From Thermococcus radiotolerans (GTDB lineage: Archaea > Methanobacteriota_B > Thermococci > Thermococcales > Thermococcaceae): a DNA stretch of 64,000 nucleotides. This document shows positions 1 through 64,000 of this stretch, piece after piece (positions within the stretch are counted from its first letter, which is position 1; the number at the start of each line of letters is the position of its first letter). Location: NCBI RefSeq assembly GCF_002214565.1, contig NZ_CP015106.1, positions 930,001 through 994,000 of the forward strand, written 5' to 3'. The notes under the pieces are model-generated. The model saw nothing but the letters and a program-made list of their open reading frames with translations, did not search any database and was not told where the DNA came from. A program made the position numbers and the translations under genes.

Positions 1-726
1 TACAAGAAGATATTCAAGGTCGGCCTGCCGTCGAGCATCGGACAGTCGGCGAACAGCTTCGGCTTCGTCATCCTCACGAGGATAATCTTCGGCTTCGGCG
101 ATGTCACCTACGCCGCCTACGTTATAACCACCAGGCTGGTTAACTTCCTCACGAGCATCTCGCGCGGCATAAGCATGGCAATGGGAACGATGATAGCCCA
201 GAACGTTGGGGCGGAGAACTACGAAAGGGCCAAGAGGATAGCCGAGAGGACGATGGCCATAAACTTCACAATAGCGAGCCTTGCGATACTGATAATCGGG
301 GTCTTCTGCGTCGAGATATTCCGCGTGTTCCTCAACGACCCGGCTGTGATCAAGGAGAGCGAGGTCGTTCTCAAGTACTTCCTCATCTCGGTGCCCTTCT
401 TCAACGGAATCTTCATAGTCGTGAACAGAACCTTCAGCTCCGCCGGCCACACCAAGAAGAGCATGGCCCTCGGGATATTCCGCCTCTGGGGCCTAAGGAT
501 TCCGCTCAGCTATGCCTTCGGTTACATAGGAGCCATCACCGTCCTTGGAATCACCATACCCCTGGCCGAACTCTTCAACTTCACGAGCAAGGGAGTGTTC
601 TTCGGAATGGGAATGAGCAACTTTATAGCCGCGATAGTCGCCCTCGCCTGGTTCCTGCGCGGAACATGGATGAGACGGATAATCGAGGAGAAAGCAAAAA
701 CCGAGCCCGAGAAGGCCACGGCTTGA
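1..726 (+). CDS. MATE family multidrug/Na+ antiporter, 3' part
   Basis: The reading frame is open from base 1 to a TGA at 724-726, so the gene starts before the window; about 241 residues are visible. The protein is very hydrophobic with at least six membrane spans, polar loops rich in Arg and Glu, and the motif [10 protein letters not shown], matching the repeated MAQ-NxGA motif of MATE (NorM/DinF-type) exporters. Such proteins expel cationic compounds in exchange for Na+ or H+. The tail is charged ([11 protein letters not shown]). The upp gene follows about 50 bases later with its own TATA box, so the two are probably separate transcripts. Family sure; substrate unknown. Confidence 0.85.
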
Positions 727-736
727 CAGCCGGAAG

Positions 737-746
737 GCTAATAAAC
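737..746 (+). promoter_or_regulatory. TATA box of upp
   Basis: The AT-rich block GCTAATAAAC lies 31-40 bases before the upp ATG at 777. It is followed by GGTGAG (768-773), a usable ribosome binding site. Placement predicts a transcript start near 768. Confidence 0.5.
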
Positions 747-776
747 CCTTCCCCCGACCCACCACCGGTGAGAGCG

Positions 777-1445
777 ATGATAGAGGACAAGCGGTGGAAG
801 GGTGTTTACTCCTTTGAGGACTCCCCGTTCATCATGGAGATTCTGACGGAGCTGAGGGACGAGAAAACGGGGCCAATACCGTTCAGAAAGGGACTCGTCA
901 AGCTCGGCCGCTACATGGCCTACGAGCTGACCAAGACGATGGAGGTCGAAAGGGTTCCGATAAAAACGCCGCTTGAGGAGACAACCGGAACGATAGTCAA
1001 GGACAGGCGAAACGTCGTCATAATCACCGTTCTCCGCGCGGCGATACCCCTCATGGAGGGCCTCATCAAGGTCCTCGACCATGCCCGCGTTGGTATCGTT
1101 TCGGCCTCCCGCGGAAAGGCGCCGAAGTTCGAGATAGAGATGAGGTACGTCAAGGTGCCGCAGATAAGGGAGGAGGACACCGTCATCGTAGCAGACCCAA
1201 TGATAGCAACCGGTTCAACGCTCATCAAGGTTCTCGAAGAGGTCAAGAAGTACGGAAAGGCCAAGCGCTACGTCATAGTTGGAGTTCTCGCGGCCCCCGA
1301 GGGAATAAGTAGGATAAAGGAAGCCCACCCGGACGTTGAGATGTTTGTGGCGGCCATAGACAGGGAGCTCAACGACCACGGCTACATCCTGCCCGGCCTT
1401 GGAGACGCCGGCGACAGGGCCTTCGGTGCGCCGATTAAGGTTTGA
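777..1445 (+). CDS. upp: uracil phosphoribosyltransferase
   Basis: This 222-residue protein should join uracil and PRPP to make UMP in pyrimidine salvage. The PRPP-binding loop [10 protein letters not shown] (about 139-148) and the uracil-binding end GDAGDRAFG are both present and typical of Upp. I chose ATG 777 over upstream in-frame starts because it follows a GGTGAG site and gives the family's normal length and N-terminus ([10 protein letters not shown]). It sits between the MATE gene and tRNA-Leu. Uridine phosphorylase, which could supply uracil, is encoded at 44708. Confidence 0.95.
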
Positions 1446-1479
1446 GGTCCCCCCTTTCCGTTTTCTCCGCGCGGGGACG

Positions 1480-1491
1480 TTAAATTTATAA
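1480..1491 (+). promoter_or_regulatory. TATA box of tRNA-Leu(CAA)
   Basis: TTAAATTTATAA lies about 38-49 bases before the mature tRNA 5' end, as expected for an archaeal tRNA promoter with a short 5' leader. Confidence 0.55.
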
Positions 1492-1528
1492 GCCAGCCTT
1501 TTGTTATTCTTTTTGAAACCCGCAGTGC

Positions 1529-1616
1529 GCGGGGGTTGCCGAGCCTGGTCAAAGGCGGTGGACTCAAGATCCACTCCCGCAGGGGTTCAGGGGTTCAAAT
1601 CCCCTCCCCCGCACCA
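1529..1616 (+). tRNA. tRNA-Leu(CAA)
   Basis: Acceptor stem GCGGGGG pairs with CCCCCGC, followed by A and an encoded CCA at 1614-1616. The anticodon arm GTGGA-CTCAAGA-TCCAC gives anticodon CAA (codon UUG). The long variable arm is that of a class II leucine tRNA. There is no intron. It is one of three leucine tRNAs in the window, with TAA at 59106 and CAG at 62699. Confidence 0.95.
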
Positions 1617-1627
1617 CAACGAAAGAC

Positions 1628-1731
1628 AAGGGGGCTCCGCCCCCTTATCTCTCTGTACTCTCAAACCCCCATAGTGGGGCTACGCCCCACAACCCCGTTT
1701 CTCTTTAAACTACTGGGGGGCTAACGCCCCC
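1628..1731 (+). repeat. Three tandem GC hairpins after tRNA-Leu
   Basis: Three short perfect stem-loops stand in a row: AAGGGGGC-tcc-GCCCCCTT (1628-1646), GTGGGGC-tac-GCCCCAC (1674-1690) and GGGGGC-taac-GCCCCC (1716-1731). All share the pattern GGGGC-T(N)2-3-GCCCC. They separate the tRNA from the palindromic element that starts at 1763 and may act in tRNA 3' processing or transcript ending; this is inference. Confidence 0.6.
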
Positions 1732-1762
1732 ACACCCCCAGAAATTTTCTTGTGCAAAGTTT

Positions 1763-2022
1763 CATCAAAGATTGTAGCGCCTTTTCAAAATTCCGAGTTT
1801 CTCATGTGATTTCTCTCCTTGATGGTGCATTTGGGGGTGGAGAACCTGTGGATTGCTTCTTTTGGTATGGATTTGCTTTTAAATCGACGCCAGAAGGGCG
1901 TCAAGAGAAGTAAACCCCTTGTTAAAGCCGTTTGAGAGTGTTCTCATATAGGAAAGCAGGTTTTATGAGTGTTGGGACAATCCTTGTAGTGGACTTTCTG
2001 TAAGGAGCTACTAACTTTTGGT
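1763..2022 (+). repeat. tRNA-linked palindromic element, copy A
   Basis: This 260-bp imperfect palindrome lies in the noncoding gap 1617-2110. Its centre is GACGCC-agaag-GGCGTC (1886-1902). Going outward, both arms carry GTTCTC at about 45-47 bases (once as GAGAAC on the left) and an end block near 110 bases: GAGCTACTAACTTTTGGT at 2005-2022 and CATCAAAGATTGTAGCGC at 1763-1780, which are inverted relative to each other. AAGTAAACCCC (1908-1918) flanks the centre on the right. It matches copies at 45747 and about 55556. No coding capacity seen. Confidence 0.75.
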
Positions 2023-2110
2023 ACGTCCTTAACGGACAGCGGAAAGAATACGTACGATTATGACGTACTTGAACAAGAGTCAAAACGAAGCCTGCAGAAA
2101 ATGAAAAACT

Positions 2111-2794
2111 TCAGCGCTCCAGCTTCTTGACACCGTCCTTGGTGCCAACGAGGACTATGTCGGCTATGTCCGCAAAGATGCCGTTCTCCACGACGCCCGG
2201 AATGTTGTTGAGCTCTATCTCAAGGTCGAGCGGGTCGTCTATGCGGTGGAATCTGGCGTCGAGGATGAAGTTGCCGTTGTCCGTAACAACCGGCCCGTCC
2301 TTCTTGCTCGCCATCCTGAGCTCTGCCGTTGCGTTGAAGACCTCTATCTCCTCGGCTATGGCGCGCCAAGCTGCCGGAATCACCTCGATGGGAACCGGCA
2401 TCCTCTGGCCAAGCCTCTCCACGAGCTTGCCCTCGTCAACGAGAACGAGGAACGTTCCGGCGCGGTACTCGATTATCTTCTCCATGGTGAGCGCCGCACC
2501 GCGGCCCTTGATGAGGTTGAGGTGCGGGTCAACCTCGTCGGCGCCGTCAACGGCGATGTCAATCGCATCCACCTCGTCCAGACCAACTACCGGAACGCCG
2601 TTCTCAAGGGCGAGGAGCCTGGCCTGGTAGGAGGTGGGAACACCGTAGACGTCCTCGAGCTCCTCCTCCATTATGAGCTTGCCGAGGTACTCGATGAAGT
2701 AAGCGGTGGTGGAGCCTGTGCCGAGGCCGACTATCATGTCGTCCTCGATGAACTTCAACGCCTCCTTAGCGACGGCCCTCTTGAATTCCTCCAT
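2111..2794 (-). CDS. rpiA: ribose-5-phosphate isomerase A
   Basis: A 227-residue RpiA interconverting ribose-5-phosphate and ribulose-5-phosphate. In Thermococcales, which lack a full oxidative pentose pathway, it supplies ribose for nucleotides together with the ribulose monophosphate route. The substrate loop GLGTGSTTAYFI (about 23-34), DGADEVD (about 84-90) and KGRGAALTMEK (about 96-106, with the catalytic region) are intact. The ATG at 2794 follows GGGGTGAGCC, and the upstream membrane-protein gene ends only 4 bases before, so both are likely cotranscribed. Confidence 0.95.
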   Translation of the reverse strand: MEEFKRAVAKEALKFIEDDMIVGLGTGSTTAYFIEYLGKLIMEEELEDVYGVPTSYQARLLALENGVPVVGLDEVDAIDIAVDGADEVDPHLNLIKGRGAALTMEKIIEYRAGTFLVLVDEGKLVERLGQRMPVPIEVIPAAWRAIAEEIEVFNATAELRMASKKDGPVVTDNGNFILDARFHRIDDPLDLEIELNNIPGVVENGIFADIADIVLVGTKDGVKKLER

Positions 2795-2798
2795 AGGC

Positions 2799-3152
2799 TC
2801 ACCCCATCACCGTTCCGTTCTGCGTGAGTTGATACAGCAGGCTCTGGTTTGAGTAGAACTGGGGCTGGAAGCTGACCATCAGAGTGTAGCTGAGCATGGT
2901 GAAGTATAACCAGAACAGGAACCAGCCAAAGAAGGCCTTCCTGAGTATAAGACGCTCCTCCTCGATGTCGGGCGGCAGCTCCTTTATGATGGCCATGACT
3001 ACCTTATCGATGACCAGGAACATGGCGACGCCTATCATCCAGCCGTACTGAAACTTCGCGGCGGCGATGCCACTGACCAGGCCACAGATGAGTCCCCAGA
3101 GGTAAACTGAGAGTGAAAACTTGTGTTCAATTGCCAGCTCCACGTTCTTCAC
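2799..3152 (-). CDS. small membrane protein, EMC6-like
   Basis: This 117-residue protein has three or four hydrophobic segments (about 14-32, 36-54 and 70-95) and an acidic loop PPDIEEERLILRK. Size, topology and the loop between spans 2 and 3 resemble archaeal EMC6-like membrane proteins, which are proposed relatives of a membrane-insertase subunit; the match is from pattern memory only. The start is GTG 3152. A TATA-like GTTTTAAAAG near 3175-3185 would put the transcript start almost on the GTG, so the mRNA may be leaderless. It heads a two-gene unit with rpiA. Confidence 0.5.
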   Translation of the reverse strand: MKNVELAIEHKFSLSVYLWGLICGLVSGIAAAKFQYGWMIGVAMFLVIDKVVMAIIKELPPDIEEERLILRKAFFGWFLFWLYFTMLSYTLMVSFQPQFYSNQSLLYQLTQNGTVMG

Positions 3153-3191
3153 CTACGCTTAGCTTTAAAAAGACCTTTTAAAACCTTTCCG

Positions 3192-4526
3192 TTACTCGGA
3201 CAGTGTCTCCAGGAACTTGCGGCCCTTATCCGTCAGCCTGTAGTAGACGCGCCTGCCCTTTCTGTGGGATTCATCTATCAAACCCAGACTTTCAAGCTCG
3301 CGGAGGTGCTGGTAAACCGCCTGGTACTTCAGGGGCTTCTCAAGGGCCTCCCATATCTCGTAGCCGTACATGACCCTCTCGCTGAGGAGCCTCAGGATGT
3401 CGAGCTTCGTTCCCCCTATGCTGAACTTCTCCCTGGTCTCGGAGTAGTGCCCCTTGAGACCTGAGCTGGTCACAATGAGCGCTATCCTGTCGTCCCTCTC
3501 AAAGTAGCCCTCCTCCGCCAGCTTGAGCAGGGCGGGAACTATCACCGCCGAAGCGTATTCCGCGAAGACCCCCTCACCGGCGAGCAGTCTCTGCCCGAGG
3601 TCAAGCTCATCCTCGCCGACCATCACCGCGGTTCCATCGGTCTCGTGTATGGCCCGGAGTGCGAGCTCCTTCATCACGGGGTTCTTCACGTAGAGCGCCA
3701 GCGCCTTGGTCGGCTCCGCCCTCGGCTCGACGCCCAGGATTTCGCTCGCTATGGGGGAACACTTCTCGGCCTGAACGGCGATAAGTTTTGGCATCTCCTC
3801 GATGGCCCCTATCTCCATGAGCTCAACGAACCCCTTGTAGATGCTGTAGAGGTTGCTCCCGCTGCCGGTCGGAACCACCACGTGGGTCGGGTTCAGCTCC
3901 TCCCAGAGCTCAAAGGCGAGTGTCTTCTGCCCCTCAAGGCCGATGATGTTGCTCTCTGGCGTTACGTTGTAGAGCCCTTTCCCCTCGGCCAATCCCTCCG
4001 CGTAGCTTATGCCCTCATCAACGCTCTCGCCGTAGCGTATAACCTTGGCACCAAAGGCCACTATCTGGTTGAGCTTTCCGGATTCTATCAATCTGGGCAC
4101 GACGGTGTACGCATCGACACCCGCCCTCGCGGAGTAAGCAGCCAGGGAAGCGGCCGCGTTTCCGTTGCTCGCAACCACGAAGCCGTTCTCGGCGTAGGGG
4201 AGACCGTAGGAAAGGGCGACCGTGATGAGCCTGTCGCGGAAGGAGCCCGTGGGGTTCCGGGTCTCGTCCTTGATGAATACGTTCAATCCCAGCTCTTCGC
4301 CAAGTTTTGCCTTCAGAAGGGGCGTTCCGCCCTCGTTCAGACTGATGACTTTCCTCACATCGGGGAGAAGCTCACGGTACCTCCAGACACCGGGTTTCCG
4401 GTCCCTCCAAGCAGAAACGTCCACGTTATCGTAGTCGTAGGTTATTCCAAGGGGTTCACCGCAGGAGCAGGTTAGGGGAATAAGGGAGGAATAGAGCCTC
4501 CCGCAGCTTGGACAGCGAACCTGCAT
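3192..4526 (-). CDS. threonine-synthase-like PLP-fold protein fused to PadR winged helix
   Basis: 444 residues. An N-terminal zinc ribbon (C5, C8, C20, C22) and a fold-type II PLP enzyme body match threonine synthase: ASNGNAAAS (119-127) and the phosphate loop GSGSN (221-225). The motif that should read PTGSFKDR reads PTGSFRDR, so Arg97 (codon CGC) replaces the lysine that binds PLP. Residues about 368-444 are a PadR-type winged helix (LDILRLLSERVMYGYEIWEAL, then a charged wing). Without the lysine, normal synthase activity is unlikely; a ligand-sensing regulator is my inference. A canonical threonine synthase is at 43570-44637. Starts 6 bases after the FttA stop, so probably cotranscribed with FttA and psmB. 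Confidence 0.8.
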   Translation of the reverse strand: MQVRCPSCGRLYSSLIPLTCSCGEPLGITYDYDNVDVSAWRDRKPGVWRYRELLPDVRKVISLNEGGTPLLKAKLGEELGLNVFIKDETRNPTGSFRDRLITVALSYGLPYAENGFVVASNGNAAASLAAYSARAGVDAYTVVPRLIESGKLNQIVAFGAKVIRYGESVDEGISYAEGLAEGKGLYNVTPESNIIGLEGQKTLAFELWEELNPTHVVVPTGSGSNLYSIYKGFVELMEIGAIEEMPKLIAVQAEKCSPIASEILGVEPRAEPTKALALYVKNPVMKELALRAIHETDGTAVMVGEDELDLGQRLLAGEGVFAEYASAVIVPALLKLAEEGYFERDDRIALIVTSSGLKGHYSETREKFSIGGTKLDILRLLSERVMYGYEIWEALEKPLKYQAVYQHLRELESLGLIDESHRKGRRVYYRLTDKGRKFLETLSE

Positions 4527-4532
4527 CGGGCA

Positions 4533-6488
4533 TCACTTCAGCCTTATGGCGTCGAGGTTGTTAGGTGCCCTCGTCGACAGGCCGAACTTCTTGTGGATGC
4601 TGGTGCTCAGGTCGAGGCACTTGTGGGGCTCGCCGTGGACGGTTATGACGCGCTCGGGCCTGGGCCTCAGCCTCGCTATGTAGCTTATCAGCTCCCTCCT
4701 GTCGGCGTGACCGGAGAAGCCGTCTATGGTGTGGACCTCCATATTGACTTTGACGACCTCGGTCTTTCCGCCCTCTCCAACTAGCGGTATCTCCCTCAAG
4801 CCCCTCTGAACCTGCCTTCCGAGGGTTCCCTCGGCCTGGTAGCTGACGAATATCATGCTGTTCTTCGGGTCGGGGGCGAGCTGCTTGAAGTACTCGACGC
4901 TCGGTCCACCGACGAGCATGCCCGATGTCGCTATGATTATCGCGGGCTCTCCGCTGTCTATGATGTCCTGCCTCTCACGGCTGTTGGCGACGGGCTTGAA
5001 TATCGGGTTGAGGAACGGGTTGTAGCCCTCGTGGAATATCTGCTCGCGGAGGTGCCTGCTGAGGTACTCCGGGTAGGCCGTGTGGATTGCCGTAGCTTCC
5101 CATATCATTCCATCGAGGTAGATTGGCACCTCTATGCCGCCAACGCGGGCGTACTCTTCGAGGACCATCATTATCTCCTGGGCCCTACCGACCGCCATAG
5201 CAGGAATCAGAACCTTGCCCTTCCTCCTTATCGTCTGGTGGATAACCTCTATCAGGCGCTTCTCAGCTTCTTCACGCGGCATCTGGTAGTCGTTGCTTCC
5301 TCCGTAGGTGGACTCCATGACGAGCGTCTCAAGCCTCGGGAATCTGCTCACAGCGGGCTCGAAGAGCCTCGTCGGAATGAACTTGAAGTCGCCGGTTATG
5401 GCTATGTTGTGGAGACCGTTGCCTATGTGGAGGTGGACGATGGACGAGCCGAGAATGTGACCTGCGTTGTGGAGGGTAAGCCTCATGTCTGGGGCTATGT
5501 CCCTGACCTCGCCGTAGTCGAGTGTTATGGTATGCTTGATGACCTCCTTGATGTCCCTCGGGCGGTACAACGGCTCAACGCCGTTCATCTGCTGTATTTC
5601 GATGAAGTCCTGCTGGAGAAGCACCATCAGGTCCCTGGTCGGGGGAGTGGTGTATATCGGCCCGTCGAAGAGCTTGTAGCGGAAGAGGTACGGCAGCATT
5701 CCGCTGTGGTCGAGGTGAGCGTGGGTTATGATGATGGCGTCAAGCAGGCCGGCATCGAGGACGTACCTAAACTCCGGCGCCTCAAAGTGTGGAAAGGCCT
5801 TCTTGGGATCCCTGAGTGCAGCTATGTTAACGCCGAAGTCAACGAGAACATAGCTCTCGTTGGTTTGGACAAGGAGCGCACTCCTTCCAACCTCACGGAA
5901 GCCTCCAAGACCGGTGATTCTAATCCACTCACTCTTCAGCTCGGGCTTGCGGTAGATGTTCCGCCCAACCTGCCTGAGGAACTTCCTCCTGTCCTTCGCC
6001 TCGGCCTGGAGTATCTGCCTTATGGAGTAGATGGTCTGGCTCTGGAGGGGGGGAGTCCTTATGACCCTGGGGGCCCAGTGAACCCTCTGGGTTATGAGCC
6101 TCAGGGTTTCGCCGTTCTTTCCTATAACCAGACCCGGCTTCTTGGCCTCTATGAGGACCTCTCCAACTGATGGGTCAAAGCTCACATTGGTTATCTCTGC
6201 CTCCGGTGGAACGAGCTGCTTTATCATTTCCTCGGCCTTTTCCGGCGGAAGAAGAACCTCCGGGTCAGGGCGGACGCTGATGCGCTTCTTGAGCACCTTA
6301 GCAAGGTTCTTGATGAGCTCCCCGTCCTGCATTATGGCCTCGGGGTTCTTGACGTATATGACCAGCTCCGGCCCCTCGAACTCGACGTCGGTTATCCTGG
6401 CCTCCCTGGGGACCATCTGACTTATAACGGCCTTTATGTCCCGTAATATGTCATCAACGAAAGTTTCTCTCCTTATCAAAGTCACCAC
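4533..6488 (-). CDS. fttA: FttA/aCPSF1 transcription termination ribonuclease
   Basis: 651 residues. Two N-terminal KH-like domains (the second with GKNG at 123-126) are followed by a metallo-beta-lactamase/beta-CASP nuclease with HAHLDH at 256-261. In Thermococcus this protein cuts nascent RNA and terminates archaeal RNA polymerase, dependent on Spt4/5; that role is known for the family. The annotated start is GTG 6488, one base after the psmB stop. TTG 6479 (MIRRETFV) sits better behind GAGGTG and would give 648 residues, so the start is uncertain by three codons. It is in one operon with psmB and the downstream PLP/PadR fusion. Confidence 0.93.
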   Translation of the reverse strand: MVTLIRRETFVDDILRDIKAVISQMVPREARITDVEFEGPELVIYVKNPEAIMQDGELIKNLAKVLKKRISVRPDPEVLLPPEKAEEMIKQLVPPEAEITNVSFDPSVGEVLIEAKKPGLVIGKNGETLRLITQRVHWAPRVIRTPPLQSQTIYSIRQILQAEAKDRRKFLRQVGRNIYRKPELKSEWIRITGLGGFREVGRSALLVQTNESYVLVDFGVNIAALRDPKKAFPHFEAPEFRYVLDAGLLDAIIITHAHLDHSGMLPYLFRYKLFDGPIYTTPPTRDLMVLLQQDFIEIQQMNGVEPLYRPRDIKEVIKHTITLDYGEVRDIAPDMRLTLHNAGHILGSSIVHLHIGNGLHNIAITGDFKFIPTRLFEPAVSRFPRLETLVMESTYGGSNDYQMPREEAEKRLIEVIHQTIRRKGKVLIPAMAVGRAQEIMMVLEEYARVGGIEVPIYLDGMIWEATAIHTAYPEYLSRHLREQIFHEGYNPFLNPIFKPVANSRERQDIIDSGEPAIIIATSGMLVGGPSVEYFKQLAPDPKNSMIFVSYQAEGTLGRQVQRGLREIPLVGEGGKTEVVKVNMEVHTIDGFSGHADRRELISYIARLRPRPERVITVHGEPHKCLDLSTSIHKKFGLSTRAPNNLDAIRLK

Positions 6489-6489
6489 C

Positions 6490-7101
6490 TCACTTTAGAA
6501 GAGCCTCTATCTCCTCCTTGCTCAGCTCCCTGTAGCCGTCCTTTGTCACGGTAACGAGGGTTATTCCCTCCCCGGTGAAAACATCACGCCTTGTGGCGGC
6601 TTTTATCGCCCGGAGGGCAAGTTTTATGCCCTCTTCCAGCTTAATGTCCTCGGTGTAGCTATCCTCCAGAACCGCGAAGGCAAACTCCATTCCAGAGCCC
6701 GCGGCGGTGAACTTATCCTCTGTAATGCCCCCGGCCATGTCTATCGAGTACAGCCCGGGCTTCTCGTCGTGGCCGGCTATGAGAAACCAGCCGAAGTACG
6801 GCATGAACCTGCTGCCGTGAAGGATGTTAGAAGTCAGCGTAGCAAGGGCCTTCACGCTCATTTCATACCCAACCTTCGCCCTGTACAGCTTGGCCTCGGC
6901 CCTCAGAAGCCTAACGAGCGAGAGTATGTCTCCAACGCTCCCCGCACCGGCCAAGGCCAGGTGGTCGTCTATCTGGAACACCTTGGTAACGCTCTCTGAA
7001 AGCACCATGTTGCCGAGCGATGCTCTCCTGTCCGCCGCTAGGACGACGCCGTCCTTACATACAATGCCGACCGTAGTCGTTCCCTTTAGCTTTTCAGCCA
7101 A
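6490..7101 (-). CDS. psmB: proteasome beta subunit
   Basis: 203 residues. The catalytic threonine follows a seven-residue propeptide: [12 protein letters not shown]. Counting from Thr1, Asp17 and Lys33 are present, so this is an active proteolytic subunit of the 20S core. The start is TTG 7101, behind GGGGTGTTG. An in-frame TAA stands immediately before it, so no longer form is possible, and the first downstream in-frame ATG (at Met25 of the mature chain) would remove Thr1. Thermococcus has two beta subunits; this one has its propeptide and catalytic residues intact. The FttA gene follows directly. Confidence 0.95.
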
Positions 7102-7165
7102 TTACAACACCCCTGCTGGTATGTTTTTAGAATAGAAGAACCTCTACAACGCCAGTTTAGGGGAA

Positions 7166-7178
7166 TAGTATTTAAAGG
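7166..7178 (+). promoter_or_regulatory. TATA box for the gene at 7217
   Basis: AATAGTATTTAAAGG-like sequence about 40-50 bases before the start codon pair at 7217/7220. It lies in the divergent gap shared with psmB. Predicted transcript start near 7196, leaving a short leader with GGGGTGG (7209-7215). Confidence 0.4.
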
Positions 7179-7216
7179 TTTCGTCCGAAGTGTACGTTTA
7201 GACACAGTGGGGTGGT

Positions 7217-8383
7217 ATGATGAAGGAAGTTATCCTGCTCACCGGGCCGCCGCTCAACGGACGGGACGAGTACATAACCGAGGCGCTGAAGCTCGCTGAC
7301 GGGGAGAGCTACGCCTACTACCACGTCTTCGACTACATCAGGGAGGTCGGAAAGGAGCTGGGCGTCAAGATAACGAGGAAGAACGTTCTCGACTTCGCCA
7401 TAAGCCACCAGGATTTGATGAACGAGATACGGGACGAGGCTTTCAATAGAATAAGAAAGGAAATAGACGAGAGTGATAGAGGCTTTCATCTCGTTTCAAC
7501 CCCGAGCCTCTTCCGCTGGGGAAGCGGAAGCGTCATCGGGTTCACAACCAGCAATCTGAAGCTTCTGAGGCCAAACCGCGTGATAATAGTCCTCGACGAC
7601 GTCCTCTCGGTCAGACGGCGCATCATCAACGACCCGGAGTGGTTCGAGCGCTTCGGCGAGAACCCAGAGAACATCAAGCTGACGACCCTCGTTATGTGGC
7701 GCGAGGATGCCATAAACCACGTCAAAACCCTGATACATGAGCTGAAGAAGGAAGGCATCGAGGTCCGCTATATCCTCCAGTTCGGCATAAGGCACCCTTA
7801 CCATGTCTTTCTTGATCTGATATTCCACGAGGCCGAGAAGCCCCTCGTATACCTCAGCTACCCAATGACCGGCCACGAGGAGGAGTACTACCACCGCGTT
7901 AGGGATTTCTACAACAAACTGAGCGGGCACTTCACGGTTCTCGATCCTGGGGCACTGGATGACTGGTGGGTGGTCGCCGAGTACGACGCCCAGGTCAACA
8001 GGGACCCCTCGATAACGCGCATCAGAATCAAACACCTCCTGGACGGTGAACAGGTGGAGGAGCTTGACAGGGAGGACATAGAGCAGGCCACGGACATACT
8101 GAGGCGCCAGCTCGTCGAGAGGGACTTCAACCTCGTCGACGTTAGCAAGGCCATAGCGGTTTACCACTACGCGGAAGGCGTTTCCGCCGGCGTTATCAGC
8201 GAGATGGCCGAGGCGTACAGGACTCTGGCGGCGATATATCTCTACTACCCGTTCAAGAGACGGCCGAGCCCGTTCATGGAGTTCTACGGCATGCAGAACC
8301 CATCGCGGAGGACAATGTTCAAGGATGAGGACGAGATGATAAGGGCGATGATTGAGGAGAAGGAATACTGGGCGAAGGTGTGA
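7217..8383 (+). CDS. P-loop-like/nucleoside deoxyribosyltransferase-like two-domain protein
   Basis: 388 residues. The N-terminal half starts like an adenylate-kinase-type P-loop protein (VILLTGPPLNGRDEY, 6-19), but the Walker lysine is Arg and the following Ser/Thr is Asp, so nucleotide binding may be altered. From about residue 208 the motif VYLSYPMTG and the later ISEMAEAYRTL resemble nucleoside 2-deoxyribosyltransferase-like folds, where a Glu acts as nucleophile. Function unknown to me; a nucleotide-handling role is inference. The GGGGTGG site favours ATG 7220 over ATG 7217. A potassium channel gene follows after 4 bases, suggesting one transcript. Confidence 0.6.
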   Translation: MMKEVILLTGPPLNGRDEYITEALKLADGESYAYYHVFDYIREVGKELGVKITRKNVLDFAISHQDLMNEIRDEAFNRIRKEIDESDRGFHLVSTPSLFRWGSGSVIGFTTSNLKLLRPNRVIIVLDDVLSVRRRIINDPEWFERFGENPENIKLTTLVMWREDAINHVKTLIHELKKEGIEVRYILQFGIRHPYHVFLDLIFHEAEKPLVYLSYPMTGHEEEYYHRVRDFYNKLSGHFTVLDPGALDDWWVVAEYDAQVNRDPSITRIRIKHLLDGEQVEELDREDIEQATDILRRQLVERDFNLVDVSKAIAVYHYAEGVSAGVISEMAEAYRTLAAIYLYYPFKRRPSPFMEFYGMQNPSRRTMFKDEDEMIRAMIEEKEYWAKV

Positions 8384-8387
8384 GGGG

Positions 8388-8750
8388 ATGGAGAAGAAGA
8401 CAGAGGAAGGGCTCGAGATTGAGCTCATAGGCTTTCGCACCTTCTTCCATGAATTTTTGAGGGTCCTCTACTACGTCAAAAGCATTCTCCTCGGCCTCTT
8501 TACGATAATAGTGGTCTTCGGGGTGATGCTCTCCCTCCAGGAATCCCTGAGCATCGGGGACGGAATATACTTCGCCTTCATATCCGCCTTCACCGTCGGC
8601 TACGGGGACATAACCCCCACAACACCTGTGTCAAAGCTCCTCTGCGCCCTCGTGCTGCCGATACTGGGAATGATAATGACGGGAATAATGGTCGCAGCCG
8701 CGATGCAGGCGATATCGAGGCTCTACCAGGGGAGGGTCAAAAAGGCTTAG
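8388..8750 (+). CDS. two-TM potassium channel subunit
   Basis: 120 residues. One membrane span (about 31-50), a pore helix, the selectivity filter TVGYGD (69-74) and a second span (about 82-108) make a minimal KcsA-like pore; four copies would form a K+ channel. There is no RCK or other cytoplasmic sensor domain, only about 12 basic residues after the last span. ATG 8388 follows TGAGGGG, which overlaps the stop of the previous gene, and is preferred over the upstream in-frame start at 8352 that lies inside that gene. Confidence 0.85.
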   Translation: MEKKTEEGLEIELIGFRTFFHEFLRVLYYVKSILLGLFTIIVVFGVMLSLQESLSIGDGIYFAFISAFTVGYGDITPTTPVSKLLCALVLPILGMIMTGIMVAAAMQAISRLYQGRVKKA

Positions 8751-8807
8751 AATCTCTTCTCATTAATTCTCAGACGAACAGAAACGAATAGAAAAGGGGA
8801 GAAGAAA

Positions 8808-10067
8808 TCACTTCTTCACCCATCCGCGGTGTTTCATGGCGTCGTAGACCCTCTGGACGGCGACGACGTAGGCGGCATCCCTCATTGGGATGGCCTTCTC
8901 CTTGTGGGTGTTGTAGACGTCCCAGAAGGCCTTGGTCATCTTGTCATCGAGCCTCTTCCTGGTCTCCTCGACGGTCCAGTAGAAGCCGTTGATGTTCTGG
9001 ACCCACTCGAAGTAGCTGACGGTAACACCGCCGGCGTTACAGAGGAAGTCCGGTATGATGAGGACGCCCTTCTCGTGGAGGATCTCGTCGGCCTCCGGGG
9101 TGGTCGGACCGTTGGCGAGCTCGGCGACGATCTTGGCCTTGATCTTGTCGGCGTTGTCCTTGGTTATAACACCCTCGATGGCGCTCGGGGCGAGGACGTC
9201 GACCTCGAGCTCGAGGAGCTCCTCGTTGGTGATGTTGGTCGCACCTGGGAAGTCCTTGACTGAGCCGTGCTCCCTCTTCCACTTGAGGACCTCGTCGGCG
9301 TTGAGGCCGTCCGGGTTGTAGATGCCGCCCTTGCTGTCGCTGACGGCGACGACCTTCATGCCGTACTCCTCGCTCATGATCTTGGCCATGAAGTAGCCGG
9401 CGTTACCGTAACCCTGGATGGCGATGGTCTTGCCCTTGAGGTCCATACCGAGGGCCTTGGCGGCTTCCCTGACGGTGAAGCTGGCACCTCTGGCGGTGGC
9501 GTCCATCCTGGCGACGATACCGCCAACTCCGGGCGGCTTGCCGGTGATGACACCGAAGCTCGGGCCCTTCCTCCTGCTGATGACCTCGTACTCGTCCATC
9601 ATCCAGGCCATGATCTGCGGGTTGGTGTAAACGTCCGGGGCCGGGATGTCAGTCCACGGGCTAATGACGTCGTAGATGGCCCTTATGTAGTTCCTGGCGA
9701 GCCTCTCCTTCTCCCTGTCGGAGAGCTCCTTCGGGTTGACTATGATACCACCCTTACCTCCACCGTAGGGGAGGTCAACGACGGCAACTTTCCAGGTCAT
9801 CCAGGTGGCGAGGGCCTTAACGGTGCTGAGGGTCTCGGCCGGGTGCCACCTTATACCGCCCTTAGTCGGACCGCGGGCCCAGTTGTGCTGAACGCGGAAA
9901 CCGGTGAAAACCTTAACAGAACCGTCGTCCATCTCAAGCGGGACGGTAACTTCCACAATCCTCATGGGCTTCTTGAGCCACTCAAGGGCCTCTTCGCTTA
10001 TGTCCATGAACTGGGCAGCCCTCTCGAGCTGCTTAACGGCCATCTCAAACGGGTCAATCTCGACCAT
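8808..10067 (-). CDS. gdhA: glutamate dehydrogenase
   Basis: 419 residues, the usual size of hexameric Thermococcales GDH, which converts glutamate and 2-oxoglutarate plus ammonia with NADP(H). The glutamate-binding PYGGGKGGI with its lysine, and the Rossmann motif GYGNAGYF, are present. It is among the most abundant proteins of these cells, linking peptide fermentation to ammonia assimilation. ATG 10067 ([10 protein letters not shown]) follows GAGGTGGT; the GTG nine bases upstream is part of that site. A strong TATA box stands at 10116-10125. A PII-family gene lies 3.1 kb away. Confidence 0.97.
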
Positions 10068-10115
10068 CTTTACCACCTCGGGTTTCGGTAATTTGCGATA
10101 GGCTCTTAGGCATTT

Positions 10116-10133
10116 GCATATATAAACCTTTCG
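10116..10133 (-). promoter_or_regulatory. gdhA promoter (BRE/TATA)
   Basis: Read on the minus strand, CGAAAGG is followed by TTTATATATGC, a near-ideal archaeal BRE/TATA pair. Spacing predicts a transcript start around 10095-10100 and a leader of about 30 bases carrying GAGGTGGT. Confidence 0.7.
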
Positions 10134-10579
10134 ATAAAGGAGGCCGGAGAACGGTTAATTTTAAACAAAAAGTTATATATGGAAATTTTCGACGAAAAGA
10201 AAAACCCTCCCAAAATCTTCGGGCAAAAAGAGGGATGTACATCCAAGATTTTCTATACATCGACGCACATAAAAAAGCACCGTTGAATATAAATGCATGA
10301 AACGATATTGAAACGGGCGCCCTCAGCGAGAAGTCGGTCATCATCCCTTCAGATCACTCGCGTTCCAATCATCGGGCACCATTACAATTGTAATCGCCTT
10401 CAGTTAAATATTTTGGCGGGTATTGTCGGAAGAAGGTTCGTCATTTTGCATTATTTTGGTCTTTTGATTGTCATAATGTCAAAAAGGCGTTTACCCCCTA
10501 TTAACGTATTAAAAAAATGACGAGGGCGTGGTTACCTTGGTTTAACGCTTGAGTAAATCGTCTTTTGTCGAAAAAAGCT
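10134..10579. other. AT-rich gap between gdhA and NSS transporter
   Basis: No convincing gene. The stretch is clearly poorer in G+C than its surroundings, especially 10380-10620. It has a second TATA-like block AGTTATATAT at 10171-10180 and a perfect 14-base palindrome ATTACAATTGTAAT at 10381-10394 (listed separately). Short ORFs here have no ribosome binding site and no family look. It probably holds control sites for the two strongly expressed flanking genes. Confidence 0.5.
10381..10394. promoter_or_regulatory. perfect 14-bp palindrome, operator candidate
   Basis: ATTACAATTGTAAT reads the same on both strands and lies about 200 bases before the NSS transporter TATA box and 250 bases before gdhA's. 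Dyads of this size are typical binding sites of dimeric Lrp- or HTH-type regulators; binding is not shown. Confidence 0.35.
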
Positions 10580-10588
10580 ATTAGAAAG

Positions 10589-10599
10589 CTTTTTATAGA
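10589..10599 (+). promoter_or_regulatory. TATA box of NSS transporter
   Basis: CTTTTTATAGA preceded by purine-rich TTAGAAAG. It predicts a start near 10620-10625 and a leader of about 55 bases ending in GGGGGTGA (10667-10674). Confidence 0.5.
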
Positions 10600-10679
10600 A
10601 TGCCTTGCCTTATACATAATGCCCCGGCGCAGTACACGGGGTACTAAAGCCCATACATTTAAGAACGGGGGTGAATTGT

Positions 10680-12266
10680 GTGGAACAAAGAGATCAATGG
10701 GCTACAAAGATCGGTTTGATTTTAGCGATGGCAGGCAACGCCATCGGTCTTGGTAACTTCTGGAGGTTCCCGTACCAGCTCGCCAGTAACGGTGGCGGAG
10801 CGTTCATGATACCGTACTTCATAGCGCTGTTCTTCCTGGGTATCCCAGTGATGTGGATTGAGTGGACCACAGGAAGGTACGGCGGTAAGTACGGACACGG
10901 TACCATCGGACCCATGTTCTACCTGATGGCCAGGGAAAGCCTGAAGCCCAAGACAGCGTTGATATTCGGTATTATCGGCGGAATGCTGGCGTTTTCAGTC
11001 GCTTCGCTGCTGAGCTCGTACTACTACCAGATCATTGGTTGGTCAGCAGCCTATACCTACTACAGCCTCACGGGAGCCTACTTCGGTAAAGACACAGTGC
11101 AGTTCTTCGTTGACTACGTCTCCAACACAGGTGCGGTCATAACCTTCTGGGGACTGACAATGGTTATCCTCGGAATAGCGGTTGGACAGGGTGTCAGCAA
11201 GGGTATTGAGCGCTGGGTCAAGGTTATGATGCCCCTCCTGTACGTGTTCGCTATACTCCTGGTTATTAGGGCACTTACCCTTGGCTCACCAGTGAAACCG
11301 GAATGGAGCGCTATTAAGGGTCTCGAGTACATCTGGAAGCCAAACTTCGAGGTACTAAGCCAGAACTTCTTCAAGATCAGCCTGGCAGCGGCAGGACAGA
11401 TATTCTTCACGCTGTCCCTCGGTATGGGTATCATCCACAACTACGCCAGCTACCTCGGTCCTGAGGACGACGTTGCCCTCAGCGGTCTCGCGACGGTCTC
11501 ACTCAACGAGTTCGCAGAGGTCATCCTCGGTGGTTCGCTCGCTATCCCAATAGCCTTCGCCTACCTCGGTCCCGAGCAGGCCGTCAAGAGCGGTGTCGGT
11601 CTGGCCTACATGGCCCTACCCAACGTCTTCATGCACATGCCTGGAGGACAGATATTCGGTGCCATGTGGTTCCTGCTCCTCTGGTTCGCAGGATTCACCT
11701 CAGCCATAGCAACATACAACTACCTCGTCGCTATGATCGAAGAGGACATTCACATCGACAGGAAGATCGGAACCTGGCTGGTCTTCATATTCCTGTTCCT
11801 GCTTGGACTACCCGTTGCCCTTGACAGCAGCCTCGTCTACCTCAGCGAGCTCGATATGTGGGTCGGCAGCTACTTCCTGGTACTGCTCGGTCTCTTTGAC
11901 GTCATCGTTGCAGTATGGCTCTTCAAGCCAGACAACTTCTGGGAGGAGCTCCACAAGGGTGCCTTCATCAACGTGCCCAGCTGGTTCAAGCCAATAATGG
12001 TCTTCATAGCACCGCTCTTCATGATAATCCTCCTCGGAGGAAACACCTGGGACTACTACAAGATGGGTGCACTCAGCTTCCACGTTTCCAAGGCTTACGT
12101 TGAAGGTGTCCTTGGAGGAGCCTACCCAGATGCAGTGCCGATCGTCATGAGGGCGAGGATAGTTATCCTCGTGATAATCATCATCGGTGCCATTGAGGCA
12201 TACATGGCCATCAAGAAGAAGTACGGTGAGGAGCTTGCAAAGAACGAGGTGCTAATAAAGCTCTGA
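10680..12266 (+). CDS. Na+-dependent amino acid transporter, NSS/SNF family
   Basis: 528 residues and about 12 membrane spans. The first span has the family signature AGNAIGLGNFWRFPYQ with the unwound Na+/substrate site. The family imports amino acids or neurotransmitter-like amines with Na+. A 36-residue MetS-like subunit follows at once, as in methionine/alanine-type NSS importers such as MetPS, so an aliphatic amino acid or methionine is the likely substrate (inference). GTG 10680 (VEQRDQWATK) is chosen over GTG 10671 because GGGGGTGA at 10667-10674 has to precede the start. Confidence 0.9.
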   Translation: MEQRDQWATKIGLILAMAGNAIGLGNFWRFPYQLASNGGGAFMIPYFIALFFLGIPVMWIEWTTGRYGGKYGHGTIGPMFYLMARESLKPKTALIFGIIGGMLAFSVASLLSSYYYQIIGWSAAYTYYSLTGAYFGKDTVQFFVDYVSNTGAVITFWGLTMVILGIAVGQGVSKGIERWVKVMMPLLYVFAILLVIRALTLGSPVKPEWSAIKGLEYIWKPNFEVLSQNFFKISLAAAGQIFFTLSLGMGIIHNYASYLGPEDDVALSGLATVSLNEFAEVILGGSLAIPIAFAYLGPEQAVKSGVGLAYMALPNVFMHMPGGQIFGAMWFLLLWFAGFTSAIATYNYLVAMIEEDIHIDRKIGTWLVFIFLFLLGLPVALDSSLVYLSELDMWVGSYFLVLLGLFDVIVAVWLFKPDNFWEELHKGAFINVPSWFKPIMVFIAPLFMIILLGGNTWDYYKMGALSFHVSKAYVEGVLGGAYPDAVPIVMRARIVILVIIIIGAIEAYMAIKKKYGEELAKNEVLIKL

Positions 12267-12276
12267 GGTGGTGAAG

Positions 12277-12387
12277 ATGGACACAGGCGCACTTGCATTC
12301 CTGGTATTTGCATGGGGCACGATATTCATCATGATGTACTGGAGCATTACCAAGCTCCTACACCATGAGAAACAGCAAAAGGCTTAA
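12277..12387 (+). CDS. MetS-family small subunit of NSS transporter
   Basis: This 36-residue protein begins MDTGALAFLVFAWGTIFIM, forms one membrane span (about 5-26) and ends in a short polar tail, SITKLLHHEKQQKA. ATG 12277 stands behind GAGGTGGTGAAG, 10 bases after the transporter stop. Size, position and sequence type fit the methionine and alanine importer small subunit family, which is needed for activity of the bacterial MetPS system. It is easily missed because of its length. Confidence 0.85.
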   Translation: MDTGALAFLVFAWGTIFIMMYWSITKLLHHEKQQKA

Positions 12388-12424
12388 AGCCTTCTTTTCT
12401 TTTACATTTGGGAGGTGCGGTTTA

Positions 12425-13153
12425 ATGAGGAGTTCAGAGATTCTGCGAGATGTTGCACAGACATTAGAGGATGTTGAAAAAAGAATAAACTCACTCAAAG
12501 CTCTTTCGGACAAGAACAAACAGAAAGCTCTCCGGCTCCTCAATGAAGCCAAGAGGAATTTTCTAGAACTCGCCGATAACCTCGAAGTGGACAACGAGGA
12601 GCTGGCCAACTTCTTCCTGAAGAGGGCAGTCAAGCTCAAGAACAACACAAACGACAAGTACATCGAGAAGGTTGGCGAGAAGGAGTACATGAAGGACGTC
12701 ACCGCGATGAACAAGTACTCCAAGGTTGCGCCGTACGATTTCGCTGGCGAGGTCAAGGTTCTCCGCCGGGCGTACTTTGCGTTCCTCGCGGGAATGATCC
12801 CGTTCTACATCGTCTCGGGCATATTTGGCCCGATGTACGCGTTCACCGCGCTGATACTGATAATACCCACGCTCCTGGCGATGCTAAGCCTGAGAAAGAG
12901 GGGCAACCTTGGCCTGATGCTCTCGTTCGCCGTGATGCCCATTCCGATGGTCATGGGGGCGTTCTCGATAAGGTATGCAATCTACGCGTTTAACGACCCG
13001 AATGAGCTAGCCAGAATAGCGGAGGCCTTTGGAAGGAGCATATCGTTCGCCCAGGGGATCGTAGCACTCATAGGCACTCTCGGAGCTGCCACGCTGATCC
13101 TGCTCGGGTACGCAAGCTACATGCTCTACAAGCACAGGCACGCTTTCCTCTAA
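12425..13153 (+). CDS. membrane protein with N-terminal coiled coil
   Basis: 242 residues. The first about 105 are charged and helical with heptad-like leucines (SEILRDVAQTLEDVEKRI...), probably cytoplasmic coiled coil. Four or five hydrophobic spans follow (about 113-160, 167-190 and 205-235). I do not recognise the family. ATG 12425 follows GGGAGGTGCGG at 12410-12420; the in-frame ATG at 12365 lies inside the MetS-like gene and is rejected. It is 37 bases from that gene and on the same strand, so may be cotranscribed with the amino acid importer. Confidence 0.6.
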   Translation: MRSSEILRDVAQTLEDVEKRINSLKALSDKNKQKALRLLNEAKRNFLELADNLEVDNEELANFFLKRAVKLKNNTNDKYIEKVGEKEYMKDVTAMNKYSKVAPYDFAGEVKVLRRAYFAFLAGMIPFYIVSGIFGPMYAFTALILIIPTLLAMLSLRKRGNLGLMLSFAVMPIPMVMGAFSIRYAIYAFNDPNELARIAEAFGRSISFAQGIVALIGTLGAATLILLGYASYMLYKHRHAFL

Positions 13154-13165
13154 AAAAGAAAGCCC

Positions 13166-15540
<2,375 letters not shown>

Positions 15541-15544
15541 TCTG

Positions 15545-15561
15545 TATCACCGGGAGTGTTA
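15545..15561 (-). promoter_or_regulatory. near-match to Thermococcales glycolytic motif
   Basis: TATCAC-cggga-GTGTTA differs by one base from TATCAC-N5-GTGATA, the motif bound by the sugar regulator Tgr/TrmBL1. It lies between the branching enzyme TATA box and start codon, the position linked with repression in this system. The right half also serves as the ribosome binding site (GGTGAT), so the match could be chance. Confidence 0.35.
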
Positions 15562-15572
15562 TCGCACTCGGA

Positions 15573-15582
15573 GTATTTAACC
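15573..15582 (-). promoter_or_regulatory. TATA box of branching enzyme
   Basis: GGTTAAATAC on the minus strand, 33-42 bases before the start codon, predicts transcription from about 15553. Confidence 0.45.
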
Positions 15583-15669
15583 TTATCCGGAACAGAGTTG
15601 GCCCCGTGAACACTTGCGAACACCGGTTAGGTTTAAAGGGGAGAGGAACAATCCGTGAGGGGTGAGAGG

Positions 15670-17622
15670 ATGAAGGAAGAGATGAGCAGCGTGGATATCC
15701 GCTACATCGTGAGGGAACTGCAGTCCCTAGTTGGCTCTCGCGTTGATAAGATTTACCACGATGGCGATGAGATTAGGATAAAGCTCAGGACGAAGGAGGG
15801 GAGGCAGGATTTAATCCTCCAGGCAGGGAAGCGCTTCCATGTGACGACGTACGTGAAGGAGGCTCCGAAGCAGCCGTCGAGCTTCACCATGCTCCTCAGG
15901 AAGCACCTCAGCGGCGGGTTCATAGACGCGATAGAGCAGCACGGCTTCGACAGGATAGTGAAGATCCGCGTTGGGGACTACACCCTTGTCGGCGAGCTCT
16001 TCCGGAGGGGAAACGTGATACTCGTGGACGGGGAGAACAGAATCGTTGCGGCGTTACGCTACGAGGAGTACAAGGACAGAAGGATAATGCCGAAGGCGGA
16101 ATACCGGTATCCCCCCGCCAGGGAGAACCCGCTCGAGGTAACGCGGGAGAGGTTCATCGAGCTGATGAGGGAGGATGAAGAGCTCGAGCTCGTGCGCGCT
16201 TTAGCCAGAAAGCTCAACATGGGCGGAATGTACGCGGAGGAGATTTCCATCAGGGCCGGCTTCGACAAGACGACCCCTGTCAAGGAGCTGAGCGACGACG
16301 ACCTGCTGAGGGTCTACGAGGCAATGATGAACACGTTCAACGATGAGCCGAGGCCCAACATAGTCCTCAAGGACGGGAACATGCACGACGTCGTTCCGAT
16401 AGAGCTGAGAATCTACGAGGGGTTCGAGAAGCGCTATTTTAAAACCTTCAGCGAGGCCCTCGACGAGTACTTTGGAAAGATAACCCTGGAGAAGGCGAGG
16501 GTCGAGCAGACGAAGAGGCTCGAAGCCAAGAAGAGGCAGCTCCTCATGACGCTCAGGAAGCAGGAAGAGATGCTCAAGGGCTTCGAGGAGGGGGCAAAGG
16601 CCAACCAGGAAATAGGGGACCTGATCTACGCGAACTACGCCCTCATAGAGAGGCTTTTGGAGGAGTTCAGGAAAGCCACGGAGACCCTCGGCTGGAACGA
16701 GTTCAAGAAGAGGATAGAGGAGGGCAAGAGGGCCGGCAACAGGGTCGCGCTCATGGTGAAGGGAACCGACCCGAAGGAAAAAGCCGTGACGATAGAGCTT
16801 GAGGGGAAGAAGGTCAGGCTGTACCTCAACAGGAGCATAGGCGAGAACGCCGAGCTCTACTACGAGAAGGCCAAGAAGTTCAGGCACAAGCACGAGGGAG
16901 CGCTTAAGGCCTATGAGGACACGAAGAGAAAGCTGGACGAGATAGAGAGGCTCATCGAGGAGGAGCTTAAGAAGGAGCTCAGCGTTAAGAGGATAGAGAG
17001 GAGAAAGAAGAAGTGGTTCGAGAAGTTCCGCTGGTTCGTCTCAAGCGAGGGCTTCCTTGTTCTAGCTGGTAAAGACGCCGGCACCAACGAGATTCTCATA
17101 AAGCGGCACATGGACGATAACGACCTCTACTGTCACGCCGACGTTTACGGCGCTCCCCACGTCGTCATCAAGGACGGCCAGAAGGCCGGAGAAAAGACGA
17201 TCTTCGAGGCCTGTCAGTTCGCGGTTTCGATGAGCAAGGCATGGAGCAGGGGCGTTTACAGCGAGGACGCATACTGGGCGCATCCGAACCAGGTCACCAA
17301 GCAGACACCGAGCGGTGAATATCTTGGCAAGGGTGCCTTCATGGTCTACGGCAAGAGGAACTGGCTCCACGGGCTTCCGCTCAAGCTCGCCGTCGGCGTA
17401 ATCAACTACGAGGGCGAGGACTTCGTCGTCTGTGCGCCCATCGAGGCCATAAAAGCCCACACTGACAGGTACATCGTAATCCATCCCGGTCAGCTCAGGA
17501 AGAGCGAGCTGGTGAAGAGGATAAAGCGCATCCTCGAAAAGTGGGGCTACAAGGTAAGGGAAGAGGACATCATGTCAGCCCTGCCGCCCGGGAATGGCGA
17601 GATAGTCGAGGTCGTTGGCTAG
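15670..17622 (+). CDS. rqcH: RqcH/NEMF (Rqc2) ribosome quality control protein
   Basis: 650 residues with NFACT-N (1-about 270), a long charged coiled coil (about 275-450) and NFACT-R (about 455-560, containing HMDDNDLYCHADVYGAPH). The family binds split large ribosomal subunits with stalled peptidyl-tRNA and in bacteria and eukaryotes adds C-terminal alanine or Ala/Thr tails. The archaeal protein is thought to do similar work. ATG 15670 behind GAGGGGTGAG is preferred to GTG 15655. TATA-like GGTTTAAAGG is at about 15631-15640. It ends 4 bases into the convergent next gene. Confidence 0.92.
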   Translation: MKEEMSSVDIRYIVRELQSLVGSRVDKIYHDGDEIRIKLRTKEGRQDLILQAGKRFHVTTYVKEAPKQPSSFTMLLRKHLSGGFIDAIEQHGFDRIVKIRVGDYTLVGELFRRGNVILVDGENRIVAALRYEEYKDRRIMPKAEYRYPPARENPLEVTRERFIELMREDEELELVRALARKLNMGGMYAEEISIRAGFDKTTPVKELSDDDLLRVYEAMMNTFNDEPRPNIVLKDGNMHDVVPIELRIYEGFEKRYFKTFSEALDEYFGKITLEKARVEQTKRLEAKKRQLLMTLRKQEEMLKGFEEGAKANQEIGDLIYANYALIERLLEEFRKATETLGWNEFKKRIEEGKRAGNRVALMVKGTDPKEKAVTIELEGKKVRLYLNRSIGENAELYYEKAKKFRHKHEGALKAYEDTKRKLDEIERLIEEELKKELSVKRIERRKKKWFEKFRWFVSSEGFLVLAGKDAGTNEILIKRHMDDNDLYCHADVYGAPHVVIKDGQKAGEKTIFEACQFAVSMSKAWSRGVYSEDAYWAHPNQVTKQTPSGEYLGKGAFMVYGKRNWLHGLPLKLAVGVINYEGEDFVVCAPIEAIKAHTDRYIVIHPGQLRKSELVKRIKRILEKWGYKVREEDIMSALPPGNGEIVEVVG

Positions 17623-18038
17623 AGCTTTTCGCCGCCCGCGACCACGAAGCCTATTACAAAGCTGAGCAGGGCTATAACGTAGCCCTCCGCCAGGATTCCG
17701 AAGTAGCCGGAGCCGTAGACGTACCATGAGACCACGGTGAAGACGAACATCCCGACGGTGCCGATTCCGGGCCCGAGCCTGCCGCCCAGGACTCCGAAGA
17801 GCACCGCCACGAGGATCATGAATATCCCCGCAAAGAACGCTATGAAGGTGAACATGCCCGCGGTGCTGTTGGGGTTGAGCCACCAGAAGGCCCCCTCGAA
17901 CCCGCTCGGGATGGTCAGGACTTCGCGGAGGATGCCGATGAAGGTTATCTCTCCGCCGTCAAAGCGGAACCACGGCAGGGCGAAGGAGAGCACGACCAGC
18001 AGGGATGAGAGGAAGGAAAAGAGCCTCACCTTCGCCAC
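17619..18038 (-). CDS. four-TM membrane protein
   Basis: 139 residues with spans at about 7-23, 61-83, 87-108 and 113-135. The first hydrophobic segment could also act as a signal anchor; the loop after it (WFRFDGGEITFIGILREVL) is outside or in a hairpin. I do not recognise the family. Its 3' end overlaps the convergent rqcH by 4 bases. It follows nikR by 13 bases on the same strand and may be cotranscribed, which would make it nickel-regulated only if nikR is autoregulated. Confidence 0.6.
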   Translation of the reverse strand: MAKVRLFSFLSSLLVVLSFALPWFRFDGGEITFIGILREVLTIPSGFEGAFWWLNPNSTAGMFTFIAFFAGIFMILVAVLFGVLGGRLGPGIGTVGMFVFTVVSWYVYGSGYFGILAEGYVIALLSFVIGFVVAGGEKL

Positions 18039-18051
18039 CTCTCAAATTTTA

Positions 18052-18468
18052 TCAAACCAGTTCCCTCCCGGTGGTCGTCATCACGAGCTTCCCGTGCTTT
18101 ACCCCCTTCAGGCTTATCAGCCTCTCGGCTATCTCCTTTATCCTTGTGGCCTTGCCCTTGACCACGACGACCTCGAGGCAGTTGTGTTCGTCCATGTGGA
18201 CATGGAGGCTTGAAATTATCTCGTCAACGTAGTCGTGCTGGAGATCGAGGAGCTCCTTCACGACGTCAGCCTCGTCGTGGTTGTAAACTATCGTGATTGT
18301 ACCGGCAACGTCCCGGTCTCCCTCCTCCCACTCGTGTCTGACTATGAAGTCCCGCATCATGTCCCTTATTGCCTCGCTCCTGTTGACGTAGCCCTTCTCC
18401 TCGATTATACGGTCGAACCTTTCGAGCAGCTCATCCGGAACCGATACACCGAAGCGAGTGATCTTCAT
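18052..18468 (-). CDS. nikR: nickel-responsive regulator
   Basis: 138 residues. A ribbon-helix-helix DNA-binding part (1-about 50, beginning [19 protein letters not shown]) precedes an ACT-like metal domain. The square-planar nickel ligands of NikR align here as His78, His89, His91 and Cys97 ([22 protein letters not shown]). It should repress nickel uptake genes when Ni2+ is plentiful, which matters for the NiFe hydrogenases of Thermococcales. ATG 18468 follows GGTGATGTC; the longer upstream frame crosses the divergent gene's promoter. TATA-like GTTTTTAACG is at about 18500-18509. Confidence 0.93.
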
Positions 18469-18519
18469 GACATCACCGTAATCTCTTTGGACGTCATCGT
18501 TAAAAACGTGACGCGAAAC

Positions 18520-18530
18520 CCTTTTATTCC
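18520..18530 (+). promoter_or_regulatory. TATA box of gene at 18550, leaderless
   Basis: CCTTTTATTCC after GCGAAAC sits about 25 bases before ATG 18550, and no ribosome binding site precedes that ATG. Transcription therefore probably starts on the start codon. Confidence 0.5.
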
Positions 18531-18549
18531 CCCGGGGAAAGATAGGCCC

Positions 18550-18996
18550 ATGCCAATCGAGGAGCTGTACGCCATAGCGACCAGGGAGCTCGCCAAGGAC
18601 CTTGTGTTCGAGATAGACGAGGAGCCGGTGACCCTCTCCATAAGGGGAGTTCTGCTGGCGAGAACCGACTCCAAAAGCTACAACTTCTCCTTCTTCGAGC
18701 TGAGCGAGGATGAATTCGTTCTCGCGGTTCAGATGAAGGGCTTCGTCGTCTACCTCGGCATCGAGTCGGACGAGGAGCTGGAGGAAGAGGTCTACCCCGA
18801 ACTCGTCAGGGCGCTCTTGGAGCACCTCACGCCCCAGATAGCCCTCCTCATCACGAAGGCTGAGAAGGAGTACCCCGGAAGGGCCGACCTGCTCCTCGAC
18901 GACGAAATGGGTCCTGACATGAAGGAGTTCTTCTACGGTCTCCTAGTCAAGCACAGGAAGGGCAGACCCGTCTACGAGCAGACGGAAGTGGCCTAG
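18550..18996 (+). CDS. conserved hypothetical protein
   Basis: 148 residues, acidic and soluble, no membrane span or metal motif. It alternates short strands ([22 protein letters not shown]) with an acidic helix ([21 protein letters not shown]). I do not recognise it. ATG 18550 is supported by the TATA box 25 bases upstream (leaderless mRNA) and by the divergent nikR gene. Its end is 4 bases inside the convergent DUF389 gene. Confidence 0.55.
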
Positions 18997-19994
18997 CTGA
19001 GGAGCTCCACAAGGACGAGGGTGGCGAGCATAACTGCCAGCACCAGCATCGTTCTCTTCGTGTAGAGCTTTGCGGCCCTTCTCTCGTAGTAACTCCTGGG
19101 GGAGACGTTCAGGACGTAGAGTCCAAGTAGAGAACCGCTGAGAAGGCCGAGGACGTTCTCAACGGTGAGGACGAGCGAGCCCCTAAAAATTCCCCACCAG
19201 CCCATAGCGAGGGATATCCCTATGACCGTTGTCGGCGGGACGAGGGCAGCGGCGATCGAGACGCCGGCCAGAATCTCCGGGATTCTGCTAACTATGGCAA
19301 CTATTCCGGCGTAGCCGAGGATTATAGCCAGGAGTATGTAAACCAGCCCGGAGTCGCCGCGGACGAGTATCTCGTGGGTTGGTTCGAGGGGCATTGAGCC
19401 CGCAAACCTGAGGGCCAGGGACACAAGGAGAGCCGACAGGAATATGACGCCGAGGAGCTTTAGGATTGAGGAAACGGCATCGAGGGCATCCCTTCCCTTG
19501 CCCATGACGATGTTGAGGGAGAAGCCGTAGAGCGGGCCGAGGATCGGCGAGAGGAGCATGGCCGAGATTATCATCACTATACTGTCGTTGATGAGGCCGA
19601 AGAGGGCTATGATCGAGGCAACGGCGCCGAGGGTGAGCTGAATCGGGTCGACTTGGGCCTGGTTGTTGGCGTTCTCGATGAGCCCCTCTATGGCCGCCAG
19701 GGTCCAGCGGCGCTTGAACTTCTTAAGGGACTTTACCGAGTTTGCGTACTTCACGGACTTCCCGCTAACGGGGGCCCAGGTTATCGAGGAGTGCCCCTTC
19801 CGCAGGTCAACGGCCTTCATCAGCTCGTCGACGACGTCGTTAATCACGAAATCCGGCACGAGGACGGTGAATTTGAGCGCCCGGTGCTCGTTGCTCTGCA
19901 CTTCCTCGGCGTAGAACTGGAGGCTCCATTCGGTCAGAACCTCCCTAACTTTCTCACCCTCGCCCTCGTCGCAGTAGATTTCCAGCCGGAGCAT
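18993..19994 (-). CDS. DUF389/TIGR00341 membrane protein
   Basis: 333 residues. A cytoplasmic N-terminal domain of about 110 residues (MLRLEIYCDEGEGEKV...) is followed by a long helix and at least six membrane spans containing IISAMLLSPILGPLYGFSLN and GVSIAAALVPPTTVIGISLAMG, the hallmarks of the DUF389 (TIGR00341) family. Function in archaea is not known. ATG 19994 starts the cytoplasmic domain; a TATA-like CGTTATTAGG about 30 bases upstream suggests a very short leader. The convergent 3' overlap with the previous gene is 4 bases. Confidence 0.8.
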   Translation of the reverse strand: MLRLEIYCDEGEGEKVREVLTEWSLQFYAEEVQSNEHRALKFTVLVPDFVINDVVDELMKAVDLRKGHSSITWAPVSGKSVKYANSVKSLKKFKRRWTLAAIEGLIENANNQAQVDPIQLTLGAVASIIALFGLINDSIVMIISAMLLSPILGPLYGFSLNIVMGKGRDALDAVSSILKLLGVIFLSALLVSLALRFAGSMPLEPTHEILVRGDSGLVYILLAIILGYAGIVAIVSRIPEILAGVSIAAALVPPTTVIGISLAMGWWGIFRGSLVLTVENVLGLLSGSLLGLYVLNVSPRSYYERRAAKLYTKRTMLVLAVMLATLVLVELLS

Positions 19995-20067
19995 GGCACA
20001 TCGTTTCAATTTGAACGGCGTCCCTAATAACGCTACCGCTTCAAACGGGTTCGAAGGGAAGGGAGCC

Positions 20068-20077
20068 GTTATAAAAT
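20068..20077 (+). promoter_or_regulatory. TATA box of gene at 20098, leaderless
   Basis: GTTATAAAAT is centred 26 bases before ATG 20098, so the transcript most likely begins at the start codon; no ribosome binding site is seen. Confidence 0.5.
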
Positions 20078-20097
20078 CCAGCGCCGTAGTGACCATC

Positions 20098-20802
20098 ATG
20101 AAGGGACTCGTCCCCTCACTCCTCCTCGGGATTCCCTTGCTCCTCGCGGCGTGGATGGTCGTTCAGCTGAACGAATTGGCCGGAGCTCTGCTCTTCATCA
20201 CAGCGTTCACGCTCCCGCTCATCCTCCTGAGGGGATATTTTCACAAAAATCCGGGGAAGGCGGCCACCTTCGTGGGCGTCATGGTGGTGCTAACCCTCTT
20301 CCTCCGACCACCCTCGGCCTCCGGCCCCAACGTTTATTTCGGCCTCTACTTTGCCACCGGCTGCGGGAAGCCCGAGGAAAACCCCTGGCCTCTTAACGGG
20401 AGCGCGGACGTTGCCTATTCCTGCTATTACCTTACCGAATCGGGGGTTCTTCACGTCTCAGGCATGGCGTGGGAGAAGACGTGGGTGAAGCTTCCGGTAA
20501 CCGGGCGCGTTATTGTTTTGGATACTCCCACAGAGGAAGCGGACAGAGCTTATCTGGCCGCCGTCGAAAGGGCAGAGAAATCGGGATACGAGCCAGTGGC
20601 GGAGAATCAGACCCCAAAAGCGACACTCCTGAGGAAGGGAAGTCAGTGCGTCTATATAGCGGAGATGGACGTTTTGGGAGGGGGCGTTGCGGTGGTTTCC
20701 GCGCGGGGGAACTGCGAGGCGGTGAAGGAATTCGCCCGAGCCATTGAGATGGCACTTCGAACCCTGGGGAAAGTTTTTATAACCCGAGGGCCAATCCAAT
20801 AG
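20098..20802 (+). CDS. membrane-anchored protein of unknown function
   Basis: 234 residues. Three hydrophobic segments (about 5-20, 25-45 and 55-72) are followed by a soluble, probably external part with four cysteines (GCGKPEEN, YSCYY, GSQCVY, ARGNCEA) that could form two disulfides. No family recognised. ATG 20098 is set by the TATA spacing; the in-frame ATG at 19993 would overlap the divergent gene. A small single-span gene follows after 11 bases but has its own TATA box. Confidence 0.55.
   Translation: MKGLVPSLLLGIPLLLAAWMVVQLNELAGALLFITAFTLPLILLRGYFHKNPGKAATFVGVMVVLTLFLRPPSASGPNVYFGLYFATGCGKPEENPWPLNGSADVAYSCYYLTESGVLHVSGMAWEKTWVKLPVTGRVIVLDTPTEEADRAYLAAVERAEKSGYEPVAENQTPKATLLRKGSQCVYIAEMDVLGGGVAVVSARGNCEAVKEFARAIEMALRTLGKVFITRGPIQ
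20774..20783 (+). promoter_or_regulatory. TATA box of 37-aa gene
   Basis: TTTTTATAAC lies inside the 3' end of the previous gene, 31 bases before ATG 20814, and predicts a leader of about 9 bases holding AAGGTGAT. Confidence 0.5.
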
Positions 20803-20813
20803 AAGGTGATACG

Positions 20814-20927
20814 ATGGACGTTCAGGATGAGAAAAAACTGGCCGCGATTCTGATGATCCTGATGGTTCTCGGGGTCGGGATTGCATTCCTCGTTCTCAGG
20901 TACGGTAACTGGATGTGGAGCCCGTGA
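20814..20927 (+). CDS. 37-aa single-span membrane protein
   Basis: MDVQDEKKLAAILMILMVLG starts a protein with one strong membrane helix (about 9-29) and a short end RYGNWMWSP. It has a good ribosome binding site (AAGGTGATACG) and its own TATA box. The last 32 bases overlap the convergent rnp3 gene. No family recognised; length, site and promoter argue that it is real. Confidence 0.6.
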   Translation: MDVQDEKKLAAILMILMVLGVGIAFLVLRYGNWMWSP

Positions 20928-21582
20928 GTCTCCCTAAGATTCTCCTTGGATAGAAGTTCAGGCTGGCTCTGGCCTTTGGAATTTCCATGCCGACGTTTAT
21001 CCCGAGGCTCATCAAATCCCTCGGGGAGCGAACCTCCCACCTGCTCTCGGCCGAGCTCGTAATGAACCTCGGAACCGAGTACTTGTCAACGAGCTGCCAG
21101 GTCTTGGTCATGAAGCGGAGGAGCTGGACCCTCTCGTAGGGATTGGCAGCGAGGAGAGGGGAAAGGGAAAACCCTATCGCGACCCCCTTCTTGGCCGCTA
21201 TCTTCGCCAGAACGTGGTCGAAGCCCGGGTCCTTTCTCCCCAGCCACGGGCTTATGAGTGCATCAACGCCGGCCTCGAGGGCGAAACGGTTGACCCTCAT
21301 GTCGCCGCCCTGGACGTAGAGCAGGACCTTTAAATTGCGGTTCTTCACCTCCCGGATGAAGCTCGGCTTTTTGGTGACTATGAGCAGTGCAACCCTTCCG
21401 TACCTCTCGCGAAGCTCCCTAATCTCTTCCTTGAGCTCGCCCCAGTTGGGAGAACTTTCGAGGACGAGCTTTTTTGTGAAGACGACTTCATCAAACCACT
21501 CTTTGGCCAAATCGTAGGCTTCCTCGCTCCTTACATCCATCTCAACGAAGTAGTCCCTTGAGAAGGAGACCTCCTCGCTCAT
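20896..21582 (-). CDS. rnp3: RNase P protein component 3 (Rpp30)
   Basis: 228 residues with the TIM-barrel-like Rpp30 pattern (VALLIVTKKP, LYVQGGDMRVNRFALEAGVDALISPW, GVAIGFSLSPLL, FITSSAESRWEVRSPRDLMSLG). It is one of the archaeal RNase P proteins that help the RNA cut 5' leaders of pre-tRNA, working with Pop5. ATG 21582 overlaps the stop of the upstream gene as ATGA and follows GGCTGGAGGA. The coupling with the RNA-binding gene and L15e nearby points to an RNA-maturation unit. Confidence 0.92.
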   Translation of the reverse strand: MSEEVSFSRDYFVEMDVRSEEAYDLAKEWFDEVVFTKKLVLESSPNWGELKEEIRELRERYGRVALLIVTKKPSFIREVKNRNLKVLLYVQGGDMRVNRFALEAGVDALISPWLGRKDPGFDHVLAKIAAKKGVAIGFSLSPLLAANPYERVQLLRFMTKTWQLVDKYSVPRFITSSAESRWEVRSPRDLMSLGINVGMEIPKARASLNFYPRRILGRLTGSTSSYRT

Positions 21583-22034
21583 TCCTCCAGCCACTCCCTA
21601 ACGGCTTTAACGACCGCTTCCTTCCTCATTGGAAAGGCCTTGACCTTTATCTTGACCTGGATGGTGTCGCCGCCCTCGTCTATCTCCGGCTCGCCGAGGT
21701 AAGCTTTCTGCTTGTTGAAGCGGACGTATAGCGTTCCCTCCTCGTCCACCTTTTCATCGAGGTTCTCGATGATGTAGCGCCTGTCCTCCTTGCTCAGCAA
21801 CTCCTTGAAGTAGTCAATGAACTTTCTAACGGCCTTGCTCCGCTTTATCTCCACGTTGACGACCTTGATGGGGTTTCCGAAGAAGCCCGTGGTCTCGTCT
21901 ATGTCGAATATAATGTCTTCCTCGTCTATCTCCTCGGGGATGAAGGTAGATATCGCCTCGAGAACCTTGTCCTCGTCCTCGGTGGCGTGGATGAACGTGG
22001 TAATCCTGACGTGATGCGCCCTTATCTTTGCCAT
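21579..22034 (-). CDS. COG1325-type RNA-binding protein (exosome-associated)
   Basis: 151 residues starting MAKIRAHHVRITTFIHATED. The acidic middle (IPEEIDEEDIIFDIDETTGFFGNPI) and the KAYLGEP motif match the archaeal COG1325 family, predicted to be an exosome subunit from gene neighbourhoods. ATG 22034 behind GGTGAGAGCG. It overlaps rnp3 by 4 bases and lies 156 bases after the L15e gene. Family recognition is from memory and the molecular role is not proven. Confidence 0.75.
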   Translation of the reverse strand: MAKIRAHHVRITTFIHATEDEDKVLEAISTFIPEEIDEEDIIFDIDETTGFFGNPIKVVNVEIKRSKAVRKFIDYFKELLSKEDRRYIIENLDEKVDEEGTLYVRFNKQKAYLGEPEIDEGGDTIQVKIKVKAFPMRKEAVVKAVREWLEE

Positions 22035-22190
22035 CGCTCTCACCGGGGTTGATTCGACGCCGTGCTTTAAAAGGTAACCGCTCAGCTCGTACGGCCACAT
22101 TGCAAAAGACTCCAACCCAGATAGAACAGCGGAACTGGCTTTGGAGAAACTCAACAGAAACCGAAACGAAGAGAGAAAAGGGCTGGAAAA

Positions 22191-22775
22191 TCACTTGCCC
22201 TTACCCTTGTTGGCCCTTATGCTGGGCCTGACCTTCTCGGCGCCCTTGCCCTTGTTCCTCAGGCCGCGGCTCTTCCTGCCGGCGCTGGTGAGTCCGCGGA
22301 AGACGCGACCCTTGTGGGCCTTGCCGGTGATCCAGTTAATCTTGGGGTCAGCCTTGATGACCGGGTGGTGCGGGTCGACCATTATGACCTCAAACCACCT
22401 GTACATTCCGTCCTCGCCGACCCAGTAGCTGTTAAGGACCTCGAGGTTCGGGAACTTTCTCGCGGCCTTCTCCTCGGCTATCCACTGGAGGCTCTTCTTC
22501 GGGCTGTACTTGACCTGACCCATCTTGCTCGGCTTCCTTCCGCCCTTCCACCTGGGCCTCTTCCTTCCGCCCTTCCTGACTCTAACCCTGACCATGACGT
22601 AGCCCTGCTTGGCCTGGTAGCCGAGGCTCCTGGCCCTGTCAAGCCTGGTCGGCCTCTCGATCCTAACGACGACAGGCTCACGGCGCCACTTTATCATCCT
22701 AGCCTTGAGAAGCTCCCCGACGTAGCTCTTCTTGGGGCTCTTCCAGGCTTCCCTAATGTACTTGTACATTCCCAT
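22191..22775 (-). CDS. rpl15e: 50S ribosomal protein L15e
   Basis: 194 residues, very basic, beginning [20 protein letters not shown], with the family's [18 protein letters not shown] tract and the end [16 protein letters not shown]. It binds 23S rRNA in the large subunit. ATG 22775 follows GGAGGGAGCAAG; the in-frame ATG at 22793 is part of the leader. The leader carries two stem-loops (see 22801-22838). Confidence 0.96.
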
Positions 22776-22800
22776 CTTGCTCCCTCCTTCCATGTTTGTG

Positions 22801-22838
22801 GTTCTCCCTTACGGGAACATCCCGCGGGCTTGGCCCGC
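22801..22838 (-). other. two hairpins in the L15e leader
   Basis: On the minus strand GCGGGC-caa-GCCCGC (22838-22824) and GTTCCC-gtaa-GGG-ag-AAC (22818-22801) form adjacent stem-loops between a TATA-like GCTTAAAAAC (about 22865-22875) and the start codon. ACCACAAACA follows. They may be a ribosomal-protein autoregulatory site or a small RNA; I cannot tell which. Confidence 0.45.
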
Positions 22839-22902
22839 CCAGTCGGTCGAGGTTCGAGGTTGAGTTTTTAAGCCTTGCGGAGTAGTTAATACGGTGAAAC
22901 CG

Positions 22903-23973
22903 ATGCGCCTTCAAAGACTCGTATCCCTCATGAAGGAAAGGAACTTCGACGGTGCTCTAATAAGCCCCGGGACGAACCTCTACTACCTCACGGGGCTGAG
23001 GATACACGAGGCGGGCGAGAGGCTCACAGTTCTGGTTGTAAGCGCCGACGGTGAGTACCGGCTCCTGGCCCCGAGCCTCTACGAGAACGTGGTCAGGAAC
23101 TTTCCGGTGACGTTCTGGCGCGACGGGGAGAACCCCTACGACAAGCTCGCCTGGATTCTGGCGGAGTTCCACCTATCTGACGGAAGGCTTCTCATAGAGG
23201 ACACGATGCACGCCGACTGGCTGATGAACGTCATAAGGCTCGGCCCCTTCGAGTTCTATCCCCTGAGCTCGCTCGTCAGGGAGCTCCGCATGAGAAAGGA
23301 CAAGCACGAGATAGAGATGATGGGGCACGCCGCCAAGGCAGCGGACAGGGTCTTCGACGAGATTCTGAGCTGGGACCTCGTGGGAATGCGCGAGAGGGAG
23401 CTGGCCTTGAAGATAGAGCTGGCTATAAGGGAGCTCAGCGATGGAATCTCCTTCGAGCCGATAGTGGCCAGCGGTGAGAACGCGGCCAATCCACACCACG
23501 AGCCGGGAAACAGGCGGCTCAGGAAGGGGGACATGGTGATACTCGACTACGGGGCCAAGTGGAAGGGCTACTGTTCGGACATCACAAGGACAATAGCCCT
23601 CGGACGGCCGAACGAAAAGCTCGTAGAGATCTACGAGGTAGTTAAGGAGGCCCAGGAGAGGGCGTACAAGGCCGTCCGTGCGGGTGTTCTCGCAAGGGGC
23701 GTGGACGAGGCGGCAAGGGAGACGATAGCAAAAGCCGGCTACGGCGAGTACTTCACCCACAGGACAGGACATGGATTGGGCCTGGACGTCCACGAGGAGC
23801 CCTACATAGGGCCGGACGGAAACGTGGTCCTAGAGAACGGTATGACCTTTACGATAGAGCCCGGAATCTACGTTCCCGGCCTCGGAGGGGTTCGTATAGA
23901 GGACGACGTCGTCGTTCACGATGGAAGAGGAAAGAGGCTGACGAGGGCGGAGAGGGAGCTTATCAGGCTTTGA
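22903..23973 (+). CDS. pepQ: Xaa-Pro dipeptidase (prolidase)
   Basis: 356 residues, M24B family. An N-terminal creatinase-like domain (1-about 125) is followed by a pita-bread domain with the five metal ligands visible in DYGAKWKGYCSDITRT (two Asp), RTGHGLGLDVHE (His), TIEPGIY (Glu) and RIEDDVVV (Glu). It cuts dipeptides with C-terminal proline during peptide breakdown. ATG 22903 is chosen because CGGTGA at 22892-22897 is its ribosome binding site and overlaps the alternative GTG 22894. TATA-like GTTTTTAAG is at about 22865-22873. Its end overlaps the convergent amidohydrolase by 11 bases. Confidence 0.94.
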   Translation: MRLQRLVSLMKERNFDGALISPGTNLYYLTGLRIHEAGERLTVLVVSADGEYRLLAPSLYENVVRNFPVTFWRDGENPYDKLAWILAEFHLSDGRLLIEDTMHADWLMNVIRLGPFEFYPLSSLVRELRMRKDKHEIEMMGHAAKAADRVFDEILSWDLVGMRERELALKIELAIRELSDGISFEPIVASGENAANPHHEPGNRRLRKGDMVILDYGAKWKGYCSDITRTIALGRPNEKLVEIYEVVKEAQERAYKAVRAGVLARGVDEAARETIAKAGYGEYFTHRTGHGLGLDVHEEPYIGPDGNVVLENGMTFTIEPGIYVPGLGGVRIEDDVVVHDGRGKRLTRAERELIRL

Positions 23974-25537
23974 AGACCCTCTCCCCTCCTAGGTACGTTT
24001 CAAGGACCTTTATTTCCCTCAGCTCCTTTTCATCGACCTCGAAGGGGTCATCGCTGACGACTATGAAGTCCGCGAGCTTGCCTTCTTCGAGACTCCCCAG
24101 CTTTTCTTCCATGAGGACTTCCGCGGAGCCTGCGGTGTATGCATGAAGCGTCTCTTCAAGGCTCAAAGACTCATTCGGGGTGAGCTCCGCGAGGGGAACG
24201 CCCTCATACTTCCCGCGCGTTACCGCGGCGTAGACTGTTTCCCAGGGATCGAGGGGCTCCACCGGCGAGTCCGTGCTGAGCCCGAAGGGTATCCCTGCCT
24301 CGGCAATGCTCCGGAAAGGATAGACCCACTTTGCCCGCTCCTCGCCAACCCTCTCAATCACCCACCAGTCGGTCATGACGAAGTGCGGCTGGAGCGCGAG
24401 TCTGATACCGAGCCTCTTGGCGCGCTCTATCTGGTCGGGTCTCATGAGGGAGGCGTGTTCTATCCTGTGGCCGGCCCCTTCAACGTTCCCAAGGGATTCG
24501 TAGACGTCGAGGACCATGTCCATAGTCGCGTCGCCTATCGCGTGAACCGCCATTTGAAACCCGGCCTCGTGGGTTTCCCTCGCCACCAGCTCAAGCCACT
24601 CCTTCGTTACGTTTGGATGTCCACTCGTCTCGGCATCGCTGTAGGGGCTTGATAGCCACGCGGTCCTCGCCCCGAGGGAGCCATCGGCGAGAACCTTTAT
24701 CCCACCTATTTTTAGTCTCCTGCCGCCGAAGCCGCGCCTTATCCCGAGCCTTTTAAGCGATTCGAGAACCCCGAGGTCCTCACCCGGGTTCAGGTAGACC
24801 TTCACCCTCAGCCTGAGTTTCCCCTCGGCATCGAGCCTGCTTAGTGCCTTCAGGGCCCTCTCACCAACACTGACGAAGCCGACGGTTGTTACACCCTTCG
24901 AGAGGGCGTATTCAGCCGCCTGGAGCATGTACTCCCCGTATTCATCCTCGGTTACCATCTCGTCAAACTTCCTGACGGCATAACTGAAGGCATCTTCCTT
25001 CACGATGCCGGTGGGCTCTCCGTTTTCGTCCCTGAGGACGTCCTCTGAATCCCACTCAATCAGGCCAGTCTCCTCGAGGGCCCTCGTATTCAGAACGGCA
25101 GCATGGAGGCAGACGCGGGAGAGCATGACCGGCCTGTCGTTCACGACCTCATCCAGATCGTGCCTCGTGGGCCAGCGCCTCTCCTCGAAGAGCTCCTGGT
25201 CCCAGCCGTGGCCGCGGAGCCAGCCGTCTTTTTTCTCCGCGAACCTTCTAAGCTTTTCCTTCAGCTCTTCGATGCTCCGCACTCCCCGGAGGTCGAGCAT
25301 GTTGAGGTACTCCCCGAGCTCGTCGAGGTGCATGTGGGAGTCTATAAAGGCCGGTAGAACCGTCCCCCCGTCGAGGTCGATTATCTCGGCGTTCAGAACT
25401 TCGGCAGTCTTGAGGATTTCCTCCGTGCTTCCGAGCATTGTTATCCGCCCATCCATGACTAAAAACGCCTCGACGCGCCTGACGGGACGGAATGAGACGT
25501 AGATGTTCCCGTTTATAAAAGCACGTTTCAAGCACAT
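23963..25537 (-). CDS. YtcJ-like metal-dependent amidohydrolase
   Basis: 524 residues. The metal site motifs are AFIDSHMHL (HxH), a lysine in RLKIGGIKVLADGSLG, VHAIGD and LSTDSPV (final Asp), as in the COG1574/YtcJ branch of the amidohydrolase superfamily. GSLEEGKLADFIVVSDDPF closes the beta sandwich typical of the family. The substrate is unknown. ATG 25537 follows AACCGGTG; GTG 25540 is part of that site. It is tail-to-tail with prolidase. Confidence 0.85.
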   Translation of the reverse strand: MCLKRAFINGNIYVSFRPVRRVEAFLVMDGRITMLGSTEEILKTAEVLNAEIIDLDGGTVLPAFIDSHMHLDELGEYLNMLDLRGVRSIEELKEKLRRFAEKKDGWLRGHGWDQELFEERRWPTRHDLDEVVNDRPVMLSRVCLHAAVLNTRALEETGLIEWDSEDVLRDENGEPTGIVKEDAFSYAVRKFDEMVTEDEYGEYMLQAAEYALSKGVTTVGFVSVGERALKALSRLDAEGKLRLRVKVYLNPGEDLGVLESLKRLGIRRGFGGRRLKIGGIKVLADGSLGARTAWLSSPYSDAETSGHPNVTKEWLELVARETHEAGFQMAVHAIGDATMDMVLDVYESLGNVEGAGHRIEHASLMRPDQIERAKRLGIRLALQPHFVMTDWWVIERVGEERAKWVYPFRSIAEAGIPFGLSTDSPVEPLDPWETVYAAVTRGKYEGVPLAELTPNESLSLEETLHAYTAGSAEVLMEEKLGSLEEGKLADFIVVSDDPFEVDEKELREIKVLETYLGGERVFKA

Positions 25538-25581
25538 CACCGGTTAGAGATGGCAAAACGGAAGAAAAGGGTTTCGAAGTA

Positions 25582-26256
25582 TCAGAGGATGTCCTCGACC
25601 GAAACCTCTATCTCCCATCCCATCATCCTTATGTCCGGGGACTTGCATATCCTGCCTATCAGCCTGTTGCCATCGAGCCTGACGTCCAGGAAGGTGCTCG
25701 CGATCTTCTCCAGCTCGGGCAGGGGATTGATGGGGATCCTTTCGCAGATGTTCCTGTCGAGCAGGTAGAACGCTTTTCTCTTCCGGTTTCCGAGGAACCG
25801 GTCTATGCTGGAGATTATCTCGTAGAAGTTGCGGTAGTCCTCAACGAAAGCGAAGAGCTTTTCCAGCCCGATAACCACGTTTATGGACTCTTCCAGACCA
25901 GAGAAAGCCTTGGCACTTGCTTCCGCATATCTGCGCAGGTAGATCGAGGCCTCACTCTCCACCTTCACCCTGTCAATAACCTTTCCGACGTTGACGACTC
26001 CCCCGGTCTTCAGAACGATGGCATCGTCGAAAATATTCCTCACCCCGAAGAACCTGAGGTGCTCGTTGATAACGTGGAGGGTATCTAGGTGATCGTCGAC
26101 GACGAACGGATGGCCCCTGTCATCGGCGTAGCGTTTCAGAAGGAGCACCATGAAGTCCAGGGTGTAGTTGGGTGAAGTGTACTCAACGAGCACGGTTTCC
26201 CCAAATCCGATGGAATCCAGGAACTGGAACACCTCACCGAGCTTTCCCACAGCCAT
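25582..26256 (-). CDS. DUF257 family protein
   Basis: 224 residues in the style of DUF257, a family nearly confined to Thermococcales. It has a RecA/KaiC-like beginning without a Walker A lysine (GKLGEVFQFLDSIGFGETVLVEY) and central strands IFDDAIVLKTGG and NVVIGLEKLF. Function unknown. Two ATGs (26259, 26256) are possible; ATTGGTGGG favours the second. GTTATATATC at about 26287-26296 is a strong TATA box giving a short leader. Confidence 0.75.
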   Translation of the reverse strand: MAVGKLGEVFQFLDSIGFGETVLVEYTSPNYTLDFMVLLLKRYADDRGHPFVVDDHLDTLHVINEHLRFFGVRNIFDDAIVLKTGGVVNVGKVIDRVKVESEASIYLRRYAEASAKAFSGLEESINVVIGLEKLFAFVEDYRNFYEIISSIDRFLGNRKRKAFYLLDRNICERIPINPLPELEKIASTFLDVRLDGNRLIGRICKSPDIRMMGWEIEVSVEDIL

Positions 26257-26354
26257 CATCCCACCAATCTAACCAAACGAACCCAAGATATATAACAACT
26301 TTGGTTCGGAAGACGCCAAAAAGTGAACGGGGAGAACCACCCGAACCCAGCAAA

Positions 26355-26366
26355 AGATTTAAATAT
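26355..26366 (+). promoter_or_regulatory. leuS promoter TATA box
   Basis: AGATTTAAATAT after CAAA. Its centre is about 26 bases before A26387, so the mRNA should begin on or beside the ATG of a short upstream ORF, with about 125 bases of leader before leuS. Confidence 0.55.
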
Positions 26367-26386
26367 CAGGAATCCTACTCGCTCCG

Positions 26387-26440
26387 ATGCCAATGAGGGG
26401 GGAGTGTCTTCTCCATCGCTGGAATCGCAACCGTGCCTGA
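26387..26440 (+). other. leuS leader: leaderless 17-codon uORF and long-range stem
   Basis: ATG 26387 opens a 17-residue reading frame, MPMRGECLLHRWNRNRA, ending at TGA 26440. AGGGGGG (26396-26402, inside the uORF) pairs perfectly with CCCCCCT (26453-26459, after it). A smaller hairpin GGAA...TTCC with inner GCA-accg-TGC lies between (26421-26445). Translation of the uORF and the outer stem exclude each other, an arrangement like attenuation. Translation is not proven. Confidence 0.4.
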
Positions 26441-26511
26441 TTTCCCGAATAGCCCCCCTATTCTGGAGTATCACTCACGCTCTTTTGAAAAAATTCTGAG
26501 GAGGTATGGCC

Positions 26512-29412
26512 ATGGCTGAGCTTAACTTCAAGGCCATTGAGGAGAAGTGGCAAAAGCGCTGGCTGGAAGAGAAGGCCTTCGAACCAAAGGCGAATGAGAA
26601 ACCAAAGGAGAAGAAGTTCTACATCACGGTCGCCTTCCCGTACCTCTCGGGACACCTCCACGTCGGCCACGCGAGGACCTACACGATTCCAGATGTCATA
26701 GCACGCTTTAAGAGAATGCAGGGCTACAACGTCCTCTTTCCGATGGCCTGGCACATCACCGGTGCGCCGATAGTCGGAATCGCCGAGAGGATAAAGCACC
26801 GCGACCCAAAGACGATACACATCTACCGCGACGTCTACAAGGTTCCGGAGGATATACTCTGGAAGTTCGAGGACCCAAAGGAAATCGTCAAGTACTTCAT
26901 GAAGGCCGCCAGGGAGACCTTCATTAGAGCGGGCTTCTCCGTCGACTGGACGCGCGAGTTCCACACGACGAGCCTCTTCCCGCCCTTCAGCAAGTTCATA
27001 GAGTGGCAGTTCTGGACGCTCAAGGACAAAGGACTGGTCGTTAAGGGTGCCCACAGGGTCAGGTGGGACCCGGTCGTCGGAACGCCCCTCGGAGACCACG
27101 ACATAATGGAAGGGGAAGACGTCCAAATACTGGACTACGTCATCATCAAGTTCATCCTAGAGGAGGACGGCGAGGAAATCTACATGCCGGCCGCGACGCT
27201 AAGGCCCGAGACGGTTTACGGCGTCACCAACATGTGGCTGAACCCCGAGGCAACCTACGTCAAGGCGAAGGTCAAGCGCGGCGAGAAGGTGGAGACGTGG
27301 ATAATCAGCAAGGAGGCGGCATACAAGCTCTCCTTCCAGGACAGGGAGATTGAGGTTCTGGAGGAGTTTAAGGGCGAAAGGCTGATCGGAAGGTACGTGA
27401 GGAATCCGGTCACCGGCGACGAGGTCATAATCCTGCCGGCAGAGTTCGTTGACCCGGACAACGCGACCGGAGTCGTCATGAGCGTTCCTGCTCATGCTCC
27501 ATTCGACCACGTTGCCCTTGAGGACCTCAAGAAGGAAACCGAGATTCTGCTCAAATACGACATCGACCCGCGCGTCCTTGAGGAGATAAGCTACATCTCG
27601 CTGATCAAGCTCGAGGGCTACGGCGACTTCCCGGCGGTTGAAGAGGCTGAGAGGCTCGGCGTGAAGAGCCAGAAGGACGTTGAGAAGCTCGAGGAAGCGA
27701 CAAAGAACATCTACAAGGCCGAGTACCACAAGGGCGTCTTCAAGATAGAGCCCTATGCCGGCAAGTCCGTCCAGGAGGCCAAAGACCTCATAGCCAAGGA
27801 GCTGCTCGAGAGCGGAAGGGCGGAGATAATGTACGAGTTCGCCGAGAAGCCGGTGATAAGCCGCTTCGGCAACCAGGCGGTCATCAAGATAATCCACGAC
27901 CAGTGGTTCATAGACTATGGCAACCCTGAGTGGAAGGAGAAGGCCAGGGAAGCGCTGGCAGAGATGACGATCTACCCCGAGAGCAGAAGGGCTCAGTTCG
28001 AGGCGGTGATAGACTGGCTCGACAAGAAGGCCTGCGCGAGGAAAGTCGGCCTTGGAACGCCGCTCCCGTGGGACCCCGACTGGGTCATCGAGAGCCTGAG
28101 CGACTCGACCATCTACATGGCCTACTACACGATAAGCAGGCACATGAACAGGCTGAGGGAGGAGGGCAGGCTCGACCCGGAGAAGCTCACGAGGGAGTTC
28201 TTTGACTACCTGTTCCTGGAGGAGTTCAGCGAGGAGCGCGAAAAGGAACTCGAAGAGAAGACCGGAATCCCGGCCGAGACGATCCACGAGATGAAAGAGG
28301 AGTTCGAGTACTGGTACCCGCTCGACTGGCGCTGCTCTGCCAAAGACCTCATCCCAAACCACCTGACGTTCTTCATATTCAACCACACGGCGATTTTCAG
28401 GAAGGAGCACTGGCCGAAGGGAATAGCCGTCAACGGCTTCGGAACGCTGGAAGGCACCAAGATGAGCAAGAGCAAGGGCAACGTGCTGAACTTCATCGAC
28501 GCCATCGAGGAGAACGGTGCGGACGTCGTCAGGCTCTACATAATGGGCCTGGCCGAGCACGACAGCGACTTCGACTGGCGCAGGAAGGAGGTTGGAAAGC
28601 TCCGCAGGCAGGTTGAGAGGTTCTACGAGCTGGTGAGCGAGTTCGCCACCTACGAGGCGGAGGAGACCGAGCTCAAGGACATCGATAAGTGGATGCTGCA
28701 CAGGCTGAACAAGGCCATCGAGGGGGCAACCCAGGCTCTCGAGGAGTTCAGGACGAGAACTGCCGTGCAGTGGGCGTTCTACAGCGTACTCAACGACCTG
28801 CGCTGGTACATGAGGAGAACCGAGGGAAGAGATGATGCCGCCAAGCGCTACGTCCTTAGAAAGCTCGCCGAGGTCTGGGTCAGGCTGATGGCGCCGTTCA
28901 CGCCGCACATCAGCGAGGAGCTCTGGGAGAAGCTCGGCGGAGAGGGCTTCGTGAGCCTGGCGAAGTGGCCGGAGCCGGTTCCGGAGTGGTGGAACGAGAC
29001 CATCGAGGCCGAGGAGGAGTTCGTCAAGGCCCTCATCGAGGACATCAAGGAGATCATCCGCGTTGCAAAGATAGAGGACGCCAAGAGGGCCTACGTCTAT
29101 ACCGCACCGGAGTGGAAGTGGCGCGTTGTGGAAGTGGTCGCTGAGAAGAGGGACTTCAAGTCAGCCATGGCCGAGCTTATGAAGGACCCGGAGATGAGGA
29201 AGCACGGCAAGGAGATAAGCAAGCTCATCCAGAGGCTCATCAAGGAGAGGGCCTTCGACGTCAAACGCATCAATGAGGAGAAAGCCCTGAGGGAAGCCAA
29301 GGACTTCATGGAGAAGGAGCTCGGCATCGAGATAATCATCAACCCGGAGGAGGACAAGGGAGGAAAGAAGAAGGCCGCGATGCCGCTGAAGCCGGCGGTG
29401 TTTGTGGAGTGA
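26512..29412 (+). CDS. leuS: leucyl-tRNA synthetase
   Basis: 966 residues, the archaeal form. Class I signatures are [15 protein letters not shown] near the N-terminus (HIGH-type HVGH) and TKMSKSKGN (KMSKS). The editing domain sits between (about 200-450), the anticodon-binding helices follow, and a C-terminal domain ends [13 protein letters not shown]. It charges tRNA-Leu, of which three genes lie in this window. ATG 26512 ([14 protein letters not shown]) is preferred to ATG 26506 because TGAGGAGGT ends at 26505. The leader is long and structured. Confidence 0.97.
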
Positions 29413-29457
29413 GCTCCTTACTTCTCCTTTTATTCTGTTCAAAAGGCATAGAGAGAG

Positions 29458-29631
29458 TTAAGGCCGCCAATATTTGACCCAGAGACCAAAGAGGATCGCC
29501 CCAAAGAAGAGCGCTGAACTTGCCCACATCTGTTTTTTGGCGTCATCACTCCGCAAACCCTTTATCCCGACTATCACAGAATAAAGAAGAAATGTGACAC
29601 CAACGAGGGCACCCGTTACGTCTGCCCCCAT
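29458..29631 (-). CDS. 57-aa two-span membrane protein
   Basis: The protein begins MGADVTGALVGVTFLLYSVI, has a basic-acidic loop (KGLRSDDAKKQMW) and a second span ASSALFFGAILFGLWV, then ends KYWRP. ATG 29631 stands behind GGGTGATGTGGT. It is just upstream of, and convergent with, leuS and downstream of the MFS gene on the same strand (29 bases), so may be cotranscribed with it. No family recognised. It is shorter than usual gene-finder limits. Confidence 0.65.
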   Translation of the reverse strand: MGADVTGALVGVTFLLYSVIVGIKGLRSDDAKKQMWASSALFFGAILFGLWVKYWRP

Positions 29632-29659
29632 ACCACATCACCCGTTAATGTTAGCTACT

Positions 29660-31222
29660 CTACTCCTTTCCCTCCGGTTCTTTCACCGCTTCTGGTTCCG
29701 GAACGGCCCCGGCCTTCTCACCCTTCGGCAAGAGGAACGAGAGCAGGGCGCTGATAATGAGTATGCCCATCATGAAGATTATCGCGACCTTCATGGTGTC
29801 TATGAAGGAGTTGTTCACGATTTGGAGCACCGCGTCGTGGTACTCGGGCGGAATGTTAAGCTCCCCCTGCTGCATCTTGATTATCCACTGAATCACAGCT
29901 TCCTTTATTTGCTCCTTGCTACCCTCGAAGAGGCCGGACTCGTAAATCTGCCGGGTTATGCTGTGGATAACACCGAGAACCAGAACCGCACCGATGAAGG
30001 CCGTTCCGAGGGATAGACCGAACTGCTTCTGGGCGTTGAATATTCCCGAGGCGTCCGCCTGCTGCTCCGGCTTTGCCCCCATCATGGCGAGGTTGGTTAT
30101 CTGGGAGAATATCAGGCCAAAGCCAGTGCCGTAGAGGGCGAGGCCGATGGCGAAGTCTGAACCTTCCACGCCGGGCTTCAGGACGCGCAGGACGAGGTAG
30201 AGACCGAGGAATGTTAGAACTATGCCGAGCTGGATTATCTGCTTCGGAGTGAGGTACTTTGCGAACCTCTGTCCGCTCATGGAGAAGATGAACATCATTA
30301 TCGAGAGAGGGACTATAACGAAGCCCGTCTCGATGGCGTTGTAGTGGAGGTACTGCTGGACGAAGACCGGGACGGTGAACATTATGCCCGCGAGGGTTAT
30401 CTGGAAGAAGATGCTCACTAAGTTGGCGGCGGTGAAGACCTTCGACTTGAAGATGTCAACGTCTATGAGCACGTCCTCGCCCCTGTCCTTCCTCCTTTCC
30501 TCATACTTCCAGAACGCCACCAGAACGACCAAGCCGGCAACCATGAGGAGCAGAACCGGCGGGTTCGAAAGCGGATCCATTATGAGCACGGAGAGCGTGA
30601 GCAGGAACAGGCCGATGCCGACAAGTGCCGCCCCGATAACGTCGAGCTTTATCCGCCTCTCCGGCTTGTAGTCGGAGAGTATCTTCATGTAGGCGAATAT
30701 CCCCGCGGCGATGAAGGCTTCCATGAAGAAGCCGAGACGCCAGGTGATGTAGGTCGTGAAGAAACCACCTATTATCGGACCGAAGGCTGCCGCCGCTCCG
30801 CCGACGCCTCCCCAGACGCCGAAGGCGAAGGCCCTGTCCTTGCCGGTGTAGGCCTTGGTGATGTACGTAACCGTTGCGGGCATCATCATCGAGGCGCCGA
30901 TGCCCTCAAGAATCGACCAGCCGAGAAGAAGAACCGCGAGGTTTGGAGCGAAGGCGGCCATCAGCGTTCCAACGGTGTATACGACCAGCCCCCTGAAGAA
31001 GACCTTCTTCGTCCCCCATATATCGGCGAGCTTCGCGCCGGTTATCATGAAGGCGGCCATTACAAGGGCGTAGAGCGTTATTGCGCCCTGGACGCCGGCC
31101 ACGGTTGTGTCAAGATCCCTCACAAGGGCGCTTATAGAAACGTTCATCATCGTGGTGTCGATGAACATTATGAAGAGCGCCGCGCTCATTATGATGAGAA
31201 CTCCCCACTTAGACTGTCCCAT
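29660..31222 (-). CDS. MFS drug exporter, DHA2 (EmrB/QacA) type
   Basis: 520 residues with about 14 spans. Motif A-like KLADIWGTKKVF after span 2, and the start VLIIMSAALFIMFIDTTMMNVSISAL with the D-T-T motif of DHA2 transporters, identify the subfamily. It should export hydrophobic drugs or lipids with H+. ATG 31222 (MGQSKWG) follows TGGTGG; the longer frame to 31297 crosses the TATA-like ATCTTATAAC at about 31256-31265. The C-terminus is rich in Glu, Pro and Lys. Confidence 0.9.
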   Translation of the reverse strand: MGQSKWGVLIIMSAALFIMFIDTTMMNVSISALVRDLDTTVAGVQGAITLYALVMAAFMITGAKLADIWGTKKVFFRGLVVYTVGTLMAAFAPNLAVLLLGWSILEGIGASMMMPATVTYITKAYTGKDRAFAFGVWGGVGGAAAAFGPIIGGFFTTYITWRLGFFMEAFIAAGIFAYMKILSDYKPERRIKLDVIGAALVGIGLFLLTLSVLIMDPLSNPPVLLLMVAGLVVLVAFWKYEERRKDRGEDVLIDVDIFKSKVFTAANLVSIFFQITLAGIMFTVPVFVQQYLHYNAIETGFVIVPLSIMMFIFSMSGQRFAKYLTPKQIIQLGIVLTFLGLYLVLRVLKPGVEGSDFAIGLALYGTGFGLIFSQITNLAMMGAKPEQQADASGIFNAQKQFGLSLGTAFIGAVLVLGVIHSITRQIYESGLFEGSKEQIKEAVIQWIIKMQQGELNIPPEYHDAVLQIVNNSFIDTMKVAIIFMMGILIISALLSFLLPKGEKAGAVPEPEAVKEPEGKE

Positions 31223-31313
31223 GTTTTCCACCAGAGAAGGATTAGGGGGAGCGATGTTATAAGATTTTGCATGAGAACCCATTGGTAGGATAATCAAAGG
31301 AGAGAGGCCAAAA

Positions 31314-32345
31314 TCAGAACTCTCTTTCGACGAGGAACTCGGCGAGCAGCTCCAGATCCTTTCTCGCTTCGCTCTCGGGAAGAACCTTCAGGGCTTCGTT
31401 GGCCTCCCTAACGAGGTTCTTGGCGTACTGAGCGGCATAGTCTATGCTGCCGTACTTCCTGAGGAGCTCGATGGCCCTCTCAACCTCCTCCTTGACCTTC
31501 TCGTCGTGTATCAGCGCGTCGCCCTTTGCATCGCCCGCGTACTTGCCGAAGACCTTCAGGAACTCGGCTTTATCCTCTTCGCTCGCGTGGTCGAAGAAGT
31601 GACTGACTATCAGCGTCTTCTTGCCCTTCCTTATGTCGCTGCCGACGGGCTTTCCGAGCTTCTCCTCGTCGGCTATGAGGTCGAGCACGTCGTCCCATAT
31701 CTGGAAGGCTATGCCAACGTTCATTCCCCACTTGGCGAGCGCTTTGATGTACTCCTCGTTCTCAGTTCCGACTATCGCGCCTATCTCCGCCGAACCCTCG
31801 AAGAGCGCCCCGGTCTTGCCGCTTATCATCTTGAGGTACTCCTCAACGCTGACCTCATCCCTCGTCTCGAACTCTATGTCGAGCGCCTGACCCTCGCAGA
31901 GCATGTTGGAGGTTCTGACAAGAACGTCGAGGATGCGAGCCTTTTTCTCAGGGGTTACCTCGGCCCTAGCGATGGCCTCGAAGGCCTTGCTGAAGAGCAG
32001 GTCACCTGCCAGAATCGCCATGTTGACGCCCCAGAGCTTGTGAACGGTTGGCCTTCCGCGCCTCAGCTCGTCCATGTCCATTATGTCATCGTGAACCAGC
32101 GAGTAGTTGTGGATGAACTCGACAGCGGCTGCCGGGTAGAGGGCCTTTCTCGGGTCGCCTCCCACTGCCTCGGCAGCACGGAGAACTACGAACGGCCTGA
32201 CGCGCTTTCCACCGGCGAGCGGATAGTGTCTGGATGCGTCGTAGAGGTTCTTCGGCTCCTTCTCAGGGATGAGCTCGAATATAGCCGCGTCAACGTCCTT
32301 CGCCATCTCCTTAACCCTTGCGAACAGCTCATCGTACTTCCCCAT
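31314..32345 (-). CDS. idsA: bifunctional FPP/GGPP synthase
   Basis: 343 residues with both aspartate-rich motifs: DDIMD (86-90) and DDVLD (218-222). It condenses IPP with DMAPP, GPP and FPP to make the C15/C20 chains for archaeal ether lipids. Tyr81, five residues before the first motif, is the position known to limit chain length in the T. kodakarensis enzyme IdsA. Downstream of rnj and idi2 on the same strand, it belongs to the isoprenoid gene group. Confidence 0.95.
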   Translation of the reverse strand: MGKYDELFARVKEMAKDVDAAIFELIPEKEPKNLYDASRHYPLAGGKRVRPFVVLRAAEAVGGDPRKALYPAAAVEFIHNYSLVHDDIMDMDELRRGRPTVHKLWGVNMAILAGDLLFSKAFEAIARAEVTPEKKARILDVLVRTSNMLCEGQALDIEFETRDEVSVEEYLKMISGKTGALFEGSAEIGAIVGTENEEYIKALAKWGMNVGIAFQIWDDVLDLIADEEKLGKPVGSDIRKGKKTLIVSHFFDHASEEDKAEFLKVFGKYAGDAKGDALIHDEKVKEEVERAIELLRKYGSIDYAAQYAKNLVREANEALKVLPESEARKDLELLAEFLVEREF

Positions 32346-32412
32346 TATATCACCCCGTGAGTGATGAAAGCAATCTAAAGGAAAAATAGGGCAACTCTTT
32401 ATCAGTTTTACC

Positions 32413-33735
32413 CTACCTTATCTCGACCAGGTAGCCGTTCCTCGACACGAAGACGTCCCTGCCTATCAGGTAGCCCTCCTCCTCGGCGAGCTCGGCGTAG
32501 TGGGTGAGCATCCTGAAGTCTCCGTGCGCTGGAACTATGTTCTCCGGATTGAGCATCCTGAGAAGGTAGCGGTGGTCCTCCCTGCTGGCGTGACCGCTGA
32601 CGTGGAGGTCCTTTATCATCCTAACTCCCTTCATCTTGAGCTTCGTCTCAAGGACGTAGCGCTGGGCCCTGTTGAGCGGGTTGGGTATCGTTCCGGCGGA
32701 GAAAACCACGGTGTCGCGCTTGCCGATGTCATAGAGCTCACCGTTGGCCATCCTCGTGAGGACCGCGCCGGGCTCTCCCTGGTGGCCGGTGACTATGAGC
32801 AGATAGTTCTCCCTCGCTCCAGAAACCTCCTTGAGAACCTTCCTGACGGCGTTTGGGCTCCTCACGGCCTTCGCACCCTTCATCTTGATGAGGCCGAGCT
32901 GCTTGGCTATTCCAGTGTACTTGGCGAGCGAGCGGCCGACCAACACCGCCTGCCTGCCCATCTTGTTGGCTATCCAGATGAGCTCCTGGAGGCGGGCAAT
33001 GTGGCTGGCGAAGGTCGTCGCTATCAGCCCATCGGCCTCCATGCCCTCGTAGAGGAAGAAGTCCTCAAGGAGCATCTGGGCCACTGCTTCGCTGGGTGTT
33101 TTGGTCGGCTGTTCTATGCGTGTTGATTCGGGAATGAGAACTTTAACGCCCTCCTTGCCGAGCTCCCTCAGACGCTTGTAGTCCGGCCTCTCCCCGAGCG
33201 GGTTGTTGTTGTCGAACTTGAAGTCGCCGGTGTGAACTACCGCACCCTCTGGGGTGTGGACGACGACCATGGAGGACTGGGGGATTGAGTGGGTTATCCT
33301 AACGAACTCTATCGCCAGGTTCTCACTCACCTGAACTATCTCGCCGTACTCGGTCTCGTACATCGGGTTCTTGACCTCGAAGTACTGCTCGCTCTTGACC
33401 TCGCCCTTCGCGAGCTTTATCGTGTAGGGCGTGCCGTATATCGGGACGTCAGGGTAGTGGGGGGCGAGCTTGGCAACCGCGCCGATGTGATCGAGGTGAC
33501 CGTGGGTGAAGGTTATGGCGACGACCTTCTTGTTCCTTATCGACGAATCGTCAGGAATCGCACCGAGCTTCTGAAGTTCCTTCGTGGGGAACTGCTGGAT
33601 GTTGACATCTTCATGAATGAGAACGCGGTCAAGCCTAATTCCCATGTCGATTATAACGACTTCCCCGTTGTATTCGACGGCGGTCATGTTCTTGCCTACT
33701 TCCTCGTAACCGCTAACTGTATGGATTTTTATCAT
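32413..33735 (-). CDS. rnj: archaeal RNase J
   Basis: 440 residues. A metallo-beta-lactamase/beta-CASP nuclease with THGHLDH (77-83), VHTGDFKFD and a C-terminal SGHAS...HGDFRMLTHY that completes the zinc site. Archaeal RNase J is a 5'-3' exonuclease. It is shorter than bacterial RNase J and lacks the C-terminal domain, as in other Euryarchaeota. ATG 33735 follows TAAGGAGGAATAGAC. A strong hairpin sits in its leader. Its place between idi2 and idsA is a conserved Thermococcales arrangement as far as I recall. Confidence 0.92.
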   Translation of the reverse strand: MIKIHTVSGYEEVGKNMTAVEYNGEVVIIDMGIRLDRVLIHEDVNIQQFPTKELQKLGAIPDDSSIRNKKVVAITFTHGHLDHIGAVAKLAPHYPDVPIYGTPYTIKLAKGEVKSEQYFEVKNPMYETEYGEIVQVSENLAIEFVRITHSIPQSSMVVVHTPEGAVVHTGDFKFDNNNPLGERPDYKRLRELGKEGVKVLIPESTRIEQPTKTPSEAVAQMLLEDFFLYEGMEADGLIATTFASHIARLQELIWIANKMGRQAVLVGRSLAKYTGIAKQLGLIKMKGAKAVRSPNAVRKVLKEVSGARENYLLIVTGHQGEPGAVLTRMANGELYDIGKRDTVVFSAGTIPNPLNRAQRYVLETKLKMKGVRMIKDLHVSGHASREDHRYLLRMLNPENIVPAHGDFRMLTHYAELAEEEGYLIGRDVFVSRNGYLVEIR

Positions 33736-33753
33736 GTCTATTCCTCCTTACGC

Positions 33754-33779
33754 CCCCAGGCCTCTCCTGAGGCGTGGGG
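33754..33779 (-). other. leader hairpin of rnj
   Basis: CCCCA-GCCTC-tcct-GAGGC-TGGGG forms a 10-bp stem broken by one G-G mismatch. It lies between the TATA-like TTTTTAAAC (about 33808-33818) and the rnj ribosome binding site at 33739-33748, so it is in the 5' untranslated part of the RNase J mRNA. Confidence 0.6.
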
Positions 33780-33853
33780 CTGCGTTGGTCTTAGTTGTGG
33801 GCAGGGGTTTAAAAAGGTGTGCATTTCTGAGAACTGAAGAAGAGGGATAAAAA

Positions 33854-34972
33854 TCACCGACTCCGGAGGTAGGCCGGCAGGTCGATCCTCTGGTCCAGCC
33901 ACTCCCTCGTGAAGCCCGTAACCACGAGCGGAACCTTCCTCAGCTCCTCGACATTTCTTGCCCCGACGAGGAACATCGCGTTTCTGAGCTCCTCGATGTA
34001 GCGCTGGAGGACTTTGATGACTCCCTCGACGTCGCCCTTCACAGCTGGCTTGAGGAGCGGCAATGCAACGCCAGCGAAGGTAGCTCCCATGGCTAAGGCC
34101 TTCGCCATCGTTATCCCATCGCGCATTCCGCCGGTGGCTATAATCGGCAGGTCGGTGGCGTAGCGAACCTCGGCGACGCTTACCGCTGTCTTTATTCCCC
34201 AGTCCCAGAACCTGAGGGCAAGGTTCCTGCCCATCTCGTCCTTGGCGCGGTAGTACTCAACGGCACTCCAGCTCGTCCCCCCGAGGCCGCCGACATCAAT
34301 CGCGTCTATTCCAATGCTTTCGAGCCTTATTGCAACCTCCATAGAAACGCCGGCGCCGGTTTCCTTCGCTATTATCGGGTAGGGGAACTCGGCCTTGAGC
34401 TCGGCTAAGGCCTTCAGAACGCCCCTGTACTGGGTATCGCCCTCCGGCTGGACGCTCTCCTGGAGCGGGTTCATGTGTATCGCCAAAGCGTCCGCCTGAA
34501 TGGTCTCGACTGCTTTCAGCGCCTCCTCAAGGCCGTATCTGCCGGGCATCGTCTCGGCGAACTGGGGAGCGCCGAGGTTGCCGACGAGGAAAACGTCGGG
34601 CGCGACATCGCGAACGTAGTAGCTCTCCCAGGTTTCGGGCTTTCTTATCATCGCCCTCTGGCTGCCGACGCCCATAGGTATGTTAAGCTCCTGGGCGGCC
34701 TTCGCTAAAGTCTTGTTTACTTTTCCGGCCAGCTGAGAGCCCCTCGTTCCACCGGTCATTCCGGCTATGAAAATCGGATAGTCGAACTTCCGTCCGAGAA
34801 ACTCGACGCTCAGGTCTATTTCCTCCTTGTCTATCTCGGGCAGGCTCATGTGGACGAAGTGGATGTCCTCAAAACCGTTGGAAACGTGGGCCTGGACGTT
34901 TCTCTTCAAGCAGTGCTCGATGTGCTCAAACTTCCTGATGATCGTGAGTTCCTCCTTATCAAAAGCCTCCAT
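33854..34972 (-). CDS. idi2: type 2 isopentenyl-diphosphate delta-isomerase
   Basis: 372 residues. FMN/Mg-dependent type 2 enzyme (Fni) with [10 protein letters not shown], the Gln-containing [13 protein letters not shown] substrate loop, GGLGGTSW and [12 protein letters not shown]-phosphate motifs. It converts IPP to DMAPP, the primer for IdsA. ATG 34972 (MEAFDKEEL) follows CGGTGGTTG. It is the first minus-strand gene after the inserted plus-strand oxidoreductase genes and must be read from its own promoter in the gap 34973-35109. Confidence 0.95.
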
Positions 34973-35045
34973 TTCAACCACCGAAGAGAGAATGGAGACG
35001 AAGGTTAAGAGGTTTTTGGAGCGCAACTCGGGTTACAACCCCGGC

Positions 35046-35058
35046 AACGCTTATATAC
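35046..35058 (+). promoter_or_regulatory. TATA box of tungsten oxidoreductase operon
   Basis: CGCTTATATACAT predicts a start near 35078 and a 30-base leader with CACGGAGG before ATG 35110. A second TATA-like TGGTATATTA (35070-35080) would start too close to the ribosome binding site. Confidence 0.5.
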
Positions 35059-35109
35059 ATCAACGTAGGATTTGGTATATTACGGCTCATTTCACGGAGG
35101 AATGAAAAA

Positions 35110-37044
35110 ATGTCAATATCATCTGAGCGGAATGTTGGGGACATCCTGATCATCGACCTAACTCGGGAGAAGGTCGTCAAACGGGAAGTTTCGCCCGAGA
35201 CCGTGAAGCGGTATCTCGGGGGAAGGGGCTTCAACTCAAAGGCCCTCTTCGACATGATACCCGGCAGGATAGACCCCCTGAGCCCGGAGAACGTTCTCGC
35301 ACTGGGCAACGGGACCTTCGCGGGAACGGCACTTCCGATGACGAGCAGGCTTCATATAAGCACCCTTTCGCCCCTCTCTGGCATCCTCGGAGACGGTAAC
35401 GCCGGCGGCGAGTTCTCGGCGATGCTGAAGTTCGCCGGTTACGAGCAGATAATCGTGACCGGGAGGGCCCAAAAACCGAAGTACGTCTTCATCGAGGACG
35501 ACGAGGTTGAGATAAGGGACGCAGAGGATCTCTGGGGCCTGACCACAGGTGAGACCGTTGACTGGCTGAGGGACGAGCACGGAGATGAGGTGAGCGTTGC
35601 GGGGATAGGGCCAGCCGGAGAGAACCTCGTGCGCTTCGCCACGACGATGGTGGACAAGTACCACTCCGGGGCGAGGGGAAGCGGCGCCGTATGGGGCTCC
35701 AAGAACCTCAAGGCGATAGCGGTAATCGGAACGAAGGGCGTTGAGCCCGCCGACCCGGAGCGGTTCTACGAGATGGCCAAAGAAGATATCGACTACTTCA
35801 ACCGCAACGAGTTCGTCAAGAGGATTTACTCGGTCATTGGGACCCACTACGGGCTGATACAGTGGTACCCGAGCTGGAAGTACTTCCAGGTTCCTCTCAG
35901 CGCGGAGGAGCTGCCTATCGGGTTAAGGCCGCAGGATCTGGCCGAGTACGAAGTCGGGAGGACCCAGTGCTTCTCCTGTCCGCTCGCGTGTAAAGACGTT
36001 TACTACCTGCCGAGCACGGGCGAATACGGGACGGCGAGCGAGTTCGAGTCGATATACGCTCTCGGGAGCAACAACTGTGTAACCGACACCGAAGCCATTC
36101 TGCGGATGGAGCACATGGCTGACGAGTACGGGATGGACGTTATGACGCTCGGCGACACGATAGCCCTCGCTAGGCTCCTCCACGAGAAGGGAATCCTGAG
36201 CAGAGAGGAACTCGGGGGGGTTTCGCTTGAGTGGGGAGATGCCGAGGGACAGATTGAACTCATCGAGATGACGGCATACAGGAGGGGCTTCGGGAACAAA
36301 CTAGCCGAGGGCTACCGCAACTTCGCAAAGCTCTACGGGGAGGAGGCTTTAGCCTACTGCTACGACGTGAAGGGCGTGAACAGGGGCTGGTACGAGGTTG
36401 ACTTCATCAACGGAATCTTCACCCTCTCCCACGCGACCTCGACGAGGGGGGCCGACCACCTGAGGGGACGCTCGTGGGCCTACTGGGAGAACGACAAGCT
36501 CATGGACATCGAGGCAGTTAGGAGGATGCTCGAGGCCGACCTGCCCGACTACAGGAAGGACCCCGTCGGGGCGCTCATCTACGGTGAAAGGGCCTGCACC
36601 CTAGCGGATTCCCTCGGGAGGTGCAAGGGCTCGATAAACAGCTGGCTCCAGGCGGTTCCGCTCGTCTGGAAGTATCCGGTCTTCAAGGGGACGGCGATGC
36701 TCCTGACGGCCTTCACCGGCATGGAGTTCACAGAGAAGGACATCATAGACGCAACCGACAGGATATACCTAACGGAGATGGCCTTCAACGTCAAGCAGGG
36801 GATCAAGAAGAAGCACTACGACGTCAAGTTCCCGCCCGAGTTCACCGCGACGGAGAGGGCAAAGGCACAGGTAAGGCGGCACTGGGAGCTCGTTGACGAG
36901 TATCTGAGAAGGCGCGGATGCGACGTGGAGACCGCCTATCCGGCGAGGGAAACGCTGGAGGAACTCGGCATCGGCTACGTCGCAGATGAGATAGAGGGGA
37001 AGGAGTTTCCCGAGTGGGACGGCCCGGTAAGGGAGGTGGCCTGA
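35110..37044 (+). CDS. AOR-family tungsten aldehyde oxidoreductase
   Basis: 644 residues. The four cluster cysteines are Cys287, Cys290, Cys294 (CFSCPLAC) and Cys505 (DSLGRCK). The bis-pterin parts GGRGFNSKALF, GSNNCVTD and RGADHLRG are typical of the AOR family. These enzymes oxidise aldehydes to acids at a W-pterin centre and pass electrons on. The size and the polyferredoxin next door resemble the WOR5 type of P. furiosus (with its 4x[4Fe-4S] partner) rather than AOR, FOR or GAPOR; substrate unknown. First gene of a four-gene operon with CACGGAGGAATG before its ATG. Confidence 0.9.
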   Translation: MSISSERNVGDILIIDLTREKVVKREVSPETVKRYLGGRGFNSKALFDMIPGRIDPLSPENVLALGNGTFAGTALPMTSRLHISTLSPLSGILGDGNAGGEFSAMLKFAGYEQIIVTGRAQKPKYVFIEDDEVEIRDAEDLWGLTTGETVDWLRDEHGDEVSVAGIGPAGENLVRFATTMVDKYHSGARGSGAVWGSKNLKAIAVIGTKGVEPADPERFYEMAKEDIDYFNRNEFVKRIYSVIGTHYGLIQWYPSWKYFQVPLSAEELPIGLRPQDLAEYEVGRTQCFSCPLACKDVYYLPSTGEYGTASEFESIYALGSNNCVTDTEAILRMEHMADEYGMDVMTLGDTIALARLLHEKGILSREELGGVSLEWGDAEGQIELIEMTAYRRGFGNKLAEGYRNFAKLYGEEALAYCYDVKGVNRGWYEVDFINGIFTLSHATSTRGADHLRGRSWAYWENDKLMDIEAVRRMLEADLPDYRKDPVGALIYGERACTLADSLGRCKGSINSWLQAVPLVWKYPVFKGTAMLLTAFTGMEFTEKDIIDATDRIYLTEMAFNVKQGIKKKHYDVKFPPEFTATERAKAQVRRHWELVDEYLRRRGCDVETAYPARETLEELGIGYVADEIEGKEFPEWDGPVREVA

Positions 37045-37602
37045 ATGTTCGTGCTGGCGGTTATCTACGAGAACTGCACCGGCTGCCACCTCTGCGAATT
37101 AGCATGCTCCTTCAAGCACCACGGCGTCTTCGACCTCTCGCTGTCGAGGATAACCATCCTCACCAAGCCCGAGGTGCAGACGTCGGTTCAGGTCTACTGC
37201 CTCCAGTGCCAGGATGCGGCCTGTGAGAGGGTCTGCCCCGTGGATGCCATAAGCAGGGACAAAAACGGGGCCTACATCATAAACTACGATCGCTGCATAG
37301 GCTGCAGGGAATGCGCCTACGCCTGTCCCTTCGGGGCGATAAGCTTTGAGGTGGAGGCGAGGCCGATAAAGTGCGACCTCTGCGAGGGTGAGCCCGAGTG
37401 CGCCACGGTTTGTCCGCACGATGCCATAGTCTACATGGAGGAAAAGAAGGCCGTGAGGGAGCTGAAGAAGGCCAAGGCGGCAGGAGTTGCCTACGGACTC
37501 TACGGCGGGAAGGAGACGTCAGAATATCCAAGGAAAAAGGCGGAAGAGGCCGTTGAATATCTGCTGGAGCTGGTGGAGAAGAGCGGGGAGCTGGACGTCT
37601 GA
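37045..37602 (+). CDS. polyferredoxin (four 4Fe-4S clusters), AOR partner 1
   Basis: 185 residues with sixteen cluster-type cysteines: CTGCHLCELAC, CLQCQDAACERVC, CIGCRECAYAC and CDLC...C...C, arranged as in DmsB/HycB-type electron-transfer subunits. A charged helical tail (about 140-185) follows. The ATG comes directly after the AOR stop, so both are made together. It most likely carries electrons from the tungsten enzyme to the next subunits or ferredoxin. The length equals that remembered for the WOR5 small subunit. Confidence 0.88.
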   Translation: MFVLAVIYENCTGCHLCELACSFKHHGVFDLSLSRITILTKPEVQTSVQVYCLQCQDAACERVCPVDAISRDKNGAYIINYDRCIGCRECAYACPFGAISFEVEARPIKCDLCEGEPECATVCPHDAIVYMEEKKAVRELKKAKAAGVAYGLYGGKETSEYPRKKAEEAVEYLLELVEKSGELDV

Positions 37603-38051
37603 TGGAGTACCTTCTCCACGTTCTGACGGAGAAGTGCACCGGCTGCATGGACTGCGTCGAGGCGTGCCCGATCGAGGACGGGATCAGGGTGATTCCCCTT
37701 CCCACCCTTCCGGAGCGATGGGACATCGTAGTCTGCCGCCACTGTAACCCAGCACCCTGTGTCGAGGTCTGCGAGTTCGGGGCGCTCAGCGTTTCAGCGA
37801 ATGGGGCTGTGATCCTGAACCAGTCACTCTGCACCTCCTGCAAGGCCTGCACTGCGGTGTGTCCATTCGGCGCGGTCTTCCTAAGGCCAGACGGGACGAT
37901 GGCGAAGTGTGACCTCTGCTCCGGAAGCCCGAGATGCGTCGCGGCCTGCGAAGAGGGTGCCCTCGTCTACGAGAGGGTCGAGAGAAAGAGGGTTCTGATA
38001 AGGGGGAAACCTTCGATGGTGGAGCTTCTCGAATTCAAGGGGCTGCGGTGA
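37602..38051 (+). CDS. polyferredoxin (four 4Fe-4S clusters), AOR partner 2
   Basis: 149 residues, again with about sixteen cysteines (CTGCMDCVEAC, CRHCNPAPCVEVC, CTSCKACTAVC, CDLCSGSPRCVAAC) in the same DmsB-like order, without the helical tail. Its ATG overlaps the stop of partner 1 (TGATG). Two related polyferredoxins side by side suggest duplication, with one serving the AOR and the other the FAD protein; this is inference. Confidence 0.87.
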   Translation: MEYLLHVLTEKCTGCMDCVEACPIEDGIRVIPLPTLPERWDIVVCRHCNPAPCVEVCEFGALSVSANGAVILNQSLCTSCKACTAVCPFGAVFLRPDGTMAKCDLCSGSPRCVAACEEGALVYERVERKRVLIRGKPSMVELLEFKGLR

Positions 38052-38055
38052 GAGC

Positions 38056-39240
38056 ATGGAAGGGAAAATCGTGATAGTCGGCGGCGGAATCGGGGGGCTC
38101 TACACGGCCTTCAACCTCATTGAAAACGGGATTGATGCGGGCAGAATAACCATCGTGGCGAAGGAATGGCCCCCGTACACGAGGCACCGCCTTGCGGAGA
38201 TAGTCTCCGGGGGACTTTCCCCAGACGAGGCCGTACTCGACCTTGCGGAGAACCTTCAAAGGGCGGGCATTGAGGTCATTGAAGGTGAGGCCCTAGAACT
38301 CAGAGAGAAGGAAAAGCTCGTTGTAGTCAGAACCGGAAACGGAAAACGCCGGCTGAGATACGGCAAGCTGGTGGTGGCAACGGGAGGAAAGCCCTTCGTG
38401 CCGCCGATAAAAGGGATTGAGAAGAGGGGCGTTATCGGATTCCACGGCCGGAAAGACGTTGAGTTTCTTGCATCTCTGCCACCTGGAAGTAAAGTGACGG
38501 TAATCGGGGCCGGGCTCGTCGGGCTGACGGCGGCGGTGGCACTGAAGGAGAGGGGACACACCGTCACGGTGATCGAGGCGAGGGAGAGCGTTCTCCCCAG
38601 CATTTTAGCGGGAGAACTCTCGGAGTTCCTTGAGGAACACTTGAAAAACGAGGGAATTCAGATTTTTCCTGGCTCTTTCGTGAAGGAAGTTGAGGGGAAT
38701 GGAAGGGTAGAAGAGATAAAACTGGCGGACGGGAGGAGACTCGATGTAGATGCGATTGTTCTAGCCACGGGTGTGAGGCCCAACTCCTCGCTTTTGAGGG
38801 ACGATGGGAAGCCGATAGAGATTGACAGGATTGGGAGAACTGTGATTCCCGATGTGTACGCCCTCGGGGACTGCGCGATGAGCTGGGACTTCATCACCGG
38901 AAAGGCCGTTTACCGTCCCCTCGGTTTCGTCGCCGGACATTACGCGCGGTTGATAGCGGAGGAGGTCGCGGGGAAGGGCGCTCTCGACAGGGGAGTAATC
39001 CCCGCGGTGTACGAGAGGATTGGACGGGCGGAGGTCTACTCCATCGGACTGACGCCTGTGGAAGCAGAGCGGCTCGGCTTTGAGGTGAAGGTGAAAATTT
39101 CGGAGGGGCGGAACTGGAGGGAAGCCACCCTAACGGATGAGAGAGGACGCGTGCTCGGATGGCAGAGGGTTCATCTCGGTCATTTCCATTCGATAGGCTC
39201 CGCGGAGGCGTACATCAAGATAAAAGAAGCATGGGGATAA
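38056..39240 (+). CDS. FAD/NAD(P) oxidoreductase of the AOR operon
   Basis: 394 residues. Two Rossmann motifs, IVIVGGGIGGLYTA (about 6-19) for FAD and VTVIGAGLVGLTAA (about 155-168) for NAD(P)H, and the FAD-binding VYALGDCA (about 270). There is no redox cysteine pair. It resembles NADH:rubredoxin oxidoreductase/NirB-type flavoproteins. It starts 4 bases after partner 2 and should join the AOR-ferredoxin chain to NAD(P)H, giving aldehyde oxidation coupled to a nicotinamide. Last gene of the module; the next gene is convergent and adjoins it. Confidence 0.85.
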   Translation: MEGKIVIVGGGIGGLYTAFNLIENGIDAGRITIVAKEWPPYTRHRLAEIVSGGLSPDEAVLDLAENLQRAGIEVIEGEALELREKEKLVVVRTGNGKRRLRYGKLVVATGGKPFVPPIKGIEKRGVIGFHGRKDVEFLASLPPGSKVTVIGAGLVGLTAAVALKERGHTVTVIEARESVLPSILAGELSEFLEEHLKNEGIQIFPGSFVKEVEGNGRVEEIKLADGRRLDVDAIVLATGVRPNSSLLRDDGKPIEIDRIGRTVIPDVYALGDCAMSWDFITGKAVYRPLGFVAGHYARLIAEEVAGKGALDRGVIPAVYERIGRAEVYSIGLTPVEAERLGFEVKVKISEGRNWREATLTDERGRVLGWQRVHLGHFHSIGSAEAYIKIKEAWG

Positions 39241-39975
39241 TCAGCCGCTTTCGCAGGGAAGTGTGACGTTGAAAACCTCTACCCTGAGCCATCCACCCCT
39301 TTCGTCCCAGAATGCTCTGTGGACGAGCTCCGTGCCGTTTATTAGAAAAACGCTTTCAGCACTCCCGTTGCCGAAGAACGGATATTCCGGTCCGGGACGG
39401 AGAGTGAGTTTGAGGGAGGACTCCACGGGGGTTACTTCGCGCCCACCGGTGTCGTGGAAATAGGCAAAAACGACAGGTATTTCGGAGCACTCCGAAGGGC
39501 CGGTTGGAATCAGAGGAAGTTCAATCCTCCCGGAATTTGAGCGCTCAGGCAGTGGATAGGCTATAGATCGTAGGACTACCCTGAAGGAGAGGTATCCAGA
39601 GACGGGAAGGTACTCCATGTGGAACGGCATCTCCGAAAGGGAAACCACTTCAGAATCCGTTTTCAGGGTTATGTTCACCCGCTCCTCATCGAGAAAAGAC
39701 CTCGAACTGGCAGGCCCGGTTATCATGAGGGGATACATGAGGAAAACGGCATCCCTGCTTCTTCTGAGGCGCTGAACATAGGTTTCCTTCAGGTTCCACT
39801 CCAGAACAAAGGTTTCGGTTCCGTTTACGGTGATGGCTTTGGTCTCTATAATGAGATCACCCGGCTTTGCATCGTGGGCCGCCAAAAGGCCGTGCTGGGC
39901 GAGGGAGGAGAGTATCAAGCTGACCCAGCCGAAGAGCACGAGGATCACTATCAGTGCCTTGAACGACCTTCCCAT
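39241..39975 (-). CDS. membrane-anchored extracytoplasmic protein
   Basis: 244 residues. A signal anchor (about 4-24, FKALIVILVLFGWVSLILSS) is followed by an external beta-rich part with several N-glycosylation sequons (NGT, NIT, NGS and NVT). No family recognised. ATG 39975 follows GGGGGAAAGG; a TATA box CTTTTTATTG is at about 40003-40013. It lies between ipk and the AOR module with 0 bases to the convergent FAD gene. Confidence 0.6.
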   Translation of the reverse strand: MGRSFKALIVILVLFGWVSLILSSLAQHGLLAAHDAKPGDLIIETKAITVNGTETFVLEWNLKETYVQRLRRSRDAVFLMYPLMITGPASSRSFLDEERVNITLKTDSEVVSLSEMPFHMEYLPVSGYLSFRVVLRSIAYPLPERSNSGRIELPLIPTGPSECSEIPVVFAYFHDTGGREVTPVESSLKLTLRPGPEYPFFGNGSAESVFLINGTELVHRAFWDERGGWLRVEVFNVTLPCESG

Positions 39976-40032
39976 CCTTTCCCCCGGGGGTGAGTAATCC
40001 AGAAACAATAAAAAGTTTACGATTTGCGAGCG

Positions 40033-40824
40033 TTATCCACTGATTCTCGTTCCAAAGCCATCGCCCCTTATCGCCCCGCTCAGCCGTCCAGGAACCTTCC
40101 CGTTGACAAACCAGACCTCCGAGTGCTCGGCTATCTTCTTCGCCTCCTCCAGCTTGTTGCAGATTCCGCCGGTGACGTCGGTGCCAGCCGCCGTGCATTG
40201 GAGCCTTTCGAGGAGGGAGTCTATCTCCTCCCTGCTGAGGTTCTGAATCAGTCTCCCCTCGCCGGGCCTGCCGTCGTAGATTCCGTCAACGTCCATGAGG
40301 AAGATAACCTTGTCTGGCCCAAGCATCTTGGCGAGGTATGTGATGATCTGGTCGCCGGAGAGTATGTCGATGCCCTTCGCGAGGTCTATCGAGACGTCTC
40401 CAAAGAGAACGGGGATGAACCTGAGCTCCAGCAGCCTTTCCACGACTTCCATGTCCCCGTAGGCGACCTCACCGTTCTCGGTTATGAAGACGGAGGAGGT
40501 TGAGACGGAGAAGGCCGGCAGACCCTCACGGACGAACACTTTGATGAAGTTCGCGTTTGCCCGGAGCATGGCCTGATGGGTCTCGGTGAAGCCTATCCTC
40601 TTGAAGTTGGCGGTATCCCAATCCTCTGGGAGGCCTTCCCTTATACCGTACTTTTTCGCCTCGGGGTGGCCAAAACTCCCTCCGCCGTGGACGATGATGA
40701 AGTCCTCATGGGGATAGAACTTGGCTATTTCCTTCGCTATGTTCCCCACGGTCTCATGGTCAAAGTTCTCGGGCTCACCCTTCTTATCGCTGAAGACGCT
40801 GCCGCCAACCTTGACGATTATCAT
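40033..40824 (-). CDS. ipk: isopentenyl phosphate kinase
   Basis: 263 residues of the amino acid kinase fold: [10 protein letters not shown] (5-14) and [15 protein letters not shown] with the catalytic His that marks IPK. It phosphorylates isopentenyl phosphate to IPP, the last step of the archaeal mevalonate route. The start overlaps the mvk stop (ATGA), so the two kinases are translationally coupled. Confidence 0.95.
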
Positions 40825-41825
40825 GGCAGAACCTCCTCTATCCTGAGTCCCTCGCGGCTTATCCTCGTTATCATTGGCGTTCCGCCGGCTATCGTTATGG
40901 CGGTTGCAACCTCGCTCTGGTTCTCCGGGGCCAGGGCGTACATGCAGCCGCCACCGCCGGCGCCGGTTATCTTCGCCCCTATCGCTCCGGCAACCCTCGC
41001 GGCGTAGACCAGCTCGCTGAGCTTTTTCGTTGAAACCCCGAGGGCATCTAGGAGGCCGTGGTTGATGTTCATGAGCCGCCCGAGCTGGGCGAAGCGGAGC
41101 TCCTCGTCGAGGTCGGAGGTTATAACGTCGCGGGCCTTCTCGACTATCTTGCCCATCGCAACGAGCACCGGTTCTATGACCTCGGGCATCTCCTCGTAGG
41201 TTCTCCTCACCATGGCCACCAGTTCCTTCGTTGACCCGCTTGAACCGGTGTAACCGACAACAATCGGCAGCTCCATGAAGGGCAGGTGCTCGAAGTCCCC
41301 CTTCTCGTAGTGGATGAAGCCGCCTATGGCAGATACGGTGGGGTCTATACCGCTCGATGCCCCCTGGACGAGGAGCTCGACCTTATGACCAAGCTTTCCT
41401 ATCTCCTCGTTGGTCAGCTCAAGGCCGAGGAGCTTCGAGACTGCTCCGATGGTCGCTACCGCCACGGCGGCGGATGAACCGAGGCCGGCCCCAACGGGAA
41501 TCTGTGACGTTATAGAGACCGTTACACCCTTACCGTTCGCATCGGCTTCCTCTCTAACCAGCTCTATCGCCTGCCGGACGTAGCTGAGAACTTCAGCCGC
41601 CTTTCCGTAGTCGCTCTCAAAGTAAATCTCGTCTTCGGAGAACGAAACGGTAAGGCCCGGAACGCGTATGTCTTTGGCCTCTATCTTTATCGCACCCCTA
41701 TCGTTGAACCCTGCTCTTACGTAGGTTCTGAGGTCTATGGCGGCAGCTATCGCGGGTTTGCCGTAAACGACGCTGTGCTCGCCGAAGAGTATAATTTTAG
41801 CCGGGGCAGATGCCAGAACCCTCAT
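40821..41825 (-). CDS. mvk: mevalonate kinase
   Basis: 334 residues, GHMP kinase with [18 protein letters not shown] (N-terminal), [15 protein letters not shown] (ATP loop) and [14 protein letters not shown]. It phosphorylates mevalonate. The start codon overlaps the hepT stop by 4 bases (ATGA), so its translation depends at least partly on the toxin gene upstream. Feedback by prenyl diphosphates is known for some family members. Confidence 0.96.
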
Positions 41826-42244
41826 CTTTGACCCTCCAGGAATTTTTCAATTAGTTCCACGAACTCGTGAATGTCCTCCAAGTGCTCATGGAGCACTTCA
41901 AAGGCCAGCTCGTCGTTAATTTTTCCGTACCTGTGAACGAGAACATTACGGAAGCCCTTCATAAGTCTAAGCTTATCAGCTATTTCCCTGGAGATTATTC
42001 CGGCACGCATGAGTCCTTCAAAGACGTCCTCCTCCCTTTCGGGCATCGTAAGCCTCAAGTCGGAGTTTATTATCGCACAGATATCAATGACGTTCTGGAT
42101 CGCGAACTCAGTGCGCTTGTAGATTCCGTCCTTAACTATCCCAAGGGACTCAAAAGTTTCAAAATCATCTGGAAGGTTTTCCTCTATCAGCCTGAGGCTC
42201 TCAAGTATCTCCTCGAGTTTGGAACGTATCAACTCGATCCTCAT
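41822..42244 (-). CDS. hepT: HepT-like HEPN ribonuclease toxin
   Basis: 140 residues, all helical, DUF86/HEPN. The RNase motif R-x4-H-x-Y is complete: Arg99, His104, Tyr106 (RNVLVHRY). In studied pairs MntA attaches AMP to this tyrosine and so blocks the toxin. ATG 42244 overlaps the mntA stop (ATGA), and the stop overlaps the mvk start. The frame stays open upstream, but there it is only a shadow of mntA. Confidence 0.9.
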
Positions 42245-42657
42245 TCTATCGCCTCCAGTCCGAGGTAGTCGTAGTAGTAGCGCCTGAAGTCCTCCCACTC
42301 CTTGAGGGTTTCGTAGGCAAGGTCGTAGAGGAAAGTCTCGTCCCTGCAGAAGAGAACCTTTCCCCTGAGGCACTCTTTTTTGAGATAAACCGGAAGGAGC
42401 TGGAAAATCTGGACGTCGTATTTGTCAGATAGGTGTCCAAGAACGAGCTCCCTGAATCTAAAGGCCTCTGTGGGGCTTCCTTCGTAGTAAACGCACAGGT
42501 CTATATCGCTGTCCTTCCTCGCCTCACCACGCGCCTGGGAGCCGAAGAGAATGATGAACTTTACTCTATCCCCACCGAGCTCAAGGATTCTCTCCATGGC
42601 ATCTTCCAGTTTCATGTGTAAAAAATGGGAAAAGCCCCTTATGGCCTTTTCGTTCAC
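42241..42657 (-). CDS. mntA: MntA-like nucleotidyltransferase antitoxin
   Basis: 138 residues from GTG 42657, which overlaps the MEMO1 stop as GTGA; ATG 42615 (MKLEDAMER) is an alternative with no ribosome binding site. The minimal nucleotidyltransferase signature is complete: [19 protein letters not shown]. It should AMPylate the HepT toxin encoded next. Both genes lie within a chain of four 4-base overlaps from MEMO1 to ipk. Confidence 0.88.
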
Positions 42658-43535
42658 CGCCTGAAGACTATGCTCGCGTAACCGACGATGGCATCCGTAG
42701 AGCGGCTGACCTCGAAGCTCGTCGTGTAGTGGAGCAGTTCCGCCTCAAGCGCCCCGGCGGAGCGGGAGTAAACCATCGCAGTTCCGACTCCTCCAGGCCC
42801 GCACATGGTGTGGTTCATCTCGCGGAGCTCCCTGAACATGCCCTTAACGTCGAAGTCGAGGATTCTCCTTATCACGCGGAAGTCCCACTCCTTTATCCTG
42901 TGCGGAAGCTCGCTGGCCCTCGCCCTGAAAGGCACGTAGCCGTACATTGGGCCGTAATGCATGAAGTCGGTGCTTGCAATAACGACAACGTCCCTGCCGA
43001 GCTCCCTGCTTGCCTCAAAGACCGCCTTTCCGAGGTCTTCGGAAACCTCCTCGTCCTGAATGCCGAGGGTTATTGGCACTATTCTAACTTCCTTCCCGGC
43101 GAGCTCGCCGAGGTACTGGATGAAGGGAAGCTGGACCTCTATCGAGTGCTCGTATTTGTGGGCAAGCTCGTCCAAGTCAGCTATTCCTGAGAGCTTCGCT
43201 ATGGCCTTGGCCATCTCGGAATCAACATCGACGTCACCGAGGGGTGTACGCCACTTTCCAGAGGGATAGACCGCTATCGGAGAGCCTAGGAGCCTATGGT
43301 TCGGACCGAGGATTACAAAGGTCTCGGGGAGACCGTCTTCAAAGATAGCCTTGTACGTTCTCGAAGCCGTGTAGCCCGAGAAGACGTAGCCTGCATGGGG
43401 CGCAACGCCGGCAGTAATTCTTCTCTCGCTTCCCTCCTCACCAAGGTCACTGAAGAACTCCCTTAGCATCTCGATGAGCGCTTCGCCCGACGGGTAGAAG
43501 CTGCCGGCAACTGCGGGGTACCTCACCTCAGCCAT
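42654..43535 (-). CDS. MEMO1 family protein
   Basis: 293 residues with the conserved His/Asp/Cys set of MEMO ([34 protein letters not shown] and MCGPGGVG). Fold is like extradiol dioxygenases; the human relative binds metal. In archaea it is regularly next to mevalonate genes, and a link to this pathway has been suggested. It is the first gene of the MEMO1-mntA-hepT-mvk-ipk chain. Confidence 0.92.
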
Positions 43536-43569
43536 TCTCCCACCTCCAGCGGTTCTTGGGATTCAAACC

Positions 43570-44637
43570 TTAAATACCTTCAACCATCTTCAGCCCGGAG
43601 CCGGTAAGCGGAAGGAGAACCCTTGAGCCAGATGGGATAAAGCCGCTCTCCTGGAGCTTCCACAGGGCCGCGAGAACCGTTGCAGAGGTCGATTCCACTA
43701 TGAAACCCCTCCCCCAGAGCCATTCCAAAGCCTGCTCTATTTCAGAATCCCCGACGCTTATGCAAATCCCTCCGGTTTCGTCAAGAACTGCCTTCATCTC
43801 TTCCAGTCGTGGGGGTTCGGTTATCGCTATCCCCTCCGCGAGGCGGCTTTTAACCGATGAACGCTTGCAGAGGCTCTCGTGGCCCGAAGCCTGGACGGCG
43901 ACAAAGGTGGGGAGCTCGTCAATCTCTCCCATGATTTTGAGCTCTGAAAATCCCTTCCAGAGACCGAGGAAGAGCGTTCCGCTTCCGGCTGGAGCAATAA
44001 CGTAGTCGGGGACGCTTAGTTGCTCATAGGCCTCAAAGGCAACAGTCTTCGTCCCTTCAATGAAGTAGGGGTTGAGCCAGTGAGAAACGTAGGTCAGTCC
44101 TTTCTCCTCCGAGAAGCGCACTGCATCCCAGTGAACGGTCATTCTATCGCCGTTGACGATGTGAAGCTCGGCCCCCAGTTTCCTCAGGAGTCTCAGCTTT
44201 CCGGGATTTGTGTGGGCCGGAACGAAGAGGTGGGCCGTTATCCCTGCCCTCCCAGCAAAGGCGGCCAGGCTTATCGCCGCGTTGCCGGAGCTGTCGAGGA
44301 CTACCTCTGGAATGCCCTCCTCCCTCAGCTTCGCCACAGTCACCCAGGTGCCTCTATCCTTGAACGAACCGGTCGGCTGAAGGTATTCGAGCTTGAAGAA
44401 AGTTGTTACATCTCCGATATCGAGTTTGGAGAGGGGAGTTATCGCGGGAACCGGTTCGGGGAGATGCTCTTCAGAAACCGGAAGGAGCCCTACGTACCTT
44501 CTCATATCGAGATGTCCAGTGAGGGCATCGCTGAAGCCCGGGGGGAGTTCATGTCTGACCAGTAGCGTGCCACCGCAGTCACAGCGCAGTCTGAATCTTT
44601 CTGGATATTCCCTGCCGCATTTCGAGCAGACCAGCAC
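43570..44637 (-). CDS. thrC: threonine synthase
   Basis: 355 residues. Zinc-ribbon start (CSKC...CDCG), PLP lysine Lys93 in QPTGSFKDRG, substrate loop DSSGNAAIS and phosphate loop APAGSGTL. It turns O-phosphohomoserine into threonine. GTG 44637 is chosen: GGGTGGT precedes it by four bases, and upstream codons overlap the promoter (CTTTTTATTC at about 44688-44697). This copy has all catalytic residues, unlike 3192-4526. Divergent from uridine phosphorylase with interlocked promoters. Confidence 0.92.
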   Translation of the reverse strand: MLVCSKCGREYPERFRLRCDCGGTLLVRHELPPGFSDALTGHLDMRRYVGLLPVSEEHLPEPVPAITPLSKLDIGDVTTFFKLEYLQPTGSFKDRGTWVTVAKLREEGIPEVVLDSSGNAAISLAAFAGRAGITAHLFVPAHTNPGKLRLLRKLGAELHIVNGDRMTVHWDAVRFSEEKGLTYVSHWLNPYFIEGTKTVAFEAYEQLSVPDYVIAPAGSGTLFLGLWKGFSELKIMGEIDELPTFVAVQASGHESLCKRSSVKSRLAEGIAITEPPRLEEMKAVLDETGGICISVGDSEIEQALEWLWGRGFIVESTSATVLAALWKLQESGFIPSGSRVLLPLTGSGLKMVEGI

Positions 44638-44649
44638 GGGAACCACCCA

Positions 44650-44697
44650 AGGCTTTTTAGGACGTGCGTTGATATCTATGGCACAGGTGAATAAAAA
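44650..44697. promoter_or_regulatory. overlapping divergent promoters of udp and thrC
   Basis: GGCTTTTTAGG (44651-44661, plus strand) can serve udp at 44708, and CTTTTTATTC (minus strand, about 44688-44697) can serve thrC at 44637. The two transcription units overlap by about 15-30 bases, so polymerases could interfere. Confidence 0.4.
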
Positions 44698-44707
44698 GGT
44701 GGTTGCC

Positions 44708-45544
44708 ATGGGAGAGAAGTTCGTTTCGGCAGACAGGCCCCAGACAAAGGAGGGTTACCAGTACCATATCGCGTGCAAGCCAGGGGACGTTTCGAGGTAC
44801 GTTTTGCTCCCCGGCGACCCGGAGAGGGTTCCAAAGATAAGCTCCCTCTGGGACGAGGCGAGGGAGATAGCCTTTCACAGGGAATACAGAACGCACACCG
44901 GGAAATACAAGGGAATGCCGATAAGCGTCACCTCAACGGGAATAGGCGGCCCCTCAACGGCGATAGCCATAGAGGAGCTTGCCGCTATAGGCGCGGACAC
45001 CTTCATAAGGGTCGGCTCGACCGGTGCAATCCAGCCGGGAATGGAGATAGGGGACCTCATCATAGCCAAAGCTGCCGTCAGGCTCGAGGGGACGTCGAAG
45101 CAGTACGTTCGCGTTGAATACCCCGCCGTTGCAGACCTTGAGGTTACCCTAGCGCTCATCGAGGCGGCTGAAACTCTGGGAGTGCGCTACCATATTGGCA
45201 TAACGGCCTCGACCGACAGCTTCTACCTCGGCCAGGGAAGGCCCGGACTCAGGGGGTATTTCCCGAGCTTCGCAAAGCACATAATGGACGACCTGAGGCA
45301 GGCCAACGTTACCAATTTCGAGATGGAAGCCGCTACCCTCTACACCCTCGCCAACATCTACGGACTGAGGGCAGGCTGTGTCTGTGCGGTCTTCGCCAAC
45401 AGGATAACCAACGAATTCGGGAAGGCCGGAGAGAGGGAAGCGGCCCTCGTTGCCAGCGAGGCGGTGAAGATACTCGCCGAGTGGGACGAGGAGAAGGAGA
45501 AGGCCGGGAAGAAGGTCTGGTTCCCAGGGCTTAGAAGGGTTTGA
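44708..45544 (+). CDS. udp: uridine phosphorylase
   Basis: 278 residues of the nucleoside phosphorylase family I. PGDPERVPKI (phosphate), GSTGAIQPGMEIGD, and FEMEAATLYTLA with the Glu-Met-Glu ribose site are intact. It splits uridine to uracil and ribose-1-phosphate, feeding upp and the AMP/ribose-bisphosphate route of Thermococcales. ATG 44708 follows AGGTGGTTGCC. The upstream open frame to 44393 lies opposite thrC. Confidence 0.92.
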   Translation: MGEKFVSADRPQTKEGYQYHIACKPGDVSRYVLLPGDPERVPKISSLWDEAREIAFHREYRTHTGKYKGMPISVTSTGIGGPSTAIAIEELAAIGADTFIRVGSTGAIQPGMEIGDLIIAKAAVRLEGTSKQYVRVEYPAVADLEVTLALIEAAETLGVRYHIGITASTDSFYLGQGRPGLRGYFPSFAKHIMDDLRQANVTNFEMEAATLYTLANIYGLRAGCVCAVFANRITNEFGKAGEREAALVASEAVKILAEWDEEKEKAGKKVWFPGLRRV

Positions 45545-45746
45545 CACCCAGGTTTTTGTGTTTTTGTTTTGTTGTTTCCCCGAAACGCTTGCAAAGATTT
45601 CTTTTCTCTTATTAACACTCATAGACATCTAAACCATCTAACAGGCGACAACAACTTAAAATCAAAACCTGCCTGAAAATATTATAGAAAAGGCACTTGA
45701 TTTCCCGCCAGTGCTCCTTGGGAAGGAAGCTTTTTCCAAAGGCTTC

Positions 45747-46002
45747 ACCAAAAGTTCGTAGCTCTTCACCCAGAGACTCGTATGAAAGAGATTTTGCTCA
45801 CAAGCCCTCACCTTTTAGAAGAGAACGCATCAGATAAGAACCATGACAGAGGGTTTACTTCCCTTTTGACGCCCTGCGGGCGTCTATCTTAGAGTTAAAC
45901 CAGCCAAAGGGGGCAATTTGGAAAGTTCTCATTCTTAAAGCGGCCATTTGAATATAAATCGCCCAAGAATTTAGCTTTTCAGAAGGGGCTACGAACTTTG
46001 AT
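45747..46002 (-). repeat. tRNA-linked palindromic element, copy B
   Basis: Most complete copy. Centre GACGCCC-tgc-GGGCGTC at 45868-45884, within one base of the midpoint. Ends ACCAAAAGTTCGTAGCTC (45747-45764) and GGGGCTACGAACTTTGAT (45985-46002) are inverted repeats. GGGTTTACTT (45851-45860) faces GAGTTAAACC (45892-45901), and a GAGAAC/GTTCTC pair lies 47-49 bases from the centre. It fills the noncoding gap 45545-46041, 3' of tRNA-Arg(GCG) on the same strand. No gene seen in the gap. Confidence 0.8.
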
Positions 46003-46017
46003 GCATCTCTGACGAGC

Positions 46018-46037
46018 AACTTTGCGCAGGCAAAGTT
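46018..46037 (-). repeat. hairpin just 3' of tRNA-Arg(GCG)
   Basis: AACTTTGC-gcag-GCAAAGTT, a perfect 8-bp stem that starts 4 bases after the tRNA CCA. Related hairpins follow tRNA-Gly (46305) and tRNA-Arg(CCT) (55536). Confidence 0.65.
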
Positions 46038-46041
46038 TCTA

Positions 46042-46119
46042 TGGCGCCCCGGCGGGGATTCGAACCCCGGACCTCGAGGTCCGCAGCCTCGCGCCCTATC
46101 CAGACTAGGCCACCGGGGC
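46042..46119 (-). tRNA. tRNA-Arg(GCG)
   Basis: Acceptor GCCCCGG pairs with CCGGGGC, then G and encoded CCA (46044-46042). The anticodon arm CGAGG-CTGCGGA-CCTCG gives GCG, reading CGC/CGU arginine codons. TATA-like TTTATAAAG on the minus strand at about 46147-46156 is its promoter. Divergent from tRNA-Gly. Confidence 0.93.
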
Positions 46120-46180
46120 ACTGCCCGCTAACCCTTCTCGGCAACGCTTTATAAATTTAACCGTCTCAGCTCACCGAAAG

Positions 46181-46190
46181 ATTTATAAAG
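46181..46190 (+). promoter_or_regulatory. TATA box of tRNA-Gly
   Basis: ATTTATAAAG after CCGAAAG, about 34-43 bases before the tRNA. It faces the tRNA-Arg TATA box across about 25 bases. Confidence 0.6.
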
Positions 46191-46223
46191 CGCCCGAAGG
46201 TGAGTATTCTACGGGCCTGAACT

Positions 46224-46301
46224 GCGGTGGTAGTCTAGCCTGGTCTAGGACAGCGGCCTGCCACGCCGCTGGCCCGGGTTCAAATCCCGGCCACCGCACC
46301 A
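46224..46301 (+). tRNA. tRNA-Gly(GCC)
   Basis: Acceptor GCGGTGG pairs with CCACCGC, then A and CCA at 46299-46301. The anticodon arm GCGGC-CTGCCAC-GCCGC gives GCC, reading GGC/GGU. No intron. Confidence 0.94.
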
Positions 46302-46304
46302 CAC

Positions 46305-46326
46305 AAACTTTTCTGGAGAAAAGTTT
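46305..46326 (+). repeat. hairpin just 3' of tRNA-Gly(GCC)
   Basis: AAACTTTTC-tgga-GAAAAGTTT, perfect 9-bp stem, followed by GATCAAA. It starts 4 bases after the CCA and nearly repeats the one after tRNA-Arg(CCT). A second, weaker AACCTTTGC/GCGAAGGTT hairpin lies about 90 bases on. No gene seen in 46302-46492. Confidence 0.65.
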
Positions 46327-46492
46327 GATCAAATGTTTCTTACTGCACGACTTATTTTTGCCTTTCGGAGAGAAGAATATTTTTGGTCAACCTTTGCTTG
46401 CGCGAAGGTTGTTCGCCAGCCTTTCCCAAGGCCTGGTCAAGCTTTTCCAAAAGGCCAAAACAAAGAAGAAGGGGTGAGACTGCACAACCTCT

Positions 46493-47830
46493 TCAGGTTC
46501 TCAGCTTCGCCAAGGCATCCTCCGCGGCCTGGAGAATCTGGTAGCCGACCGGTGAGGCTGTAAGGAGCGGGTGAGTGGCTATCTGGAGTGTGTAAAGCTC
46601 GCTCGCCGTCAGTCTCTTCTGTATCGCGAGGGCGAGGATATTTATCATCTCCCCGACGCTCTTCCCTCCAGCTATCTGCGCCCCGAGTATTGCCCCCCTG
46701 TCGCGGGAGAATATGAGCTTCACCGTGACCATCGAGGTGTCGGGGAACTTCGCCGGGTGCCTGTCCGGCCCTTTTCCATAGCCAACTATGACCTCAAAGC
46801 CTTCCCTCTTGGCGGCTTCCTCAGTGAGTCCGGCCGCGGCGAGTGTGAGGCCCGCCACGTTGGTGGAGTAAACGCCTATCGTTCTCCTGTTCTCCCTGAC
46901 GATCTGGAGCTTGAAGAGGTTCGCACCCGCTATTCTGGCCTCGAAGGTTGCCGTTGAAGCGAGCATGAGGCCGTAGGGCTTGCCCGTGAAGAAGTCCCTG
47001 TGTTCGACGCAGTCTCCAACGGCAAAGATATCAGGGTGAGAGGTTCTCATGTACTCGTCCGTCCAAATGCCATAGCGGGTAACTTTAAGGCCGGTCTTCA
47101 CAGCCAGCTCGACGTTTGGCCGGTAACCGATGGAGAAAATCACGAGGTCTGCAGGAAGCTCCCTTCCGTCCACGAGCCGCACTCTCTCGACCTTTCCGTC
47201 GCCAACGAGGGCCTCGACTTGGCCGTAGACCACGTTTATGCCCCTCTCCCTCAGCCGTTCCTCAACCATCCCGCTGAACTCCGGATCGAAGGAGTTCCTC
47301 AGCAGTCTGCTCCTGACCAGGAGCGTCACGTCCTTTCCGAGCTTCCGTATCTCGTCACCGACTTCCAGGGCTATGAAACCGCCGCCGACAATGACTATCC
47401 TCTCGGCCTCCTTGATCTTCTCCCGAAGGGCCTTCAGATAGTGGTAATCCTTGGGGACGGTGTGGACGCCCTCCAGCTCGGAGCCCGGCACGCTTGGAAA
47501 GACGGGCTTCGAACCGGTCGCAATGACGAGCTTTTCCCAGGCGATTTCCCTTCCGGCCTTCGTTCTCACCACCTTACCCTTGGGGTCTATCTCGAGGACT
47601 TCATCCACGAGAACCTCGACACCAAGGGGTTCGAGGAATCTCTCCACGGGGAGAATGTCGTCGTCAACGCTCTCGAAGGTTCCAAAGACGTAGGGGATTC
47701 CGCACGGAACCATGCCAACGTCTTCCTTCTTGATGACCAGGACGCTCTTGTCTGGATAAAACCTCTTGGCGGCTATTGCGGCGGTTAACCCTCCCGCACT
47801 CGCACCGATAACTATAACATCGTACCTCAT
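46493..47830 (-). CDS. nsr: NSR/CoA-disulfide-reductase-like flavoprotein
   Basis: 445 residues. FAD motif VIVIGASAGGLTAA, single redox cysteine in MVPCGIPYVFG (about 43), NADH motif IVIVGGGFIALEVG, IFAVGDC and a C-terminal dimerisation domain: the CoA-dependent NAD(P)H sulfur oxidoreductase/CoADR class. In P. furiosus NSR reduces S0 to H2S and its gene is activated by SurR. A perfect SurR-type site stands 62 bases upstream, which supports this identity over a simple NADH oxidase. AGGGGGG precedes ATG 47830. Confidence 0.85.
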   Translation of the reverse strand: MRYDVIVIGASAGGLTAAIAAKRFYPDKSVLVIKKEDVGMVPCGIPYVFGTFESVDDDILPVERFLEPLGVEVLVDEVLEIDPKGKVVRTKAGREIAWEKLVIATGSKPVFPSVPGSELEGVHTVPKDYHYLKALREKIKEAERIVIVGGGFIALEVGDEIRKLGKDVTLLVRSRLLRNSFDPEFSGMVEERLRERGINVVYGQVEALVGDGKVERVRLVDGRELPADLVIFSIGYRPNVELAVKTGLKVTRYGIWTDEYMRTSHPDIFAVGDCVEHRDFFTGKPYGLMLASTATFEARIAGANLFKLQIVRENRRTIGVYSTNVAGLTLAAAGLTEEAAKREGFEVIVGYGKGPDRHPAKFPDTSMVTVKLIFSRDRGAILGAQIAGGKSVGEMINILALAIQKRLTASELYTLQIATHPLLTASPVGYQILQAAEDALAKLRT

Positions 47831-47880
47831 ATTAGGCCCCCCTAAATGTTTTCGGTCTTATTTACACACCAAAGGATTTT

Positions 47881-47908
47881 AACCTTTCGTTAACCTAGGG
47901 TTCAAAAC
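47881..47908 (-). promoter_or_regulatory. SurR-type operator upstream of nsr
   Basis: On the minus strand GTT-ttg-AAC-cctag-GTT (47908-47892) fits the SurR consensus GTT-N3-AAC-N5-GTT exactly. It is followed directly by AAC-gaaag-GTT (47891-47881), a second AAC-N5-GTT half. The site is just upstream of the TATA-like GTGTAAATAAG (about 47853-47863), the place expected for activation. SurR binds only when reduced, that is, without sulfur. Confidence 0.65.
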
Positions 47909-47953
47909 TCGGGCACTGGGAATTTCATTGATGAAGAAAAAAGAACAGTAGGG

Positions 47954-48757
47954 TCAGTCTCCGGTGGCGCCCCTGAGGGCATCCTTACAGCCACAGCGGC
48001 GCTCCTTCGGGATGTACTTGATGGACTTCATGAGGATGTACTTTATCTCCTCGCTCTTCTGGGCCATCAGCTCGACGACCTCGGTGTGGGTGAGCTTCTC
48101 CCTGCTTATTCCCGCGGCGAAGTTCGTGACGATGGCCACGCTGGCGTAGCACATCTCAAGCTCCCTCGCGAGGATCGCCTCCGGGCACTGGGTCATACCA
48201 ACCACGTCGGCACCGAGTATCTTGAGCGCTCTTATCTCCGCCCTTGTCTCAAAGCGCGGCCCCTCCATGCAGGCGTAGGTTCCCATGGGGTGGTACTCAA
48301 AGCCCAGCTCTCTGGCGGCGGTTATGAGGGCCTTTCGGAGCTCCGGGCAGTAGGGGTCCGTGAAGTCCACGTGGGCGACGAACTTCCTGTCGTGGGGGCT
48401 CTCCTCGCCGTCGTAGAAGGTGTAGTGCCTCGTTTTTGTGAAGTCCATGAGCTGGTCAAGAATGACGAAGTCGCCGGGCTTCATTGCCTCGTTGAGGGAA
48501 CCCACGGCGGAGGTTGAGAGGATCCTCTCAACACCCAGCTCGTGAAGGGCCCAGATGTTGGCGCGGTAGTTTATCTTGTGCGGGGGGACGCTGTGACCCT
48601 CGCCGTGCCTCGCGAGAAAGGCTATCTCCTCCCCGTTGTACTCCCCGATTTTGACCCGTACCTTTCCGTAGGGCGTGCTCACGAACTCCTCCCTGACGTT
48701 CTGGAGCAGCTTCGGATCGTAGACTCCGGAACCTCCAATAATCGCTATCCTCGGCAT
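47954..48757 (-). CDS. mtnP: S-methyl-5'-thioadenosine phosphorylase
   Basis: 267 residues. IIGGSGVYD (phosphate), ARHGEGHSVPPHKINYRAN, MEGPRFETRAE and VGMTQCPEA mark the MTAP branch of purine phosphorylases. It splits methylthioadenosine from polyamine synthesis. The end CGC (CxC) matches the C-terminal disulfide that stabilises P. furiosus and Sulfolobus MTAP. TATA-like GTTTTAAGC lies about 35 bases upstream. Confidence 0.92.
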   Translation of the reverse strand: MPRIAIIGGSGVYDPKLLQNVREEFVSTPYGKVRVKIGEYNGEEIAFLARHGEGHSVPPHKINYRANIWALHELGVERILSTSAVGSLNEAMKPGDFVILDQLMDFTKTRHYTFYDGEESPHDRKFVAHVDFTDPYCPELRKALITAARELGFEYHPMGTYACMEGPRFETRAEIRALKILGADVVGMTQCPEAILARELEMCYASVAIVTNFAAGISREKLTHTEVVELMAQKSEEIKYILMKSIKYIPKERRCGCKDALRGATGD

Positions 48758-48798
48758 GGTATCACCTGAAGAGAAGAGACGAAGGGAAGCTTAAAACG

Positions 48799-50100
48799 TT
48801 AGCCCTTCTCCCAGAGAATCCGCTGATGTTTGGCCCTCTCCTCTATGTCCTCGCTCACCTCGCCCTCGGCGTGGAGTTCCAGTATCTTGGTCAGAATCTC
48901 ACTGAGGAGCCATGAACCCCACTTGGGGTCCTTGACCTCAAGGGCAGCGTCTATGGCCCCGTCGATGTCCCCAGCCTTGAGCTTCGCGACGGCTATGCTT
49001 CCAAACGCCAGTGAGCGGAGGTAGTGGCCGCGGACGAGCTGGGCGAACTTAAGGGCGTCCTCAAAGTCGCCGAGTTTGGCCAGATAGGTCGCCACCTTCA
49101 CCCTCACGGAGTCCTCCATCGTGCGCTCGCCGATGGTCTTAACGAGACGGCGATACTTTCCATGGGCGGATTTTGAGAGTAGCTGGTCCATTATGAACCC
49201 CGCTATCCTCTCAAACTCCTCCCCTTCAAGGTGGTTTATCAGGTCAAAGAGAACGTCCTCCTTGTCCACGGAGGTCTTGACGATGCCCTCAATTATCGAG
49301 AGCCTCTCATCCGGATAAACCCTGCCCAGGATGTCCATGACGAAGTCCAGCTCCCCCTGGTTGCCCAAGCCTATGAGAAGGGATCTCAGGACGTCAAAAC
49401 CCGTGTCGGAGGACATTCCAAGCGCTATGTCCACGAACTTTTCGTAAGTCGCCGTCGGAACGTCCGAGTTCTTCAGGTAGACGGCCACCTCCTTCATGGC
49501 CTCCCCAAGCCAGTACTCGCTCTTGAGCTCGGAGAGAACCCTGATGGCACTCCCGAACTCCTCCCTCTTAAGGTGCTCCTTTATGGCCTCTATGGCGGCT
49601 ATGGAGTGCCAGGGCTCGTCGTCTATCTGCTCTATGATGAGCCTCGCCCTGCGCATGTTTCCTTTCTTGAGGTAGACCCGAAGTATCTTCAGAAACAGGT
49701 CGTTGCGCTTCACGGAGTCCTCAACATCGGTGGCGTAGAAGAGTGCATCGTCGGGCATGTCCAGTTCAAGGAGCCGTATAACCAGCTCTTCAAGGAGGTC
49801 GTCCTTCAGGGGTTCCGGAAAAGTCAGTATGGATTCGTAAGCCTGGTGAAAAACCTTCTGGGCGGTTTTTGAATCGGCGCGCCTGAGGTACGTTCCTATC
49901 TCCACAAGCGCCTTGACGAGGAGAACGGGGTTCTCAATAGAGGCGGCGGCGTTAAAGGCGTATTTGAAGGCGGTTTTATACTCTGGTTTTTTGGCACGGT
50001 ACATATAATAGCCAATTTTAGCGTAGGTGACCGCCCTGAGGTACTTATCCCGTATATCAGAAGCCAGCCGAAGGGCCTCGCGATAAACGTCCACAGGCAT
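48799..50100 (-). CDS. alpha-helical repeat (TPR-like) protein
   Basis: 433 residues made of repeated helix pairs of about 33-36 residues (for example YLRAVTYAKIGYYMYRA, HYLRSLAFGSIAVAKLKAG and GDIDGAIDAALEV), like TPR or related solenoids. No catalytic motif; a protein-binding scaffold is the fair guess. ATG 50100 is chosen because GGTGAAAAT precedes it; the GTG at 50109 is part of that site. Confidence 0.7.
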   Translation of the reverse strand: MPVDVYREALRLASDIRDKYLRAVTYAKIGYYMYRAKKPEYKTAFKYAFNAAASIENPVLLVKALVEIGTYLRRADSKTAQKVFHQAYESILTFPEPLKDDLLEELVIRLLELDMPDDALFYATDVEDSVKRNDLFLKILRVYLKKGNMRRARLIIEQIDDEPWHSIAAIEAIKEHLKREEFGSAIRVLSELKSEYWLGEAMKEVAVYLKNSDVPTATYEKFVDIALGMSSDTGFDVLRSLLIGLGNQGELDFVMDILGRVYPDERLSIIEGIVKTSVDKEDVLFDLINHLEGEEFERIAGFIMDQLLSKSAHGKYRRLVKTIGERTMEDSVRVKVATYLAKLGDFEDALKFAQLVRGHYLRSLAFGSIAVAKLKAGDIDGAIDAALEVKDPKWGSWLLSEILTKILELHAEGEVSEDIEERAKHQRILWEKG

Positions 50101-50191
50101 TATTTTCACCGGGAAAATTTACGATATCGGGGTATTTAATTATTTCCAACACCCAAAACAGAAGGCAAAAGGTTAGTCAAAAAACGAAAGT

Positions 50192-50401
50192 TCAGCCGAG
50201 CTCGTCGTAAACCACGCCGACGACCTCTCCGTCGTCCAGGGAGACGAAGCTTACCTTGGTTTTTCTACCGCTCTTGGGGTCAACAACAACGAAATCCGGC
50301 TTGGACAGATACTTACTGGTAGGCATCCTCCAGACATCGCCGTAATGGGCCCTAAGCTCCCTCAGAAACCTTTCCGCATCACGTCTAATAACGGTTGTCA
50401 T
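50192..50401 (-). CDS. small basic hypothetical protein
   Basis: 69 residues beginning MTTVIRRDAERFLRELRAHYG, then VDPKSGRKTKVSFVSLDDGEVVG. One helix and a small beta sheet; no family recognised. ATG 50401 follows GGTGATATCG. It stands alone between the TPR-like and DUF89 genes. Confidence 0.5.
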   Translation of the reverse strand: MTTVIRRDAERFLRELRAHYGDVWRMPTSKYLSKPDFVVVDPKSGRKTKVSFVSLDDGEVVGVVYDELG

Positions 50402-50483
50402 CGATATCACCACTAGTATGTACTACTTCAAAATATAAAAAGCTTTCCTATAGACATTCGTCAAAGATAATATCGGCAATCGT

Positions 50484-51338
50484 CTAATATTTTCCCCTTA
50501 CGCAAACCATGGAACCCCTCGGAACCCCCAGCTCCCGTGATATGGGGTTGCACTTCGCCTTGAGCAGGAAAAAGATTCTCGGGTCTTTTAGGTCGCTCAG
50601 AGTCTCGAAATTGGCCTGTCCCTTCGCGATTATCACGTCCACCCTTTCAAAGAGCCGCAAAAACTCGGACGATGCGTACTCCAAGGGCGTTCCCGGCAAC
50701 CTGGAACCGGTGGAGACCACCTTCGCGATTTCATCGAATCTTGCCTCGCGGAGGTCTTCGACGGTTGCATCGTTGATTATGGGCCCCTCCTTGGCGGCGA
50801 CGTACACCTTGAGGCCCGGGAACTCCTCGCATATGCGCTCTATGAATATCCTGTCGAAGTATATCTCACCGCAGTTGTCCACGAGGTAGAGAAGCGATTT
50901 CGCGTTCCCCAGTTCAGAGAAAAGCTCATTGCTGTGGTCGATGTAGAGCTCCTGGGAAGCAAGGCTGAGAACGTCTTCCTCGATCTTCTTTGGGTCATAG
51001 CCAACGGCGAAGTCTATCAGATTTCCGGCTATTGCGAGTTTGAGGGCGGTTCTCAGGTCATCCACGCGACCTATGTCCTCCGCCACATCCCTGGCGAGCT
51101 CGGTGGAGATTCTCTTGTACTCCCCAAACGGGTCATCGTTTCCGAGGAACGCATAGAGCTCCAGAAACAGCCTCCCCCCGTCCGTCGCGGGGATCGAGTC
51201 CTCCCTGAAAAATTCTCCCAGCCTCTGAGCGATGAAGAGCATCGCCCTTTTTCTCTGAGCCACGTCCTCCGTGCTCATCTCGACTATCTTTTGAGCCTGA
51301 TTGACCGCACACGCTATGCACTCGTAGTGAATTTTCAT
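50484..51338 (-). CDS. DUF89/ARMT1-type damage-control phosphatase
   Basis: 284 residues. N-terminal CIACAVNQ (Cys pair of subfamily I), VDNCGEIYFDRIF with the metal Asp-Asn, KEGPIINDAT and GQANFETLSD are the DUF89 signatures. The family removes phosphate from harmful sugar phosphates or damaged cofactors using Co/Mn/Ni. ATG 51338 follows GGGTGGTCAT. Confidence 0.85.
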   Translation of the reverse strand: MKIHYECIACAVNQAQKIVEMSTEDVAQRKRAMLFIAQRLGEFFREDSIPATDGGRLFLELYAFLGNDDPFGEYKRISTELARDVAEDIGRVDDLRTALKLAIAGNLIDFAVGYDPKKIEEDVLSLASQELYIDHSNELFSELGNAKSLLYLVDNCGEIYFDRIFIERICEEFPGLKVYVAAKEGPIINDATVEDLREARFDEIAKVVSTGSRLPGTPLEYASSEFLRLFERVDVIIAKGQANFETLSDLKDPRIFFLLKAKCNPISRELGVPRGSMVCVRGKY

Positions 51339-51376
51339 ATGACCACCCAAGGGGAATAGAAAAGAGCCTTAATAAA

Positions 51377-51484
51377 TCAAGCCCTCAGCATCTCGACGTA
51401 CTCCAGCTCCTCGGGAATCGGCCTCCTCCTCTTCCTCATCTCCACCTCAACCATGTAACCGTAGAGCGCGGTCATCCACTCCAT
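51377..51484 (-). CDS. 35-aa basic/acidic small protein
   Basis: MEWMTALYGYMVEVEMRKRR opens a 35-residue protein that ends RPIPEELEYVEMLRA. ATG 51484 follows GGGTGAGAAAG, and TATA-like GTTAAAAAATC lies about 25-36 bases before (51509-51520), so it has its own promoter. No family recognised. Its charge pattern is protein-like rather than random. Confidence 0.55.
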   Translation of the reverse strand: MEWMTALYGYMVEVEMRKRRRPIPEELEYVEMLRA

Positions 51485-51712
51485 CTTTCTCACCCTGTTT
51501 GAGTTCTCCAGGATTTTTTAACCCCAAGTCATGTTTAAAAGCTTTGTCAGTCCCTAAAGCCCCATTTATGTCCATGAACATCCCTCACCCTTCCGGAAAA
51601 GCAGAGATGCAGGGTTTTGTCAGGGAATGTACATTAATTGGCAGTTCAAAGGGCCTTCGTAGCCTTTCTCCTTTCAAAAGCATACATTTGAACGGGGGGT
51701 TGAAAACCCAAC

Positions 51713-51723
51713 CGTTTATAAAC
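51713..51723 (+). promoter_or_regulatory. TATA box of SRP54 gene
   Basis: GTTTATAAACT lies about 32-42 bases before ATG 51755 and precedes the ribosome binding site GGTGGGAG. The 190 bases upstream (51521-51712) hold no clear gene. Confidence 0.55.
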
Positions 51724-51754
51724 TTTGGAGACTCCATCACTACGGTGGGAGAAA

Positions 51755-53101
51755 ATGGCTTTAGAGAAGCTTGGGAAGGCACTCAACACGGCCCTCAGGA
51801 AGCTCGCCCGTTCGAGCACCGTTGATGAGGCCACCATCAAGGAGGTTGTGAGAGACATCCAGAGGGCGCTCATCCAGGCGGACGTTAACGTCAGGCTGGT
51901 TCTCCAGTTGACTAAGACCATAGAAAAGAGGGCACTTGAGGAGGAGCCTCCTGCGGGGGCCTCGAAGAAGGAGCATATAATCCAGATAGTCTATGAGGAG
52001 CTCACCAAGTTCCTCGGAACCGAGGCGAAGCCCCTTGAAATAAAGGAGAGGCCGACGATTCTCCTGACCGTTGGTATCCAGGGCTCCGGTAAGACTACGA
52101 GCGTGGCAAAGCTGGCGAGGCACCTCCAGAAGAGGGGCTACAAGGTCGGCCTTGTCTGCTCGGACACCTGGCGTCCCGGTGCGTATTACCAGCTCAAACA
52201 GCTCGTTGAGCCCTTTGGAATAGAGGTTTTCGGCGATCCCGAGGAGAAGGGCGCCGTGAAGCTCGCCCGGGAGGGCGTTGAATACTTCAAATCCAAGGGC
52301 GTTGACGTCATCATAGTCGACTCCGCGGGAAGGCACAAGGAGGAGAAGGGCCTCATCGAGGAGATGAAGCAGATAAGCGAGGCGATAAAGCCCCATGAAG
52401 TTATTCTCGTCATTGACGGAACCATCGGCCAGCAGGCCCACAACCAGGCACTGGCCTTCAAGGAGGCAACACCGATAGGCTCGATAATAGTTACCAAGCT
52501 CGACGGCTCCGCCAAAGGTGGAGGCGCCCTCTCAGCGGTGGCCGCAACCGGGGCACCCATAAAGTTCATCGGTGTCGGCGAGAGGATAGACGACCTGGAG
52601 CCCTTTGACCCCAAGCGCTTCGTGTCGAGGCTCCTTGGCATGGGTGACATAGAGGGCCTTCTTCAGAAGCTCGAGGAGCTCCAGAAGGAGCAGGAGTTCA
52701 AGGAGGAGGACCTCGAGAAGTTCCTCAAGGGCAAGTTCAACCTCAAGGACATGTACGCCCAGCTCGAGGCGATGCAGAAGATGGGGCCGCTCAAGCAGGT
52801 TCTCCAGATGATTCCTGGAATGGGCTACTCCCTTCCTGAGGATGCGGTCAAAGTTGGCGAGGAGAAACTGAAGAGATACAGGATAATAATGGACTCCATG
52901 ACGGAGGAGGAGCTGGAGCATCCCGAGATAATCAACTACTCGAGGATAAAGAGGATCGCCAGAGGTTCTGGAACGAGCGCCCAGGAGGTCAGGGAACTGC
53001 TCCACCAGTACAACCAGATGAAGAAGATGTTCAAGAGCATGGACAAGAGAAAGCTTTCTAAGATGGCAAGGAAATTTAACTTTGGAGGGTTTGGCGTATG
53101 A
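51755..53101 (+). CDS. srp54: signal recognition particle protein SRP54
   Basis: 448 residues: N domain (1-about 90), GTPase G domain with [33 protein letters not shown] and [12 protein letters not shown], and a methionine-rich M domain (about 300-448) that binds 7S RNA and signal peptides. It targets membrane and secreted proteins. ATG 51755 follows GGTGGGAG. The next gene overlaps its stop by 4 bases. Confidence 0.96.
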
Positions 53102-53337
53102 TAGAGGCCTTCGTACTGGTCGTTGTTAAGCCGGGAACCGAGGAGAAAGTGTACAACGCCCTGGCCAAGGAAGAGAAGATAAAGGAGATATACCGCGTCT
53201 ACGGGGAGTACGACGTGATAATCCGCGTGGAGGTCGAGAACATCCACGAACTCGACAGGTTCCACGATGAGACCCTGAGGAAGATAAGCAACATTGAGAT
53301 GACAGAGACGCTGATAGCCAGCTCCTACAGGGGGTGA
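53098..53337 (+). CDS. stand-alone Lrp/AsnC ligand-binding (RAM) protein
   Basis: 79 residues consisting only of the RAM/ACT-like effector domain of Lrp/AsnC proteins ([38 protein letters not shown]), without a DNA-binding part. Such small RAM proteins bind amino acids and can modulate full-length Lrp proteins. ATG overlaps the srp54 stop (ATGA). It is in one run with srp54 and the cysteine-cluster gene. Confidence 0.85.
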
Positions 53338-53341
53338 AGGT

Positions 53342-53842
53342 TTGGAGAAGAGGTGGGTCGCCAGGATTCACCTCGACACCCTAGAAGTCGAGTACGACTC
53401 TTCTTTTAAATTTAAGTGCATCGAAAACTGCGGGAAATGCTGCTACGAGCTGGAGATACCCGTCAAGGATGAGGATATAACCAGAATAGAGGAGCTGGGC
53501 TACAACGCCTGGGAATTCGTTGATTATGAGAAGATGTTCTACCGCGGGGACAAGTTTCTGAGCTACGCCCTCAAAAAGCGCCCCTTCGACGGAGGATGCG
53601 TTTTCCTTGACCCCGAGACCAAAAGATGCAGGATATACGAGAAGAGGCCCCTCGCCTGCAGGCTCTACCCCTTCGTCTTCGTGAAGCAGGGAAACGTCAT
53701 GGAGGTTTACGTCAAGATGGACTCCTTCTGCCCCGGCCTCAACCATCCCGACGGGGAGCCCATAACCAAGGAGTTCTTGCTACGCGAGTACGGGGACGTT
53801 ATAGAGGCATACCGCAGGAAAGTTGTGAAGAGCCGGGAGTGA
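53342..53842 (+). CDS. YkgJ-type cysteine cluster protein
   Basis: 166 residues. C-x3-C-x2-CC near the N-terminus (CIENCGKCC), C-x8-C in GGCVFLDPETKRC, then RPLACRLYPF, the pattern of the zinc or Fe-S-binding YkgJ family (COG0727). The start is TTG 53342, after GGGGGTGAAGG; no ATG or GTG fits. Function unknown; a methyl- or metal-related role is only suggested for the family. Confidence 0.8.
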   Translation: MEKRWVARIHLDTLEVEYDSSFKFKCIENCGKCCYELEIPVKDEDITRIEELGYNAWEFVDYEKMFYRGDKFLSYALKKRPFDGGCVFLDPETKRCRIYEKRPLACRLYPFVFVKQGNVMEVYVKMDSFCPGLNHPDGEPITKEFLLREYGDVIEAYRRKVVKSRE

Positions 53843-53849
53843 CCGAAAC

Positions 53850-53859
53850 ATATTTATAC
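53850..53859 (+). promoter_or_regulatory. TATA box of GfcR-like gene
   Basis: ATATTTATAC after ACCGAAAC, about 38-47 bases before ATG 53897; leader of about 20 bases with GGAGGTGAG. Confidence 0.55.
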
Positions 53860-53896
53860 ATTTTCTTGTTAATTTTTGGCCACCGGAGGTGAGAGA

Positions 53897-54613
53897 ATGA
53901 GTCAGCTAAAGTCCGTTCAGGAAAAGCTCAGACTCGTCAGGGTGCTCAGGCTGCTCAAGAAGACCTACACCTACGAGGAGCTGTCCAAGATAACCGGCCT
54001 CCCCATCACGGTGCTCAACAGGTACGTGAGGGGGAAGGTCCTGCCGAGTGCCGAGAGGACCAAGGAGCTCCTAGACCTGCTGCTCCCCTACATCAACATA
54101 GAGGAGGAGGTTAGGAAGAGGATAAAATTCGACGAGTACGGGTTCTTCGACAACATGCCCGTCCTCAGCGACACGGCTTTGATGAGCCTCATAGCTGAGG
54201 ACGTTGCGAGCAGGTACATGGACAAGAACGTGGACAAGGTGCTCACCGCGGCAACCGACGGAATCGCCCTCGGTGTCCACGTTGCCAGGGAGCTCAGCGT
54301 TGATGTCGTCTACGCCAAGAAGAAAAAGGAGGTCGGAGTCGAGAAGTTCTACGAGGTCAGCTACGTGCCGAGCGCCTCTGGAAGCGTGACAACTCTCTAC
54401 CTGCCACAGTGGGCGCTCAAAAAGGGCGAAAACGTCCTTATCGTTGACGACGTAATCAGAAGCGGTGAAACCCAGAGGGCCCTCCTTGAGATGTGCAGAA
54501 GGGCCGGAGCGAAGCCGGTCGGCATGTTCTTCCTCATAAGCGTCGGCGATGTCATAGACCACCTGAAGAAGGACTACAGCATCCCCGTCGAGAGCCTTAT
54601 CAGGCTGGAGTGA
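53897..54613 (+). CDS. HTH-phosphoribosyltransferase regulator, GfcR-like
   Basis: 238 residues. An N-terminal helix-turn-helix (about 25-55, TYEELSKITGLPITVLNRYVRG) is fused to a type I PRTase domain with the PRPP motif VLIVDDVIRSGETQ (about 183-196). This layout is that of GfcR/PurR-like regulators that sense PRPP or a nucleotide. In haloarchaea GfcR activates sugar catabolism. ATG 53897 behind GGAGGTGAGAG. The next gene follows after 5 bases. Confidence 0.82.
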   Translation: MSQLKSVQEKLRLVRVLRLLKKTYTYEELSKITGLPITVLNRYVRGKVLPSAERTKELLDLLLPYINIEEEVRKRIKFDEYGFFDNMPVLSDTALMSLIAEDVASRYMDKNVDKVLTAATDGIALGVHVARELSVDVVYAKKKKEVGVEKFYEVSYVPSASGSVTTLYLPQWALKKGENVLIVDDVIRSGETQRALLEMCRRAGAKPVGMFFLISVGDVIDHLKKDYSIPVESLIRLE

Positions 54614-54618
54614 TACGG

Positions 54619-54945
54619 ATGAAAGTGTTCATCTACAACGCCGATGGCCTCACGATACCGGTGGAGGTCGAGCTCGGCCTCCCCTTCAAATTCGTCTGTA
54701 CTGAAGAGGAGTGTGGCAGAGAGGTCGTGATAGAGGGCGTCGTCAGGCTGGCAAGCGAGGAGGAGTTCACTCAGACCATTGAGGACACCATAGCGGAGAA
54801 CTCGGACTTCAAAAAGATACGCGAGATAACCGCCAAGATGCTCATCTTCGAGGGGAAGGTGAACGGAAAGGAGGTAAAGCTCCCCGTTGAGAGCTTTGAC
54901 GACTTCGCAAAGCGTTTCTTGGACGAGGTCTTAGTCCTCCGTTAG
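54619..54945 (+). CDS. conserved hypothetical protein
   Basis: 108 residues, acidic, with two cysteines in FVCTEEECGREVVIEG that could form half a metal site. Beta-rich start, helical end. Not recognised. ATG 54619 is 5 bases after the GfcR-like stop, so cotranscribed. It overlaps the convergent Lrp gene by 15 bases. Confidence 0.55.
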   Translation: MKVFIYNADGLTIPVEVELGLPFKFVCTEEECGREVVIEGVVRLASEEEFTQTIEDTIAENSDFKKIREITAKMLIFEGKVNGKEVKLPVESFDDFAKRFLDEVLVLR

Positions 54946-55383
54946 TTTAAGCCGCAGATCCTCCTTCACAACCTGCATCGCCACGCTCGTGTTCGTTTTT
55001 TCCACCCCTTCCAGTGAGAGGAGCCACTTGACGAAGCGGTTCATATCGGCCCTGTCCTTGAACTTGGCAACCACGACTATGTCGAACTCCCCCGTTATGT
55101 CGTAGACCATTATCACCCTGTCGCTCTGGGCTATTTCCCGCTCTATCTCGACTATCCTCCTGCCCTGGGCTTTGACCCCTATGACCGTGGTGAGGCCGAA
55201 GCCAAGCTTCTCGTAGTCGAGAATAGGCGCAAAACCCCTGATGATTCCCTCCTCTTCCATCCTCTTGATGCGGTTGTACACGGTTCCCACGGCAACCTTC
55301 AGTTCGCGGGCTATCTCACGATAGGAGAGCCTAGCGTTCTCCTGGAGCAGAGAGAGTATCTTAAGATCCAGCTCGTCCACCAT
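54931..55383 (-). CDS. Lrp/AsnC family transcription regulator
   Basis: 150 residues. Helix-turn-helix (about 5-50, LDLKILSLLQENARLSYREIARELKVAVGTVYNRIKRM) plus RAM domain (about 65-140), the layout of LrpA/FL11-type regulators of Thermococcales. ATG 55383 (MVDELD) follows GGTGGTGAG. It shares a short divergent region with tRNA-Arg(CCT). Confidence 0.9.
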   Translation of the reverse strand: MVDELDLKILSLLQENARLSYREIARELKVAVGTVYNRIKRMEEEGIIRGFAPILDYEKLGFGLTTVIGVKAQGRRIVEIEREIAQSDRVIMVYDITGEFDIVVVAKFKDRADMNRFVKWLLSLEGVEKTNTSVAMQVVKEDLRLKLTED

Positions 55384-55412
55384 TCTCACCACCGGGAAGA
55401 ATACACCGTAAA

Positions 55413-55422
55413 CTTTAAATAC
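55413..55422 (+). promoter_or_regulatory. TATA box of tRNA-Arg(CCT)
   Basis: CTTTAAATAC about 29-38 bases before the tRNA, preceded by GTAAA. Confidence 0.5.
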
Positions 55423-55450
55423 CCTTCCCTTGGAGGGAATAGCGGGCAGT

Positions 55451-55528
55451 GGACCGGTAGCCTAGCTAGGATAGGGCGGCGGCCTCCTAAGCCGCAGGTC
55501 CGGGGTTCAAATCCCCGCCGGTCCGCCA
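55451..55528 (+). tRNA. tRNA-Arg(CCT)
   Basis: Acceptor GGACCGG pairs with CCGGTCC, then G and CCA (55526-55528). The anticodon arm GCGGC-CTCCTAA-GCCGC gives CCT, reading AGG. No intron. Confidence 0.93.
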
Positions 55529-55535
55529 GCAATAC

Positions 55536-55558
55536 AAACTTTTGCGGGGCAAAAGTTT
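55536..55558 (+). repeat. hairpin just 3' of tRNA-Arg(CCT)
   Basis: AAACTTTTGC-ggg-GCAAAAGTTT, perfect 10-bp stem, followed by GATCAAAA. It starts 8 bases after the tRNA CCA. Same type as at 46305 and 46018. Confidence 0.65.
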
Positions 55559-55815
55559 GATCAAAAGCTCATGGTTCTTCTCAAGGCTCCTGGTTTTGAT
55601 GTGGTTTCCAGCAGATGGATTGTTTAAAAGGAGAACTAACTCAAGTGCTTCTTTAGTGAGGGTTTAACTTTGAGAAAACGCCCAGAGGGCGTTGGAAGGA
55701 AAGTAAAACCCCAAAATTATGATTTACAGGAAATCGTTCTCGTTTAACCTGTGAGGATTCGAATTTAGAAACCGCCTTTGAAGGGAAGTGGTGTAAAGAA
55801 CCACTGATTTTATTT
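55556..55815 (+). repeat. tRNA-linked palindromic element, copy C
   Basis: Centre AACGCCC-aga-GGGCGTT at 55677-55693. GGGTTTAACTT (55660-55670) faces AAAGTAAAACCCC (55700-55712), and GAGAAC/GTTCTC stand 48-50 bases from the centre on both sides. The left end keeps GATCAAAAGCTC (55559-55570); I see no matching right end, so limits on that side are set by symmetry. It lies in the 478-base gap 55529-56006, where no gene is seen. Confidence 0.7.
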
Positions 55816-55946
55816 CCAGCTGATTTGAGCTCTTCAAGACTCGCATATAGTCCCGGCACTCTAGATACCAGTTCCCGGGAACACAAGCCTTCAGCATATG
55901 TCAAACCGAGCGTGAAGCAGGGGTCCCTTCATCCCGTTTCCCGAAA

Positions 55947-55958
55947 GATTTAAATATC
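55947..55958 (+). promoter_or_regulatory. TATA box of phosphoesterase-like gene
   Basis: GATTTAAATATC after CCCGAAA, about 49-60 bases before ATG 56007; leader of about 27 bases with GGAGGGTGAG. Confidence 0.55.
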
Positions 55959-56006
55959 CTTGAGCTTTTAGTTAATTTAGGTAAGAAAAAGTTGGAGGGT
56001 GAGAGC

Positions 56007-56762
56007 ATGGTGTACGTTGCGGTTCTGGCAAACGTCAACGGCAACCTCCCAGCCCTCGCAAAGGCTCTCGAAAAGATAGAGGCCCTCAAGGAGGAGGGCT
56101 ACGAAATCGAAAAGTACTACATCCTCGGGAACGTAGTTGGCCTGTTCCCCTACCCGAGGGAGGTTCTGGACACCCTGGACGACCTCATAAAGAACAACAG
56201 GGTCAGCGTCATCCGCGGTGAGTTCGACCAGGCCATAGCCGCGAGCGACCCCCACGCGGAGGGACTGGACTACATAGAGAGGGTGGACTATCCGGAGTAC
56301 GTCAAACGGGCGCTTAAGTACACGTGGGAGAGCCTCGGCCATGAGGGCAGGGAGTTCATAAGGGACCTGCCGATTTACCTCGTTGATAGGGTTGGAAAGA
56401 ACGACATCTTCGGCGTCTACGGAAGCCCACTCGACCCATTTGGGGGAAAAGTCCTGCCGGAGCAGCCGACGAGCTACTACGAGGGAATAATGCGCCCCTT
56501 GAAGGACTATGAGATGCTCTTCGTGGCCTCGCCGAAGTACCCGGTCAACGCCATGACCCGCTACGGAAGGGTTGTCTGCCCGGGAAGCATAGGATTTCCC
56601 CCCGGCAGGGAGCACAGGGCCACGTTCGCCCTGGTGGACGTTGATACACTCCACACGAAGTTCATAGAGGTCGACTACGACAAGAGGCTCATCGAGGAGA
56701 GAATACGCAGGGAGGGGCTTCCCGAGGAGCTCGTCAAGATCCTCTACCACGGAAGGATTTGA
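56007..56762 (+). CDS. metallophosphoesterase-like protein with replaced metal ligands
   Basis: 251 residues that align along their length with YfcE/COG0639-type calcineurin-like phosphoesterases. The ligands are changed: D-x-H is NVN (9-11), GD is GN (41-42) and GNHD is GEFD (71-74). The later strands GVYGSP and VVCPGSIGFPPG are kept. With so many ligands lost, hydrolysis seems unlikely, so a binding or regulatory role is possible (inference). ATG 56007 follows GGAGGGTGAGAG. Its 3' end overlaps the convergent flippase by 29 bases. Confidence 0.75.
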   Translation: MVYVAVLANVNGNLPALAKALEKIEALKEEGYEIEKYYILGNVVGLFPYPREVLDTLDDLIKNNRVSVIRGEFDQAIAASDPHAEGLDYIERVDYPEYVKRALKYTWESLGHEGREFIRDLPIYLVDRVGKNDIFGVYGSPLDPFGGKVLPEQPTSYYEGIMRPLKDYEMLFVASPKYPVNAMTRYGRVVCPGSIGFPPGREHRATFALVDVDTLHTKFIEVDYDKRLIEERIRREGLPEELVKILYHGRI

Positions 56763-58056
56763 GGAGTTCAATCCCCTCCATTATTTCCGTTCTCTCATAG
56801 GCGAGGAAAATAAGGAATCCGAGGAGTACCGCGTACTTGGAGAGGAATACCAGGGACTGAAGGAGCAGCGCCACGACCAGTGGAACGTATATCCCGGGGG
56901 ATATTCTCAAAAGACTTCTGGCATAGTGGGCGACTCCGATGAGTATGAGGCCGTAGCCGAGGGTGAGGCCAACCATTACACCTACCGCCTCAAAGGCAGG
57001 GATGAGGTATAACCACGAGAGGAGAACCGCAAAGGCTCCAAGGAGCGCCACAAAGGTTCCTTTTTTAACGTAGGCGGTCGAGTTGAGGGCGACTATGCTG
57101 GGGTTGTAGGCTATGTAGACCTCCATCGCCATGAGGGCGAGGTGGAAGGCAGGACCAACGTCGAAGCCGAATATTACCGAGAGGACCTCCCTGCCCAAGA
57201 GCATTAGGACGAATATGGCAGAGCCGGTGGCGAGTATCAAAAAGGCCGTTGTCTTCTCGGCGAGGAGCCTAACGTAGTCGTCCTCGTTCCTGCCGTATTT
57301 GTACGAGAAGAGGGGCATTATGGCAGACTGGAGAACCTGGGGTAGGTACGTTAGAAGGAAGGCCGCGGAGAGTATCGCCGACACCACTCCCGCAACTTCA
57401 GGGCTGGATAGGTACTCACTCATGAAATAGGGACCCTGTATCAGGAAGACGCCAGAGAGGGTTCCTAGGAACGCAAAGGATGAATACGAGAGGAGCAGGC
57501 TCATCTCGCTTTTCCGGGGCTTTCCAATGAGGTTGAACCTCACCAGATAAGCGGCGGAGAAAACCGCTATCAGGCCCAGGAAAAGCAGGTACGGGGCAAA
57601 GATGTTGGGAAGTAAAAAACCCGCCAGGAAGCCCACGAAAGCCAGGGTTATTATGTACGCGTAATGTTCCCCCCTGTGGATGCCGTAGAGGAAGTTTCTG
57701 AGGGTCAGCTGAATCCCCCTGAGGGTTGCAAGGATTCCCAGGTAGAGGTTCAGTGGGAGCAGAAGCAGTCCGGCAAGAGGGAGGAGAAAGGCTGGAAGGG
57801 TTATGGAGCGTATTGAGTCTGTTTTGCCACCCCCCAGGAACTCGGAGGCGTACTTGCCGAGGGCTACCGCGAAAAAGCTCAGGGGTATCGCAGCGAAGAA
57901 TGCCTTCGAGATCAGAGAGTTGGCCATCCCCAGCTCCTCAACGCCGAAGCGCCTGGCAACTATTGCGCTGTACAGAAACCGGGTTAACCCCGTGAGGCCC
58001 AGGGCAATCACCGATGCCAGTGAATGGCGTAGAATGACCCGGCGCTCGTAGCTCAT
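56734..58056 (-). CDS. polysaccharide flippase, Wzx-like (MOP superfamily)
   Basis: 440 residues with 12-14 spans. It starts SLASVIALGLTGLTRFLYSAIVARRFGVEELGMANSL, the first-helix motif of Wzx/RfbX-type flippases. It should move lipid-linked sugars across the membrane for glycans or N-glycosylation. No glycosyltransferases are adjacent. Its 3' end overlaps the convergent phosphoesterase-like gene. Confidence 0.85.
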   Translation of the reverse strand: MSYERRVILRHSLASVIALGLTGLTRFLYSAIVARRFGVEELGMANSLISKAFFAAIPLSFFAVALGKYASEFLGGGKTDSIRSITLPAFLLPLAGLLLLPLNLYLGILATLRGIQLTLRNFLYGIHRGEHYAYIITLAFVGFLAGFLLPNIFAPYLLFLGLIAVFSAAYLVRFNLIGKPRKSEMSLLLSYSSFAFLGTLSGVFLIQGPYFMSEYLSSPEVAGVVSAILSAAFLLTYLPQVLQSAIMPLFSYKYGRNEDDYVRLLAEKTTAFLILATGSAIFVLMLLGREVLSVIFGFDVGPAFHLALMAMEVYIAYNPSIVALNSTAYVKKGTFVALLGAFAVLLSWLYLIPAFEAVGVMVGLTLGYGLILIGVAHYARSLLRISPGIYVPLVVALLLQSLVFLSKYAVLLGFLIFLAYERTEIMEGIELLKSFRGRGS

Positions 58057-58080
58057 GGATGGAGAAGGAAAGGGGGAAAT

Positions 58081-58380
58081 TTAACCTTTGTGGAAGCCGA
58101 GGGCAAAGCCGCCGAGGAAAGCGGCCGTTCCCGGAAGGAGGGCCATTACCTTCTCCCCGAGGGTCAGGATTTCATGGGTCCACTCACCGGCCAGATTGAA
58201 GAGCTTGTCCTTGTCGATTATAAGGACCCCCTTCTGCTCAAGCCACAGGAGACTAACCAAGTAGGCGCCGATTAGTGCCAGTGCCAGCTTCATCACTTTC
58301 TTGACAGCGTAGCCTGTTACAAAGCCTACCACTGCACCAACGCCCATGTCGCCCATCATGGCGCTCACGTCGAACTCCAT
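58081..58380 (-). CDS. FUN14 family membrane protein
   Basis: 99 residues. GVGAVVGFVTGYAVKKVMKLALALIGAYLV and the end GTAAFLGGFALGFHKG match FUN14 (FUNDC1-like) proteins, with glycine-rich spans and a terminal FxxGFxxG. Role in archaea unknown. It is divergent from the PadR gene, which could control it. Confidence 0.85.
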   Translation of the reverse strand: MEFDVSAMMGDMGVGAVVGFVTGYAVKKVMKLALALIGAYLVSLLWLEQKGVLIIDKDKLFNLAGEWTHEILTLGEKVMALLPGTAAFLGGFALGFHKG

Positions 58381-58492
58381 AGTACGCTCACCTGTAGAAT
58401 ACTAGCCTCCCCGAGGATAAAACGTTTTTGCCAAAACGTTTAAATTACACGACTTCAAAATATTTCCAAAGCATAAAAGTAGGTGTGAGAAC

Positions 58493-58819
58493 ATGACGAC
58501 CCCGATGGAGAGGCTCAAGAACAAGATAACGAAGGAGGTTCTGTGGCTCTACATCCTGAGGCTCCTGAAGGAGAGGCCCATGTACGCGTACGAGCTCAAG
58601 GAGAGGATAAGGGAAGCCTTCAACTTCGAGCCCGCAACGGTCAGTTCATACGTCGTCCTCTACAAACTGGAGAAGGACGGCTACGTTACCGCGGAGTGGC
58701 AGGAGAGCGAAACTGGGAAGCCGTCGAGGAAGTACTACAGGCTCACCCCAGAGGGCGAGAAGCTCTTCGAGGAAGGAATAGCCTTTCTTGAGGACATGCT
58801 CTCGAAGCTCAAGGAGTGA
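58493..58819 (+). CDS. PadR family transcription regulator
   Basis: 108 residues. Winged helix: VLWLYILRLLKERPMYAYELKERI, VSSYVVLYKLEKDGYVTAEW, then the wing GKPSRKYYRLTPEG, and a short C-terminal helix for dimerising. Only the basic PadR-s2 form. ATG 58493 follows TAGGTGTGAGAAC. Its promoter region is shared with the divergent FUN14 gene. Confidence 0.9.
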   Translation: MTTPMERLKNKITKEVLWLYILRLLKERPMYAYELKERIREAFNFEPATVSSYVVLYKLEKDGYVTAEWQESETGKPSRKYYRLTPEGEKLFEEGIAFLEDMLSKLKE

Positions 58820-58889
58820 ATTTCTCCAAACTTTCTCAGTTTAATATGCGTAGAAAAGTGCAAAAGAGAAACCTTTGAGGGCAGAGCCC

Positions 58890-59048
58890 TCAGCGTCCCA
58901 TTCCACCGCGCGGCTCTCTCGCCTTCGGGCGGAGACCCTTGTAGCCGCACTTCCTGCACTTCTTGGCCTTCCACGGGTTGGTAGCGCCGCAGCGCATGCA
59001 GATGTACTTCCTAAAGATTCTGGCCTCAGCCTCTGGGAATCTCGCCAT
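58890..59048 (-). CDS. rpl40e: 50S ribosomal protein L40e
   Basis: 52 residues from ATG 59048: [20 protein letters not shown], then a zinc ribbon with CMRC and CRKC (Cys17, Cys20, Cys31, Cys34) and a basic end [21 protein letters not shown] precedes it. Complete and typical of archaeal L40e. Not part of the large ribosomal operon but close to it. Confidence 0.95.
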
Positions 59049-59105
59049 CGTGATCACCTCATGATCTTAATCCAACACACCTACCGCAACGGACTTTTAA
59101 AGCTT

Positions 59106-59193
59106 TGGTGCGGGGGACGGGATTCGAACCCGCGTAGCCCTGCGGCAGCGGATCTTAAGTCCGCCCCCTTTGGCCAGGCTCGGGCACCCCCGC
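59106..59193 (-). tRNA. tRNA-Leu(TAA)
   Basis: Acceptor GCGGGGG pairs with CCCCCGC, then A and CCA (59108-59106). The anticodon arm GCGGA-CTTAAGA-TCCGC gives TAA, reading UUA. Long variable arm present. It lies 3' of rpsB on the same strand and may be cut from the operon transcript. Confidence 0.94.
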
Positions 59194-59234
59194 GCGAGGG
59201 AGTGTAAAGCGAGGGGAATTAAAAGCTTTCCCCC

Positions 59235-59840
59235 TCAGGTTCTGATGATCCTCATCTCAAAGTCCTCAACCGGAACCTTGAAGTCCTCCCTGCTCTCTAT
59301 CTCCTTCCTGTTGTAGAGTACCTCCCTCGCGAGGATCCAGTAGATGAGCGCGAGAGCCTTCCTACCCTTGTTGTTGGTCGGAATCGCAACGTCGACGTAG
59401 CTGAGGAAGTTCTCGGTGTCGACGAGGGCCACTATCGGGATTCCTATCTCGATGGCCTCCTTCATGGCCTGGTGGTCGGCCCTCGGGTCGGTGACTATAA
59501 GGACGTCCGGCTCCATGAAGTTCTTGACCTTCGGGTTGGTCATGGTTCCCGGCAGGAAACGGCCCGGAATGGCCCTGGCGCCGGTGACGTCGCCGAACTT
59601 CTTGACCGGCTTCTGACCGTAGAGCCTGACACTGACGGCGAGGATGTTCGCCGGGTCGAACTTGGCCAGGAACTTGCCGGCAACGCGGAGCCTCTCGTCG
59701 GTCTTCCTGACGTCAAGGACGTAGAGACCGTCCTGTCTAACGCGGTATATGAACTTCTTCATGTCCTGGGTCTTCTGCTGGGTGCCGATGTGGACACCGG
59801 CGGCAAGGTACTGGTCGAGTGGAACAAGGTATTCCTCCAT
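59235..59840 (-). CDS. rpsB: 30S ribosomal protein S2
   Basis: 201 residues: [17 protein letters not shown] at the start, [33 protein letters not shown] and the end FEMRIIRT. Normal length. Small-subunit assembly protein. It follows the enolase-like gene by 13 bases. Confidence 0.96.
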
Positions 59841-59853
59841 TCTTCACACCTCC

Positions 59854-60879
59854 TCATCCTTCAAAGGTTATTATCCTACCCCTTTCACCCAAATCTTCGG
59901 CTATTCTTATCAGCTCGTTCAGCTTGGCGATGGAGTCCCCCCGGAGCACCATCGCCGGGCAGCGCAGACCCACCGCGAGGTGGGCCAATGCCTCATCGGA
60001 GGACTCGTAGCGAGCCTCCGCGAGGATGGGGGTTATCCTCTCCGACTTCGCGTCGTTCACGAGGTTGTATAAGTCGGTGAGCGTGCCTAGGTTTATCGGC
60101 TTTATTGACAGGGCGTTGTAGTAGCGCCTGTCGAGTATGTCCTTCTCGCGGAAGAGGTGCTCGCCATCAACGAACACCCCGTGGGTGCCTGCTATGAGCT
60201 CGAGGAAGAGCTCCTCGTCGCCGAGAGGCTTTATGTAGGCGACGTTGTTGTCCTCAACCAGGGAGAGTACCTCCTCGGTCTCCATCGGAACCTTCTGCAC
60301 GAGCCCGATGGCAACTTCGAGGCCGAGCTCGTCGGTTGCCTTTTCCGTGGCCTTCGAAAAGGCCTCCACCGTTCCGGTTTCCGCGTGCTCAAGGACCTTG
60401 TTGGCGGCGTCGACGACGTCGGTTATCTCCATGAGGTCTCGGACCATCACGTAGTAGTCGAAGGCCTCACCGCTCGCTATCTCAAGGATTGGAACCGGCA
60501 GCTCGGTCGTGAAGGTGCCGCCGATATAGCTGTACAGGGGCATCCTCTTGACGCTTGCGGCTGCCTTGGCGACCGCTATCGAGACGGCCAAAGCCGTGTT
60601 GGCCCCGATGTGGCTGAAGTCCTCGGTGCCGTCTATCTCCCAGAGGTAGCTGTCTATGAGCTCCTGCTCGCCCGCGTCGAAGCCTATCAGCTCGGGCCCG
60701 ATTATCTCGTCAACTTCGCTCACGGCGCGGTGAGCCTCGGCTATGTAGAGGCTCGGGTTCTCGTCCACGGGCGCGGCAAATCTTCCAAAGCCCGAGCTCG
60801 TTATGACGTCTACCTCGACGGAGTACTTTCCACCCTTGAGCACCGCGACCCTGCCGATTACGTTCTCTATCACGGTCAT
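59854..60879 (-). CDS. enolase-like protein in the ribosomal operon
   Basis: 341 residues against about 420-430 for enolase. Similar segments are DGTEDFSHIGANTALAVSIAVAKAAA, PLYSYIGG and IKPINLGTLTD with the catalytic lysine. The substrate loop S-G-H-A-G (here IASGEAFDYY), and the H-R-S-G-E segment (here RYESSDEALA) are changed, and the substrate loop near residue 30 (SSGFGRF) differs from GASTG. It is therefore probably not a glycolytic enolase. A similar gene sits between rpsB and the rpo genes in Pyrococcus as far as I recall. Role unknown. Confidence 0.8.
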   Translation of the reverse strand: MTVIENVIGRVAVLKGGKYSVEVDVITSSGFGRFAAPVDENPSLYIAEAHRAVSEVDEIIGPELIGFDAGEQELIDSYLWEIDGTEDFSHIGANTALAVSIAVAKAAASVKRMPLYSYIGGTFTTELPVPILEIASGEAFDYYVMVRDLMEITDVVDAANKVLEHAETGTVEAFSKATEKATDELGLEVAIGLVQKVPMETEEVLSLVEDNNVAYIKPLGDEELFLELIAGTHGVFVDGEHLFREKDILDRRYYNALSIKPINLGTLTDLYNLVNDAKSERITPILAEARYESSDEALAHLAVGLRCPAMVLRGDSIAKLNELIRIAEDLGERGRIITFEG

Positions 60880-60885
60880 CTTTCA

Positions 60886-61059
60886 TCAGCTCGGCCTGAT
60901 TACGGTGAGCGGGATTATGCCTTTCTCGAACTCGAGCAGCGCGGCGTCGAGCGGCGTGATTCCTTCCGGGACGTCGATGAGTATGGGCGCACCCATCGCT
61001 ATCTGGAGGGCCCTTGCTCCAATTATACGGGCCTTTTCAAACCTCGTGTACCTGAACAT
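60886..61059 (-). CDS. rpoK: RNA polymerase subunit K (Rpb6/omega)
   Basis: 57 residues: [20 protein letters not shown] then GAPILID and the end [11 protein letters not shown], the complete archaeal RpoK. It helps RNA polymerase assembly. ATG 61059 (GGGTGGTTGG before it) fits the known length; the longer frame to 61119 runs into tRNA-Pro. 6 bases before the enolase-like gene. Confidence 0.95.
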
Positions 61060-61080
61060 TCCAACCACCCGTGCAAATTT

Positions 61081-61158
61081 TGGTGGGGCCGCCGGGATTT
61101 GAACCCGGGTCTCCGGCACCCCAAGCCGGGAGGATAGACCAAGCTACCCCACGGCCCC
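61081..61158 (-). tRNA. tRNA-Pro(GGG)
   Basis: Acceptor GGGGCCG pairs with CGGCCCC, then A and CCA (61083-61081). The anticodon arm CCGGC-TTGGGGT-GCCGG gives GGG. It lies between rpoN and rpoK inside the operon, so must be excised from a mixed transcript or be read from an internal promoter. Confidence 0.94.
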
Positions 61159-61174
61159 CCAGAAATGTGGTTTT

Positions 61175-61372
61175 TCAGTATACTCTGTAAACCATTACCT
61201 GGTCGATGAGCTCGACGTGGCTCAGCAGGGTTCTCCTGCAGCAGTACCTCTCGATCCCGAGGTCGTCGAGGACCTTCTCGGGATCCTCGCCCTTCTCAAC
61301 CCGGGCCTTGAATTCATAGTATTTGTCCCCTATGACCTTTCCACACGTGAAGCACCTGACGGGAACTATCAC
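61175..61372 (-). CDS. rpoN: RNA polymerase subunit N (Rpb10)
   Basis: 65 residues with the zinc site CFTCG...RYCCRR. Start GTG 61372 ([11 protein letters not shown]) gives the standard length and follows AAGGTGATAC; GTG 61381 would add three residues and is within that site. Confidence 0.94.
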
Positions 61373-61410
61373 CCGTATCACCTTCTCGAATGAATATTAA
61401 AGGAAAGCCA

Positions 61411-61818
61411 TCAGCGGTAGGACTTCTGCCTCTTGGCGCGCGGACCCTTGGTTGAGCGGTTGGGCTTGTGCGGCTCGGTTCTCCTGCTGTCCCCGACGAG
61501 CATGGTCCTGTCGTACTTCATAAACTTTTCCTTGAGGTTCATGTCGTTCGTCCACTCGACGAGAGCCCTTGCTATAGCAACGCGGGCAGCCTCGGCCTGT
61601 CCCATGAAGCCTCCGCCCTCGACCTTAACGTCTATGTCGACCTTGCTGACTATCTCCTCGCCAGCGAGGACGAGCGGCTCCATGATGGTGAAGCGCGCTA
61701 TCTCGGGCTCGATTATCTCAACGGGCTTGTGGTTGATCCTGACGCGGCCCTTTCCTTCCCTTATGGTGGCCCTCGCGATGGCCGTCTTTCTCTTACCAGC
61801 AGTCTGGATGACCTTCAT
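61411..61818 (-). CDS. rpsI: 30S ribosomal protein S9
   Basis: 135 residues: [40 protein letters not shown] and the end RAKRQKSYR that reaches the decoding site. Normal length; 11 bases after rplM. Confidence 0.97.
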
Positions 61819-61829
61819 TTTCTCTCACC

Positions 61830-62258
61830 TCAGAACTTTCCACCGAGGAACTTGGCAACCTCGCCAACGGTAACGTACTTCGGAGTTGCGAGCCTTGACA
61901 TGTGGGCCTCGATTATGGTCTCAAGCTCCTTGCCCTCGAACTCCTTCGGAACTCCGGCGTAAACCTTGAGCCTCTTGAAGGCCTTCCTTCCGCGGTCGGT
62001 CTTCCAGGGGAGCATTCCCCTGACGGTTCTCCTGACTATCTCGTCACTCCTCTTCGGATAGAACGGACCCTTCCTCGGGTTGGTCCTGGTTCTCAGCTCG
62101 GTTCTCTGCTTGTACTTGGCGAAGATGTCCTCGCGGTTTCCGGTGATGATGGCCTTGTCAGCGTTGACTATGACGACTTCCTCGCCCTCGAGGAGCATCT
62201 TGGCAACCTTCGAGGCGAGCCTTCCGAGTATGAGTCCTTCAGCGTTAATTATCCTCAT
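61830..62258 (-). CDS. rplM: 50S ribosomal protein L13
   Basis: 142 residues: [33 protein letters not shown], and [22 protein letters not shown]. Typical archaeal L13. Follows rpl18e after 6 bases. Confidence 0.97.
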
Positions 62259-62264
62259 GGCCCA

Positions 62265-62630
62265 TCACTCCATTATGATTACTCCACTACCCTTCGGGTT
62301 CCTCTCGATGAGCTCCTCAATAGTGAGGACCTCTCCACCGGCCTCGACTATCTTCTTCTTGGCCGTCTCGCTGAACTTCCAAGCGGCAACGGTGACCTTG
62401 TGCTCAAGCTTTCCTGCACCGAGGACGCTTCCCGGGACGATGATGGTGTCGCCCTCCTTGGTGTAGCGGTTGATCCTGCTGATGTTTACTTCAGCCCTCT
62501 GCCTCCTGGGCCTCTCAAGGCGCCAGGCTATGTCCTTCCATATCTTAACCCCTTCTTCGTTAGACTTCTTTCTGAGGTAGCGGATGAGCCTCCTCAGGTT
62601 GATGTCAGTGGGTCCGGTTCTCTTGACCAT
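62265..62630 (-). CDS. rpl18e: 50S ribosomal protein L18e
   Basis: 121 residues starting [23 protein letters not shown] 62630 is placed by AAGGAGGT at 62636-62643 and by family alignment; ATG 62636 is too close to that site. Related to bacterial L15. Confidence 0.95.
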
Positions 62631-62698
62631 GAACATACCTCCTTAACGCTCTCTCGCAGGTGGGAAACCGACAGGTCCAACGGGGTGAGCGTAAATAC

Positions 62699-62786
62699 TG
62701 GTGCGGGGGCGGGGATTTGAACCCCGGAACCCCTACGGGACGGGACCCTGAATCCCGCGCCTTTGACCAGGCTCGGCAACCCCCGC
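62699..62786 (-). tRNA. tRNA-Leu(CAG)
   Basis: Acceptor GCGGGGG pairs with CCCCCGC, then A and CCA (62701-62699). The anticodon arm CGGGA-TTCAGGG-TCCCG gives CAG, reading CUG. Long variable arm. It begins one base after the rpoD stop, so is inside the operon transcript. Confidence 0.94.
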
Positions 62787-62787
62787 G

Positions 62788-63573
62788 TCAGTCGGACGCT
62801 AATTTATGGAGTTCGCTTATAAATCTATCGCTCTTCCTCATGAGGATTTTGAGGGCTATGGCCACGATTTCCTCAACGGGGAGCTCTCCGTTGGTCTCCA
62901 CGGTAAACACGAACGCCCCGGGAACTACCTCTTCCCGTATCTTATCACCTTGGTAGGCCTCGAACTTTCTCGGCAGGTAGAAGGCCTTGGTGGTCGTGAT
63001 GATGAACTCCTCCTCGGTCTCCTCGACCGGAAGGCCGCGCCTCTCGGCGAGCTTCTTAAGCTCCTCCCAGTCGGGAATCTCCTTGCTCACGTGAATCTTC
63101 GTCAGGTACTTGTAGTAGACGAAGCCGGGCTGCCACTTGGCGTGATCCCTGCCGCGGCCGAGCTTGGCGTAGGCGTTGAGCGTAAGCCTCTGCCCCTCCG
63201 CGAGCTTGACTATCGGTATGTCAGGGTTGGCGGGCTTGACGCCCTCATCGTCGCTCTTGAGGTCACCGGAGTAAACCATTCCCGGCCCTTCAGCCTCAAG
63301 GGAGAGCGTGACGGTGTAGTCGTCGAGCTCAAGGGCATCCAGCGAGAATCTCTCAACCGGGGTGGTGAGCGGAATCATCGCCAGCCTGTGGGCGATTATC
63401 TCGTCAAAAAGGGCTGAATCGTTCTCGAAGAACTCGACCTCGTCAACGGCGAAGGTGGGAACCTCGGCAAGGATGGTTCTCCTCAGGGCGTTGGCGAAGG
63501 GAACGTCAACTCCCTCGACGAGGAACTTAATCGAGTCCTCCCTTTTCTCAAGAATCTGAAACTTTGGCTCCAT
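62788..63573 (-). CDS. rpoD: RNA polymerase subunit D (Rpb3/alpha-like)
   Basis: 261 residues from ATG 63573 ([10 protein letters not shown]), after [32 protein letters not shown] is the alpha-motif, and the dimer domain surrounds an inserted domain. The cysteines of an Fe-S cluster found in Sulfolobus RpoD are absent. Forms the assembly platform with RpoL, N and P. Part of the rpsK-rpoD-rpl18e order common to archaea. Confidence 0.95.
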
Positions 63574-63603
63574 CGGCATCACCAAAAAAGAAGTTGTTGG
63601 GGG

Positions 63604-64000
63604 TCAGACGCGCCTGCCCCTTCTTCCGCCCTTCGGCCTGGTGCCGTCGTGCGGAATCGGAGTGACGTCCTCAACCCTTCCTATCCTCAGACCGGCCCTA
63701 GCGAGCGCACGTATGGCTGCCTGGGCACCCGGTCCGGGGCTCTTGCTCCTGCTTCCACCGGGGGCGCGAACCTTGATGTGAACGCCGACGAAGCCCTTCT
63801 CCATGGCCTCCTCGGCGGCCCTTCTGGCGGCAATCATGGCCGCGTACGGGGAGGGCTCGTCCCTGTCTGCCTTGACGACCATACCACCGCTCCACCTGCT
63901 GACGGTCTCGGCCCCGGTGAGGTCGGTGATGTGGATGATGGTGTTGTTGTAGGAGGAGTAGATGTGGGCAACTCCCCACTTCTCCTTCTTCTTAAGGTTA
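63604..64000 (-). CDS. rpsK: 30S ribosomal protein S11, 5' end outside window
   Basis: At least 131 codons are visible and the frame is open to base 64000. Segments [55 protein letters not shown] and the end [14 protein letters not shown] identify archaeal S11. Only the first few residues are missing. Confidence 0.96.

What the first reader, a model, noticed from the sequence alone, without database searches (positions are those of the whole stretch)
45747..46002. 256-bp palindromic element with matched blocks, linked to tRNA-Arg(GCG)
Seen directly: GACGCCC/GGGCGTC centre, AGTTAAACC against AAGTAAACCC about 17 bases out, GTTCTC 47-49 bases out in both arms, and GCTACGAACTTT ends about 110 bases out in both arms. 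Offsets agree to 1-3 bases. The same plan recurs in two other noncoding gaps 3' of tRNA genes in this window. A random origin is very unlikely. It could be a MITE-like repeat without a transposase, a fossil of head-to-head duplication, or a long double-stranded RNA or DNA cruciform. I know no name for it.
Basis: seen in the sequence. Interest (0 to 1): 0.78.

Follow-up and report, generated by a model that had tools for sequence, protein, structure and literature searches.

The report
Palindromic repeats behind archaeal tRNA genes
A family of roughly 300-base palindromic DNA repeats sits directly behind many tRNA and other stable-RNA genes throughout the heat-loving archaeal genus Thermococcus; copies are swapped, hybridised and lost between species, and their sites are where gene order was seen to change, so they are a good candidate for a so far unnamed mobile, recombination-prone element.

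Summary
The element (about 45722-46039 with its outer hairpins) carries nested inverted block pairs around a dyad near 45876, and its arms match each other far better than shuffled ones. Two more copies in the window and about 20 elsewhere in the genome share the plan: outer hairpin, outer block, mid block, inner block, central 7-bp stem with 3-base loop. They fall into at least four sequence families that change both arms together. Outer blocks lie 245-255 bp apart. Profiles find the family in 57 of 61 genomes of the genus and in none of 9 of another genus. In 42 of 60 best matches a tRNA 3' end faces the core, mostly at a nearly fixed distance; one copy lies beside C/D RNA genes. Mismatches show no strand bias, so pairing looks like DNA symmetry rather than RNA structure. 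Orthologous tRNA genes carry different families, remnants or nothing; halves have been exchanged at the centre; gene-order changes in a 20-kb test cluster at these loci. Best reading: a non-autonomous, recombination-prone DNA repeat dwelling at 3' ends of stable-RNA genes. The mobilising protein is unknown. No description was found in open-access papers.

The parts
45722..45746 (.). distal outer hairpin GAAGGAAGCTTTTTCCAAAGGCTTC
   Evidence: present in orthologues
45743..45764 (.). distal outer block (CTTCACCAAAAGTTCGTAGCTC)
   Evidence: mean conservation 0.93 over 8 species
45821..45826 (.). distal mid block GAGAAC
45851..45863 (.). distal inner block GGGTTTACTTCCC (Q-type arm)
45868..45884 (.). 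central palindrome, 7-bp stem and 3-base loop
45893..45901 (.). tRNA-side inner block AGTTAAACC (P-type arm)
45925..45930 (.). tRNA-side mid block GTTCTC
45988..46003 (.). tRNA-side outer block GCTACGAACTTTGATG
46018..46039 (.). tRNA-side outer hairpin AACTTTGCGCAGGCAAAGTTTC
46042..46119 (-). tRNA-Arg(GCG); its 3' end abuts the element
1741..2022 (.). second copy, 3' of tRNA-Leu(CAA) 1529-1616; centre 1886-1902
55534..55815 (.). third copy, 3' of tRNA-Arg(CCT) 55451-55528; centre 55677-55693
46303..46333 (.). outer hairpin and start of outer block alone, 3' of tRNA-Gly(GCC): a remnant

Best explanation
A genus-wide family of non-autonomous palindromic DNA repeats that occupy the 3' flank of tRNA and other stable-RNA genes. 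Shown: nested symmetric blocks at near-fixed spacing, several families changing both arms together, placement 3' of RNA genes, replacement or loss at orthologous sites, exchange of halves at the centre, and coincidence with gene-order changes. Inferred: the symmetric blocks are binding sites for a dimeric DNA-binding protein or recombinase; the repeats spread by site-specific insertion or by recombination between copies (or between tRNA genes carrying them); recombination between copies contributes to the frequent chromosomal inversions of Thermococcus. Also inferred: the tRNA-side arm is transcribed as read-through and may serve as the tRNA terminator.
For: About 20 copies in the genome, the full-length ones next to stable-RNA genes or other copies. 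57/61 genomes of the genus carry it. 42/60 best matches have a facing tRNA 3' end, median 95 nt from the core. Families differ in both arms together; 17 of 20 pairs change on both sides, 0/500 shuffles. G-T and A-C mismatches balanced. Same tRNA-Arg(CCT) gene: family A here, B-type in G036, D-like in G008, remnants in G018 and G012, none in G027. Recent dispersal: ProTGG and ProCGG right halves 98% identical, G081 ArgCCG against own LysTTT right half 91%. Hybrids: own ThrCGT is C-left and D-right; G096 ThrGGT is C-left with another right half. G001 and G014 carry a centre-to-centre deletion (read by eye). The tRNA-Arg/Gly pair is inverted in G008, G021, G034, G036. Cossu et al. 2017 (PMC5495485) place Thermococcus inversion breakpoints in tRNA gene pairs and could not reproduce the Leu/Thr inversion with the pTN3 integrase.
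Against: No clean empty site with a target-site duplication and no autonomous partner was found. The copy at tRNA-Arg(GCG) is retained in at least 8 species with blocks more conserved than spacers, which is more than a dead repeat would show and hints at function. tRNA genes are integration hot spots by themselves: the 11-kb insertion in G032 holds its own integrase, so linkage to rearrangements is not proof of cause. Only 20 kb was tested for synteny.
Confidence: 0.5

Rival explanations
1. A host element: transcription terminator or insulator behind stable-RNA genes, with the tRNA-side arm ending tRNA transcripts and the symmetric blocks bound by a chromatin protein that shields convergent genes.
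For: 3' placement. The tRNA-side arm is T- and G-skewed (up to 0.43 and 0.51) where control flanks are only weakly so; 31 T4 runs against 6 A4 runs. Blocks conserved at an orthologous locus.
Against: Absent from all 9 genomes of g12 and from complete or near-complete genomes G019 and G003 of the same genus; about half the tRNA genes here lack it; the far arm is not T-skewed inward.
Confidence: 0.25
2. A non-coding RNA, made by co-transcription with the tRNA and folding through the block pairs.
For: Covarying block pairs found without guidance; folding somewhat more stable than shuffles.
Against: Both strands fold about equally well; on the tRNA strand G-T and A-C mismatches are about equal (with the orientation of the two profiles taken into account); spacers vary; no Rfam match.
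Confidence: 0.1
3. Attachment-site debris: flanks shaped by repeated integration and excision of plasmids and viruses at tRNA genes, with no element of its own.
For: tRNA genes are integrase targets (PMC5495485); an integrase-bearing insertion sits at tRNA-Gly in G032.
Against: Uniform length of 245-255 bp between outer blocks, one architecture in several families, also behind a C/D RNA gene; no match in plasmid or phage records (one family tested against each); this genome has no PF16795 integrase.
Confidence: 0.1

Closest known systems
MITEs and other non-autonomous DNA transposons
   Same: Short, gene-less, inverted termini, dispersed families with deletion derivatives
   Different: Nested symmetric block pairs and a central palindrome; tied to 3' ends of stable-RNA genes; no target-site duplication or transposase found
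REP/BIME and GTAG/CGTC-tagged palindromic repeats of bacteria (PMC3733652)
   Same: Intergenic palindromes in many copies
   Different: Those are 20-40 bp units (abstract); here about 300 bp with internal blocks and tRNA linkage
Archaeal integrase attachment sites in tRNA genes (Int-pTN3, PMC5495485)
   Same: tRNA-linked, tied to inversions in Thermococcus
   Different: Those att sites lie within the tRNA gene; these repeats lie after the CCA end
sRk48/sRk52 repeated ncRNAs of Pyrococcus abyssi (PMC3124441)
   Same: Repeated intergenic sequences with covarying stems in Thermococcales
   Different: Described from Pyrococcus with more copies there than in Thermococcus; the present profiles give no match in the nine g12 genomes. 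Sequences were not compared directly

Membership tests
MITE | terminal inverted repeats and no coding capacity | tested here: met
   outer blocks 12/12 complementary; no plausible gene inside
MITE | target-site duplication | tested here: inconclusive
   no clean empty site among orthologues
MITE | related autonomous element supplying transposase | tested here: inconclusive
   unpaired outer ends in this genome look like chance matches; relatives not searched for it
MITE | dispersed recent copies | tested here: met
   near-identical halves at non-orthologous loci
REP/BIME | 20-40 bp palindromic unit | tested here: not met
   outer blocks 245-255 bp apart
REP/BIME | associated RAYT transposase | not tested
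   not searched
structured non-coding RNA | strand-specific excess of G-U over A-C mismatches in stems | tested here: not met
structured non-coding RNA | discrete transcript | not testable with these tools
   no RNA-seq available
integrase attachment site | within or overlapping the tRNA gene | tested here: not met
   starts after the CCA

The most novel reading that the evidence does not exclude
The repeats are dedicated recombination modules: a dimeric host or element-encoded recombinase acts at the central palindrome, exchanging halves between copies behind tRNA genes, and so drives the chromosomal inversions typical of Thermococcus.
Probability: 0.2. Interest if true: 0.85.

Novelty: new variant of a known kind. 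Interest (0 to 1): 0.6.

Why it matters
Thermococcus chromosomes are so rearranged that even close relatives are hard to align, with breakpoints at tRNA genes that the pTN3 integrase explains only in part (PMC5495485). A repeated palindromic element sitting exactly there, with visible exchange of halves at its centre, supplies a concrete substrate that can be tested in genetically tractable archaea. It also shows that much of the intergenic DNA behind tRNA genes in this genus is a repeat family for which I found no annotation.

Tried and rejected
A 64-kb synteny query was too long; 20 kb was used. Rfam gave only tRNA, one C/D RNA and a ribosomal-protein leader in the window and nothing for the RNA-like sequence next to the 649851 copy. 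Plasmid and phage collections: no match. PF16795 integrase does not track the repeats. Bidirectional terminator with T-rich arms read inward from both sides: rejected for the far arm. Long dsRNA: rejected. The per-genome counts overstate copy number, because a palindrome is matched on both strands. Searches of open-access papers for such tRNA-linked repeats in Thermococcus found none; most subscription papers were not available. An SMC or TrmBL2 boundary role was considered from the literature but nothing there names such a sequence.

Full report
WHAT IS THERE. The window lies at 930001-994000 of a 1,868,990-base genome. Downstream of tRNA-Arg(GCG) (46042-46119, minus strand) lies a non-coding stretch with a central palindrome GACGCCC TGC GGGCGTC (45868-45884) and, going outward, an inner block pair (GGGTTTACT / AGTTAAACC), a mid block pair (GAGAAC / GTTCTC), an outer block pair (12 of 12 complementary, 225 bases between the arms) and an outer hairpin on each side. 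Aligning one arm with the reverse complement of the other scores 4.2 standard deviations above shuffled arms, 0 of 2000 reaching it. The blocks match; the spacers between them mostly do not.

COPIES IN THIS GENOME. BLAST with the element finds three other places; reading the 3' flanks of the tRNA genes shows the plan behind about 20 of them. Four families can be told apart by eye: A, centre GACGCCC, mid block GAGAAC, outer block GTAGCTCC; B and C, centre GCGCTCC, mid block GGAATTC or GGATTCAT, outer block GTGATTCC; D, centre GGCGTCC, mid block GTGGTTTA. Within each family both arms carry the same blocks. A pattern for the outer ends finds nine pairs of ends 245-255 bp apart, plus a shortened pair 116 bp apart at tRNA-Cys. 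A pattern for the centre gives 30 places; those with a perfect stem are at tRNA genes, next to other copies, at the C/D RNA sR36, at an intron-containing tRNA-Met read by eye, or (649851) beside an RNA-like sequence that Rfam does not know. The sR36 copy has a second C/D-like sequence on its other side, read by eye.

DISTRIBUTION. Covariance models of the A core (R1) and the B/C core (R2) were built from alignments A1 and A2. R1 has matches in 57 of 61 genomes of the genus, R2 in 56; none of the nine g12 genomes has any, and g13 and g14 have few and weak ones. The genus is taken to be Thermococcus from named relatives. G019 and G003, in the same genus, have none, and the tRNA flanks of g12 genomes and G019 that were read look bare. 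The element is therefore dispensable. Of the 60 best matches fetched, 42 have a tRNA whose 3' end faces the core, at 88-108 nt in all but four; three more (L187, L199, L202) show a split tRNA-Gln end by eye. Only one tRNA faces it with its 5' end, and that one belongs to a pair with the element between two tRNA genes.

DNA OR RNA. RNAalifold finds the three inner block pairs without guidance. On 107 distinct rows 17 of 20 pairs have changes on both sides (0 of 500 shuffles; sliding destroys it); the rows include both strands of palindromes and homologous arms, so this shows maintained symmetry, not RNA as such. If the stems worked as RNA on one strand, G-T mismatches should exceed A-C. In the strong R1 rows, which mostly read on the tRNA strand, they are 21 against 29. 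In the three clear helices of R2, which mostly reads on the opposite strand, they are 10 against 21 by my count from the same table, so on the tRNA strand the sum is about 42 against 39. Folding energies of both strands are lower than shuffles to a similar degree. I conclude that symmetry is kept at DNA level.

TRANSCRIPTION. In 36 distinct flanks with the element, the arm next to the tRNA is rich in T and G on the tRNA strand (T skew to 0.43, G skew to 0.51), falling off towards the centre; 83 flanks without a central hairpin show only a weak T skew. This fits read-through from the tRNA gene or a terminator there, whichever family is present.

CONSERVATION AND TURNOVER. The A copy at tRNA-Arg(GCG) is found in at least eight species; block columns average 0.89 conservation against 0.72 for spacers, and 1 of 269 circular shifts does as well. 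Yet the same gene carries other families, remnants or nothing in other species, and G001 and G014 show what reads as a deletion joining the A centre to the next centre. At tRNA-Arg(CCT), one finds A here, a B-type element in G036, a D-like one in G008, remnants in G018 and G012, none in G027, and unrelated flank in G032, G013 and G001. Copies at different tRNA genes can be near-identical in one half: ProTGG and ProCGG right halves 98%, left 87%. Own LysTTT is 98% identical to G013 LysTTT in the right half, above most coding DNA of the tested region. Clear hybrids are own ThrCGT (C left, D right) and G096 ThrGGT (C left, another right half). Halves thus have separate histories with the junction near the centre.

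REARRANGEMENTS. In a 20-kb query against eight genomes, loss of collinearity or inversion occurs at the two element-bearing tRNA loci (ArgCCT: G032, G013, G001, where the downstream genes were not found; Arg/Gly pair inverted: G008, G036, also G021 and G034), while elsewhere only gaps of about gene size are seen. The 11-kb insertion in G032 at tRNA-Gly holds an integrase, so it is probably an ordinary integration. Cossu et al. (PMC5495485) found inversion breakpoints in tRNA gene pairs; their integrase recombined Leu with Leu but not Leu with Thr. The repeats could supply the missing homology; this is inference.

JUDGEMENT. Presence, architecture, placement and turnover are shown. Mobility by an unknown protein, and a causal role in inversions, are inferred. 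A host function as terminator or insulator remains a serious rival, or a secondary use. No published name was found in the open-access library.

Noticed in passing
window 1617-1740: A second, strongly conserved repeat (CAACGAAAGACAAGGGGGCTCCGCCCCCTTATCTCTCTGTACTCTCAAACCCCC..., roughly 120-170 bp) starts right after the CCA of tRNA-Leu(CAA); also behind LeuTAG, ArgCCG, ThrGGT, ProCGG here and ArgTCT in G110 and G116.
   Followed up: partly
L060 about 1300-1360 (genome near 649.7 kb): RNA-like sequence GGGTTGCGATGACGTCGGGACCCCCAGGGGGGCGACA...CCCCCC beside a D copy, also in G002 (L203); no Rfam match; perhaps an H/ACA guide RNA.
   Followed up: partly
window 41822-42657: Two small genes that look like a HEPN / nucleotidyltransferase toxin-antitoxin pair; relatives lack matching DNA in this interval.
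   Followed up: no
G032:C1:1099620-1110649: 11-kb insertion at tRNA-Gly(GCC) holding a PF16795 integrase: probably an integrated element.
   Followed up: no
window 46303-46480: Flank of tRNA-Gly(GCC) has further short hairpins (e.g. CAACCTTTGCTTGCGCGAAGGTTG), probably remnants of repeats.
   Followed up: no
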